Shown: positions 1-43,894 of the stretch, piece by piece
Layout of the letters: every line of letters begins with the position of its first letter
Position numbering within the stretch: the stretch's first letter is position 1
DNA from: an uncultured Porphyromonadaceae bacterium
GTDB taxonomy: Bacteria; Bacteroidota; Bacteroidia; Bacteroidales; Muribaculaceae
Assembly (NCBI GenBank): GCA_947175215.1
Contig: CAMWLR010000014.1
Coordinates: forward strand, 1 to 43,894
Length of the DNA stretch: 43,894 nucleotides
Reading direction: 5' to 3'
Made by a program: the position numbers and the translations under genes
The notes under the pieces: model-generated
Database searches by the model: none
What the model was told of the DNA's origin: nothing
What the model saw: only the letters and a program-made list of their open reading frames with translations

Positions 1-78
1 ATCAGCCAAACACGATAGATGTTGGTAGGGAGTATGCTATTTGATGTTTGTGGGGCGCGTTGAGGTTTCCGGCGTTGA

Positions 79-2076
79 TCAGTTGGCAAAGTCGATTGAG
101 AGGCCGAGCTGCAAGCGGCGAGGATTCATGGGGTAATGTGGCATCGAGAAGTAGTTGTCTCCTGTTAAGCCCTGGTTGACGTGTGACATCATCAGATAGA
201 AGCGGGTCTTTGAGAGGCGGCAGTTGATGTAGAAGTTCATAAAGGGGTAGTTGCCAATCCAGGGCCCGTCGGCATTATAAAACTGCATGGTGGCCGGCTG
301 AAAGCTGACGGGCTTGTAGCGTGTGAAGTAGTCGCAGTCGAGACCTAACTGCACGCGCAATGTGGCGATACGGAACGTTACATACATGTTTGAGTTGACG
401 GCCAGCTGGGGGAGGGGGATGACATCTTTGTCTGACGATGTCTGATAGGTGATACGGTTCTCCCAGTGGAAACAGCCGGCGTGAATATCTTGGCGAAGGG
501 TTGCCGAGAAGATCTGCACGCTGCTGCCGAATTGACGTGGCAATGCCTGATCGTCAAAGTAGAGTGCGTTCTGAATGTTCTCGACACCGGCCGAAAATCT
601 CGTTAGTGTCCAGGGGATGTAGATCTCTCCGCCAGCGCGGAATGTCCGGGTTTTTGAGAAGTTATTGTCCCAAACGAAATGATTCGAGATGTAATGTTTC
701 ATCAGCCAGGGGGCCGAGAGGTTGGTGAATTTTCCTTTGGCGGCGATATTGACCGTATCGCCGAAAAGAGGGATACGCGTGGTGATACCTCCGTCAACTT
801 TAATTTCACCGGCGGCTTCCCCGACGAGGCCGAGTTCGCCGGTGATGTCGTAATTGAGTATATGTCCTTGCTGCTTTGTGAGTTGTGCGCCTATCCACAT
901 CAGATTCTGACTGCCTCCGTCAGGGAGGTTGATATCCGGCAGCGGAGTCAGCAATTGGGCGTCACCTGTGGCGAGCTGCTCAGGATCAGCCATAGCAGTC
1001 TCCATCTTGTATTTGCGCACCTCGTAGGTGGCGTATGCTGCCAGACCGGCTTTGGCATATTTGTTGAACCCCTCGAGAAGCGATACACCCACGGTGTTGC
1101 GCAGACTCCAATAACTTTGCAGGTCATTAGTCAGTGTGGGGTTGAAGTAGGTGTTGTCCCAAAATTCGAGATTCTCGGTGGCGTTATTATTTTTGAAACG
1201 GCGACGCCCGTCGCGATATTTGAGTGTATAGATGATCGAGGTCACCGGCACGAGATGCTCTACGACGGTGGTGTCGTTGACCTGCTCATCCTCATAAAAA
1301 CCGATTTTATAGCGGCCGTTGAAGTATATTTCGCTGCCCTGAATGCGGTTTTGGGCAGCGTTTAGTCGTGTCGGTATCTGTTTGGCCTGCACAGAGTTCT
1401 GACCACCCTGCACCTCGGCAGGGTCGGTGATATAGAGATCATCGGTGATACCGCCGTTCTCAAGTGCCGTTAATGCGAAATGATAGCCGTAGACCTGAGC
1501 CTCAAAGCGCTCGCCGATATATGAGCCTGACAACCCCCATGTAAAATCTTTTGCCGCCTGATTGGCGTACATTCCCTTTGAGTAAATGTAGTCAAGCATG
1601 GCGCCTATCTGCAACCGTTTGTTGGCGTTTCCTGAGAAGACTACCGACAGGTCATCCTGTCCGTTTTCCTTACCTCCGCCAAAACTGTATCCCAGCAGAG
1701 TCATGGGGATGCGGGTATTGTAGTATCGTATCTTATCTTCGTCAGGAACCCAGTGTGAGATAGCATCGCGAAACATAAAGTCGCTCACCGGGGCTCTGTC
1801 AAAATATATCATGTTATAACCCTCGGCGCAGTAATTGCCGGTGGCCGCGTATGCCGGTGAGACGGTCTGAGGGATAAAGCGGAGAGAGTAATTGGTGTAA
1901 AGTGTATCGATTTCGGCAGGCTGATGCAACCCCAGCGGGGGAAGTAGTTTCCAAGAATAAGATGGAGCGATGGCCGGGAGTTTAGCCGCAGTCGGGAATA
2001 TAAAGCCCATGGCCACCGCAATGGCGGCCATGAGCATTATACGTGAGATAGATATTCTAATCGGAGAGGTGGGCAC
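79..2076 (-). CDS. Putative outer-membrane porin (Porin_10-like)
   Basis: This 665-residue protein starts with a basic, then hydrophobic N-terminus (about residues 8-32, ending near PTAAKLPA) that looks like a Sec signal peptide. The rest has many short amphipathic, aromatic-rich stretches alternating with polar turns, as in a large beta-barrel. It resembles the Bacteroidetes 'putative porin' family (PF14121), so an outer-membrane location is inferred. Substrate is unknown. It lies 9 nt downstream of the PRPP synthetase gene on the same strand and is probably cotranscribed with it. The family name rests on overall character, since there is no catalytic motif to check. The 78 bases beyond its stop show no clear terminator or gene. 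Confidence 0.75.
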   Translation of the reverse strand: MPTSPIRISISRIMLMAAIAVAMGFIFPTAAKLPAIAPSYSWKLLPPLGLHQPAEIDTLYTNYSLRFIPQTVSPAYAATGNYCAEGYNMIYFDRAPVSDFMFRDAISHWVPDEDKIRYYNTRIPMTLLGYSFGGGKENGQDDLSVVFSGNANKRLQIGAMLDYIYSKGMYANQAAKDFTWGLSGSYIGERFEAQVYGYHFALTALENGGITDDLYITDPAEVQGGQNSVQAKQIPTRLNAAQNRIQGSEIYFNGRYKIGFYEDEQVNDTTVVEHLVPVTSIIYTLKYRDGRRRFKNNNATENLEFWDNTYFNPTLTNDLQSYWSLRNTVGVSLLEGFNKYAKAGLAAYATYEVRKYKMETAMADPEQLATGDAQLLTPLPDINLPDGGSQNLMWIGAQLTKQQGHILNYDITGELGLVGEAAGEIKVDGGITTRIPLFGDTVNIAAKGKFTNLSAPWLMKHYISNHFVWDNNFSKTRTFRAGGEIYIPWTLTRFSAGVENIQNALYFDDQALPRQFGSSVQIFSATLRQDIHAGCFHWENRITYQTSSDKDVIPLPQLAVNSNMYVTFRIATLRVQLGLDCDYFTRYKPVSFQPATMQFYNADGPWIGNYPFMNFYINCRLSKTRFYLMMSHVNQGLTGDNYFSMPHYPMNPRRLQLGLSIDFAN

Positions 2077-2085
2077 TGACGGGTA

Positions 2086-3027
2086 TCAGATGAGATACTG
2101 AGATGAGATAGATTCGTTGTTGTGTACGCGACGGATGGTGTCGGCAAACATCTTGGCAACCGAGAGAATGGTGGCCTTTTTAGACTCCTTATTATATGGG
2201 ATCGAGTTGGTGAAGATGATTTCGGTCAGTCCGCAATCCTCGACACGCTCGGTGGCGGGATCGCTCATGATGGCGTGTGAGGCCAAAGCACGTACTGATT
2301 TAGCACCCTCGGCAAGCATCAGGTCGGCTGCCTTGGTGATAGTGCCTGCGGTGTCAACCATATCATCGACGAGGATCACATTCTTATCCTTGACATCGCC
2401 GATGACGGTCATGTTGGCCACGACATTGGCTTTGGCTCGCTGTTTGTGGCAGAGTACCAGAGGAACGTTTAGATATTTGGCATAGCTGTTGGCACGTTTG
2501 GCACCGCCTACGTCAGGTGTAGCTATCACCAGGTCGGGGAGATTGAGCTGCTTGATGTAGGGGAGAAAGACGGTCGATGCGTAAAGGTGATCGACGGGTA
2601 CATTGAAGAATCCCTGGATCTGATCGGCGTGTAGATCCATCGTGATGACGCGGTCTACACCGGCAGCCACGAGCAGATCGCTGACGAGTTTGGCTGCGAT
2701 AGACACGCGGGGCTTATCCTTGCGGTCCTGGCGAGCCCAACCGAAGTAGGGGATTACGGCGATTACTGACTTGGCCGACGCGCGCTTGGCGGCATCGATC
2801 ATCAGCAATAGTTCCATCAGGTTGTCTGAGTTGGGGAATGTCGACTGCACGAGATAGACCTCGCATCCGCGGATTGACTCTTCAAAAGAGACCTCAAATT
2901 CACCATCGGCAAAATGGAGGATGTTCATCTTACCGAGCTGGATACCCAGTTCGGCGCAGATCTCTTCGGCCATGTAACGTGACTTGGTGCCGGCGAAAAC
3001 CTTGATTGGCGGTAACAATGGATTCAT
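2086..3027 (-). CDS. prs: Ribose-phosphate pyrophosphokinase
   Basis: Makes 5-phosphoribosyl-1-diphosphate (PRPP) from ribose 5-phosphate and ATP, the entry metabolite for purine, pyrimidine, NAD, His and Trp synthesis; cytoplasmic. The 313-residue length is standard for the family. Visible motifs are the ATP-binding flexible loop around residues 94-107 (YFGWARQDRKDKPR), the metal-binding segment DLHADQIQGFF (131-141), and the PRPP-binding loop DDMVDTAGT (221-229). The ATG is 32 nt downstream of a Bacteroidetes-type promoter whose -7 element is at 3060-3067, supporting this start. The porin gene follows after 9 nt. Confidence 0.97.
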   Translation of the reverse strand: MNPLLPPIKVFAGTKSRYMAEEICAELGIQLGKMNILHFADGEFEVSFEESIRGCEVYLVQSTFPNSDNLMELLLMIDAAKRASAKSVIAVIPYFGWARQDRKDKPRVSIAAKLVSDLLVAAGVDRVITMDLHADQIQGFFNVPVDHLYASTVFLPYIKQLNLPDLVIATPDVGGAKRANSYAKYLNVPLVLCHKQRAKANVVANMTVIGDVKDKNVILVDDMVDTAGTITKAADLMLAEGAKSVRALASHAIMSDPATERVEDCGLTEIIFTNSIPYNKESKKATILSVAKMFADTIRRVHNNESISSQYLI

Positions 3028-3059
3028 AGAAATCGTATATGAGCTTGGAAATGGTTGTG

Positions 3060-3090
3060 CAAAGTTATGAATAATTAGACTGACGGCAAA
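3060..3090 (-). promoter_or_regulatory. Bacteroidetes-type promoter for prs
   Basis: On the minus strand, TTTG (3090-3087) is followed after 19 nt by TAACTTTG (3067-3060). This matches the -33/-7 consensus of the Bacteroidetes primary sigma factor. It lies directly upstream of prs. Confidence 0.8.
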
Positions 3091-3093
3091 AAG

Positions 3094-4872
3094 TTATTTC
3101 TCCTGATCGGTGGTTGACGTCTTAATTTTTCGCTTGTTTCGAGATGCCGAGAACTTCCATGCCACCGCTCCCCATGGAGCGATATGGGAGACAAACGGTG
3201 TCTCACGGCTGACATTAAGGTCACCCTCGCGGCCTGAGATCAGCTCTTTACCCTTCTTGAGCCCTTCTTTAATTCCGTACATACCCAGGGCGAGAGGTGG
3301 TAAGTTGATCTCGAGTTGAGATGGTTGGTCTGAGAAGTTGACCGCAATGAGTATCACATCATCACCGCTGCGGCGCATAAAGGCGTAATGACGGTGTGGA
3401 TTGAAGTGCGGATTAGAGAAATTGACGTACATCAGGTCAAAGAACTCACCCTCTGAGAGGGCCTTCTCGGTGTTGAGAAGATTGAGCAGATGGGCATAGA
3501 CCGCGCGCAGGTCTTTCTCGACCGGAGCGAGGCCGTCTCCGTCTGCTTTACCGTTGTTAAACCAGCGTCGCAGTGTAGGAACAGACCAGTAGTCAAAGAT
3601 TGTGGTGCGTCCGTCTCTGCCTGAGAAACCCTCGGCATCCTCAGCTTTCTCACCTAACTCCTGGCCTGCATAAATCATGAACGGGCCGGTCGAGATCATC
3701 GAGCTGACGACAAGAGAGGGGATTACTTTTGCGGCATCTCCGGCATATTGCTCTGAGGCAAAACGCTGTTCGTCGTGATTCTCGAGGAAGTTGAGCATCC
3801 GGCTGCCGATGCCGTCTACGCGCTGCCAGCAATCGGTGATGGTGGCGGCTGAGTGATGATAACACTGCACGGCCCTGAGGGTATCATAGAGATTGACCTT
3901 GTCGTAGAGATAATCAAATTTGCCGCGCTCAAGAAATTCGCGGTACTGCCCCACATCGTAGATCTCGGCGATGAATATCAGGTCGGGATAATGTGCTTTG
4001 ACCTGCGGGATGGCCCACTCCCAGAACTCGACCGGGACCATAAACACCATGTCGCAACGAAATCCGTCGATGCCTTTTGATGCCCAGTATCTGAGGATAT
4101 GCAGCATCTTGAACCATGTCGGGGGGACGGGGTCAAAGTGTCGTGAACCGTCACCGTAGTCAACGCCATAGTTGAGCTTGACCGTTTCATACCAGTCGTT
4201 GCGCGAGGGGAATGCGTTGAAACAGTCATTTCCCGATGCTTTTGAGGGGAACTCGCTGTACTCGCCTATATCAAACCCGGGCCTGAAGAGCTGACGGGGA
4301 ATATAGTAGAAGTTGTTGTTTGGAGAGAAGAAGTAGGTAGTATCGTCACCTTGTCCGAAGTCCTCGATGCCGGCGGGAGCAGCGTCAGAGTGATAGCGCC
4401 TGGCGACATGATTGGGGACAAAGTCAATCAACACTTTCATGCCTGCAGCATGGGTGCGATCGACCAGCGCCTCAAATTCCTTTATGCGGTCAGGGATATT
4501 CACAGCGATGTCGGGATCGATGTCATAATAATCGCTGATGGCGTATGGTGAGCCTGCTTTTCCTTTGACGATAGCGGGGTTATCGGGTGTGATGCCGTAT
4601 GCAGAATAATCTGTGGCATGGGCGTGCTCGATAACACCGGTATACCAGACATGGGTTATCCCCAGATCGCGGATGGCTTTGAGAGTTCGCGGTGTGATGT
4701 CATTCATCTTGCCACACCCGTTACGATCGATGTCACCGTCTGGGATGCAGTCAGGAGTGGTATTGCTAAACAGGCGCGGTATCATCTGATAGATGACCGG
4801 CCGTGTGGTCTTAGGTTGATCAGTGTTATTTTTGCGAGTCCGGTTGATGGTCGAGGCCTTAGAGGCTGTCAT
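3094..4872 (-). CDS. Alpha-amylase family glycoside hydrolase (GH13)
   Basis: A 592-residue GH13 enzyme acting on alpha-glucans. The four conserved GH13 regions are visible: DFVPNH (150-155), GFRCDMV with the probable nucleophile D274, FIAEIY with acid/base E303, and ENHDEQR with the transition-state Asp at 367. The C-terminal part (about 480-575) looks like the usual beta-sandwich. The N-terminus (MTASKASTINRTRKNN) is polar with no signal peptide or lipobox, so a cytoplasmic role, perhaps in glycogen or maltodextrin turnover, is inferred. It is not beside susCD-like genes. The C-terminal tail is Lys/Thr-rich. It lies 49 nt after the patatin gene and may share its transcript. Exact linkage specificity cannot be told from sequence. 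Confidence 0.9.
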   Translation of the reverse strand: MTASKASTINRTRKNNTDQPKTTRPVIYQMIPRLFSNTTPDCIPDGDIDRNGCGKMNDITPRTLKAIRDLGITHVWYTGVIEHAHATDYSAYGITPDNPAIVKGKAGSPYAISDYYDIDPDIAVNIPDRIKEFEALVDRTHAAGMKVLIDFVPNHVARRYHSDAAPAGIEDFGQGDDTTYFFSPNNNFYYIPRQLFRPGFDIGEYSEFPSKASGNDCFNAFPSRNDWYETVKLNYGVDYGDGSRHFDPVPPTWFKMLHILRYWASKGIDGFRCDMVFMVPVEFWEWAIPQVKAHYPDLIFIAEIYDVGQYREFLERGKFDYLYDKVNLYDTLRAVQCYHHSAATITDCWQRVDGIGSRMLNFLENHDEQRFASEQYAGDAAKVIPSLVVSSMISTGPFMIYAGQELGEKAEDAEGFSGRDGRTTIFDYWSVPTLRRWFNNGKADGDGLAPVEKDLRAVYAHLLNLLNTEKALSEGEFFDLMYVNFSNPHFNPHRHYAFMRRSGDDVILIAVNFSDQPSQLEINLPPLALGMYGIKEGLKKGKELISGREGDLNVSRETPFVSHIAPWGAVAWKFSASRNKRKIKTSTTDQEK

Positions 4873-4921
4873 TGTCGCTTTTGGCTTTTAGATTGATATT
4901 GTGCAGAGAGGTGTAGAGGGC

Positions 4922-5710
4922 TTAAAGCTCTGTGGTCTTGAGCCACTCTTTGATTGCTTTATGGGCAGCAGCGTATCCGCTGAGATATACTTTGCGTATA
5001 TCTTTGAGATTAAAGACCTGATAAGCCGCCAGATCAGGGGTCTTGATGACAAGATCACACATCTCCATATCCGGGGTCTGGTTAGACTTTGCCATAAGAT
5101 TATAACTCCTGAGAGCTACGTCATAGATAGATTTCTTATATCTGTATGTCGTCAGTGGCGAGCAGTTTATGCCGATCAGTTTCTCACACTTGTCGCGGAT
5201 GATCCATGCCGGCAGGTTACGGAGCACACCACCGTCGACATAGTTGACACCATCTATTTTAATTGGCTGGAAAACGATCGGAATCGAACATGAAGCGGCC
5301 ACGCGTTCGCCTATCGGGCCGTCGTGAAACTCGGCTGCTACTCCGTTGTCAAAGTCAGTGACACCGATATAGGTGGGTATCTTGAGATCCTCAAGCCTCT
5401 CAACACCGGTTTTATTGACGATGAATTTTTTGAGGCCGTTGAGTTTGAACAGACCTCCGCCGTCACGGATAGCCAGTTTACAGAAGTCAGAAAACTTGGT
5501 GTCTGTAAACATAGGCAGAATATCATCGAGGGGATTCCCGGCAGCATAAAGCACACCGGCGATTGAGCCTGCCGAGACTCCGGCAATGACATCAGGTTTG
5601 AGACCGGCCTCATCGATAGCTTTTAATGCACCGATATGGGCAAACCCTCGGGCACCCCCTCCACTGAGGGCGATACCGAGCTTATAGGGCTTTTCGGGAG
5701 TTGATTGCAT
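4922..5710 (-). CDS. Patatin-like phospholipase
   Basis: A 262-residue patatin-fold acyl hydrolase. The oxyanion Gly-rich motif GGGARG is at 17-22, the nucleophile elbow GVSAG places Ser at residue 46, and the catalytic Asp sits in DGG at 159-161. This Ser-Asp dyad set is complete, so lipid acyl-ester hydrolysis is likely; the true substrate is unknown. There is no signal peptide, suggesting a cytoplasmic or membrane-peripheral protein of the RssA/YchK-like bacterial type. A weak TAATTTTG element lies 27 nt upstream of the ATG. The amylase gene follows on the same strand. Confidence 0.92.
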   Translation of the reverse strand: MQSTPEKPYKLGIALSGGGARGFAHIGALKAIDEAGLKPDVIAGVSAGSIAGVLYAAGNPLDDILPMFTDTKFSDFCKLAIRDGGGLFKLNGLKKFIVNKTGVERLEDLKIPTYIGVTDFDNGVAAEFHDGPIGERVAASCSIPIVFQPIKIDGVNYVDGGVLRNLPAWIIRDKCEKLIGINCSPLTTYRYKKSIYDVALRSYNLMAKSNQTPDMEMCDLVIKTPDLAAYQVFNLKDIRKVYLSGYAAAHKAIKEWLKTTEL

Positions 5711-5736
5711 AGCCTTGCTGCGTTTCTAATCCGGTA

Positions 5737-5744
5737 CAAAATTA
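5737..5744 (-). promoter_or_regulatory. Possible -7 element for patatin gene
   Basis: TAATTTTG on the minus strand fits TAnnTTTG and is well placed before the patatin start, but I see no convincing TTTG about 19 nt upstream, so it is weak. Confidence 0.35.
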
Positions 5745-5802
5745 CAAATAAATCCCCGCATTACCATCCTTTGCCTCAAAAAATATGCTTAGCCTCATCA
5801 TT

Positions 5803-5836
5803 AATGAGTGCAGAAAGGGCTGCACGAGGGCTCATT
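5803..5836 (-). terminator. Possible terminator hairpin after rodA
   Basis: AATGAG pairs with CTCATT as an outer 6-bp stem, and TGCAG pairs with CTGCA as an inner stem around a 6-nt loop, with a 6-nt bulge on one side. It overlaps the rodA stop codon. A run of six T on the minus strand lies about 20 nt further on. It is plausible as the end of the purH-rodA operon but imperfect. Confidence 0.4.
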
Positions 5837-7301
5837 ATTGGGTGAGTCGCGAACTGCGTGAGGCGTCGAGGCGCAGCAGGATAAACAGCAATATGGTGAA
5901 CCCCCAAAGTGACGAGCCTCCGTAGCTGAAGAAGGGGAGCGGGATACCGATCACCGGGCAGACACCGATCACCATACCAATATTTATGCAGAAGTGGAAT
6001 ATCAGATATGAGGCCACACAGTAAGCGTAGACGCGGGCAAACGTCGTCGGTTGTCGTTCGGCAAGTGAGATGACCCTGAGTATCAGCATCAGGAACAGGA
6101 GTATTACAACAGAGGTGCCCAGATACCCCTCCTCCTCGCCGATAGTACAGAAGATAAAGTCGGTATGCTGCTCGGGTACATATTTAAGTTTGGTCTGCGT
6201 GCCTTTGAGAAACCCTTTGCCGGTAGCACCGCCCGAACCGATTGCGATTTTGGCCTGATTGACGTTGTAGCCGTCACCGCGCGGATCGTCGACGACACCG
6301 AGTGCCACCAGGATACGTTTCTGCTGATGAGGCATCATGTGTGAGAACACAAAGTTGACCGAGAATAGGAATGTGACTGACAGCACCACGGTCATGACGG
6401 TCACGGCCAGTTTGCGCAATTCGACACGCAGCATCTCAAAGAGACAATATCCGACTGCTATGCCGATAACACTCAGAAAATAGATATAGCCTGTGAGGTG
6501 CAGATCCCAGCGCGCAAGGATAGCCTCGATGACGGCCGTACCGACAAACCACAGGAAAACATTTCGGGCGATTTCAAACCGGCGCACATACAGTGTGAGC
6601 ATCGCTACCATCAGTGTCATCACCATTACCATCACCGCAAACTCGCCCGCGGGCATACCGATGACCGTTGTCGAGGTAAACATTATAGCCACGACAAAGA
6701 TCACGACGGCCATGAAAGCTGCAAACAGTACCAGCCAACTCATACCCTCACGGTAAAGAACGAAGAACAACGAGAGATAAACCAGTGCCGACCCGGTCTC
6801 TTTCTGTGCGAGGATCAGCAATACCGGCACGAATATAATTGCCAATGCCTTGACATAGTTGCCGGTATTGGCGTTGAGGTTAAAGTTGTATGATGAGAAG
6901 AGTTTAGCCAAAGCGAGTGCTGTAGCGAATTTGGCAAATTCGGCCGGTTGAAGACTCATAGGCCCGAATACGAGCCATGACCTTGAGCCTTTAATGTCGG
7001 GGGCGATGAAGATGGTGACCACCAGCAGCAGAAGCATCGCGAAATAGATGGGGTAAGCGTAGGTCTCATACATACGCGCGTCTATCACCAGCAGGCAGCC
7101 GCCGAGAAAGAGTGACAGACCTATCCATCTGATCTGTTTCCCCGAAAACTCGTCAAACGAGAATATCGAGGCGTTGTCAAAGTCATAGCTCGCGGCATAT
7201 ATACTCACCACGCCCGCAATGACAAGCAGCAGGTAGAGCACGACCGTAAACCAGTCGAGATGTTTAAGTGTGACCGCATTTGGATTTCTGTAATCTCTCA
7301 C
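5835..7301 (-). CDS. rodA: Rod-shape SEDS peptidoglycan polymerase RodA
   Basis: A multi-spanning inner-membrane SEDS-family glycosyltransferase that polymerises lipid II for cell elongation with its partner PBP2, encoded just upstream (24 nt gap). Family hallmarks include the segment GSRSWLVFGPMSLQPAEFAKF (near 110-130), the large loop with QAKIAIGSGGATGKGFLKGTQ before HTDFIFCTIGEEEGYLG, and the C-terminal GIPLPFFSYGGSS. At 488 residues it is longer than proteobacterial RodA (about 370). The extra length is a hydrophobic insert of several membrane spans at about 205-300. Last gene of the apparent purH-mreBCD-PBP2-rodA operon. Confidence 0.95.
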   Translation of the reverse strand: MRDYRNPNAVTLKHLDWFTVVLYLLLVIAGVVSIYAASYDFDNASIFSFDEFSGKQIRWIGLSLFLGGCLLVIDARMYETYAYPIYFAMLLLLVVTIFIAPDIKGSRSWLVFGPMSLQPAEFAKFATALALAKLFSSYNFNLNANTGNYVKALAIIFVPVLLILAQKETGSALVYLSLFFVLYREGMSWLVLFAAFMAVVIFVVAIMFTSTTVIGMPAGEFAVMVMVMTLMVAMLTLYVRRFEIARNVFLWFVGTAVIEAILARWDLHLTGYIYFLSVIGIAVGYCLFEMLRVELRKLAVTVMTVVLSVTFLFSVNFVFSHMMPHQQKRILVALGVVDDPRGDGYNVNQAKIAIGSGGATGKGFLKGTQTKLKYVPEQHTDFIFCTIGEEEGYLGTSVVILLFLMLILRVISLAERQPTTFARVYAYCVASYLIFHFCINIGMVIGVCPVIGIPLPFFSYGGSSLWGFTILLFILLRLDASRSSRLTQ

Positions 7302-7325
7302 GTCAGTGTCTTTTTACTCCGCGTA

Positions 7326-9182
7326 TCAGTGTTTCTTAACTCCGCTGTATATGATGGTGTTTGACTCGAGCATACGTTCCTCGAGATATTTGCGTGCCGG
7401 CGAGATCTTCCCCGTCAGGTATTTCTCGATGACCAGTGAGCCGATCGGCACGCCGAATGTTGCTCCGAATCCGGCATTCTCAACGTAGACGCAGACGGCG
7501 ATTTTCGGGTCATGATATGGGGCGAATCCGATAAATGCCGAGTGGTCGCGTCCATGGGGGTTCTGTGCCGTACCTGTCTTGCCGCACACCTCGATGTCGG
7601 GGAGATTGGCCAGACGGCAGGTGCCGCCGGTGACGGCCATACGCATACCCTCGGCGATGTCGTCAAAATACTTAGCGTCGATAGTGGGGAAACGTTTCTC
7701 GAGATATTCGGGGGCGAGCAGCGTATCTTGTATCTCCTTGACAACATGCGGTGTGATAAACCAGCCGCGGTTGGCGACGGTGGCACACAGATTGGCGATC
7801 TGTAACGGCGTGGCCAAAATCTCACCCTGGCCGATTGAGACTGAGATAATGGTGTTGGCGCTCCAGCGCCCCTCGCCGTAGATCTTGTTATAGAATTTTT
7901 CGTTGGGGATAAATCCGCGTCCCTCATGAGGTAGATCGACACCGAGCTTATAGCCGTAACCTAATGAGACGAGATGTTTTTTCCAGACCTCAAAGGCGTT
8001 GGCTGATGAGCCGTACTTTGACCGTTTGTTGTCGACCATCGCTTTGAATCCCCAGCAGAAGTATGCGTTGCAAGATGTCTGCAAAGCAGGCTTGAGTGTG
8101 ATGGGCGATGCGTGGCCGTGACATCCGACTCTCAGACCACCGTTAATAAAACCTCGATAACAGGGATAGGGGGTGGCGAGGTTGACGATCCCTTCTTGCA
8201 GAAATATCAGCCCCTGTGAGGGCTTGAATGTAGATCCAGGAGGATATGCCCCTTGCAACGCACGGTCAAACAGCGGCTTGAGCGGGTCGTTTACCAGTTC
8301 TTTATAATTCTTACCTCGCTGACGGCCAATGAGGCGTGTGGGGTCATAGGTGGGTGACGACACCATAGCGAGAATCTCGCCCGTCGATGGCTCGATGGCT
8401 ACGACAGCACCGATCTTGTTTACCATCAGAGACTCGGCATATTGTTGCAACCCGATGTCGAGACTCAGCTTGAGGTTGCGCCCCGAGACGGGGGCGATAT
8501 CGTGAGATCCGTTGTCATAACGGCCGCGTATGCGCCCGCGGGCATCACGTATGAGTATCTCCTTACCCTTGACACCGCGCAGATGGCTGTCATAACTTTT
8601 CTCTATGCCGAGGTCGCCGCAATAATCACCGGGTTCATAATAGGGGTCGCGCTCAATGTCAGTCTGCGACACCTCGCGTATATTCCCCAGGATGTTGCCT
8701 GCCGTATGGTAATTATATTGACGCAGGATGCGCTTCTGTATAAAGAACCCCGGATAACGATAGAGCTTTTCCTGTAGACGACCGTAATCCTGAGCGGAGA
8801 GGTGGGTGATAAGTGTCTGGGGGGTATAGGATGAATAGTTGGGAGAACTCTTCATCGCCGCCAGACGGCTGCGGAATGTCTCGGGGGTTATCTGCAAGGT
8901 GTTGCAGAAGTCAATGGTGTCGAAGTCATGGACATCGCGCGGTATCATCATCACGTCATAGGCCGGCTGATTGAATACCACCAGAGAGTCATTGCGGTCA
9001 TATATCAGGCCACGCGAGGGGTAAACGGTCTTGCGCAGAAAGGCATTGTTGTCGGCATAATCCTTATACTTTGAGTCTGATATCTGCAAGCCAAACAATC
9101 TTATAAGGAATATGACAGCAATGACGACGATAAAACCGCCGATGACGTATTTTCGTTTTTCGAGTCTGTAATCTTTACGCAT
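7326..9182 (-). CDS. mrdA: Penicillin-binding protein 2 (transpeptidase)
   Basis: Class B PBP, the DD-transpeptidase that cross-links peptidoglycan during elongation as partner of RodA. It has one N-terminal membrane anchor (about residues 13-33), a PBP dimerisation/pedestal region, and a transpeptidase domain. The active-site motifs are complete: STFK with Ser317 and Lys320, SCN at 370-372, and KTG at 534-536. The 618-residue length is normal. It lies between mreD (35 nt gap) and rodA (24 nt gap), the usual order of the elongasome cluster. Confidence 0.96.
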   Translation of the reverse strand: MRKDYRLEKRKYVIGGFIVVIAVIFLIRLFGLQISDSKYKDYADNNAFLRKTVYPSRGLIYDRNDSLVVFNQPAYDVMMIPRDVHDFDTIDFCNTLQITPETFRSRLAAMKSSPNYSSYTPQTLITHLSAQDYGRLQEKLYRYPGFFIQKRILRQYNYHTAGNILGNIREVSQTDIERDPYYEPGDYCGDLGIEKSYDSHLRGVKGKEILIRDARGRIRGRYDNGSHDIAPVSGRNLKLSLDIGLQQYAESLMVNKIGAVVAIEPSTGEILAMVSSPTYDPTRLIGRQRGKNYKELVNDPLKPLFDRALQGAYPPGSTFKPSQGLIFLQEGIVNLATPYPCYRGFINGGLRVGCHGHASPITLKPALQTSCNAYFCWGFKAMVDNKRSKYGSSANAFEVWKKHLVSLGYGYKLGVDLPHEGRGFIPNEKFYNKIYGEGRWSANTIISVSIGQGEILATPLQIANLCATVANRGWFITPHVVKEIQDTLLAPEYLEKRFPTIDAKYFDDIAEGMRMAVTGGTCRLANLPDIEVCGKTGTAQNPHGRDHSAFIGFAPYHDPKIAVCVYVENAGFGATFGVPIGSLVIEKYLTGKISPARKYLEERMLESNTIIYSGVKKH

Positions 9183-9217
9183 AGTTGGAGGAGAGCGCGT
9201 TGGACGGTGCGACGTGG

Positions 9218-9727
9218 TCAGCGGCTCTTGGCCGTGAGAGAGTCAAATGACAGGATAATGATGAATGTCAGCAAGGTCGATGAGACAATCCTCAGCACCA
9301 TCAGCCCCCAGTTGTAGAATGTGAATGATTCGATCAGGAAGAATATCGCACAGTAAAATGCCACCATTGTCAGCAGATACTTCGTGTATGCCGCCGGCCC
9401 GAGGGTATGCAGTGACGGCTCGGGGTTGGTCATATCCTCTTCGCGCGGAAAATAGAGCCGCAGAAGAGGCAGGCGCATGACAGCAAGTACCGTGCATGCC
9501 AGAGCATTCATACCCTGGGTGTTAGAAAAGATGTCGACCATAAGGCCCAGGATGAAAGAGAATGTCATGGCCCAATTGACCGACAGGGTCACCGGCAGCT
9601 TTATGATGAAATATATAAACACCAGCGGCACGGCCACGTTAAAGAGACACAGATGATTAAAGACCACCACCTGGGCCACCACGAGCACAATAAAGAGCAG
9701 CAGGTATTTAAGTATCTCCTTAGTCAT
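9218..9727 (-). CDS. mreD: Rod shape-determining protein MreD
   Basis: A small (169-residue) integral membrane protein with about five hydrophobic spans; the first starts at residue 7 and the last (LRIVSSTLLTFIIILSF) lies near 145-161. Sequence alone is weakly conserved in this family, but position between mreC and PBP2 on the same strand, length and topology fit MreD of the elongasome. It begins 19 nt after mreC. Confidence 0.88.
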   Translation of the reverse strand: MTKEILKYLLLFIVLVVAQVVVFNHLCLFNVAVPLVFIYFIIKLPVTLSVNWAMTFSFILGLMVDIFSNTQGMNALACTVLAVMRLPLLRLYFPREEDMTNPEPSLHTLGPAAYTKYLLTMVAFYCAIFFLIESFTFYNWGLMVLRIVSSTLLTFIIILSFDSLTAKSR

Positions 9728-9746
9728 TTAAGCATTTATCGGGTTA

Positions 9747-10601
9747 TCAGTTATCTGATTTTGACGTGGCATCGTTTTCGACCGATCTGATCTCATCGAG
9801 ATCGGTGTTTGATATGATCTTGACTGTCGAGAGGGCGGTTAAGTCAGTCAGCAACTTGATCTTAAGGGTGAAGAAGTTGTCATCAGCGCCTCGTGCGGTG
9901 CCTGAGATGATTCCCACGGGCAGTCCCTCGGGGAAAACAGCCGAGAATCCCGAGGTGACAATCGTGTCACCCTCATGGAAGATGGTGTGTTTGGGTAGCT
10001 CCTCGAGTATGGCGCTTGTCGGGTCGTTGCCGTCCCAGACAAGTGACCCGAAGGTGTCAGAGCCTCTGAGCTTGCACGATAGTCTGAAGTTTGGGTTAAG
10101 CAACGAGATAATGCGCGCATAGTGATCAGAGACCACGTTGACCACACCGACAACACCATTCTGGTCCATCACCCCCATCTCGGGTCTGATGCCGTCGAGC
10201 CGTCCCTTGTTTATGGTGACATAATTATAGGGGCGTGAGATAGAATTGTTGATGACGGTGGCGATGATAAAGTCAAAGCGCCCTATTGAGTCGACCTGCC
10301 GGAGTGAATCCTGCAACTCATCTTCGCGGTAGCGGCGCACTTGCTCGCGCAATGTCAGCACCTCGGCCTGTAGTTCGGCTGTCTGCCGCTGCAGATCATC
10401 ATTGATGTCGCGCAGGCTGAAATATCCGGTGATGTTGCTTGAAATATCGTGCAGACCACCGGCTATCGCCCCGGCCGATGTCATGTAGACATGATGCTGG
10501 TATGGATTGCGGTTGAACAGCAATCCACACGATACCACGACATAGAACGCGAACAGAAACCACGAACTATATCTGAGCAGGAAATTCAGCAGGTTTCTCA
10601 A
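9747..10601 (-). CDS. mreC: Rod shape-determining protein MreC
   Basis: Bitopic inner-membrane protein: one membrane span at about 12-29, then a coiled coil at about 63-100 (LRDINDDLQRQTAELQAEV), then the periplasmic beta-domain pair with the conserved GVVGVVNVVSDHYARIISLL region. MreC scaffolds MreB filaments and PBP2/RodA. The length of 284 is typical. The C-terminal tail is acidic and polar. It starts 44 nt after mreB. Confidence 0.94.
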   Translation of the reverse strand: MRNLLNFLLRYSSWFLFAFYVVVSCGLLFNRNPYQHHVYMTSAGAIAGGLHDISSNITGYFSLRDINDDLQRQTAELQAEVLTLREQVRRYREDELQDSLRQVDSIGRFDFIIATVINNSISRPYNYVTINKGRLDGIRPEMGVMDQNGVVGVVNVVSDHYARIISLLNPNFRLSCKLRGSDTFGSLVWDGNDPTSAILEELPKHTIFHEGDTIVTSGFSAVFPEGLPVGIISGTARGADDNFFTLKIKLLTDLTALSTVKIISNTDLDEIRSVENDATSKSDN

Positions 10602-10645
10602 TTTCCGTCAGCCTGTTATACGATAAATTACCTTAAGCGATGTGT

Positions 10646-11671
10646 TTACTTGATGAGGAACGAGAAGTTCTGGAAGTTCTTAAGTGCCACACCCGTACCC
10701 TTGGCGACGGCCAGCAGGGGATCTTCAGCGACGTGGAACTGAATCCCGATCTTGTCGGTCAGACGTTTGTCAAGACCGCGTATGAGCGCACCACCGCCGG
10801 CCAGCCAGATACCGTTGCGCACGATGTCGGCATAGAGTTCTGGCGGAGTCTGCTCAAGAGCGCCGAGCACGGCACCCTCTATCTTTGAGATCGACTTCTC
10901 GATGCAGTGTGAGATCTCCTGATAAGATACGGGGATCTCCATAGGCAGGGCGGTCATCTGGTTAGGACCGTGCACGACGTAATCCTCGGGGGGATTCTCG
11001 AGTTCGGTCAGCGCCGAGCCGACATTCATCTTGATAAGCTCGGCGGTACGTTCGCCCACCTTGACGTTGTGGGCGCGACGCATATGATTCATAATATCCT
11101 CGGTGAGGTCATCACCGGCGATCTGTATAGATTTGTTAGACACGATGCCACCCAGCGAGATGACAGCAATTTCGGTCGTACCGCCACCTATATCTACGAT
11201 CATGTTACCCTCGGGGGCTTCGACATCCAGGCCGATACCGAGAGCTGCTGCCATAGGCTCGTAGATCATATATACTTCACGGCCGTTGGCGTGCTCAGAC
11301 GAGTCGCGCACGGCGCGGATCTCGACTTCGGTCGATCCTGACGGGATACCTACCACCATGCGGAGTGAGGGTGAAAACCAATTATTTTTAGACGAGGCCT
11401 TTTTAATAAGGCCACGTATCATCAGTTCGGCGGCGTTGAAGTCAGCGATCACACCCTTACGCAGGGGGCGCACTGTGCGGATACCTTCGGGCTCTTTACC
11501 ATACATCAGCTGAGCCTCTTTGCCGACGGCGATGAGTTTGTCTGTGCGGCGGTCGAGAGCGACGATAGAGGGTTCGTCGATCACGATCTTATCGTTATGG
11601 ATGATCACGGTGTTAGCCGTGCCCAGATCTATTGCAATCTCTTTTGTGAGAGAAAAGAATCTAAGTCCCAT
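10646..11671 (-). CDS. mreB: Actin-like cell-shape protein MreB
   Basis: Bacterial actin homologue that polymerises on the inner face of the membrane and directs lateral wall synthesis. The phosphate-1 loop DLGTANTVI (16-24) and phosphate-2 loop DIGGGTTEIAVISLGG are intact, as is the C-terminal WLAGGGALIRGLD. The N-terminus MGLRFFSL is amphipathic, consistent with membrane binding. Length 341 matches the family. It starts 22 nt after the purH stop, so purH and mreB probably share a transcript. Confidence 0.97.
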   Translation of the reverse strand: MGLRFFSLTKEIAIDLGTANTVIIHNDKIVIDEPSIVALDRRTDKLIAVGKEAQLMYGKEPEGIRTVRPLRKGVIADFNAAELMIRGLIKKASSKNNWFSPSLRMVVGIPSGSTEVEIRAVRDSSEHANGREVYMIYEPMAAALGIGLDVEAPEGNMIVDIGGGTTEIAVISLGGIVSNKSIQIAGDDLTEDIMNHMRRAHNVKVGERTAELIKMNVGSALTELENPPEDYVVHGPNQMTALPMEIPVSYQEISHCIEKSISKIEGAVLGALEQTPPELYADIVRNGIWLAGGGALIRGLDKRLTDKIGIQFHVAEDPLLAVAKGTGVALKNFQNFSFLIK

Positions 11672-11693
11672 AATTATTGAGGAGTTTATCTTG

Positions 11694-13226
11694 TCAATGT
11701 TTGAAGTGACGGAAACCGGTCATGACCATAGCCACGCCATTTTCGTCACAATATTTAATAGAGTCGTTGTCGCGGATAGAGCCGCCTGGCTGTATGACGG
11801 CGTCAACACCGGCGTTGTGGGCGATCTCGACACAATCTGCAAAGGGGAAGAATGCGTCTGATGCCATCACCGCACCATTGAGATTAAAGCCGAATGTGTG
11901 AGCCTTGTCGATAGCCTGACGCAGGGCGTCAACGCGTGATGTCTGACCCACGCCGGCAGCGCAGAGCTGACGGTTCTTGGCCAGGACAATGGCGTTGCTC
12001 TTGCAGTGCTTGACCAGCTTGTTGGCAAAGAGCAGGTCGGCCACCTGCGCGGGGTCGACAGCCTTGACTGTCACCTGACGCAGGTCTTCGGGGGTCTCAA
12101 TCTTGAGGTCGCGCTCCTGCACGAGAGCACCGTTGAGGATCGAGCGGAATTGACGTGTGGTCTCAAGCGGTTGTTTCTGCTTGAGTATAATGCGGTTTTT
12201 CTTCTGCTCGAGTGTGCCGAGAGCATCGGGTGTGTAAGAGGGGGCGATGATTACCTCAAAGAAGATCTTATTGATCTCCTCGGCCGCCTCGCCGTCGATC
12301 TCGCGATTAGCGATAAGTACACCGCCGAATGCCGAGACGGGGTCGCCGGCCAATGCGTCTTTCCAGGCATCGAGGATTGTGTCACGCGATGCGACACCAC
12401 AGGCGTTGTTGTGCTTGAGGATGGCGAATGTCGGGTCGGTAAACTCGCTCATGAGCGATGTTGCGGCGTCAATGTCGAGGAGGTTGTTATATGAGATCTC
12501 CTTGCCATGGATCTGCTCAAAGAGGTGATTGAAGTTGCCGAAGAAGTAACCCTTCTGATGGGGGTTCTCACCATAGCGCATTGTCTTCTCACCGTCGATA
12601 GCTACACGCAGGGCGGTGGGATGCTCGGCCAGCGAGTCAAAATAGCTGAAGATTGCCGAGTCATACTCAGATGACACGCCAAAGGCCTCTTTGGCAAAGA
12701 AAAGACGGTCGGCGAGTGTTGACTGTGCTTTACCCTCGCGCACGAGCATACGGCGCAGGGGCTCATACTGGGCTTTTGAGGCTACGATTACAACATCGTC
12801 ATAATTCTTGGCGGCAGCGCGGATGAGAGATATGCCGCCTATATCTATCTTCTCGATGATATCAGGCTGAGATGCGCCTGATGCTACGGTCTGGCTGAAA
12901 GGGTAGAGGTCGACGATTACCAGATCTATCGAGGGGATTTCATATTCGCGGGTCTGCTCCTGATCACCGGCATTGTCGCGGCGGTTGAGGATGCCGCCGA
13001 ACACTTTTGGGTGGAGGGTCTTGACACGGCCACCGAGAATTGAGGGGTAGCCGGTAAGGTCTTCGACAGCGTCACATTCATAACCGAGGCTTTTGATAAA
13101 ATCACGAGTACCGCCGGTTGAGATAAATTTTACGCCTGATTTGGCAAGCAGGCTGAGGATTTCGTCGAGGCCGTCTTTGTGAAAGACCGAGACCAGAGCA
13201 GTTTTAATTTCCTTGATGTCTGACAT
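11694..13226 (-). CDS. purH: Bifunctional AICAR transformylase / IMP cyclohydrolase
   Basis: Catalyses the last two steps of de novo IMP synthesis: formylation of AICAR by 10-formyl-THF, then ring closure. The N-terminal MGS-like cyclohydrolase domain is seen in STGGT (36-40) and the GGRVKTLHPKVFGGIL segment (65-80). The C-terminal transformylase domain has the Lys-His pair in KHNNACGVA (K271, H272), a slight variant of the common KHxNPCG. The 510-residue length is normal. It heads the elongasome gene cluster and has its own promoter-like -7 element at 13331-13338, giving a leader of about 95-100 nt with self-complementary sequence. Confidence 0.97.
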   Translation of the reverse strand: MSDIKEIKTALVSVFHKDGLDEILSLLAKSGVKFISTGGTRDFIKSLGYECDAVEDLTGYPSILGGRVKTLHPKVFGGILNRRDNAGDQEQTREYEIPSIDLVIVDLYPFSQTVASGASQPDIIEKIDIGGISLIRAAAKNYDDVVIVASKAQYEPLRRMLVREGKAQSTLADRLFFAKEAFGVSSEYDSAIFSYFDSLAEHPTALRVAIDGEKTMRYGENPHQKGYFFGNFNHLFEQIHGKEISYNNLLDIDAATSLMSEFTDPTFAILKHNNACGVASRDTILDAWKDALAGDPVSAFGGVLIANREIDGEAAEEINKIFFEVIIAPSYTPDALGTLEQKKNRIILKQKQPLETTRQFRSILNGALVQERDLKIETPEDLRQVTVKAVDPAQVADLLFANKLVKHCKSNAIVLAKNRQLCAAGVGQTSRVDALRQAIDKAHTFGFNLNGAVMASDAFFPFADCVEIAHNAGVDAVIQPGGSIRDNDSIKYCDENGVAMVMTGFRHFKH

Positions 13227-13280
13227 TTTCTTTAATAAAAACGCGGTTAGAGACCCTCACGGGTGAGGACCTGCGGCTGT

Positions 13281-13315
13281 CGATGGTTGCGTCATAGGTG
13301 ACGTAAGACCGCATC
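13281..13315 (-). promoter_or_regulatory. Structured purH leader (hairpin)
   Basis: The purH 5' leader contains an imperfect inverted repeat: CGATG and TGCGTCA on one side against TGACGTA and CATCG on the other, around a 4-nt loop. A second short stem (CCTCA/TGAGG) lies nearer the start codon, about 13254-13267. No known riboswitch class is recognised. Function is unproven. Confidence 0.4.
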
Positions 13316-13330
13316 GAGCCTAATGAACTG

Positions 13331-13338
13331 CAAAGTTA
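13331..13338 (-). promoter_or_regulatory. -7 element upstream of purH
   Basis: TAACTTTG on the minus strand matches the Bacteroidetes -7 consensus. The expected -33 region (about 13358) has only a partial match, so this is a moderate call. Confidence 0.6.
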
Positions 13339-13411
13339 GCGTTTTTTTTCGACATAACTCAGTCATAGCCCGCGCAATTTTTGCGAATACCCCAAATTTT
13401 ATTTTGAAATT

Positions 13412-14416
13412 TTATCGTGGAGCGGAATTTGGCTTTAACGATACGACGCACAAATATATGGCGAATGTCAACACCGTTATGGCTGAGACAATAGCGTGAG
13501 GAACTCTCAGCAACATGGCCTTGATGTCAGAGTCGGTGCGGTAGATCGCTTTCATGTCATTTTGTCGCGGTAAGATATAGTGACAATAAGCCTTGAGTCG
13601 GTTGCCGGTCGAGTCTATGCAGAATATTTCCCAAAGCCATGAGATAATGCGTTTCATCGGTTTTGAATGTCGACCGAGCAGTATATGCTTGACTCTCTTG
13701 TAAAAACGGTTACGGTGTGTGCCGATAATAGTTTTAAGCCGGTGTCGGCTCACATCCATGTCGTTGCGGATAAGTTCGTTGCAACAGATCTGCATGATAC
13801 GGTACATGCCGTAACGTTTTGCCCTCTCAGTCAAGGAGAGAAATTCATCGGCAGAGAATGTCTCGGCTGTCAGTTGCAGGTCACGCAGCCATTTTCCCTC
13901 CTGAAAACGGTGGAAACAAGCGTGCTGTGACAGAAACAGCCATTCATCAATTTTGTCGAGTCGCGCCTCAGAGTCACCGGCAGGGATGCAACGACTGATG
14001 GCGTCCTCATTAAACCGTCCGCAGGTTTTCCTGAAGAACCGTTTCGTTACGAGGTCAAGATGTATGTCGATGTCCGTCTCAAGCGGCCCGCGGCCTAACA
14101 ATGCGATCTTGCGCTTGGCTGACAGGGCATCAGTGTCAGAGAGGTAGTTGAATTGACGGGTATATCCGGCCTTGATCAACCGATCGACAAACTCTGCAGC
14201 TTTAGAGGCAGGATAGACCAATATGTCGATATCACCGGCATCGCGATCGAGGTTGTCGCGGTATATTCCCTTGAGCAGCGACACACCTTTTAGCGGAACA
14301 ATGGTACATATTCCATGGGCCCGATGCTTTAGACCGTCATATTGCTCAATAACGAGCAGCGCTCTGGCGGCAGCAAACTCCTGACCGCCAATGTCGTTAT
14401 GTTGAGACCCGCTCAT
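13412..14416 (-). CDS. RiPP-associated nucleotidyltransferase (NTP_transf_5-like)
   Basis: A 334-residue protein with the nucleotidyltransferase core: LKG (42-44), Arg58, then GDIDILV (61-67) with the metal-binding Asp62/Asp64, and a third acidic segment IDIHLDL (116-122). A second helical part follows (HACFHRFQEGKWLRDLQ), as in family PF14907. A hydrophobic segment near 308-326 may anchor the C-terminus in the membrane. Homologues are known beside HPr-kinase-like genes in some lasso-peptide clusters, where they are thought to tailor the peptide; the actual reaction here is unknown. It overlaps the ABC transporter stop by 4 nt (ATGA), so it is translationally coupled and is the last gene of the RiPP operon. 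Confidence 0.85.
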   Translation of the reverse strand: MSGSQHNDIGGQEFAAARALLVIEQYDGLKHRAHGICTIVPLKGVSLLKGIYRDNLDRDAGDIDILVYPASKAAEFVDRLIKAGYTRQFNYLSDTDALSAKRKIALLGRGPLETDIDIHLDLVTKRFFRKTCGRFNEDAISRCIPAGDSEARLDKIDEWLFLSQHACFHRFQEGKWLRDLQLTAETFSADEFLSLTERAKRYGMYRIMQICCNELIRNDMDVSRHRLKTIIGTHRNRFYKRVKHILLGRHSKPMKRIISWLWEIFCIDSTGNRLKAYCHYILPRQNDMKAIYRTDSDIKAMLLRVPHAIVSAITVLTFAIYLCVVSLKPNSAPR

Positions 14417-16146
14417 ATCGGTTTGCGTGTTATTGTGCCGTTGGCGATGTAAAAAAGGTTGTCAGCCATATTGATAACTGCTGGGTCATGGCTGACACAG
14501 ATGGTGAGTATCGACCGGCAGTATTTTTTTATATAATTCATCATGGCGGCTGAGGTTTCGCCGTCAACTGCACTGGTCGCTTCATCCAACAGTATCACGT
14601 CAGGATTCTTTAGGATCGCGCGTATGAACGACATGCGCTGTTTCTCGCCGACCGACAGATTATGCCCGTCATCAGCAACATCTTTATATAAGTCGGCCTC
14701 ACATCCTAAGATATGCCCGAGATTAAACTCATCAGCCAACCTCAGAATATCCGACACAGAAACATCACGGCCGAATGTCAGATTGTCGTAAAAGTTCCCC
14801 TCAAACAAGAATGGTTCCTGCTCGACAATTGAGATGTGCCGGGCGACACTTTCGGACGTAAATCCGGCGCTGTCCTCGCCGGCCAATAAGAGTTTGCCGG
14901 TGACAGGTTTGATCGCCATTGATATTATGTCGAGACATGTGCTCTTTCCGGCTCCGCTCTCACCGGCTATAACGTTAATGCCATCTGTGTAGAAAACGGC
15001 AGAGCAATCGTGCAACACCTCGTTGCCGTCAGGATAAGCAAAAGAGATGTCTCGCATCTCGATGTGATCTATTTTCCACCTGTCCGGCCATTGTGAAAGC
15101 CCCCCGGTGGTATCCGCGTCGGGGTCAAATGCATCTGTGAGATGCTTGACCGAGCTCTCGGTGGCCGCTAACTGAGTATACCCGTTGATTATCTTTATGG
15201 CTTCGCTGCGTATAAACATTATTGCCAGAGGATAGGTCAGGAGGATTCTCCACCCGTTATCGCTCTTGCCGTAAACGACTATCACGATAAACGCCAGTAC
15301 ACCGAGATATGTAAGCAACTCGGTGGCGATACCTTGCAGGCTCGCGGCTTTGACCAGACGCTTGTTGAGTGCGGTGCTGTCATCTATCACATTATAAAGT
15401 TTTCCCGAGATAAGCCCCCGCGAGTCATAAAACCGCAGGACGCGGGCACCCTTGATGCGGTCTGAGAAAATCTGATACAGGTCGGCCATGCGGGAGTATA
15501 GCCGCCGTCGTGTCGTCTTTACTTTTTTACGCAGCAGCGCACAGCAATATACGACAGCGCCGACCAGCAGCAGTATCACGCATGACAGTTGCCATGACAG
15601 CCAGATCATCAATATCATAAAGGAGATGACGGTCAAGGGTGCCTGGATAAACGACCGGTAGACCATCGGTATGAGTCCCGTCAGCATCTCTGATTCTTTA
15701 GTAAACGCCATCATGTTGCGATGACCGGGACGTCTGGCATGCTCCTCACGGTCAGATAATTGCCTGTCCTGGTTAACCGAGAGATACGCTACATATCTGC
15801 GCTCGATTGAGCGTCTGACATCAGCCATGGCATACCCTTGGGCTAATCCCGTGATCTGCTTGATGATGGTTAGCGAGAGTATCAAGCCTAACAGGATGAT
15901 GATGTCGCGACCTGAGAGCAAGTCACCGATTGTGTCGGTTGTTGTTATCAGGGATTGGATATAATAAGTGATGGTGGCGGGGAAGAGTCCGATGATAACC
16001 TGTATGATCATCGGCAGAACGATACGCCAATGATTTCCCTTGGCCGCCCGCCATACATATCCGAGCAATTTAAGCTCAGATCTGACAGAACCTGATTTTG
16101 CGGGCTTATGCTTCTCTGAAATACTCATCGGCTTTGAAATACTCAT
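14413..16146 (-). CDS. ABC exporter (fused membrane and ATPase domains)
   Basis: About 577 residues: six-span transmembrane domain first, then an ATPase domain with Walker A GESGAGKST (395-403), signature LSVGEKQRM, Walker B VILLDEATSAVD and an H-loop in CVSHD. This is the half-transporter type that exports peptides or lipids as a dimer. No C39 peptidase domain is present at the N-terminus, so leader removal must be done elsewhere, plausibly by the B2-like protein of this operon. The open frame extends to 16254, deep inside the upstream radical SAM gene; I prefer ATG at 16146 (or the alternative at 16128, 18 bp later). Both ATGs lie in a tandem duplication that overlaps the end of the upstream gene. 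Confidence 0.92.
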   Translation of the reverse strand: MSISKPMSISEKHKPAKSGSVRSELKLLGYVWRAAKGNHWRIVLPMIIQVIIGLFPATITYYIQSLITTTDTIGDLLSGRDIIILLGLILSLTIIKQITGLAQGYAMADVRRSIERRYVAYLSVNQDRQLSDREEHARRPGHRNMMAFTKESEMLTGLIPMVYRSFIQAPLTVISFMILMIWLSWQLSCVILLLVGAVVYCCALLRKKVKTTRRRLYSRMADLYQIFSDRIKGARVLRFYDSRGLISGKLYNVIDDSTALNKRLVKAASLQGIATELLTYLGVLAFIVIVVYGKSDNGWRILLTYPLAIMFIRSEAIKIINGYTQLAATESSVKHLTDAFDPDADTTGGLSQWPDRWKIDHIEMRDISFAYPDGNEVLHDCSAVFYTDGINVIAGESGAGKSTCLDIISMAIKPVTGKLLLAGEDSAGFTSESVARHISIVEQEPFLFEGNFYDNLTFGRDVSVSDILRLADEFNLGHILGCEADLYKDVADDGHNLSVGEKQRMSFIRAILKNPDVILLDEATSAVDGETSAAMMNYIKKYCRSILTICVSHDPAVINMADNLFYIANGTITRKPI

Positions 16147-17152
16147 CGGCGGCGTTGAACAGATCGGGTGATTTCCCCGCGTCTTTGCGTTTAAGTTTCC
16201 CGCGGGTAATGTCAAGCGTGAAACTGTTATATCGGGGGAGTACGCAGTTATCACAGAATGAACTTGGCACGAGCCTCCCCATCGCGAGTCGCTTGCGATA
16301 CTGGCGTGAGGTCTTATTATTGACGATTTCAGAGAGGGAAGTGGTGGTCATATCGCCCACAATCATCTTACCGGCATAGTCAAGGTTGCAGAATCCGGCT
16401 TTACCGTCCCAAAGTATTGCCGGCAGCCCTTTTGCCTGAGTGCAATAAGAGTTGTGGCGGGTTATATGACCGGCAAGGTTACCGGTCTGAGGGAGAGCGG
16501 GCCAGGGCCATTCGCTCGAAAAGGTGATGTTGCTCAGCCGGGGATAATCATCAAACAGTTTGCGCGAGATACGTTCGATCTCCTCACCGGCATATCCGCC
16601 TGTGAGGATAATGTTGAGACCAAACACCCTTTTTGCGCCGGCAAACCGGCTGTCGATCATTGATAGAGATGCCATAGCCTTATCAAATTTCCCCGGGAAA
16701 CGGATATGCTCGTAATCTTGGGCAGAGTGCGCTTCGATAGAGAATGATATTCTTACTCCCTTGAGTTGTAATACCTTGTCGAGCAGATCCAAATCTATAC
16801 CATATCCGTTAGAGAAGATTGTAGGCGTGATTTTACGTGCCAGCAGTTTGCGGCAGAAATATTCGAGATCAGGGTTGAGAAACGGTTCGCCGCACATATG
16901 CAGGAAACATAGTTTCACCGGGATGTCGATATTATCCACGACACGGTCAAACACCTCACGGCTCATCATCCCGCGTGCACGTTTTCCGACGTTATTACCG
17001 TTGGGGCAGCAACGACATTTCAACGAGCAGATATTGGTCGTCTCGATGACGAGTTTGTCGGGGAAACGCCGTCTGTAACCTTGCATGATCAGCCCGTCAA
17101 TCAGCCATCGTTTGGCACGGTGATAATATCGTTTCAACTCAGAAGTCTTCAT
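16106..17152 (-). CDS. Radical SAM protein with short SPASM/Twitch-like C-terminus
   Basis: A 348-residue radical SAM enzyme. The SAM-binding [4Fe-4S] motif CxxxCxxC is C42, C46, C49 (CSLKCRCC), followed by the GEP motif (88-90). The C-terminal half has C237, C255, C300 and C303, a pattern that could hold one auxiliary cluster. This is fewer Cys than in the three other radical SAM proteins of the operon. The N-terminal 35 residues are strongly basic. It starts 5 nt after the preceding radical SAM gene and overlaps the ABC exporter start. It may modify the Tyr-rich peptide encoded at 19527-19667; substrate is inferred from context only. Confidence 0.88.
   Translation of the reverse strand: MKTSELKRYYHRAKRWLIDGLIMQGYRRRFPDKLVIETTNICSLKCRCCPNGNNVGKRARGMMSREVFDRVVDNIDIPVKLCFLHMCGEPFLNPDLEYFCRKLLARKITPTIFSNGYGIDLDLLDKVLQLKGVRISFSIEAHSAQDYEHIRFPGKFDKAMASLSMIDSRFAGAKRVFGLNIILTGGYAGEEIERISRKLFDDYPRLSNITFSSEWPWPALPQTGNLAGHITRHNSYCTQAKGLPAILWDGKAGFCNLDYAGKMIVGDMTTTSLSEIVNNKTSRQYRKRLAMGRLVPSSFCDNCVLPRYNSFTLDITRGKLKRKDAGKSPDLFNAADEYFKADEYFREA
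16117..16150. repeat. 18-bp-period tandem repeat at a gene junction
   Basis: The 16-nt sequence TGAAATACTCATCGGC occurs at 16117-16132 and again at 16135-16150. It is read in two frames: as (A)DEYF twice at the end of the radical SAM protein, and as MSISKP/MSISEK at the start of the ABC exporter, which duplicates the exporter's ATG. Confidence 0.9.
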
Positions 17153-17157
17153 GATGG

Positions 17158-18549
17158 TTACTGCTTGAAGTCTTCATCATGATTATATTTATAAGACAGG
17201 CAAGAGCCCTGGCATAAACCGCGCTCCTTGAGGAAACAGAGGTCGCACTCCTCCTTAAGGTTACGGTCGAGCAATGTCTTTAAGCCGGGTACAAACGCCG
17301 CCTCAAGGTCTTGCCATTTAATACTCGGGTCAAACGGCACACGCACATCGGTCAATCCCAGACAGGGGCTGAACGCCATATCTGTCGAGATCGAGAGATT
17401 ATTCATATACCCTGACTGATGTATGCCGCACAGTGCCATGTTGGCGTCGGCTCTCATCAGTTTTGTGGCGATATCATCGGGGAAGAGGCACATTGGCAGA
17501 GGTTTTGCAATGCCGAGGGCGATGCCAAGCTCTTCGGCATGGTTTACCATCCGGCAGATAGTAGGGATATAAACTTTGAAATGATCGGGAGAGGTAAAGC
17601 GATTACCCTTGTATCGTGAGGGTATTGTCAAAGCTATATTCAGGCGTTTGATCCCGGAATCTTTTGTCAGGTCAATCCATTTGAGTGCTTTATCTGCGTC
17701 GGGTGAAATAAGATTGACGCGCGCCGTCATGTCGATACGGTTCTCTTTACAGTAACGGATATTATCAAAGAATGTCCTGCGAAACCGGGCATCGGCAAGT
17801 GTCTCTGAGGTAAAATGAACATAGAGCCGTTTGACAATATCGGCCGTGAAACCCTTGATGCGCTGAATGTCAATGGTGCAGTTTGAGGCCAGATAGGTCG
17901 TCATGTCGTATCGGGCCACAAGGTCGAGAAATAACTCGAGAGATGAGTAGAGAAGCGGTTCGCCCCCGCATGGAGTCACGGTCTGACACCCTTGGCCGGC
18001 TGCCCAGCTGAAGATTTTTTCAAGGTCAGAGGGAGAAATCTCCTTTCTGACAAGATCGTGAGAGAAACAATATGGGCAGTGGAGGTTGCACTGACCGCAG
18101 ACAAACACCATCAGCTGTCGCAGTCGTGAGTTAATCGGGAATGACAGTCTCTCGACATTGTAGTTCTCCTCAAGATATCGTCGTATCCCGGGGAAAAACA
18201 GATAGAGATCTCTGAGCAGACGGTCAGGATCGGCATGAACGGGCAATGTCGCGCCAAGTATCCTCTTAAAGTCAGCATAGAGCTTACCCATCTCTGCAAA
18301 GACCTTATAATCGCCGTCACCTTTAGAATCCTCGCGAGGATGTCCTGACAGGTTTTCGACAGGGAGACCTGTGTTGAGAAACCAGAGTTCGCGTGCGGCT
18401 TTCTCGATAAGTTGCGGCTCATCGGCAGAGAGCCATGCAAAAAACAGGTCTCCGTGCCGGGCAAAGTTGCTCAGCACCTGATCAAATGACAGTTCTCTGA
18501 ACGGTGCCCCCGAGTCGTAAAGATTTATTATACTCTCTCTGTCAAGCAT
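17158..18549 (-). CDS. Radical SAM/SPASM protein with N-terminal helical extension
   Basis: A 463-residue protein. Residues 1-145 form an N-terminal extension of unknown fold, possibly a peptide-recognition region. The radical SAM motif is C154, C158, C161 (CNLHCPYC), followed by CGGEP (194-198). The C-terminal SPASM-type set is C374, C396, then C435-x2-C438-x7-C446-x3-C450, enough for two auxiliary [4Fe-4S] clusters. Such enzymes commonly make C-C, C-O or thioether links in peptides (PqqE, mycofactocin and sactipeptide enzymes). It overlaps the HPr-kinase-like gene by 8 nt. Which residue it acts on is unknown; the Tyr-rich peptide upstream is the obvious candidate. Confidence 0.92.
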   Translation of the reverse strand: MLDRESIINLYDSGAPFRELSFDQVLSNFARHGDLFFAWLSADEPQLIEKAARELWFLNTGLPVENLSGHPREDSKGDGDYKVFAEMGKLYADFKRILGATLPVHADPDRLLRDLYLFFPGIRRYLEENYNVERLSFPINSRLRQLMVFVCGQCNLHCPYCFSHDLVRKEISPSDLEKIFSWAAGQGCQTVTPCGGEPLLYSSLELFLDLVARYDMTTYLASNCTIDIQRIKGFTADIVKRLYVHFTSETLADARFRRTFFDNIRYCKENRIDMTARVNLISPDADKALKWIDLTKDSGIKRLNIALTIPSRYKGNRFTSPDHFKVYIPTICRMVNHAEELGIALGIAKPLPMCLFPDDIATKLMRADANMALCGIHQSGYMNNLSISTDMAFSPCLGLTDVRVPFDPSIKWQDLEAAFVPGLKTLLDRNLKEECDLCFLKERGLCQGSCLSYKYNHDEDFKQ

Positions 18550-19501
18550 CAGTGAAAATCTTTGTCGTCAGGGTCTTGCGATCGCCGAAATGGAAGTGAT
18601 AAAACCTGTTACCCACCGAGGCTGCCTCATATGTCGCTTGCCACAGAGCGGTGTCATATTGCATCCTGACGTTATTTGACGCTCTGATCAAGGCGACCAT
18701 ACAGTCGATAGCCTCTTGCGGCTCAAGACGGCTGACCCCTTTTGCACGTGAGATGTAATACATATTGCCGAGCGGCAGCGACAGGGGAGCGGCGCATCCG
18801 GTAGTTGCGACAACGTCTACCCAATCTTTCTCGCGGGCGCGGCGCGAAGGGAATAGTTTGGCATCCATCAACAGGCTGCCGACTTTGATCTCACCGTTAT
18901 CGGTATATAAAAAGGTGAGATCATCGCCCAAGTAATCAGCCCCCATTTTTACCAGATCGGTGCAAAGGGTCGACTTACCGTGACCGCTCTCGCCGATAAA
19001 CACATGAGCATAACCGTCGAGACCCACAGCCGCCGAGTGTAAAGAGTATCGGCCGTGCATCGACATGACAGTATGCAGCATTATGACCATTGCATCCCAT
19101 ATACGGGGTCTGATCCATCGACCGTCTTTCTCGCGCGAGAGCAATTTGCATTGCGTCAGCGACTTGCGGCGGTCATGAATCACCCAGATCTCGTCTGTAA
19201 GGGTGAGATAGTCAAGAGATTCAGAGGCAGAATGTACCCAGGTGACTTTATTCCTCGAGGTCGTAAGCCCCATGTAAGGCCCCTCCCATACAGAGACCGA
19301 GTCGGCAGGTGGCACTGTGGGACGTGTCGTCTGCATAAACTCGACGGTATGAGGAATCTGACCTGCGGTCTCCTCAACAGACCGCAGGTGATATTTTAGC
19401 ACACGTTTTAATTCCTGAGCCTCCTCGACGCAATCTGTCACCCATTTCACCGCCACACCGGCAATGCTTGTGATGACAACGTGTAACGGACGGTTATCCA
19501 T
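18542..19501 (-). CDS. HPr-kinase-like protein of RiPP operon
   Basis: A 319-residue protein with the P-loop GESGHGKST (170-178), an upstream LHSAAV segment (His155) and the LGDDLTFLY segment (Asp193/194). This is the core arrangement of HPr kinase/phosphorylase C-terminal domains. No HprK N-terminal domain is recognised; the first 130 residues are unassigned. Related kinases in lasso-peptide clusters (for example PadeK of paeninodin) phosphorylate the C-terminal Ser of the precursor, which gives a reasonable model here. The precursor gene lies 25 nt upstream. Alternatively it may be only a nucleotide-binding regulator. The start ATG at 19501 is the only good one close to the frame's beginning. 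Confidence 0.85.
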   Translation of the reverse strand: MDNRPLHVVITSIAGVAVKWVTDCVEEAQELKRVLKYHLRSVEETAGQIPHTVEFMQTTRPTVPPADSVSVWEGPYMGLTTSRNKVTWVHSASESLDYLTLTDEIWVIHDRRKSLTQCKLLSREKDGRWIRPRIWDAMVIMLHTVMSMHGRYSLHSAAVGLDGYAHVFIGESGHGKSTLCTDLVKMGADYLGDDLTFLYTDNGEIKVGSLLMDAKLFPSRRAREKDWVDVVATTGCAAPLSLPLGNMYYISRAKGVSRLEPQEAIDCMVALIRASNNVRMQYDTALWQATYEAASVGNRFYHFHFGDRKTLTTKIFTDA

Positions 19502-19526
19502 CAGTTATCGGGTTGGCTTACGGGAA

Positions 19527-19667
19527 TTAATGATAATAGTAGAGAGATGTGTAATAGAGCGAATAGAGAGAGGTGTAATGCAGTACGACAGTGTAAAGCG
19601 AACCTTGCACTACATTCTTTGACTCGTGACGGACGGTGAAGGGCTTTTCATACACTTTCTTATTCAT
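19527..19667 (-). CDS. Candidate RiPP precursor, 46-residue Tyr-rich peptide
   Basis: A short ORF in the only sizeable gap of the operon. It begins MNKKVYEKPF and contains 9 Tyr, no Cys, no Asp and two Glu (residues 7 and 15, both in the leader part). The leader has Y6-x-x-P9, like the YxxP motif recognised by PqqD/B1 domains in lasso leaders. The C-terminal half has four Ser-Leu-Tyr tripeptides (23-25, 33-35, 36-38, 41-43), two of them preceded by Thr, and ends in three Tyr and a His. The four SLY copies use different synonymous codons (TCG/TCT, CTT/CTC, TAC/TAT), which argues for a real coding sequence. The PqqD-like gene is 43 nt upstream and the HPr-kinase-like gene 25 nt downstream. Leader cleavage site is unknown. 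Confidence 0.85.
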   Translation of the reverse strand: MNKKVYEKPFTVRHESKNVVQGSLYTVVLHYTSLYSLYYTSLYYYH

Positions 19668-19710
19668 AGCGATATGATTTATTGGGGGTTAATATGATTC
19701 GTCAAGCAGA

Positions 19711-19965
19711 TTATGCGGTCTCGAGCAGATTCTCCTTGACCCAGTACTCGATCTGGTCATTGACATCGTTTAGGATTGACTCTTGAGATTGGTCATATTC
19801 CTCAGACAGTTTTAGGGCTATCTCTTGGGGAGAGAGACCGTCGGCAAGGAGATTCCAGACGGTGCTTGCCACGACATTCATCGTATAATATGTCCCGGTG
19901 GTGAGGTTGACAGCGACCACCTTATCCTGAAGTTTCTTCCAGGAGATGTTTTGGGCTATTTTCAT
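19711..19965 (-). CDS. PqqD-like peptide-recognition protein (RRE)
   Basis: An 84-residue stand-alone protein of the PqqD family (PF05402), with the typical pattern of two beta-strands (VVAVNLTTGTYYTMN, about 17-31), then helices (ASTVWNLLADGLSPQEIALKLSEEY) and a final helix. Such RiPP recognition elements bind the leader peptide and present the core to the modifying enzymes; in lasso systems they are called B1. The start is ATG at 19965, whose A is the last base of the upstream radical SAM stop (TGATG), indicating translational coupling; a TTG one codon earlier is less likely. The candidate precursor with its YxxP leader lies immediately downstream. Confidence 0.92.
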   Translation of the reverse strand: MKIAQNISWKKLQDKVVAVNLTTGTYYTMNVVASTVWNLLADGLSPQEIALKLSEEYDQSQESILNDVNDQIEYWVKENLLETA

Positions 19966-20927
19966 CAAGGTTGGATATTTAGGTTTTTAACATCAATCAG
20001 ATTCTTGGCCAGACATGCACCGTTACATTTGTCGGGTCGCATAAGATTGCAGGTAGCGCACTCGATTTTGCGGCCAAGCTGGCGGTAGGGAGCGAACTTC
20101 TCTTCAAACCAGTGCTTGGCCTCCTCATAGCTTGCAAATTCAGAGTAGTGACGCGACAAGATAGTGGCGAGTGACAGACAGTATATGACCTCGCCCAGCG
20201 GGGTTATGTCGAGACGCGAGCAACACCCCGAGGTGACTTTAGACCCGAGTTTCCATAACTCGCCGAGCTGGGCGTCAGTAAAGGCGCAAGTGGGTACACC
20301 GCATTCATAGTCGAGCGTGATGCCATATTCGGCGGCAGCCCGGGCTAATTCGACGGTTTTCTCCGCCACGATATAATATTCGTCATCATCAAGCGCATAG
20401 TTGGCTTGAGTTACTGTGGGTAAAACGAACCCTACCTTAATATTGCGTCTGAGATTAAAACGGTTGATCAGCTCTATAGCCCAAAGACTGTCTTTCTCAT
20501 GGGGCATAATATTGAATGTTATCGCTGCATTCTCACCCAGGTTACTCAGCGCCGACTCGATACGCTCGCGTTGCACGGCTGACCATTTTTCGGGCGGATT
20601 GACATTGACGACCCATGATATAGGCATAATACCGAGCTTTGAGGCATATACAGGGGCTTTCTCGGTGGCGAGATTTGAGAATATGGTGATGGGATAATCG
20701 CGTGAGAGCAGGGTGTCGACTATCCATTCAAATTTGGGATGCAAAGTCGGTTCGCCACCCATGAGATGTATGGGGCGGTTATAATTTGTGCGGGCGAGCC
20801 AGTCGAGGATTCCCAGGAATGTCTCGTCAGACATTGCGGCCTGTGGTACGGCGGGTACCATACGATCCATTCCGAAACAATAGGCGCATTTATAGTTGCA
20901 CCAGTTTGTAAGCATCAGGTTAGGCAT
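19965..20927 (-). CDS. Radical SAM/SPASM protein (second of a tandem pair)
   Basis: A 320-residue enzyme with the radical SAM motif almost at the N-terminus (C10, C14, C17 in CNYKCAYCF), MGGEP (57-60 core), and a SPASM-type C-terminus: C235/C236, C250, then C290-x2-C293-x7-C301-x3-C305. An extra pair C209/C214 in ECGVPTCAFT lies just before SPASM. Alignment by eye with the neighbour at 20930-21877 shows the same order of motifs and shared segments (RNIKVG/RDIRVG; CAFTDAQLGEL/CMFTTEQIGTL), so the two are paralogues. Its start is 2 nt after the upstream stop. It probably modifies the peptide encoded at 19527-19667. Confidence 0.93.
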   Translation of the reverse strand: MPNLMLTNWCNYKCAYCFGMDRMVPAVPQAAMSDETFLGILDWLARTNYNRPIHLMGGEPTLHPKFEWIVDTLLSRDYPITIFSNLATEKAPVYASKLGIMPISWVVNVNPPEKWSAVQRERIESALSNLGENAAITFNIMPHEKDSLWAIELINRFNLRRNIKVGFVLPTVTQANYALDDDEYYIVAEKTVELARAAAEYGITLDYECGVPTCAFTDAQLGELWKLGSKVTSGCCSRLDITPLGEVIYCLSLATILSRHYSEFASYEEAKHWFEEKFAPYRQLGRKIECATCNLMRPDKCNGACLAKNLIDVKNLNIQP

Positions 20928-20929
20928 GA

Positions 20930-21877
20930 TCAGACAGATTTAAAGCTTTTACAACCACCTTGGCAAAATCGTTTGAGATACATCTCGCAGTCGGCACATT
21001 CGTCAAAAATACCGACACCGGGGGTGAGTGACTTGGCACATTGCTTGTCAAGCGCCTCTTTGAGAGCGTTCATATCGGGATAATCCAGAGCATTTACCCG
21101 TCCTAATCTGAAGAGGGGGAAACAGTTCCAGGTCTGCAAGCCCGGGCCGACATCTACAGCCGCGCCGCATACAAAGTTGAGTGCCGTACCCTTGGCGAGT
21201 AACGTACCTATCTGCTCGGTTGTAAACATACAGGCTGTAAAACCGCAGTCCATCGACAACGATATCGACCTCTCGGCTGCCTTGCGGGCTGTCTCGACAA
21301 AGTAATCGCCTGCTTGCTTGTATTGCTCTTTGGGGATAAATTGATTGCCGCCATTATAGATGGGGAGGGCAATGCCCACACGTATGTCGCGGTTGAGGTG
21401 GTAACGGTCAATCAGATCAAACAGATATGTGGGGTCTGCCGACAGGTCAAAGATCGTGAAAGACAATGAGCAGGCAGGGCCGAAACGCTCAAGCAACTTT
21501 ACGAGATTAACATATCTGGCGTCTGTGTATGTGTCACGTGTGCCGACATTAACCACAAATGCGAGTTTCCCCAGGACGTCAGGGAGATTCATATCGGCAA
21601 GAGCCCGGGGCATGGGATTGGTGCCGGAGGTAAATATTTTGGCGAAAACCCCGCGTTGCAGCAACAGATTGATCAGTTCGTCAAAATGCGGATAGAGAAA
21701 CGGCTCTCCGCCGAGTAATCCGACACCGCCGACCTCGTGGCCATAGTGGTCGAGAAACTGCGTAATCTCGTCGAGAGTCAGTATCTCATCGATATTACTG
21801 CTGTCTTTAAGCACTTTGCGGGCGAAACAGAACGGGCATCCGCGATCGCATCTGTGCGTCAAGTATAGATTTGCCAT
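20930..21877 (-). CDS. Radical SAM/SPASM protein (first of a tandem pair)
   Basis: A 315-residue paralogue of the following gene. The radical SAM motif is C10, C14, C17 (CDRGCPFC), with LGGEP at 55-59. The C-terminal Cys set is C237, C252, C294-x2-C297-x7-C305-x3-C309, fitting two auxiliary [4Fe-4S] clusters. The extra C211/C216 (DCGFTACMFT) matches C209/C214 of the paralogue and could be a cluster ligand or a substrate-thiol site. It follows the B2-like gene after 13 nt. Reaction unknown; peptide modification is inferred from the operon. Confidence 0.93.
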   Translation of the reverse strand: MANLYLTHRCDRGCPFCFARKVLKDSSNIDEILTLDEITQFLDHYGHEVGGVGLLGGEPFLYPHFDELINLLLQRGVFAKIFTSGTNPMPRALADMNLPDVLGKLAFVVNVGTRDTYTDARYVNLVKLLERFGPACSLSFTIFDLSADPTYLFDLIDRYHLNRDIRVGIALPIYNGGNQFIPKEQYKQAGDYFVETARKAAERSISLSMDCGFTACMFTTEQIGTLLAKGTALNFVCGAAVDVGPGLQTWNCFPLFRLGRVNALDYPDMNALKEALDKQCAKSLTPGVGIFDECADCEMYLKRFCQGGCKSFKSV

Positions 21878-21890
21878 AGTGGATATCAGG

Positions 21891-22298
21891 TCAGGTTAAG
21901 TTTTCGTTGCTTTTACACTGTTTCATATCTATATCTATCCATTTCTGTAAGTTGCTTTTCTTGACAAGATAGCGATATTTGTCGGTCTCGCCTATGAGTG
22001 TGAGTCTGTCTGCTGCCGGTACGGCCGACGAGGCAGGCAGCGGCTTGCCGTTACGTGATAGCCATGCGTGACCGCGGTCACCTGTGCAATAAAACGTTAC
22101 TACGAGATTGACTTTATACTCTCCTGTCGGGTTGACTGTCGACAGCAACCCGTAAAGCAACTCTGCCTTGAGCAGACACGGTTGATCGACACGACGTCCG
22201 CAAATCAGGTTAATACAGGCCTTGGCCATTTTTCTCCATAGCGGTGTCGCATCGGCAGACATATATGTCACGGGCACAGGTCCACGGTGAGTGTTCAT
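21891..22298 (-). CDS. Lasso-B2-like transglutaminase-fold protein
   Basis: A 135-residue protein, first gene of the RiPP operon. The segment from PCLLKAELLYGLL (C41) to VNLVVTFYC and GHAWLSRNGKPL (His77) has the layout of the transglutaminase-like family PF13471, which includes the lasso leader peptidase B2: a Cys at the head of a helix, a beta-strand, then HAW plus NG. The third catalytic residue is not evident: the position about 12 residues after His, where B2 proteins carry Asp, reads PLPAS here. It may thus be a leader protease with a displaced Asp, or a non-catalytic relative. The ORF is not otherwise recognisable. A -7 promoter element lies 49 nt upstream of its ATG. Confidence 0.7.
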   Translation of the reverse strand: MNTHRGPVPVTYMSADATPLWRKMAKACINLICGRRVDQPCLLKAELLYGLLSTVNPTGEYKVNLVVTFYCTGDRGHAWLSRNGKPLPASSAVPAADRLTLIGETDKYRYLVKKSNLQKWIDIDMKQCKSNENLT

Positions 22299-22346
22299 GT
22301 GTGTGTGTTACAGAGATAAAGCAGTGTTAATGTGTGATAACGGTAG

Positions 22347-22354
22347 CAAAGTTA
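22347..22354 (-). promoter_or_regulatory. -7 element for the RiPP operon
   Basis: TAACTTTG on the minus strand matches TAnnTTTG and sits about 50 nt before the first gene of the operon. No good -33 match at standard spacing is seen; a TTG lies only 12 nt upstream. Confidence 0.55.
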
Positions 22355-22564
22355 ATAATAATCGCTCAATAGGAGAGTTAATGATTGTTAAAAATGATAA
22401 AACATTAATCCGTGCTCACCTCTTTCTTTGGGCTGACAGTTATTACGATTCACGGTTGTGCCATTATTTTTCGCGTATGAATGGCAGAACTCAACCATTT
22501 GGTACGGAGTTTGTTTTAATTTCAGACGAAAGAACAATCCAAGTAATAATCAAAAACATAAGAT

Positions 22565-25153
22565 ATGAATTTCAACAGTTTCACTATTAAGTCGCAGGAA
22601 GCTATTCAGAAGGCCCTCGAACTTACCAGAGGAGCGGGCCAGCAGCAGATCGAACCTGTACATCTGCTTAAAGCTATCATGCTTGAGGGAGAATCCCTTG
22701 TGAAGTTCATCTTCCAGAAGATCGGAGCTAACCAGGGGTTGGCAATGCAGCAAGTCGACAAAGAGATCGCTACATTGCCTAAGGTATCAGGCGGTGAGCC
22801 ATACCTGAGCCGTACATCTAACGATGTTTTACAGAAGTCACTTGACATTGCCAAGAAACGCGGTGACGAATATGTCACTCTCGAGGCGATGTTGCTGGCA
22901 CTTTTCCAGATTTCGTCACCCGCATCGACCATCCTTAAGGATGCCGGATTAAGCGAGAAAGAGCTCGAGAGTGCCATCGACGAGTTGCGCAAGGGTAAGA
23001 AAGCTACCGACCAGAGCGCCGAAGATACTTACAATTCGCTTAACAAATATGCCATAAACCTCAACGAGCGCGCCCGCAGCGGTAAGCTCGACCCGGTGAT
23101 CGGCCGTGACGATGAGATCCGCCGCGTATTGCAGATCCTCAGCCGCCGTACCAAGAACAATCCTATGTTGATCGGTGAGCCGGGTACCGGTAAGACCGCT
23201 ATCGCCGAGGGTCTCGCGCAGCGTATTGTCAGAGGTGACGTGCCTGAGAATCTGCGCACCAAGCAGATTTTCTCACTCGACATGGGTGCGCTTGTCGCCG
23301 GTGCCAAATATAAAGGTGAGTTTGAGGAACGTCTTAAGGCTATCGTCAATGAGGTAACCCAGAGCGACGGTGAGATTATCCTCTTTATTGATGAGATACA
23401 CACACTGGTAGGTGCCGGTAAGGGTGAGGGGGCTATGGACGCCGCCAATATCCTCAAGCCTGCTCTTGCGCGTGGTGAGCTTCGCTCAATCGGTGCTACC
23501 ACTCTCGACGAGTATCAGAAATATTTTGAAAAGGATAAAGCGCTTGAGCGCCGTTTTCAGAAGGTAATGGTCAACGAGCCTGACGAGGCATCGGCCATCG
23601 CCATCCTCCGCGGTCTTAAGGAGCGCTACGAAAACCATCACAAGGTGCGTATCCGTGATGAGGCGATTATTGCTGCCGTAACCCTCTCTGAGCGTTACAT
23701 CACAGACCGTTTCCTCCCCGACAAGGCTATCGACCTTGTCGATGAGGCAGCCTCTAAGCTGCGTCTTGAGATTGACTCAGTGCCCCAGGCTCTCGATGAG
23801 ATTTCGCGTATGATTGCCCAGAAGGAGATCGAGCGTGAGGCTATCAAGCGCGAGGGTGACAAGGAGAAGGTCAAAGAAATCGAGAAGTCACTCGCCGAGT
23901 TGCGCGAGGAGGAGAAAGAATTTACCGCCAAGTGGAAAGCCGAGAAAGAGCTTATCGACAAAGTACAGCAGAATAAGATCGACATCGAGCAGCTTAACTT
24001 TGAGGCTGACAAGGCCGAGCGCGAGGGTGACTACGCCAAGGTCGCCGAGATCAGATACTCAAAGATCCAGCAGAAAGAGCAGGAAAACAATACCATCCAG
24101 GAGCAGCTCAAGATGATGCAGGGTGAGAAAGCCCTCATCAAGGAGGAGGTTGACTCTGAGGATATAGCCGATGTGGTATCGCGCTGGACCGGTATACCTG
24201 TTAACAAGATGGTACAGAGCGAGAAGGAAAAACTGCTCCATCTTGAGGAGGAACTGCATGACCGCGTCATCGGGCAGGATGAGGCTATCCGCGCTATAGC
24301 CGATGCCGTGCGCCGCTCGCGCGCCGGCCTCAATGACCCGCGCCGCCCGATCGGTTCGTTTATCTTCCTGGGTACTACCGGTGTCGGTAAGACCGAGCTT
24401 GCCAAGGCATTGGCCGAGTACCTCTTTGATGACGAGAACATGATGACCCGTATCGATATGAGCGAGTATCAAGAGAAACACGCCGTCAGCCGTCTGGTCG
24501 GTGCGCCTCCGGGATACGTCGGTTATGACGAGGGTGGTCAGCTCTCCGAGGCCGTGCGCCGTAAACCTTACTCGGTAGTGCTGTTTGACGAGATCGAGAA
24601 AGCCCATCCCGATGTATTTAATATCCTGTTGCAGGTACTCGATGACGGCCGTCTGACAGATAATAAGGGCCGTATGGTTAACTTCAAGAACACGATCATC
24701 ATTATGACCTCTAACATGGGTTCGTCGGTAATCCGCGATAATTTCGCCAAGATGACCCCCGAGACCAAGGATGAGACTGTCGAGAAGACCAAACAAGAGG
24801 TGCTTGATATGCTCAAGCAGACTATCCGTCCCGAGTTCCTCAACCGTATCGACGAGACCATCATGTTTACCCCGCTCAACGAGCAGGAAATCGAGGAGAT
24901 CGTCGGTCTGCAGGTCAAGTCTGTCAAAAAGATGCTTGCCGCCAACGGTATCACCCTCGAGGTAACCCCGGCCGCTCTCCACTTCCTGGCCGAGGAGGGT
25001 TACGATCCCGAGTTCGGTGCCCGTCCCGTCAAGAGGGTTATCCACCGTCTGGTGCTCAACCGTCTGTCAAAGGATATTCTCGCCCAGACAGTCGACAAGA
25101 ACCGCCCGATCATTATTGACGTCAAGGATAACGATCTCGTGTTTACCAACTGA
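22565..25153 (+). CDS. clpB: ATP-dependent disaggregase ClpB
   Basis: Hsp100 chaperone that pulls aggregated proteins apart together with DnaK; cytoplasmic hexamer. The 862-residue protein shows the N-terminal Clp repeat domain (1-145), AAA-1 with Walker A GEPGTGKT (204-211), the coiled-coil M-domain at about 400-530 (long runs of E/K), and AAA-2 with Walker A GTTGVGKT (603-610) and GAPPGYVGY pore-loop region. The M-domain marks it as ClpB rather than ClpA/ClpC. It is divergent from the RiPP operon. No convincing TAnnTTTG promoter was found in the 266-bp gap on this strand. Confidence 0.98.
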
Positions 25154-25182
25154 TTTCTCTCTAATATTATATATACACGATC

Positions 25183-25647
25183 ATGAAGAAGTATCTATAT
25201 CTGCTCTTGCTGTTGCTCCCGTTAGGGATGGTTTCAGTATCATGTAGCGACGACGATAAGCTGCCCGATGTAAGCGTGCAGGCCAAAATCAGCGACGGTG
25301 TCGTCAGCGATGACGTTATCTATGTCGTGCAGGGAGAACCCCTGACCGTCGATGGGATTACTCTCGTCAACAATACCGGCAAAGATGCCGCTATCGGCGT
25401 AGTTAACTATTATCTTGATGGTATGTACCTCGGACAGTCGATGGTCGCTCCCTATGGATTTGAACTTGAGACTGACAATCTCCCCATCGGCAAACATCTT
25501 CTCACGGCCGAGATGCCCGTCTATGTGGTCGATTACCCGATCTGTTTCGGCGCATTCAGTTTCTATGTGCAGATAGTAGAGGATGCTTCTCAGCTCCCCG
25601 GCGAAGCCGTCACCACAACGTTTACAGGCGCTGTTACCACTAAGTAA
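25183..25647 (+). CDS. Putative surface lipoprotein, function unknown
   Basis: A 154-residue protein with a lipoprotein signal: MKKYLYLLLLLLPLGMVSVS then Cys21, followed by SDDDK. Acidic residues right after the lipid-bearing Cys match the Bacteroidetes lipoprotein export signal, so display on the cell surface is inferred. The mature part is beta-rich (DGITLVNNTGKDAAIGVVNYYLDGMYL), perhaps one Ig-like domain, with no catalytic motif. It begins 29 nt after clpB and may be cotranscribed. A long hairpin follows at 25666-25727. Confidence 0.8.
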   Translation: MKKYLYLLLLLLPLGMVSVSCSDDDKLPDVSVQAKISDGVVSDDVIYVVQGEPLTVDGITLVNNTGKDAAIGVVNYYLDGMYLGQSMVAPYGFELETDNLPIGKHLLTAEMPVYVVDYPICFGAFSFYVQIVEDASQLPGEAVTTTFTGAVTTK

Positions 25648-25665
25648 TCCGCCGTAGATATTTCC

Positions 25666-25727
25666 CCAACATAAACTGCCGCTCACTGCCTCTGTTACGC
25701 GAGGCGATGAGCGGCAGTTTATGTTGG
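25666..25727 (+). terminator. Long perfect hairpin, probable terminator
   Basis: A 20-bp perfect inverted repeat (arms 25666-25685 and 25708-25727, arm CCAACATAAACTGCCGCTCA) encloses an inner stem GCCTC/GAGGC (25688-25692, 25701-25705). It follows the lipoprotein gene by 18 nt. There is no T-run after it, though AGTTTATGTT lies within the right arm. It could also be a repeated extragenic element. Confidence 0.65.
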
Positions 25728-25771
25728 AAGAGGTACTTGGTACTAATATTTTTCAAAAAAATCACTAAAAG

Positions 25772-25802
25772 TTTGGAAGTTGAGAAAAAATGCGTACCTT
25801 TG
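25772..25802 (+). promoter_or_regulatory. Bacteroidetes-type promoter for ABC transporter operon
   Basis: TTTG (25772-25775), a 19-nt spacer, then TACCTTTG (25795-25802): a full -33/-7 match. It lies about 100 nt before the ATPase gene, giving a long 5' leader. Confidence 0.85.
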
Positions 25803-25900
25803 CAGTGTTGTACTAAGCTACAACACCACACAAGTTGGTCTAATTTTTGATTTTATTAATTGAACATCAATAAATAAACACTGTCAAAAACTCTGACGTG

Positions 25901-26731
25901 ATGATCGAACTTAATAATATCTCATTTACCTATCCCAACGGCCGTAAGGCGTTGAGCGGGATTAACGGCCGTCTGGAGAGCGGTATGTATCTGCTTGCCG
26001 GAGAGAACGGGGCCGGAAAGACTACGTTGCTCCACGCCATCGCCGGCCTTGCACGTCCGCAAGATGGGAGTTGCGTCGTCAATGGTGTTAAATCAACGAC
26101 TGACAACCCTGATGAAATGGGGCATATATTCCTCTTGGAGGAGAATATGTACCTGCCCGGTAAGTCTATCAGGGATTTCGCCGCTATACACACTCCGTTT
26201 TACCCCGAATTTTCTGAGGAACTGTTTACTAAAAACCTGCAGGCGTTTGGCCAAAGCGGGCTTGAGCCGTTGCGGTCTCTATCACTTGGCAATCTAAAGA
26301 AAGCTCATTTAGCTTATGTGCTGGCTCTCGGGGTAGATCTGCTGTTGCTTGACGAACCGACCAATGCACTCGATATCGAGGGCCGCGAGATATTCCGCAA
26401 GATACTCTCCCGGTCGATGCGTCCCGACTCGACTGTCATTATCTCGACCCATAATGTCAGTGATCTCGAGAAACTGTTTGACGGCGCGCTGATGATGAAA
26501 GGTTCGCGACTGCTGTTTGCCGGTACGGACGAAGATGTGACATCACGGCTCGCATTTGAGTATGCGTCTGACCGCGATGATGAGGCTTTATACTCAGATC
26601 CGCAGGGCACGCGCTATCTAAATATCTACCCGTCATCGGGCGATGAGGAAACCAGGGTAGACTGGAAAGCCCTCTATATGGCATTACATTCAGACAACTC
26701 ACAAAAAATAATCGATCAACTCGGTAAATAA
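25901..26731 (+). CDS. ABC transporter ATP-binding protein
   Basis: A 276-residue ATPase subunit. Walker A is GENGAGKTT (about 37-45), the signature is the variant LSLGNLKKAHL, and Walker B is DLLLLDEPTNALD with H-loop STHNVS. The variant signature and the single membrane partner resemble GntR-controlled YtrB-like systems. The C-terminal 75 residues are an accessory region. ATG at 25901 is preferred over GTG at 25898. The stop overlaps the permease start by one base (TAATG), so the subunits are translationally coupled. Substrate unknown; peptide or antibiotic stress response is a family-based guess. Confidence 0.9.
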   Translation: MIELNNISFTYPNGRKALSGINGRLESGMYLLAGENGAGKTTLLHAIAGLARPQDGSCVVNGVKSTTDNPDEMGHIFLLEENMYLPGKSIRDFAAIHTPFYPEFSEELFTKNLQAFGQSGLEPLRSLSLGNLKKAHLAYVLALGVDLLLLDEPTNALDIEGREIFRKILSRSMRPDSTVIISTHNVSDLEKLFDGALMMKGSRLLFAGTDEDVTSRLAFEYASDRDDEALYSDPQGTRYLNIYPSSGDEETRVDWKALYMALHSDNSQKIIDQLGK

Positions 26732-27534
26732 TGGATACGACAATATCTGCTAAATCTGCAAACGAGACAAGATCAGGCCTCGTCACAAAATTCTCGTGGC
26801 GGCGTATGGTGATGCTTTACCGTTTTAACGCGCCCTGGATAAAAAGACAGACATTGATTTATTTGATATTCTCGCTGGGTGTCTCGCTGCTGTTTCTTTT
26901 CTCTCACCGTCAGTCCTGGCAGCTGGGGGTATACACGATGCTCGGCCTTGTGTTGGCATTCATGTATGTGTTTTCTCCTCTGGTGTTTCTTAAAGGTGGA
27001 GATGCCCGCATGGTCGAACGGATGCTTCCTGCAAGCGCACTTGAGAAGTTTCTGTTTTATGTGTCATACCTTTTTGTAGTGATACCGCTGGCTTGTTTCA
27101 TGTTTCCGTGGATAGCCGAGAAGATTTATCCGGTTGTGTTTGATACACAACACCCTTTGGCCGGTATGTTTGACATATCGGGGGCTGACATATATCAGAA
27201 TAATCAGATTTTGGCATTCGTGACAGGTATGGTGACGTGCCTCTACTGCGTACTTCATGCCCGGTCAGGGAGATATATCAAGGCTATCGCGTATAGTGTG
27301 ATGGTCTATATCGGCAGTTCGGTAATCTCGGCCATCTATACCACCAAAGAGGCGTTTATGGCCGGGTATGAAGCAGGTGCCAAATATGTCGATAATGATG
27401 AGATTACTCAGCGGGTCACAGAGTCAATCAGCGGCCATCAGACATACGCGACTGTCTGGCTTATAATTATGATTACCTATATTCTGCTTATGATGGGTCT
27501 GAGTTACCGATCAATCAGTCAACGGAATTTTTGA
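26731..27534 (+). CDS. ABC transporter permease
   Basis: A 267-residue integral membrane protein with about six hydrophobic spans (for example TLIYLIFSLGVSLLFLF near 37-55, and VWLIIMITYILLMMGLSY near the C-terminus). A larger soluble loop between the third and fourth spans contains DTQHPLAGMF. It forms an ABC-2-like exporter with the ATPase encoded directly upstream. No specific family name can be assigned from the sequence. Confidence 0.82.
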   Translation: MDTTISAKSANETRSGLVTKFSWRRMVMLYRFNAPWIKRQTLIYLIFSLGVSLLFLFSHRQSWQLGVYTMLGLVLAFMYVFSPLVFLKGGDARMVERMLPASALEKFLFYVSYLFVVIPLACFMFPWIAEKIYPVVFDTQHPLAGMFDISGADIYQNNQILAFVTGMVTCLYCVLHARSGRYIKAIAYSVMVYIGSSVISAIYTTKEAFMAGYEAGAKYVDNDEITQRVTESISGHQTYATVWLIIMITYILLMMGLSYRSISQRNF

Positions 27535-27556
27535 AGAATGAGAATCAAGATTATTA

Positions 27557-27919
27557 ATGATAGAGTTTAATGACAATAAACCGATCTACCGGCAGATAGT
27601 TGACTACGCTTTTAACCGCATTCTCGACGGCGCGTGGCGACCCGGCGAAATGATACCCTCGGTGAGAGAGCTCACCACCGACCTGGGGGTCAACAACCGC
27701 ACGGTGCTCAAAGCCTTTGATGAGTTGCAGGCAATCGGCGTGATCGAGCCGCGCAGAGGTATGGGATTCCTGCTGGTCACCGACGGTGCCGAGAGGGTCA
27801 GGAATGCTAAACGTCGGGAGTTCTGCGACACTGCCATCCCTCAGATTGTTGCCGAAATGCGTCTGCTCGGCATCACGGCAGACGAGGTGGCGGAGATGCT
27901 CAAGGCAGCCGGTTTGTAG
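27557..27919 (+). CDS. GntR-family transcriptional regulator (YtrA type)
   Basis: A 120-residue winged-helix regulator: the GntR DNA-binding domain covers about residues 5-75 (IYRQIVDYAFNRILDG, PSVRELTTDLGVNNRTVLKAF, PRRGMGFLL) and only a short helical C-terminal part follows. That size is typical of the YtrA subfamily, which represses its neighbouring ABC transporter genes. It lies 22 nt downstream of the permease, so it probably autoregulates the operon starting at 25772. Ligand unknown. Confidence 0.92.
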   Translation: MIEFNDNKPIYRQIVDYAFNRILDGAWRPGEMIPSVRELTTDLGVNNRTVLKAFDELQAIGVIEPRRGMGFLLVTDGAERVRNAKRREFCDTAIPQIVAEMRLLGITADEVAEMLKAAGL

Positions 27920-27956
27920 GTTTAATTTATTAACATACATCAAATTATAGATCACT

Positions 27957-28019
27957 ATGATTGAACAGCTTTTAATCATGGCAGCCATCTCTATGCTCGT
28001 TTTTATGGTCGCTGCTTAA
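27957..28019 (+). CDS. Possible 20-residue membrane peptide
   Basis: ATG at 27957 opens a 20-codon frame encoding a nearly all-hydrophobic peptide (MIEQLLIMAAISMLVFMVAA), long enough for one membrane helix. It lies 37 nt after the GntR gene. It could be a small membrane protein or chance; no homologue is recognised and no strong ribosome site is visible. Confidence 0.35.
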   Translation: MIEQLLIMAAISMLVFMVAA

Positions 28020-28070
28020 CCACTGATGATTGAGCGCTGATGAGTTATGACGGGTCAATCGAAAGATTTT

Positions 28071-28102
28071 TTTGCAAGCTCGGTCTACTTTAGTTAACTT
28101 TG
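28071..28102 (+). promoter_or_regulatory. Promoter for LysE-type exporter gene
   Basis: TTTG (28071-28074), a 20-nt spacer, then TAACTTTG (28095-28102). The ATG is only 9 nt after the -7 element, so the transcript would have a very short leader or none. Confidence 0.75.
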
Positions 28103-28111
28103 CAAATCTGA

Positions 28112-28765
28112 ATGGACACCTTGTTACACATACTTGTCAGCGGACTGCTCATCGGCATATTCGTATCGGCGCCGATGGGGCCGATAGGTATGCTCGTCAT
28201 TCAGCGGACACTTAACAAGGGGCGGCTGCCTGCGCTCTTTACCGGTGTGGGGGCAGCGCTGTCTGACCTTACGTATAGCCTGCTCACAGGCCTCGGTCTC
28301 TCATTCATAACCGACTTTATCACTGCCAACGAGATGCTGTTGCAGATTGTGGGCAGTGTGGTGCTGATAGCGTTTGCTTTTTATCTTTTCAAGAAAAATC
28401 CCACCATTGCCTTGCGGCGTCCCGAGGATGTCCCCAACAGTTATTGGATGGATTTTGCGACGGGATTTCTTTTTACATTCGCCAACCCTCTGATATTATT
28501 CTTTATCATCGGCCTGTTTGCGCGGTTTAACTTCATCCTGCCCGAGTTTCGTTACTACCATTATATATTAGGGTATGCCTCGATATTTGCCGGTGCACTT
28601 ACATGGTGGTGGGTTATAACATTCTTTGTCAATAAAGTCAGATCGCACTTCAATATGCGGTCGTTATGGATATTCAACCGTATCATCGCCGGCATCCTTG
28701 CCCTGATGGCCATCTACGGCCTTTACAGCGGGGTGGCCGAATATCTAAATCTCCCGGCGATCTGA
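28112..28765 (+). CDS. LysE-family exporter
   Basis: A 217-residue membrane protein with about six spans. The N-terminal part has the family pattern PMGPIGMLVIQRTLNKGRLPALFTGVGAALSDLTYSLL (about 22-60), and NPLILFFIIGLFA lies near 125-137. LysE/RhtB proteins export amino acids or related small molecules; the substrate here is unknown. It has its own promoter immediately upstream and is followed 41 nt later by the CBM9-like gene. Confidence 0.88.
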   Translation: MDTLLHILVSGLLIGIFVSAPMGPIGMLVIQRTLNKGRLPALFTGVGAALSDLTYSLLTGLGLSFITDFITANEMLLQIVGSVVLIAFAFYLFKKNPTIALRRPEDVPNSYWMDFATGFLFTFANPLILFFIIGLFARFNFILPEFRYYHYILGYASIFAGALTWWWVITFFVNKVRSHFNMRSLWIFNRIIAGILALMAIYGLYSGVAEYLNLPAI

Positions 28766-28806
28766 CACCGCCCGCACTATACGCTTATCTAATTATTTAA
28801 CCGGTC

Positions 28807-29466
28807 ATGAATACCCCACTCACGGCATCACTGCCATATGCACCTCAGGTAGAGAACCATAATATATCTGAAGTCGCCGGTCTCCTTGAGGAAAACGGTG
28901 TCAGGCTGTCGGTTGAGTCTCTCAACTGGCCCGAAGAATATCCCTATCGTCCGCTTACGGTCGTGTCGGCGGCGCACTCGGGTGAGCATATATTTATTGA
29001 TTTTCTGGTCAGGTGTAATTATCTGCGAGCTGTCAACTATACCCCCAACTCACCGGTGAGCGAAGACTCATGTGTCGAGTTTTTTGTCACCGAGGCTGAC
29101 CGACCAGACAGCTATCTGAGTTTCTGCTTTAATTGTATAGGTACGATACAGGCCGCCCGACATACCCCCGAGGGTATTGAGTTCCTGCCGGCCGATGAGA
29201 TCTCGCGCATCAAAGTATACGCCTCGGTTGGTACGCGACCGTTTCAAGAGGTCGAGGGGTCATTTATTTGGAGTGTCACGATTGCTATACCGCTTGATCT
29301 TCTCGGCGTGCACTATGAGGAGGGTAGGGAGGTCGCACTGCGCGCCAACTTCAACAAATGTGCGTCGGCTACATCGCAGCCTCATTATCTGTCATGGGCG
29401 CCGATCGTCTCAGAGCACCCCGATTTTGATCGCCCTGACTGTTTTGCTACCCTGATTCTTGAGTAA
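28807..29466 (+). CDS. CBM9-like domain protein
   Basis: A 219-residue single-domain protein with the pattern of carbohydrate-binding family 9-like domains: Asp/Glu-rich strand DSCVEFFV (about 94-101), SYLSFCFNCIGTI, WSVTIAIPLDLLG, and the C-terminal ALRANFNKCA...HYLSWAPI. No signal peptide or lipobox is visible, which is odd for a carbohydrate-binding module, so it may be a cytoplasmic relative with another role. Function is unproven. Same strand as the LysE gene, possibly cotranscribed. Confidence 0.65.
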   Translation: MNTPLTASLPYAPQVENHNISEVAGLLEENGVRLSVESLNWPEEYPYRPLTVVSAAHSGEHIFIDFLVRCNYLRAVNYTPNSPVSEDSCVEFFVTEADRPDSYLSFCFNCIGTIQAARHTPEGIEFLPADEISRIKVYASVGTRPFQEVEGSFIWSVTIAIPLDLLGVHYEEGREVALRANFNKCASATSQPHYLSWAPIVSEHPDFDRPDCFATLILE

Positions 29467-29519
29467 AATCAGCCGAGACTCACTCAGCAATCGGCCAAGA
29501 ATCAGCCGAGAATCACTCA
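29467..29519. repeat. 20-bp imperfect direct repeat before tRNA
   Basis: Two copies of a 20-nt unit (AATCAGCCGAGACTCACTCA at 29467-29486 and the same with one change at 29500-29519), separated by 13 nt that include a related AATCGGCCA. It lies between the CBM9-like gene and the tRNA promoter. Origin unknown. Confidence 0.75.
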
Positions 29520-29564
29520 ATAACGATTTTTTTGAAGTTTTTTTGAAAAAAATCGGCCAAAAAA

Positions 29565-29595
29565 TTTGTGGGTTCAGAAAAAGTGCTTACCTTTG
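29565..29595 (+). promoter_or_regulatory. tRNA-Glu promoter
   Basis: TTTG (29565-29568), a 19-nt spacer, then TACCTTTG (29588-29595), a full Bacteroidetes -33/-7 match, 39 nt before the tRNA. Confidence 0.85.
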
Positions 29596-29634
29596 CAACG
29601 TCAAAAGGGAACAACAATCCCGACGACTGCTAAC

Positions 29635-29707
29635 GGCGATTTAGTGTAGTGGCCTAGCACGCCACCCTCTCACGGTGGAGACCCGGGTTCGATTCCCGGA
29701 TTCGCTA
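29635..29707 (+). tRNA. tRNA-Glu (anticodon CTC)
   Basis: 73-nt cloverleaf: D stem GTG/CAC, anticodon stem CCACC/GGTGG with loop CTCTCAC (anticodon CTC, reads GAG), a 4-nt variable loop, T arm CCGGG-TTCGATT-CCCGG, and discriminator A. CCA is not encoded. The acceptor stem GGCGATT/ATTCGCT has a G-U closing pair and one apparent T-T mismatch (positions 6-67), which is unusual. The D loop TAGTGGCCTAG is typical of tRNA-Glu. An intrinsic terminator follows. Confidence 0.92.
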
Positions 29708-29711
29708 CAAG

Positions 29712-29748
29712 AAAAAAGGACTGTTCCCTAAAAAGGCAGTCCTTTTTT
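29712..29748 (+). terminator. Intrinsic terminator after tRNA-Glu
   Basis: A-rich arm ending GGACTG (to 29723) pairs with CAGTCC (29737-29742) followed by six T, with a 13-nt loop. The A-run extends the stem into the T-run. Confidence 0.88.
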
Positions 29749-29767
29749 GTTTTATCATCACAATTAA

Positions 29768-30427
29768 GTGCGGAATATGTCGGTCGACAAAGAAAAAGGA
29801 ATATATCTCAAACTGTTCAGCTCCTTTCTCAGAATCGGAGCATTTACGTTTGGCGGCGGTTGGGCAATGATCTCGCTTATTCAACGTGAGGTTGTCGAGA
29901 ACCGCAAGTGGATAGCCCGTGAGGAATTCCTCGATCTACTCGCTGTCGCCCAATCACTCCCCGGCATTCTGGCGGTTAATATATCGGTTGCCGTCGGCGA
30001 CAAGTTGAGGGGCATGCGGGGTAGTGTGGCAGCCGCCCTCGGCACGATACTCCCATCATTCCTGATTATTCTCACCATCGCGATTTTCCTTACCCCCGAC
30101 CTGATACAGAACAACCGTATCATAGCGGCGATATTCAGTGGTATCCGCCCCGCAGTCGTCGCTCTGATTGTCGCTCCAGTGATCACGTCGGCCAAATCGG
30201 CCAAGATCGGCTGGAAGACTGTTTGGATACCGGTTGTGGCTGCCTTGCTGATATGGTCTAAGCTGCCTGTAATCTCCAACCCGATTCTGTATGTCGTGCT
30301 TGGCGCGCTGGGCGGCTATCTGTGGTTGCGCAGGCAAGAGAAGCGACTCGGGATTGCCAAGATGGATACCGCGACCCCCGGGCAGACAGATGCACTTGAT
30401 AAGGATGAGAAGGAGGATGGCTTATGA
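29768..30427 (+). CDS. Chromate-type transporter, first half (ChrA family)
   Basis: A 219-residue protein with one CHR domain: FGGGWAMISLIQREVV (about 28-43), LAVAQSLPGILAVNIS, and four to six membrane spans. Two such half-size proteins usually work as a pair. CHR proteins may export chromate, but in gut bacteria the true substrate is often unknown (sulfate-like anions are possible). A basic and acidic tail follows the last span. It overlaps the next gene by 4 nt (ATGA), showing translational coupling. Confidence 0.9.
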   Translation: MRNMSVDKEKGIYLKLFSSFLRIGAFTFGGGWAMISLIQREVVENRKWIAREEFLDLLAVAQSLPGILAVNISVAVGDKLRGMRGSVAAALGTILPSFLIILTIAIFLTPDLIQNNRIIAAIFSGIRPAVVALIVAPVITSAKSAKIGWKTVWIPVVAALLIWSKLPVISNPILYVVLGALGGYLWLRRQEKRLGIAKMDTATPGQTDALDKDEKEDGL

Positions 30428-30990
30428 TTTACCTTAAACTTATATGGAGTTATCTTAAGATCGGGCTGTTTGGCTTTGGCGGCGGTTATGCCATGCTGTC
30501 GCTTATTGAGCGAGAGATAGTCGGCTCGGGATGGATCACCCCTAAAATGTTTACTGACATCGTTGCCATTTCGCAGATGACTCCCGGCCCGATCGGCATA
30601 AACTCAGCCACATACATCGGGTATGTAGCGCCAATTCATGCAGGCTACGACAGTCCGTTGTGGGGGCTGTTAGGGTCGGTGGTCTGTACGCTTGTGGTCA
30701 TCTTGCCCTCTTTCCTGTTAGTGGCCTTTACGAGTCACCTAATATCTAAACATAAAGAGAGCGTCGTAATCCGTGGCATTTTCTCCGGGCTACGTCCTGT
30801 AGTTATAGGCCTGATAGCGTCGGCGGCATTACTGCTGATGAACGGCGAGAATTTCGGCACGGAGACTAATGAAATCTTCATCTCGGTGATTATCGCTGTC
30901 GCTGCTCTCGCGACGGTACTCTTTACCAAGATACATCCTATCCTCGTGATCATCCTGTCGGGGATAGCCGGTCTGATCATATATTATTAA
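30424..30990 (+). CDS. Chromate-type transporter, second half (ChrA family)
   Basis: A 188-residue CHR-domain partner of the preceding gene, with FGGGYAMLSLIEREIV (about 18-33) and AISQMTPGPIGINSATYIGY (about 56-75), and a hydrophobic C-terminus that ends directly in a membrane span. The two halves share the FGGGxAMxSLIxREIV signature, consistent with an old duplication. Function as a heteromeric anion transporter is inferred. folC begins 9 nt downstream. Confidence 0.9.
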   Translation: MIYLKLIWSYLKIGLFGFGGGYAMLSLIEREIVGSGWITPKMFTDIVAISQMTPGPIGINSATYIGYVAPIHAGYDSPLWGLLGSVVCTLVVILPSFLLVAFTSHLISKHKESVVIRGIFSGLRPVVIGLIASAALLLMNGENFGTETNEIFISVIIAVAALATVLFTKIHPILVIILSGIAGLIIYY

Positions 30991-30999
30991 AGAGATGCC

Positions 31000-32337
31000 A
31001 TGACGTTATCATATAGCGAAACAATAGAGTATCTCTATAGACAGACTCCGCAGTTTCAACTGATCGGGGCGGCGGCCTATAAGCCCGGCCTTGATACGGT
31101 GACAGCTTTGGCTGAGCGTTTTGGGAATCCTCACCACAGTCTCAAGATTATACATATCGGGGGAACAAACGGCAAAGGATCGACCGCCCACTCGATAGCC
31201 TCCGTGTTACAATGCGCCGGATATAAGGTCGGGTTGTTCACGTCACCTCATCTTACAGACTTCAGAGAGCGTATCAAAATCAACGGCAACATGATACCGC
31301 GTGACGAAGTCACAGCGTTTGTCAGCCGTTTCCGCGAGATGCAGTCTTCGCCCGATACAGCCGTACCGACCCCGTCTTTTTTTGAACTGACGACCGTCAT
31401 GGCCTTTGACTATTTTGCCCGCAACAATGTCGATTATGCCGTCATAGAGGTCGGCCTGGGCGGACGTCTCGATTCAACAAACATCATCGACCCGATACTG
31501 TCGGTAATAACCAATATCTCAAAGGATCATGTGGCTCAGCTCGGTCACACCCTCACGCAGATAGCATCAGAGAAAGCCGGGATAATCAAGCCGGGGAGGC
31601 CTGTTGTGATAGGGGAGGCCCGCGGGGAGGTCAAATATCTGTTTATCGACCGCGCAGCCGAGTGTGACTCGCCGATATATTTTGCCGATGAGATGTTGCG
31701 CACACTTGATATAAAACGTGCCGATGAGGGATTAAAGGCCAATACAGGGTATGGCCCGGTTTGTTACGGGCTGACAGGATACTGCCAGGAAAATAATCTC
31801 AAGACCATACTTACGGCGTTAGACGTACTCCGTCGTGCCGGGGTGCGATTTGACGATGCAGCGGTCGCATCCGGGTTGCGTGATGTTGTCACTCTCACCG
31901 GTCTGTCAGGGAGATGGATGAGAGTCTGCGACACTCCTCTCATTGTCTGCGATACGGGGCATAACGAGGGGGGCTGGCAATATATCTCGCGACAGCTTGA
32001 GGCTCATGACGGTCAGGTCATTGCTGTCCTGGGGTTTGTCAATGATAAGGATGTAACCCACATACTACCACTCATTCCTGAACGTTGCGAAATAATATAT
32101 ACCCGAGCCTCGGTGCCGCGTGCGATGGATGAGCAAAAGCTCGCCGATATCGGTCGCGATGCCGGTCGCCCCGGCGATGTCGCACACACGCTCTCTGATG
32201 CTATGACGTTGGCCCGTGAGCGGGCCAACGAATCGGGTGTCGGAGTTAAGCGGCCTTTGATATTTGTCGGAGGTTCGACATTTCTGGTCGCCGATCTGCT
32301 GGCAATTGACGAGGGGGCAGCCCGCAAAAACACATAA
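31000..32337 (+). CDS. folC: Folylpolyglutamate synthase / dihydrofolate synthase
   Basis: A Mur-ligase-family enzyme that adds glutamate to (dihydro)folate, using ATP. The P-loop GGTNGKGST spans 54-62, followed by the family signatures SPHLTDFRERIKING (about 79-93), EVGLGGRLDSTN (about 151-162) and the C-terminal VCDTGHNEGGW. Length 445 is typical. It starts 9 nt after the chrA pair, and the urease genes begin 109 nt downstream with no clear promoter between, so part of urease transcription could arise from read-through. Confidence 0.95.
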   Translation: MTLSYSETIEYLYRQTPQFQLIGAAAYKPGLDTVTALAERFGNPHHSLKIIHIGGTNGKGSTAHSIASVLQCAGYKVGLFTSPHLTDFRERIKINGNMIPRDEVTAFVSRFREMQSSPDTAVPTPSFFELTTVMAFDYFARNNVDYAVIEVGLGGRLDSTNIIDPILSVITNISKDHVAQLGHTLTQIASEKAGIIKPGRPVVIGEARGEVKYLFIDRAAECDSPIYFADEMLRTLDIKRADEGLKANTGYGPVCYGLTGYCQENNLKTILTALDVLRRAGVRFDDAAVASGLRDVVTLTGLSGRWMRVCDTPLIVCDTGHNEGGWQYISRQLEAHDGQVIAVLGFVNDKDVTHILPLIPERCEIIYTRASVPRAMDEQKLADIGRDAGRPGDVAHTLSDAMTLARERANESGVGVKRPLIFVGGSTFLVADLLAIDEGAARKNT

Positions 32338-32446
32338 GTCACCCATGAAATTTTAACCCGCAAAAATAAAGATCCATAAAACTTTTTGCGTACTAAAATT
32401 GTTACACATACAATAAGATTTATTACCATTCAAAAACGCCTGAATC

Positions 32447-32749
32447 ATGCATCTTACTCCTAAAGAACTTGACAAGCTCAAATTACTGACACTCGGCATG
32501 ATCGCCGAGCGCAGGCTTAACAAGGGGTTGAAACTCAACTATCCCGAAGCTGTCGCTTATATCACTTCATGCGCCCTTGAGGGTGCCCGTGAGGGGAAAA
32601 CTGTCGAAGAGGTAATGCACGACGCCACCACCGTCCTGACCAAAGACCAGGTTATGGAGGGTGTTGCCGATATGATTACCCTGCTTCAGGTCGAGGCTGT
32701 CTTTACCGACGGCTCGCGCCTTGTCAGCATCCACCATCCCATTAAGTAA
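32447..32749 (+). CDS. ureA: Urease gamma subunit
   Basis: Smallest urease subunit, 100 residues, the usual length. It begins [11 protein letters not shown] and contains the typical [10 protein letters not shown] (about 27-36) and [26 protein letters not shown]-terminus. It assembles with UreB and UreC into the (alpha-beta-gamma) urease that hydrolyses urea to ammonia and carbamate in the cytoplasm. First gene of the urease cluster; ureB follows after 59 nt. Confidence 0.97.
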
Positions 32750-32808
32750 GCACGACCGGATTGTGAATGTGTATCCATTAAGTTTTTAACAAACAAGACA
32801 TTAACACA

Positions 32809-33402
32809 ATGAGCACAAACGACAACACCGGTAAGCCTGCTGCAACGACCCCCGCAGCCGCCCAGCCTGCCGAGACATACGCAACCCCTATGGGAGTATT
32901 CGAGGGTAAACCTCAGATTGCATATCCCAATACCCCCGGTTTTACACCCGCAGATTATGTTCCCGTTGGTGGTGTGATCCTTGCGTCAGACCCTATCCAA
33001 TACAATACCGACCGCCGTACAGTCACTCTTAAGGTACGCAATACCGGTGACCGCCCCGTGCAGATCGGGTCTCACTTCCACTTCTTTGAGGTGAACCGTT
33101 ATCTCGAGTTCGACCGACCCAAAGCATTTGGTTATCACTTAAATATCCCCGCTACCACAGCCGTGCGTTTTGAGCCGGGTGAGGAGAAGCAGGTAGAACT
33201 TGTAACTTATTGGGGGAAACGCCGCGTGATCGGTTTCAACAATCTTGTCGACGGTTTCACCGGCGGCGAAGACTTCCCGACATATTATCCCAAGTATCTC
33301 CGTGCCGTTGAACTGATGAAGGAATACCAGTTCAAGTCGGCTCCTGAGGAGACCGACGCTCCCGAATTTACCTCCGGAGAAGACACCAAGGGCGCCAACT
33401 GA
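32809..33402 (+). CDS. ureB: Urease beta subunit (extended)
   Basis: Contains the full urease-beta core at about residues 50-150: [66 protein letters not shown]. At 197 residues it is longer than usual (about 100-125): there is a Thr/Ala/Pro-rich N-terminal extension of about 50 residues and a charged C-terminal tail of about 45. The start at 32809 is kept because ACACA ATG follows ureA directly and the frame has no better Met until residue 28. ureC follows after 52 nt. Confidence 0.95.
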
Positions 33403-33454
33403 TGACCCCGAGGTATCGCTATCCTTTACTTCAACATCCTAATCAGACATATCA

Positions 33455-35173
33455 ATGGCTACTTCAACAAGACAAGAATATAACGACCTGTTTGGGCCGA
33501 CCGTGGGTGACAAGATCCGTCTTGCCAACACCGACCTCTATGTACAGATTGAAAAAGACCTCCGTGTTTACGGCGACGAGACCGTATACGGCGGCGGCAA
33601 GACCCTGCGTGACGGCATGGGTACTGCTAACGAAATCACCTCACATGCCGGTTCGCTCGACCTGGTTATCACCAACGTAACCATCCTCGACCCGATTTTG
33701 GGTGTGATAAAGGCTGATGTCGGTGTCAAGGACGGCAAGATCGCAGGTATCGGCAAGGCCGGTAACCCCAACATCATGCGCGGTGTTACCCCCACACTCT
33801 GCACCGGTCCGTCAACCGACGCCATTTCGGGCGAGCACCTGATCCTGACAGCCGCCGGTATTGACGGTCACGTACACATGATCTGCCCGCAGCAGGCATA
33901 CGACTGTCTCAGCAACGGTATCACCACACTTATCGGTGGCGGTATCGGCCCGACCGACGGTTCTAACGGTACAACCATCACATCAGGCAAGTGGAATCAT
34001 GACATGATGCTAAAGAGTACCGAGGGTCTCCCCATAAACATGGGTTTCCTCGGCAAGGGTAACTCGTCATGCCGCAAGACCCTCGATGAGCAGATCGAAG
34101 CCGGTCTCTGCGGTTACAAGATTCACGAAGACTGGGGTTCGACCATGGGCGCAATCCGTGCCTGCATGGACTCGGCTGAGAAATATGACGTACAGGTATG
34201 TATCCACTCCGATACCCTTAACGAGTCGGGTTATGTCGAGGATACCATCGCAGCTATTGACGGCCGTACCATCCATACATACCATACCGAGGGTGCCGGC
34301 GGAGGTCACGCTCCCGACCTTATGAAGGTTGCCTCGATGAGCAACGTTCTCCCCTCGTCGACCAACCCCACACTCCCTTACGGTATCAACTCACAGGCAG
34401 AACTCTTTGATATGATCATGGTCTGCCATAACCTCAACCCGCTGATCCCCTCTGACGTAGCGTTCGCCGAGAGCCGTGTTCGTCCCGAGACACAGGCTGC
34501 CGAAAATGTGTTCCATGATCTCGGTATTATCTCTATGGTTTCGTCAGACTCTCAAGCCATGGGCCGTGTAGGTGAGTCATTCATGCGTACATTCCAGATG
34601 GCATCGTATATGAAGCAGGTTCGCGGTAAACTCCCCGAGGACTCGACAGAGAACGATAACTTCCGTGTGCTCCGTTACCTCGCCCAGATCACTCTCAACC
34701 CCGCCATCACTTACGGTATCTCTGATGTGCTCGGTTCGATTGCTGTCGGCAAGATGGCAGACCTCGTGCTTTGGGAGCCCGCATTCTTCGGCACCAAGCC
34801 CAAGATGGTCATCAAGGGCGGTTTAATCAACTGGGCCAACATGGGTGACCCCAACGCCTCACTCCCCACACCTCAGCCCAAGATCATGCGTCCGATGTAC
34901 GGTGCGTTCGGCAAGGCAATGCCCCAAACCTGTATGCGTTTCGTATCTAAGGCCGGTTATGACAACGGTGTCAAGGAGCGCGTAGGCACTGACAATATCT
35001 TCTATCCGGTGCACGGCACACGTCAGATCACCAAGGCAGATATGGTACTCAACGGTGCGATGCCTCAGATCGAGGTAGATCCCGAGACATTCAACGTATA
35101 TGTTGACGGTGTCCTCGCCACCGTTCCCCCCGCCAAGGAACTCTCTCTGGGTCAGCTGTATTGGTTTAGCTGA
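33455..35173 (+). CDS. ureC: Urease alpha (catalytic) subunit
   Basis: A 572-residue nickel-dependent amidohydrolase. Numbering runs five ahead of the Klebsiella enzyme, and all the nickel and catalytic residues are present: H139 and H141 (GHVHM), carbamylated K222 (GYKIH), H251, H277 (HTYHTEG), D365 (SSDSQ), and the flap Cys324-His325 (MVCHN). It should therefore be active once loaded by UreEFGD. An intrinsic terminator 17 nt after the stop separates it from ureE. Confidence 0.99.
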   Translation: MATSTRQEYNDLFGPTVGDKIRLANTDLYVQIEKDLRVYGDETVYGGGKTLRDGMGTANEITSHAGSLDLVITNVTILDPILGVIKADVGVKDGKIAGIGKAGNPNIMRGVTPTLCTGPSTDAISGEHLILTAAGIDGHVHMICPQQAYDCLSNGITTLIGGGIGPTDGSNGTTITSGKWNHDMMLKSTEGLPINMGFLGKGNSSCRKTLDEQIEAGLCGYKIHEDWGSTMGAIRACMDSAEKYDVQVCIHSDTLNESGYVEDTIAAIDGRTIHTYHTEGAGGGHAPDLMKVASMSNVLPSSTNPTLPYGINSQAELFDMIMVCHNLNPLIPSDVAFAESRVRPETQAAENVFHDLGIISMVSSDSQAMGRVGESFMRTFQMASYMKQVRGKLPEDSTENDNFRVLRYLAQITLNPAITYGISDVLGSIAVGKMADLVLWEPAFFGTKPKMVIKGGLINWANMGDPNASLPTPQPKIMRPMYGAFGKAMPQTCMRFVSKAGYDNGVKERVGTDNIFYPVHGTRQITKADMVLNGAMPQIEVDPETFNVYVDGVLATVPPAKELSLGQLYWFS

Positions 35174-35190
35174 TAAGAGCCTGAATACAC

Positions 35191-35227
35191 AAAAACGGGC
35201 CTGTGAAACTCTCGCAGGTCCGTTTTT
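35191..35227 (+). terminator. Intrinsic terminator between ureC and ureE
   Basis: AAAAACGGGCCTG (35191-35203) pairs with CAGGTCCGTTTTT (35215-35227): a 13-bp stem with one G-U pair, an 11-nt loop and a T-run. It sits inside the urease cluster and likely reduces expression of the downstream accessory genes. Confidence 0.88.
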
Positions 35228-35259
35228 GACTAATCGCGGCTCAACAATTTAGTGCCGGG

Positions 35260-35291
35260 ATTGTTATAACAATGACCACATGCAGGTCATT
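35260..35291 (+). promoter_or_regulatory. Palindrome and hairpin upstream of ureE
   Basis: A perfect 14-bp palindrome, ATTGTTATAACAAT (35260-35273), overlaps a hairpin AATGACC/GGTCATT (35271-35277 and 35285-35291, 7-nt loop). The palindrome could be an operator for a dimeric regulator; no regulator is identified. Confidence 0.45.
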
Positions 35292-35326
35292 TAACCGTTT
35301 CAACAATTTATTTACAGATTATCATA

Positions 35327-35908
35327 ATGGACGTCATTACCGAAGTCATAGGGAATATTCATCAGCCCCAATGGAGCGAACGTATAGATAATTGTCATGT
35401 CGAGACCGTCTTTCTCGACCAGTGGACAGCTCAGAAGAGCCGTTTTCTCGCCAAAGGTGACCATGGCACGGAGTATCCCGTAGCCTTGCGTCGCGGCACC
35501 CGCATCATGGACGGCGATATAATCTCATTTGACCCCGACAAAGGTGAGGCAGCCGTGCTGCGCCTCGACCTCAATAATGTGCTTGTCATCGATCTGTCTA
35601 AACTCTCGTCACTCTCTGCCGAGGAGATCATCCGCATCAGTGTCGAGTTAGGCCATGCCATCGGCAATCAGCACTGGCCCGCAGTCGTCAAGGGTACTAA
35701 AGTATTTGTTCCTCTCACTGTCGACAAGAAAGTTATGTTAGCCGTCCTGGAGACCCATAATATCGATGATATTACGTTTGATTTCCAGGAGGGTAAGGAT
35801 ATTATACCTTTCCTTGCCCCGAGCGAGCTGCGCCGTCTCTTTGGTGGTGCGGGTCATGACAACACAGATCTCGAACACGAGCACCATCACCATCATCACC
35901 ACCACTGA
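35327..35908 (+). CDS. ureE: Urease accessory protein UreE (His-rich tail)
   Basis: Nickel metallochaperone that delivers nickel to the UreDFG complex. The 193-residue protein has the UreE N-terminal beta-domain and the C-terminal ferredoxin-like domain with the conserved G-x-x-I-G-N-Q-H-W segment (GHAIGNQHWPA, about 106-116) containing the interface His. The end of the protein (LEHEHHHHHHHH) is a natural His-rich nickel-binding tail, as in several UreE proteins. It starts 153 nt after ureC, beyond the internal terminator. Confidence 0.96.
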   Translation: MDVITEVIGNIHQPQWSERIDNCHVETVFLDQWTAQKSRFLAKGDHGTEYPVALRRGTRIMDGDIISFDPDKGEAAVLRLDLNNVLVIDLSKLSSLSAEEIIRISVELGHAIGNQHWPAVVKGTKVFVPLTVDKKVMLAVLETHNIDDITFDFQEGKDIIPFLAPSELRRLFGGAGHDNTDLEHEHHHHHHHH

Positions 35909-35941
35909 TACCGCCGGATTTATCACAATAACTGACAGGGT

Positions 35942-36622
35942 ATGAAAGTAATGCGATTGTTGCAGATGACCGACTCGACGTTTCCGGTCGGTACATTCTC
36001 ATTTTCAAACGGTCTTGAGACCGCCACATACGAGGGTATCGTCAACGATGCCGATACTCTGATGCAATACACGCGGTCGATAGCGTTGCAGGGCGCTTAC
36101 TCTGACGGTGTGGCGGCATTGCTGGCTTATCGCGCATCCAAGGCAGGCGATCTCGCTGCCGTCGAGGAGATTGACCGTCAGCTGATGCTCTTCAAGATGA
36201 ATGACGAGGCACGCACCATGTTGCAGCGTATGGGCCGCAAGATGGCCGAGTTGGCCGAGCGGTTTTATCCTGACGACAAGGTTATTGCGGGTTGGCATGC
36301 TGACATCAAGGATGAGAAGACCCCCGGTTGTTTCCCCGTCGCTCAAGGGCTGACATTTGCTGCTGAGGGGTTGACCGAGGAGGAACTTTTTGCATCCCAT
36401 CAGTATGGTGTGATAAATATGGTACTCGGTGCAGCCCTGCGCTGCGTCAGGGTATCGCACTTTGATACTCAGGAGATTCTCTTTAAGCTCTCAGAGGATG
36501 TCCCCCGCCTTTATGAGAAGGCGCGCACAATGAGGGTCGAGGATATGAATGCCTTTGTACCGGAGGCAGATATATTCGCCTCGCTTCACGAAAAGGGTAA
36601 CATGAGAATGTTTATGAGTTGA
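35942..36622 (+). CDS. ureF: Urease accessory protein UreF
   Basis: All-helical 226-residue UreF, beginning MKVMRLLQMTDSTFPVGTFSFSNGLETA with the conserved DSxFPxGxFSxSxGLE pattern (about 11-26). It bridges UreD and UreG in the urease activation complex and gates GTP hydrolysis by UreG. It follows ureE after 33 nt and precedes ureG by 56 nt. Confidence 0.95.
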   Translation: MKVMRLLQMTDSTFPVGTFSFSNGLETATYEGIVNDADTLMQYTRSIALQGAYSDGVAALLAYRASKAGDLAAVEEIDRQLMLFKMNDEARTMLQRMGRKMAELAERFYPDDKVIAGWHADIKDEKTPGCFPVAQGLTFAAEGLTEEELFASHQYGVINMVLGAALRCVRVSHFDTQEILFKLSEDVPRLYEKARTMRVEDMNAFVPEADIFASLHEKGNMRMFMS

Positions 36623-36678
36623 TTTTTATTAAGACAAGACTAAATTCCCACAACTGATTATTTATAAGAACAAATTAT

Positions 36679-37299
36679 ATGAGCACTTGCAGAATCGGTA
36701 TCGGAGGCCCTGTCGGATCGGGCAAAACCTCTCTGATCGAAGCCATAACCCCCCGTCTCCTCGAAAAAGGTTACAAAGTACTGATCATCACCAATGACAT
36801 CGTGACCACTGAGGACGCCAAGCATGTACGTAAGATCCTCAAGGGTGTGTTAGCCGAGGAGCGTATCATCGGTGTGGAGACCGGTGCATGCCCTCACACT
36901 GCTGTCCGCGAAGACCCCTCGATGAATATCGCCGCTGTCGAGGAGATGGAGGCCAAGTTCCCCGATGCCGACATCGTATTTATCGAGTCGGGTGGTGATA
37001 ATCTGACCTTGACATTCTCTCCCGCGCTCGTCGATTTCTTTATATACGTGATCGATGTTGCTGCCGGTGACAAGATTCCCCGCAAGGATGGACCGGGCAT
37101 CTCTCAGAGCGATATTCTGGTCATCAACAAGACTGATCTTGCCCCTTACGTCGGTGCCTCTCTCGAGGTTATGGATCATGACTCAAAACTGATGCGTCCC
37201 GGCAAACCGTTTGTATTCACAAACTCGATGACCGGCGAGGGACTCGATGAACTGATCGAGCTTATCAGCAAGATGGCTCTTTTTGACAACAAGAAATAA
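36679..37299 (+). CDS. ureG: Urease accessory GTPase UreG
   Basis: SIMIBI-class GTPase, 206 residues. P-loop GPVGSGKT (10-17), the Cys-Pro-His nickel motif (CPHT, about 73-76 in [15 protein letters not shown]), and the guanine-specificity motif NKTD (about 150-153). It couples GTP hydrolysis to nickel insertion into UreC. ureD follows after 8 nt. Confidence 0.98.
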
Positions 37300-37307
37300 C
37301 AGGGAAC

Positions 37308-38261
37308 ATGAAAGAGATCAAGCGCGAATATTCAGATATACCCGTCATCAGTTTTGATGACGCCCCTGAGATGGCTCCATATCTTCAACCGGTCAAGGCC
37401 AGTTATGTCGGCGCGCCCGGCAAGCATGGTTATCTCAATCTCGGATTCGAGCTTGATTCGTCGGGCAAGTCGATATTGAGAGAACTCGACCGACGTACAC
37501 CCCTGATCGTGCAGCAAGAGCTGTATTTCGATCAGGAATTGCCCGGCATCCCCTGCGTGTACATCCTCTCGTCAGGTGGCCCCAATGTCGATGGTGACCG
37601 TTACCGCCAGAATATTTCGGTTGGTAAAGACGCTATGGCGTTTGTCTCGACCGGCGCAGCCACCAAACTTGCCGAGATGAAGTATAATTACTCAAGCATG
37701 GCTCAGGTGATAACTCTTGATGAGGGTGCTTACCTCGAGTATCTGCCCGAGCCGATTATCCCTTGCCGGCATACCCGTTTCATCTCAGATACCCGTATGG
37801 TAGTGCATCCCACGGCCACGGTGTTTTACTCTGAGGTATATATGGGTGGACGCAAATATTATGGTGACGGTGAGATGTTTGAGTATGATATACTCTCGGT
37901 ATGTACTCACGGCGAGCGTCCTGACGGGCAGCAACTGTTCCGCGAGAAATTTATCATTGACCCCGCGAACTCAGATCTCAGGGATGTCGGCATCATGCAT
38001 GGCTATGACATTTTTGCCAATGTGGTGGTGCTTACCCCCGTGGATAAGGCGCGTGAGATCTATGAGAAGACCGAGGCCTTTATTGACCGCAAGCGTAAGT
38101 TGGCGGCGGGTATCACTCACCTGCCTAACGGTGCCGGTCTGCTCTATAAAGTCCTTGGTATGGAGACCGGGCCGGTCAAGGAGACCGTGCGCAAATTCTG
38201 CTCGCAGGTAAGACAGGCGGTCAAAGGTGTTCCCCTCCCTAAAGAATTCCCTTGGCGTTGA
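37308..38261 (+). CDS. ureD: Urease accessory protein UreD (UreH)
   Basis: A 317-residue beta-rich scaffold that binds the urease apoprotein and channels nickel. Recognisable parts are the central SSGGPNVDGDRYRQNISVG (about 84-102), TGAATKLAEM and YLEYLPEPIIPCRHTRF (about 144-160). The family is poorly conserved but the position after ureG and the segments above make the call firm. The urea channel gene follows after 47 nt. Confidence 0.94.
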   Translation: MKEIKREYSDIPVISFDDAPEMAPYLQPVKASYVGAPGKHGYLNLGFELDSSGKSILRELDRRTPLIVQQELYFDQELPGIPCVYILSSGGPNVDGDRYRQNISVGKDAMAFVSTGAATKLAEMKYNYSSMAQVITLDEGAYLEYLPEPIIPCRHTRFISDTRMVVHPTATVFYSEVYMGGRKYYGDGEMFEYDILSVCTHGERPDGQQLFREKFIIDPANSDLRDVGIMHGYDIFANVVVLTPVDKAREIYEKTEAFIDRKRKLAAGITHLPNGAGLLYKVLGMETGPVKETVRKFCSQVRQAVKGVPLPKEFPWR

Positions 38262-38308
38262 TACGCCCCCGATGATATAACCTTTCATAAACGTAACGCT
38301 GAATAATT

Positions 38309-39310
38309 ATGGCAACGACATTGATAAAGGATACCGTGAGGACATATTTCAGAGGTATCGGTCAGGTAATGTTCCAGCAATCTGCCTGGACAGGTTTACT
38401 TTTTCTCGCCGGAATATTCTGGGGAGCGTATGAGGCCGATATGCCTCAGGTCGCATGGGGAGCCGTGGTCGGAGCATTTTTAGGTGTTGTCGGCGGCTAT
38501 ATCCTCGATGAAGACCCGTCAGACGGCGCTGCCGGTCTATGGGGATTCAACGGCGTATTGGTTGGATGCGCCCTCCCCACCTTTTTAGGTAATACATGGC
38601 TGATGTGGGTTTGCCTGATTTTCGGATCGCTGCTGTCGACATGGTTCAGACAGGCGTTTAACAACCTGATCGCTCCGGCCAAGGTCAGCTCATTCACCTT
38701 CCCGTTTGTGTTCACCACCTGGGTGTTCCTCTTATGCGCAGGTATACTGCATGGTCTTGACGGCTCGGGTCTCTCAAAACCCGAGATGGCCGAGACATTC
38801 ACTTATACACTTGATACAGATTTCGGTCACCTCGTTGTGTACTGGCTCAAGGGTATCGCTCAGGTATTCCTTATCGATTCATGGATAACAGGTATCTTCT
38901 TTATCGCGGCCCTTGCCGTTTGCAGTCGTTGGGCGGCATTCTGGGCAATGGCGGCATCGGCAATTTCACTTGCGCTGGCCATCCTCTTCAAGGCTGATCC
39001 GGCTGACATAGCTTCAGGTCTGTTTGGTTTCTCTCCCGTCCTGACCGGTATAGCGTTGGGTTGTACATTCTACAAACCTAACTGGAAGTCGGCGTTGTGG
39101 ACCGTTGCCGGCGTTGCCGCCACTTTCTTTATCCAGGCAGCTATGGATGTGCTGATGAAGAACTGGGGCGTGCCGACACTGACAGCACCGTTCTGTATTG
39201 CCACCTGGCTTTTCCTCTGGCCCCAATATAAGCTCGGCAACTCAAAAGTCACCGAGAAAACCGCGTGGACAGAGTTTACGGCCTCGGTAGGCGATGACCC
39301 TAAGAAATAA
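38309..39310 (+). CDS. Urea transporter (UT family)
   Basis: A 333-residue channel-like membrane protein. Two homologous halves carry the UT signature: DEDPSDGAAGLWGFNGVLVGCAL (about 71-93) and DPADIASGLFGFSPVLTGIALG (about 230-251), with the Phe/Gly pattern of the urea selectivity filter. About ten membrane spans. It brings urea in for the urease encoded upstream, so it belongs to the same functional unit. Some UT proteins also pass ammonia. Confidence 0.93.
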   Translation: MATTLIKDTVRTYFRGIGQVMFQQSAWTGLLFLAGIFWGAYEADMPQVAWGAVVGAFLGVVGGYILDEDPSDGAAGLWGFNGVLVGCALPTFLGNTWLMWVCLIFGSLLSTWFRQAFNNLIAPAKVSSFTFPFVFTTWVFLLCAGILHGLDGSGLSKPEMAETFTYTLDTDFGHLVVYWLKGIAQVFLIDSWITGIFFIAALAVCSRWAAFWAMAASAISLALAILFKADPADIASGLFGFSPVLTGIALGCTFYKPNWKSALWTVAGVAATFFIQAAMDVLMKNWGVPTLTAPFCIATWLFLWPQYKLGNSKVTEKTAWTEFTASVGDDPKK

Positions 39311-39372
39311 GAGGCCAAAACTAAGCACCCTCCTAAACAATCTTTTAACACTCTACGTCATACATCATCTCA

Positions 39373-40770
39373 ATGAGTAAGATACAGCAGACATCCAAAT
39401 CTCCCTCTTACAATCTTGCGACCATGCCGCTGATGCGTGGTCATTACAAGGTACTGATAGCCGGCTCTATGGAGCAGATTATCGGGGCAGCGCTCTCGAC
39501 GGTGGTCGGGGTCATGATACCTATGATACAGCTTGCATCGGCTACCGGTTTCTCCTCGTTTATGCAGGGTATAATGGGGGCGATGGCCCTTATCGGTATC
39601 GCCATAGGCTCGACTGTGATAGGTTACTTTGCCGACAGAGATGGATACCTGGGATGGTTCAGGGCGTGTCCGCTGCTTATTATCGCCGGCAGCCTCTTGG
39701 TGTTGCTGTTCCCGACAGAGCCCTGGATTCTGATTGGACTCTTTCTGGCCGGATTTGGAGTAGGTGGGGGGTATAGCCTCGACTCGTCATACATATCAGA
39801 GATAATGCCTGACAAGTGGAAGATATTCATGGTCGGCGTTGCCAAGGGTACGTGTGCCGTCGGGTTCATACTCGCTGCCGTAATCTGCTGGGCGATTCTC
39901 AAAGGTTATCCTCATGCGGCCATCTGGAATCAGATGATGTGGATCATCATAGCCATGGGCGTGGTGGCATTTTTGCTTCGCCTCAACTTCACACAGTCAC
40001 CTGAGTGGCTTATGGAGAAAGGTAAAACGCAGGAGGCTCAGGCTGCCGCCCGCAAACTGCTTGGTGTCAACGTGACCGTGCCTGCTCCGCCTGCTTCGCC
40101 GGTGGCTGCTGCAAAGGTGTCATATCTTGATATGTTCAAAGGCCGCAATCTCAGGCGTGTCATACTGACCGGTATCCCCTGGGCGTGCGAGGGTCTGGGT
40201 GTGTACGGGTTTGGTGTCTTTCTGCCGGTGCTGGTGATGGCTCTCGGTATCGAGCGCGGCACAGAGACCGGCATTGACAAGGTGATGAATTCGGTCGAGA
40301 TGACAGCTGTCATCAACTTCTTTATCCTCCCCGGGTTTGCCTTAGGGCTGTTGTTGATCAAGCGTATTAACCACATAAAGATGTTGGCCTGGGGATTTAT
40401 AATCTGCGCCCTCGGGTTAGGAATGTTGCTGGCTGCGTATTGTCTCCACCTGCCTCTGTGGGTATCGGTTGCCGGGTTTATAATCTTTGAGATATTCCTT
40501 AACGCCGGCCCTCACCTGATCACCTTTATATTGCCCTCACAGGTGTTCCCGATCGAGGTGCGCGGCACCGGTTCGGGTATCGCCGCCATGCTTGGCAAGG
40601 TCGGTGCGGTGTTGGGTGTTTTCTTCATGCCTATGTTGCTCAAGTGGGGCGGTATAGTGGTACTGCTGTGGGTATCGATAGGTGTGCAGTTGCTCGGCGC
40701 ACTGATTACTATAATCTTCAGACCTAAAAACCAAACGGCGCAGGCTGACGTTAAAACAGAAACGAAATAA
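39373..40770 (+). CDS. MFS transporter within urease-nickel locus
   Basis: A 465-residue major-facilitator protein with about 12 spans. Sugar-porter/SV2-like features: GYFADRDGYLGWFR (loop 2-3, about 85-98), a long central cytoplasmic loop (about 205-250, Ala/Pro-rich), and the PSQVFPIEVRGTGSGIAA motif (about 388-405). Substrate cannot be told. Its position between the urea channel and the nickel transporter on the same strand suggests a role in urea, ammonia or metal balance, but this is context only. Confidence 0.85.
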   Translation: MSKIQQTSKSPSYNLATMPLMRGHYKVLIAGSMEQIIGAALSTVVGVMIPMIQLASATGFSSFMQGIMGAMALIGIAIGSTVIGYFADRDGYLGWFRACPLLIIAGSLLVLLFPTEPWILIGLFLAGFGVGGGYSLDSSYISEIMPDKWKIFMVGVAKGTCAVGFILAAVICWAILKGYPHAAIWNQMMWIIIAMGVVAFLLRLNFTQSPEWLMEKGKTQEAQAAARKLLGVNVTVPAPPASPVAAAKVSYLDMFKGRNLRRVILTGIPWACEGLGVYGFGVFLPVLVMALGIERGTETGIDKVMNSVEMTAVINFFILPGFALGLLLIKRINHIKMLAWGFIICALGLGMLLAAYCLHLPLWVSVAGFIIFEIFLNAGPHLITFILPSQVFPIEVRGTGSGIAAMLGKVGAVLGVFFMPMLLKWGGIVVLLWVSIGVQLLGALITIIFRPKNQTAQADVKTETK

Positions 40771-40782
40771 AATTGCAGAACT

Positions 40783-41778
40783 ATGCACATGGCTGATGCC
40801 CTCGTCTCTCCCCCGGTCGCGATAGCGTCAGGTGTGGTAGCCGCAGCGCTCCTCGCCGTCGCGTCGCGCCAGGTAAGAAAAGATACCCGTCCCTCACTCA
40901 TCCCCTTGATGGGGGTGTTGGGGGCTTTTGTCTTTGCGGCCCAGATGATTAACTTCTCTATTCCCGGCACGGGGTCGAGCGGACATATCATAGGTGGTGT
41001 GCTGGTGGCGGCGCTCGTCGGGCCGTGGGCAGCATTCCTGACGATCTGTTCGGTATTGATAATACAATGTCTGGTCTTTGCTGACGGCGGTATGCTCGCG
41101 TTGGGCTGCAATATGATTAATATGGCAGCTGTCTCAACACTGTTGGCTTATCCGTTTATCTATAAGCCTATCGCCCGGAAGTCGACCAAGCCATGGCGTC
41201 TGATGCTGGCATCGGTAGCCGCTTGCATGGTGGCTCTTGAAGTCGGGGCTTTCTTGGTGACTGTAGAGACAGAGGCATCAGGTATCACGGCTTTACCGAT
41301 GTCGACATTCCTGTTGTTCATGCTCCCGATACACCTTGTCATCGGGCTTGGTGAAGGGTTGGCCACCGGGGCCGTCCTCTCATTTGTGGCCGCGTCACGT
41401 CCTGACCTGCTTATCAGTGATAAAGATTATGTCGGAAACCTCAAGTCAGGCAAGCAGGCGAAGAAACGGCTGTGGCCGGTATTGGCAGCCTTTTGTGTCG
41501 TGGCAATTATTCTCGGCATAAGTTATACCTGGATTGCCAGCGGAGACCCCGATGGTCTCGAGTGGTCGATAGCCCGGGTTGCAGGCGATGCCGAGATGGG
41601 ATCAATCACCCCGCCGACAGCCATAATGCCTGAGTATCAAAACTCATTCTCCGGGATTGTCGGAGCAACGATGGTCATCATCCTGCTGTGGGCATTGACA
41701 TCGCTTATTGTCCGACATAATGACCGGCGGCATCGGCCCGCGACACAAAAGATCGTCGTCAAGAATGATAAACATTAA
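40783..41778 (+). CDS. ECF nickel/cobalt transporter S-component, CbiM-PDGLE fusion
   Basis: A 331-residue CbiM/NikM-type substrate component. The N-terminus MHMADALVSPP carries the Met-His start that is essential for metal binding in NikM. The core has GSSGHIIGGVLVAALVGPWAAFLTICSVLIIQCLVFADGG (roughly 67-107) with LGCNMINMA. A second segment from about 225 has one span, the DPDGLEW motif (about 253-259) and a final span, matching the PDGLE domain that replaces CbiN. It follows the MFS gene by 12 nt. Nickel rather than cobalt is inferred from the urease context. Confidence 0.93.
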   Translation: MHMADALVSPPVAIASGVVAAALLAVASRQVRKDTRPSLIPLMGVLGAFVFAAQMINFSIPGTGSSGHIIGGVLVAALVGPWAAFLTICSVLIIQCLVFADGGMLALGCNMINMAAVSTLLAYPFIYKPIARKSTKPWRLMLASVAACMVALEVGAFLVTVETEASGITALPMSTFLLFMLPIHLVIGLGEGLATGAVLSFVAASRPDLLISDKDYVGNLKSGKQAKKRLWPVLAAFCVVAIILGISYTWIASGDPDGLEWSIARVAGDAEMGSITPPTAIMPEYQNSFSGIVGATMVIILLWALTSLIVRHNDRRHRPATQKIVVKNDKH

Positions 41779-41794
41779 CGGTCGTTGACGGTGT

Positions 41795-42595
41795 ATGAGT
41801 ATCCGCTTTGACAGTCCGCTTCTGGGCGACGGCACCACATCGCCCAACCATCTCAGTGACATCGACAGCAGGGCATTGCTATTGGTGACAGTGGGGTATA
41901 TCGTGGTTATGCTGTCAGTGCCGGTACTCAATCTCGGTATGTTGATATGGTTTGCCGCTTATCCGGTGGTAATGGCTCCGTTGAGTCATCTATCATACGG
42001 ACGGATATTCGGCAGGTCTCTGATTACGCTGCCGTTTATATTGCTGATCGGTGCTATGAACCCGCTGTTTGACCAACGGGTGGCGATGAATATAGGCGGT
42101 ATCGAGGTGTCGGCAGGTTGGATCTCATTTATCTCTATTATCGTCAGGGGATTGCTGTCAGTACAGGCGGCCCTTATACTGATAAGTGACCGAGGCTTTA
42201 ACGGTGTCTGTCGCGCTATGGGGCGACTCGGGTTACCCTCTGTACTTGTCACACAATTAATGATGGTCAGCCGATATATGCAGACACTGGGCGAGGAGGC
42301 TCTGACGATGAACCGTGCGCGCCGATCACGAGGTTACGGGCGTCGCAATTACCCCGTCAAGGAGTGGGGACGCTTTATAGGGCAGTTGTTGATACGTAGC
42401 GTCGAACGTGGCGAACGTATAAACCGAGCAATGGTCGCCCGTGGATTTAACGGTACGCTGCCGCGAAACTTCGGCAGAGTGCGTAGTGAGCATAGTTGGG
42501 AGACAAACTCAACAGTGTTTATGTTGATATGGGGTGTCGTACTTTTCTGTATGAGGTATTTTGATGTGTCAGCGATATTCTTCAGTGGGTATTAG
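41795..42595 (+). CDS. ECF transporter T-component (CbiQ/NikQ)
   Basis: A 266-residue membrane protein of the energy-coupling-factor T family. The two Arg-rich coupling motifs near the cytoplasmic helices are visible: MNRARRSRGYG (about 169-179) and INRAMVARGFNG (about 209-220); these bind the ATPase. Five or so spans precede and follow. It couples the CbiM-like S-component upstream (16 nt) to the CbiO-like ATPase downstream. Confidence 0.93.
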   Translation: MSIRFDSPLLGDGTTSPNHLSDIDSRALLLVTVGYIVVMLSVPVLNLGMLIWFAAYPVVMAPLSHLSYGRIFGRSLITLPFILLIGAMNPLFDQRVAMNIGGIEVSAGWISFISIIVRGLLSVQAALILISDRGFNGVCRAMGRLGLPSVLVTQLMMVSRYMQTLGEEALTMNRARRSRGYGRRNYPVKEWGRFIGQLLIRSVERGERINRAMVARGFNGTLPRNFGRVRSEHSWETNSTVFMLIWGVVLFCMRYFDVSAIFFSGY

Positions 42596-42623
42596 TCTGA
42601 TTGGTCTAATAAGTCTAATAGGT

Positions 42624-43322
42624 ATGTCACAAGCACTTAAATTTAACGATATACATTACAGTTATCCCGGCACGGGTGGTAATGAGGTTTTGCGCGGCGT
42701 CTGCTTTACGGTGGGTAATGGCGAGAAGGTTGCGTTGCTTGGTCTCAACGGGGCCGGCAAATCGACGCTGCTGTTGCACACAAACGGGCTGTTGCTCCCC
42801 GACAGCGGCACGGTCGAGATTGACGGATTAACTCTGACAAAAAAGACGGTTGATGAAGCTCGCCGAAAGGTCGGGATGGTGTTTCAGAATGCCGATGACC
42901 AGCTGTTCTCGCCGACAGTCTATGATGATGTAGCGTTTGGCCCCCAGATGATGAATCTCTCTCGTGAGGAGGTTGACAAGCGCGTAAATGAGGCACTTGA
43001 TGCTATCGGTGCGACAAAGTTAATAGACCGACCTACCAACCGATTGTCGGGGGGTGAACGTCGCATGGTGGCAGTGGCCACAGTGTTGTCAATGCGCCCG
43101 TCTATAATGGTGCTTGACGAACCGACCTCTTATCTCGACTTACGGGCCGAGAAAGCTCTGTCTGAAATACTCGCGGGGTTACCCCATGCGATGCTATTGG
43201 CGACACATAATCTCCAACTGGCAAGACAGCTATGTACCCGCGCCATTCTGCTGGCTGACGGCAAGGTCGTCTTTGACGGGCCGACTGATGAGGCGGTTGA
43301 CCGTCTTGAAAAATCAGTCTGA
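42624..43322 (+). CDS. ECF transporter ATPase (CbiO/NikO)
   Basis: A 232-residue ABC ATPase: Walker A GLNGAGKST (40-48), Q-loop VFQNADDQLFSPTVYDDVAFGP (the CbiO-type Q segment), signature LSGGERRMVAVA (141-152), Walker B IMVLDEPTSYLD (161-172). The frame is open from 42561, but that would overlap cbiQ and add an unlikely repetitive start; ATG at 42624 gives the normal CbiO N-terminus. It ends 7 nt from the convergent GNAT gene. Confidence 0.95.
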   Translation: MSQALKFNDIHYSYPGTGGNEVLRGVCFTVGNGEKVALLGLNGAGKSTLLLHTNGLLLPDSGTVEIDGLTLTKKTVDEARRKVGMVFQNADDQLFSPTVYDDVAFGPQMMNLSREEVDKRVNEALDAIGATKLIDRPTNRLSGGERRMVAVATVLSMRPSIMVLDEPTSYLDLRAEKALSEILAGLPHAMLLATHNLQLARQLCTRAILLADGKVVFDGPTDEAVDRLEKSV

Positions 43323-43329
43323 CCGGATA

Positions 43330-43872
43330 TCAGCGAAGGGATTTCTGAAAGAGTGCCGCCTCGACAAATCCGTCGCCACGCCTGAACCATGACGGTCTGC
43401 AGGCTATCAACTCAAAACCCCGTTTCTTACCGAAAAGATTCATCGAGGGGAGATTGTCACAGGCAACCTCGGCAGCAATCACAGAGAGCCCGAGACGGTC
43501 GCGGCAATAATCTTCGGCCAGCCGCAATGCGGTAGCTGCGATACCTCTGCCTCTCCATGCCGGAGCAACCATAATCCCGACCTGAGTGCGCGAGTTTACG
43601 GCATCTATATCATAAAGATCCAACACTCCGCATGCCACACGGCTCTTACTCCCCGGGTCATAAATTTCGATGATCAGTCTAAGCTGCCCCGCCGTAAACG
43701 GGTTGGCATCATAGTTGTTGGCATACTCCCACAACTGATGTCGCGATACGGGCGCATGGATTCCCCCGAAAGGCCATACCTCTGGATCATTCTCCCAGAG
43801 ATACATGCAGTCGACGTCTGACGGTTCGAGAGCGCGCAGAAAAATATTAGGTGCAGGGTTGGATACCGACAT
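43330..43872 (-). CDS. GNAT-family N-acetyltransferase
   Basis: A 180-residue GNAT protein of the RimJ/SpeG-like type: FLRALEPSDVDCMYLWENDPEVWPF (about 11-35), then the acetyl-CoA loop in APAWRGRGIAATAL (103-116, RGRGIA at 107-112), and the C-terminal SMNLFGKKRGFE. It probably acetylates a small amine or polyamine, or an N-terminal amine; substrate unknown. Convergent with the nickel transporter. The ATG is 23 nt from the window's end, so its promoter is not visible. Confidence 0.88.
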   Translation of the reverse strand: MSVSNPAPNIFLRALEPSDVDCMYLWENDPEVWPFGGIHAPVSRHQLWEYANNYDANPFTAGQLRLIIEIYDPGSKSRVACGVLDLYDIDAVNSRTQVGIMVAPAWRGRGIAATALRLAEDYCRDRLGLSVIAAEVACDNLPSMNLFGKKRGFELIACRPSWFRRGDGFVEAALFQKSLR

Positions 43873-43894
43873 GTTCTATATACAGAGAGTTGAT

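What the first reader, a model, noticed from the sequence alone, without database searches (positions are those of the whole stretch)
13412..22298. Ten-gene RiPP operon with four radical SAM enzymes and lasso-like helper proteins
All ten genes are on the minus strand with overlaps or gaps of 43 nt or less, so they form one transcript. In order: B2-like protein, two paralogous radical SAM/SPASM enzymes, PqqD-like protein, Tyr-rich peptide, HPr-kinase-like protein, two more radical SAM enzymes, ABC exporter, nucleotidyltransferase. The recognition, protease-like, kinase, nucleotidyltransferase and exporter genes are what lasso clusters carry, but there is no asparagine-synthetase-like cyclase. 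I cannot match this set to any named RiPP class; it could be a new hybrid type.
Basis: partly seen in the sequence, partly recalled or inferred. Interest (0 to 1): 0.95.

Follow-up and report, generated by a model that had tools for sequence, protein, structure and literature searches.

The report
Tyrosine-repeat peptide operon with four radical enzymes
Some gut-type bacteria carry a ten-gene assembly line that appears to turn a small, very tyrosine-rich peptide into an unknown natural product, using lasso-peptide helper proteins but four radical enzymes in place of the lasso-closing enzyme.

Summary
The operon is real and conserved. Fourteen distinct Bacteroidales loci (window included) carry the same unit: precursor, PqqD-like protein, rS1, rS2, rS4, HprK-like kinase and nucleotidyltransferase in 14 of 14; rS3 and the B2-like protein in 13 of 14; exporter in 11 of 14. 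The 46-residue Tyr-rich ORF is a genuine precursor. Its leader YxKPxTxxHx5VQG/S has constant spacing in 14 of 14, and its core is built on LYxxx repeats: 38% Tyr, no Cys. Against the congener the core is identical although 18 of its 24 codons changed silently.

No core has Cys, Asp, Asn or Gln and 13 of 14 have no acid, so lasso, sactionine and several named radical-SAM cross-links are excluded by composition. Best reading: a lasso/LPP-type chassis (RRE, Cys peptidase, kinase, NTase, ABC exporter) in which four radical SAM enzymes modify the repeats. Closest relatives are the LPP family (no radical SAM) and the uncharacterised SynChlorMet cassette (two radical SAMs, Cys-rich peptide, signal-peptidase-like protein). 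Neither fits. Product chemistry and function remain unknown. I file it as a new RiPP family on a known chassis.

The parts
21891..22298 (-). B2-like cysteine peptidase (135 aa), Cys41 and His77 invariant in 13 of 13 sequences aligned; predicted leader peptidase
   Evidence: structure search uninformative
20930..21877 (-). rS1: radical SAM enzyme (315 aa), CX3CX2C plus 8 further Cys invariant in 14 of 14
19965..20927 (-). rS2: radical SAM enzyme (320 aa), paralogue of rS1; most conserved enzyme of the operon by mean pairwise identity
19711..19968 (-). PqqD-like discrete RRE (85 aa), predicted leader-binding chaperone
   Evidence: (best NCBIfam matches, below cut-off, are the two lasso PqqD models)
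19602..19667 (-). Precursor leader, codons 1-22, YxKPxTxxHx5VQG (exact cleavage site not known)
19527..19601 (-). Precursor core, codons 23-46 and stop: invariant Ser then LYxxx repeats, 8 Tyr of 24
18542..19501 (-). HprK-like kinase (319 aa), invariant H155, P-loop K176, D193 D194 in 14 of 14
17158..18549 (-). rS3: radical SAM enzyme (463 aa), about 145-residue N-terminal extension of unknown fold plus an rS1/rS2-like part; absent in 1 of 14 loci
16106..17152 (-). rS4: radical SAM/SPASM enzyme (348 aa), more distant from rS1-rS3
14413..16146 (-). MsbA-like ABC exporter, no peptidase domain matched (ATG at 16146 or 16128; longest ORF reaches 16254); absent in 3 of 14 loci
13412..14416 (-). Nucleotidyltransferase (PF14907, 334 aa)
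22347..22354 (-). TAACTTTG, a possible Bacteroidota -7 promoter box starting 56 nt upstream of the first gene (motif recalled, chance not tested)

Best explanation
The operon makes a RiPP. The PqqD-like protein binds the YxKP leader and presents the precursor (inferred from lasso and LPP RREs). rS1 and rS2, with rS3 and rS4, then modify the LYxxx repeats of the core, probably once per repeat. With only Ser, Leu, Tyr, Thr, Val and His available in the window's core, the likeliest chemistry is a carbon-carbon or ether bond from a tyrosine ring to a neighbouring side chain, or epimerisation (inferred). The HprK-like kinase phosphorylates a hydroxyl, most plausibly the invariant Ser at the leader-core junction, and the nucleotidyltransferase decorates that phosphate (inferred from PadeK, LppK and PsmK/PsmN). 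The B2-like peptidase removes the leader near VQG/S and the MsbA-like exporter carries the product out (inferred). Shown here: gene content, conservation, the precursor and its repeat, conserved catalytic-type residues, co-inheritance, absence of a cyclase. Ecological role unknown; a secreted competition or signalling peptide is my guess.
For: Same unit in 14 distinct loci; trees of six genes share 7-10 of 11 splits with the concatenated tree. Precursor in 14 of 14 loci; 22 of 36 LY-to-LY steps are exactly 5 residues (shuffled cores: mean 0.7, maximum 6 in 2000) and there are 50 LY pairs (shuffled mean 20, maximum 30). Core identical to the congener with 18 of 24 codons silently changed and none replaced (pS 0.84 for the whole gene). 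Precursor and the five strong kinase matches occur in the same 5 of 297 family genomes. CX3CX2C plus 8 SPASM-like Cys invariant in rS1 and rS2. rS2's best solved relative, 8vpo, aligns over residues 4-311 and is listed among the structures used to validate RRE models (PMC12710340, passage). Lasso leaders carry YxxPxL, and B1 aids kinase and B2 (PMC10368454, passages); LPP chassis and kinase (PMC13381572, sections and passages); kinase plus NTase give phospho-hexose (PMC9266682, passages). A radical SAM acting on TVGG repeats is a precedent (PMC9062424, abstract).
Against: No product, expression or enzyme activity is known. The B2 assignment is remote (hhalign probability 63%, E 7e-5; four other families and a reversed control 0.1-0.7%), I see no clearly conserved third catalytic residue, and structure searches gave nothing above noise. 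The kinase matches its families below curated cut-offs. The exporter is missing in 3 of 14 loci and rS3 in 1, so these are not universally required. The pentad register is imperfect: in the window only one of three LY steps is 5. Nine of the 14 loci came from a scan for rS2 peptides, so rS2's presence there is by construction.
Confidence: 0.75

Rival explanations
1. It is a divergent lasso-peptide cluster whose cyclase lies elsewhere or was replaced.
For: Among 14 Bacteroidales loci with a PF13471 B2 gene, relatives of this kinase lie nearby in 9, of the PqqD-like protein in 10, of the NTase in 7 and of the exporter in 4; the PF00733 cyclase was verified in one of them, L080.
Against: No Asn_synthase match in the genome other than TilS and GuaA. 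No Asp/Glu in 13 of 14 cores, none in the window's, so no macrolactam acceptor. Radical SAM enzymes are not part of lasso clusters as I recall them.
Confidence: 0.03
2. It is an LPP-like linear phosphopeptide pathway; the radical SAM enzymes install only minor tailoring.
For: Discrete RRE, kinase, NTase, MsbA-like exporter and no cyclase are the LPP core; leaders share Y, P and a His 8 residues after the Tyr, and a Ser at +17 (here) or +18 (LPP) (comparison by eye).
Against: No SpI-type peptidase among the ten genes; four radical SAMs, of which rS1, rS2 and rS4 are in 14 of 14 loci, and rS1/rS2 are far more conserved (mean pairwise identity 57% and 61%) than kinase or NTase (34%, 36%). The conserved repeat core points to a core-directed main reaction.
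Confidence: 0.12
3. The radical SAMs act as a splicease, cutting tyramine out at LY sites to leave keto-beta-amino acids.
For: Repeated Leu-Tyr sites; tyramine excision by a radical SAM is known in spliceotides (PMC8326336, passages).
Against: As I recall, spliceases need x-Tyr-Gly; LYG occurs in only 1 of 14 cores (L037, read). No homology to a splicease was tested.
Confidence: 0.06
4. A nucleotide-modifying (viperin-like) or defence operon rather than a RiPP.
For: The best NCBIfam match of rS1 and of rS2 is viperin, and so are their PADLOC matches; a kinase and an NTase are present.
Against: These matches are 31-40 bits, confined to about the first 105 residues, far below the NCBIfam viperin cut-off of 180; rS1-rS3 have further invariant cysteines; a conserved precursor peptide and a PqqD-like protein are present.
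Confidence: 0.02

Closest known systems
Linear polyphosphorylated peptides (LPPs), Popov et al. 2026, PMC13381572 (sections 6, 7, 12 and passages read)
   Same: Discrete RRE, HprK-like kinase, NTP transferase, MsbA-like exporter, no macrolactam cyclase; YxxP leader with a His 8 residues after the Tyr and a Ser near the junction
   Different: LPPs use an archaeal-type signal peptidase; 'radical SAM' and 'rSAM' do not occur in the main text; they are reported as restricted to Bacillota and have variable cores. Here: B2-like Cys peptidase, four radical SAM enzymes, Tyr-repeat core
SynChlorMet (Scm) cassette, NCBIfam TIGR04248-TIGR04251, as found in L104 and L105
   Same: PqqD-like protein, radical SAM/SPASM pair, HprK-like protein (ScmC), PF14907 NTase, MsbA-like exporter, small peptide with [W/Y]xKP leader
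   Different: Two kinds of radical SAM (ScmE, ScmF), S26 signal-peptidase-like protein instead of B2, WxKP leader, Cys-rich peptide; window proteins score far below every Scm cut-off. I found no paper on it; seen here in 4 of 247 genomes, all one genus
Kinase-bearing lasso clusters (paeninodin, pseudomycoidin, Bsf)
   Same: B1-like RRE, B2-like peptidase, HprK-like kinase, NTase (in some), exporter, aromatic-x-x-Pro leader
   Different: No Asn-synthetase cyclase, no acid in the core, four radical SAM enzymes
TVG (poly-cyclopropylglycine) peptide, TvgB, PMC9062424 (abstract and one section read)
   Same: Radical SAM enzyme acting repeatedly on a short-repeat core
   Different: TVGG repeats with valine as target; no lasso-type helpers described in what I read
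PQQ and mycofactocin
   Same: PqqD-type RRE with radical SAM/SPASM enzyme and Tyr in the substrate (PMC8326336, passages, and recall)
   Different: Window core without Glu or terminal Val-Tyr; kinase, NTase, B2-like protein and exporter added

Membership tests
RiPP (broad kind) | Short conserved precursor with conserved leader and variable core next to modifying enzymes | tested here: met
   14 of 14 loci; invariant leader positions and spacing, variable core
RiPP (broad kind) | Post-translational modification of the core | not testable with these tools
   Needs mass spectrometry
Lasso peptides | Asn-synthetase-like macrolactam cyclase | tested here: not met
   None in the operon; genome matches are TilS and GuaA
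Lasso peptides | Asp/Glu ring acceptor in the core | tested here: not met
   0 of 24 core residues in the window; 13 of 14 cores have none
Lasso peptides | B2 leader peptidase of the transglutaminase-like family | tested here: inconclusive
   No PF13471 hit; profile-profile probability 63%, E 7e-5, Cys and His aligned; HMM of this family hits the PF13471 protein in 2 of 14 loci at E 1.5e-4 and 3.9e-4, counted over each locus's ORFs; fold search uninformative
Lasso peptides | [Y/W]xxP leader and B1/PqqD-like RRE | tested here: met
   YxKP in 14 of 14; PqqD PF05402 at 1.5e-13; binding itself not tested
LPP | SpI-type leader peptidase | tested here: not met
   None among the ten genes
LPP | RRE + HprK kinase + NTP transferase + MsbA-like exporter without cyclase | tested here: met
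   (exporter in 11 of 14 loci)
LPP | Leader motif YxxPxVLxHQxIxFETxxS | tested here: not met
   Only the Y, P and H positions are shared; compared by eye with the motif printed in PMC13381572
SynChlorMet cassette | ScmC, ScmD, ScmE, ScmF at curated cut-offs | tested here: not met
Sacti-/ranthipeptides | Cys donor in the core | tested here: not met
   No Cys in 14 of 14 cores
PqqE, streptide, ryptide, WgK and triceptide-type cross-links | Glu, Lys/Trp, Arg, or Asn/Asp/Lys/Arg/Gln partner residues in the core (target residues recalled, except Glu-Tyr of PqqE) | tested here: not met
   Window core holds only S, L, Y, T, V, H; over 310 residues of 14 cores: no D, N, Q, C; 1 E, 5 K, 5 R, 3 W
Radical SAM peptide epimerases | D-residue formation | not testable with these tools
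   Not excluded by composition

The most novel reading that the evidence does not exclude
A new class of RiPP in which three paralogous radical SAM enzymes (rS1-rS3) and a fourth work along LYxxx repeats to build a ladder of repeated tyrosine-derived rings or D-residues of a kind not yet described, finished by a phospho-sugar on the invariant junction serine and exported as a Tyr-rich rod or membrane-active peptide.
Probability: 0.4. Interest if true: 0.88.

Novelty: new variant of a known kind. Interest (0 to 1): 0.73.

Why it matters
It suggests that the lasso/LPP helper set (RRE, peptidase, kinase, NTase, exporter) is a portable chassis that can serve quite different core chemistry: lactam, linear phosphopeptide, Cys-rich radical SAM peptide, and here a cysteine-free Tyr-repeat peptide. 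Because the window's core has only six residue types, any modification found must be on Leu, Tyr, Thr, Ser, Val or His, which excludes several known radical SAM cross-links and makes the system a clean test bed for new radical chemistry. The core is held identical between two species whose silent sites are near saturation, so the product matters to its makers.

Tried and rejected

Literature: searches listed no paper that I could recognise by title or abstract as describing this operon or a Leu-Tyr repeat RiPP. Several lists were capped (5 of 1,180, 15 of 515, 20 of 24, 12 of 33), only open-licence papers are held and supplements were not read, so this is not proof of absence. PMC10352776, a survey of RiPPs in Bacteroidales, was seen as abstract and passages only; no passage matched this set.

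Ascertainment: 9 of the 14 loci were found only by the rS2 peptide-pattern scan, so rS2 is present there by construction; the other genes are not. The 14th scan hit (L043, Clostridia) was a short 33% match without the operon and was dropped before the count. The 10 weaker kinase matches were mapped late: a kinase with a PqqD-like and/or ABC gene in 9, kinase alone on a 4.9-kb contig in 1, no rS1, rS2 or precursor in any of 10. 'Lasso' labels mean loci with a PF13471 peptidase; the cyclase was checked in L080 only.
Full report
What is there. The ten ORFs exist at the stated places, all on the minus strand, with gaps of at most 43 nt. In transcript order: B2-like protein (22298-21891), rS1 (21877-20930), rS2 (20927-19965), PqqD-like protein (19968-19711), precursor (19667-19527), HprK-like kinase (19501-18542), rS3 (18549-17158), rS4 (17152-16106), ABC exporter (longest ORF 16254-14413) and nucleotidyltransferase (14416-13412). 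The operon sits between purH (downstream) and a divergent clpB; these two names are mine from the translations and were not searched.

Conservation. A kinase search of 297 genomes of the window's family gave 15 matches: five strong (E 7.1e-38 or better) and ten weak. The five strong ones, and no others, are the five of 297 genomes with the precursor. That makes 14 distinct loci with the window. rS1, rS2, PqqD-like protein, precursor, kinase, rS4 and NTase are in 14 of 14; rS3 in 13 (missing in L034; no other copy found in that 84%-complete genome); B2-like in 13 (L037 starts at a contig end); exporter in 11 (missing in L031, L034, L036). Order is the same except that rS2 lies downstream in L036 and L038. 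By ORF sizes the flanks differ among loci, except in the congener G022, where clpB is again next door. Trees of six genes share 7 to 10 of 11 splits with the concatenated tree. It is rare: rS2 matched at E 1e-20 in 7 of 393 order genomes, of which two (window and congener) are this system and five a different cassette, and only the window's own genome matched in a 395-genome phylum sample. Of the 14 same-genus genomes shown, 2 have it.

Precursor. Leader: Y6, K8, P9, T11, H14, V20, Q21, G22 and S23 are invariant, with constant spacing in 14 of 14. Cores of 15-30 residues (counted from S23) are 38% Tyr, with 50 LY pairs (shuffled mean 20, maximum 30) and 22 of 36 LY-LY steps of exactly five (shuffled mean 0.7, maximum 6). 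Typical units are LYYTS, LYYTT, LYSTT; the window reads S-LYTVV-LHYTS-LYS-LYYTS-LYYYH, so its register is looser than in L032, L035 or L041. Between window and congener, silent sites are near saturation in every gene compared (pS 0.71-0.84), yet the precursor is 93.5% identical, rS2 92%, rS1 77%, kinase 69%, NTase 48%. In the core 18 of 24 codons differ, all silently. This is strong purifying selection on the peptide; that rS2 is equally constrained suggests, but does not prove, that rS2 acts on it.

Enzymes. rS1 and rS2 have CX3CX2C and eight further invariant Cys arranged like a SPASM domain; rS3 also has eight further invariant Cys; rS4 has fewer. Profile comparisons group rS1, rS2 and the C-terminal part of rS3 (99.7-100%), with rS4 more distant (93.8-98.2%). 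rS2's best solved relative is 8vpo, aligned almost end to end through the auxiliary cysteines; PMC12710340 lists 8VPO among structures used to validate RRE models (passage). The kinase keeps H155, K176, D193 and D194 in 14 of 14, which I map to the His-Lys-Asp-Asp set described for lasso kinases in PMC9266682 (passage). The B2-like protein aligns to 14 PF13471 proteins of other Bacteroidales with Cys over Cys and His over His (probability 63%, E 7e-5; controls 0.1-0.7%). Its AlphaFold model (mean pLDDT 77.5) places Cys41 at the start of a helix and His77 just before a strand, but fold searches found nothing above noise.

Mechanism. Lasso leaders carry YxxPxL at -17 to -12 and their B1 helps both kinase and B2 (PMC10368454, passages). 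By that spacing cleavage here would fall at G22/S23, where conservation ends; VQ/GS or VQGS/ are also possible. LppK phosphorylates Ser3 of the LPP core (PMC13381572, section 7) and BsfK Ser3 of a lasso core, so the invariant S23 is the natural candidate. PsmK and PsmN together give phospho-hexose on a lasso tail (PMC9266682), though deleting lppN changed nothing in its test. The repeat core and the two most conserved radical SAMs point to repeated, core-directed radical chemistry, for which TvgB on TVGG repeats is a precedent (PMC9062424, abstract and one section). Core composition leaves only Ser, Leu, Tyr, Thr, Val and His in the window: lactams, thioethers and links needing Glu, Asp, Asn, Lys, Arg or Trp are excluded there. 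Tyr-ring links to Leu/Thr/Ser, Tyr-Tyr links or epimerisation remain. None of this chemistry is shown.

Against the known. LPPs (PMC13381572, sections 6, 7, 12 and passages) share RRE, kinase, NTase, MsbA-like exporter and a YxxP leader, but use a signal-peptidase-like protease, and 'radical SAM' or 'rSAM' does not occur in the main text. The SynChlorMet cassette, seen in 4 of 247 genomes of the phylum sample, holds in L105 a PF14907 NTase, ScmD, ScmE, ScmF, a small WxKP-leader Cys-rich peptide with no NCBIfam match at 1e-6, ScmC, an S26-peptidase-like protein and an MsbA-like exporter; L104 shows the same by my family HMMs and the S26 match. It thus looks like an LPP-type chassis with radical SAMs, and is the nearest architecture to the window's that I found. 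Window proteins miss all Scm cut-offs widely. Kinase, NTase, PqqD-like protein and exporter of this system form supported clades (0.94-1.0) apart from the 6 to 12 lasso-type and Scm versions sampled per gene.

Verdict. This is, as far as I could find, an undescribed RiPP family of Bacteroidales: a new variant built on a known chassis, with product chemistry that cannot be read from the sequence but is unusually well constrained by it.

Noticed in passing
L104 4158-14828 and L105 4745-12346: SynChlorMet cassettes sit with a PF14907-type nucleotidyltransferase, an S26 signal-peptidase-like protein, an MsbA-like exporter and a WxKP-leader Cys-rich peptide, i.e. they look like LPP-type RiPP clusters with radical SAM enzymes (L104 has two precursor copies and a second ScmF).
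   Followed up: partly
L055 8582-11559, L056 9109-12060, L057 5356-9287, L058 4892-9943, L059 4581-7586: A separate Bacteroidales cassette (5 of 393 order genomes): rS1-like radical SAM (31-34%), a 282-307 aa protein (no Pfam match in the one tested), a third protein of 366-384 aa (radical SAM/SPASM in the one tested by Pfam), and a family-9 glycosyltransferase nearby in the two cases tested.
   Followed up: partly
L108 7339-13898 (plasmid of Candidatus Chlorohelix) and L109 6573-12650 (plasmid of Candidatus Thiodictyon): Distant rS1/rS2-type radical SAM genes beside PqqD-like genes; in Thiodictyon also YcaO and TfuA. The radical SAM subfamily seems to serve other RiPP types.
   Followed up: partly
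L020-L029: Ten further family genomes carry HprK-like genes, nine of them with a PqqD-like and/or exporter gene nearby, without this operon's radical SAMs; possibly lasso or related RiPP clusters.
   Followed up: partly
window 22347-22354: TAnnTTTG boxes lie within 200 nt upstream of the first gene in 9 of 13 loci with a B2-like gene; motif recalled, chance level not computed.
   Followed up: no
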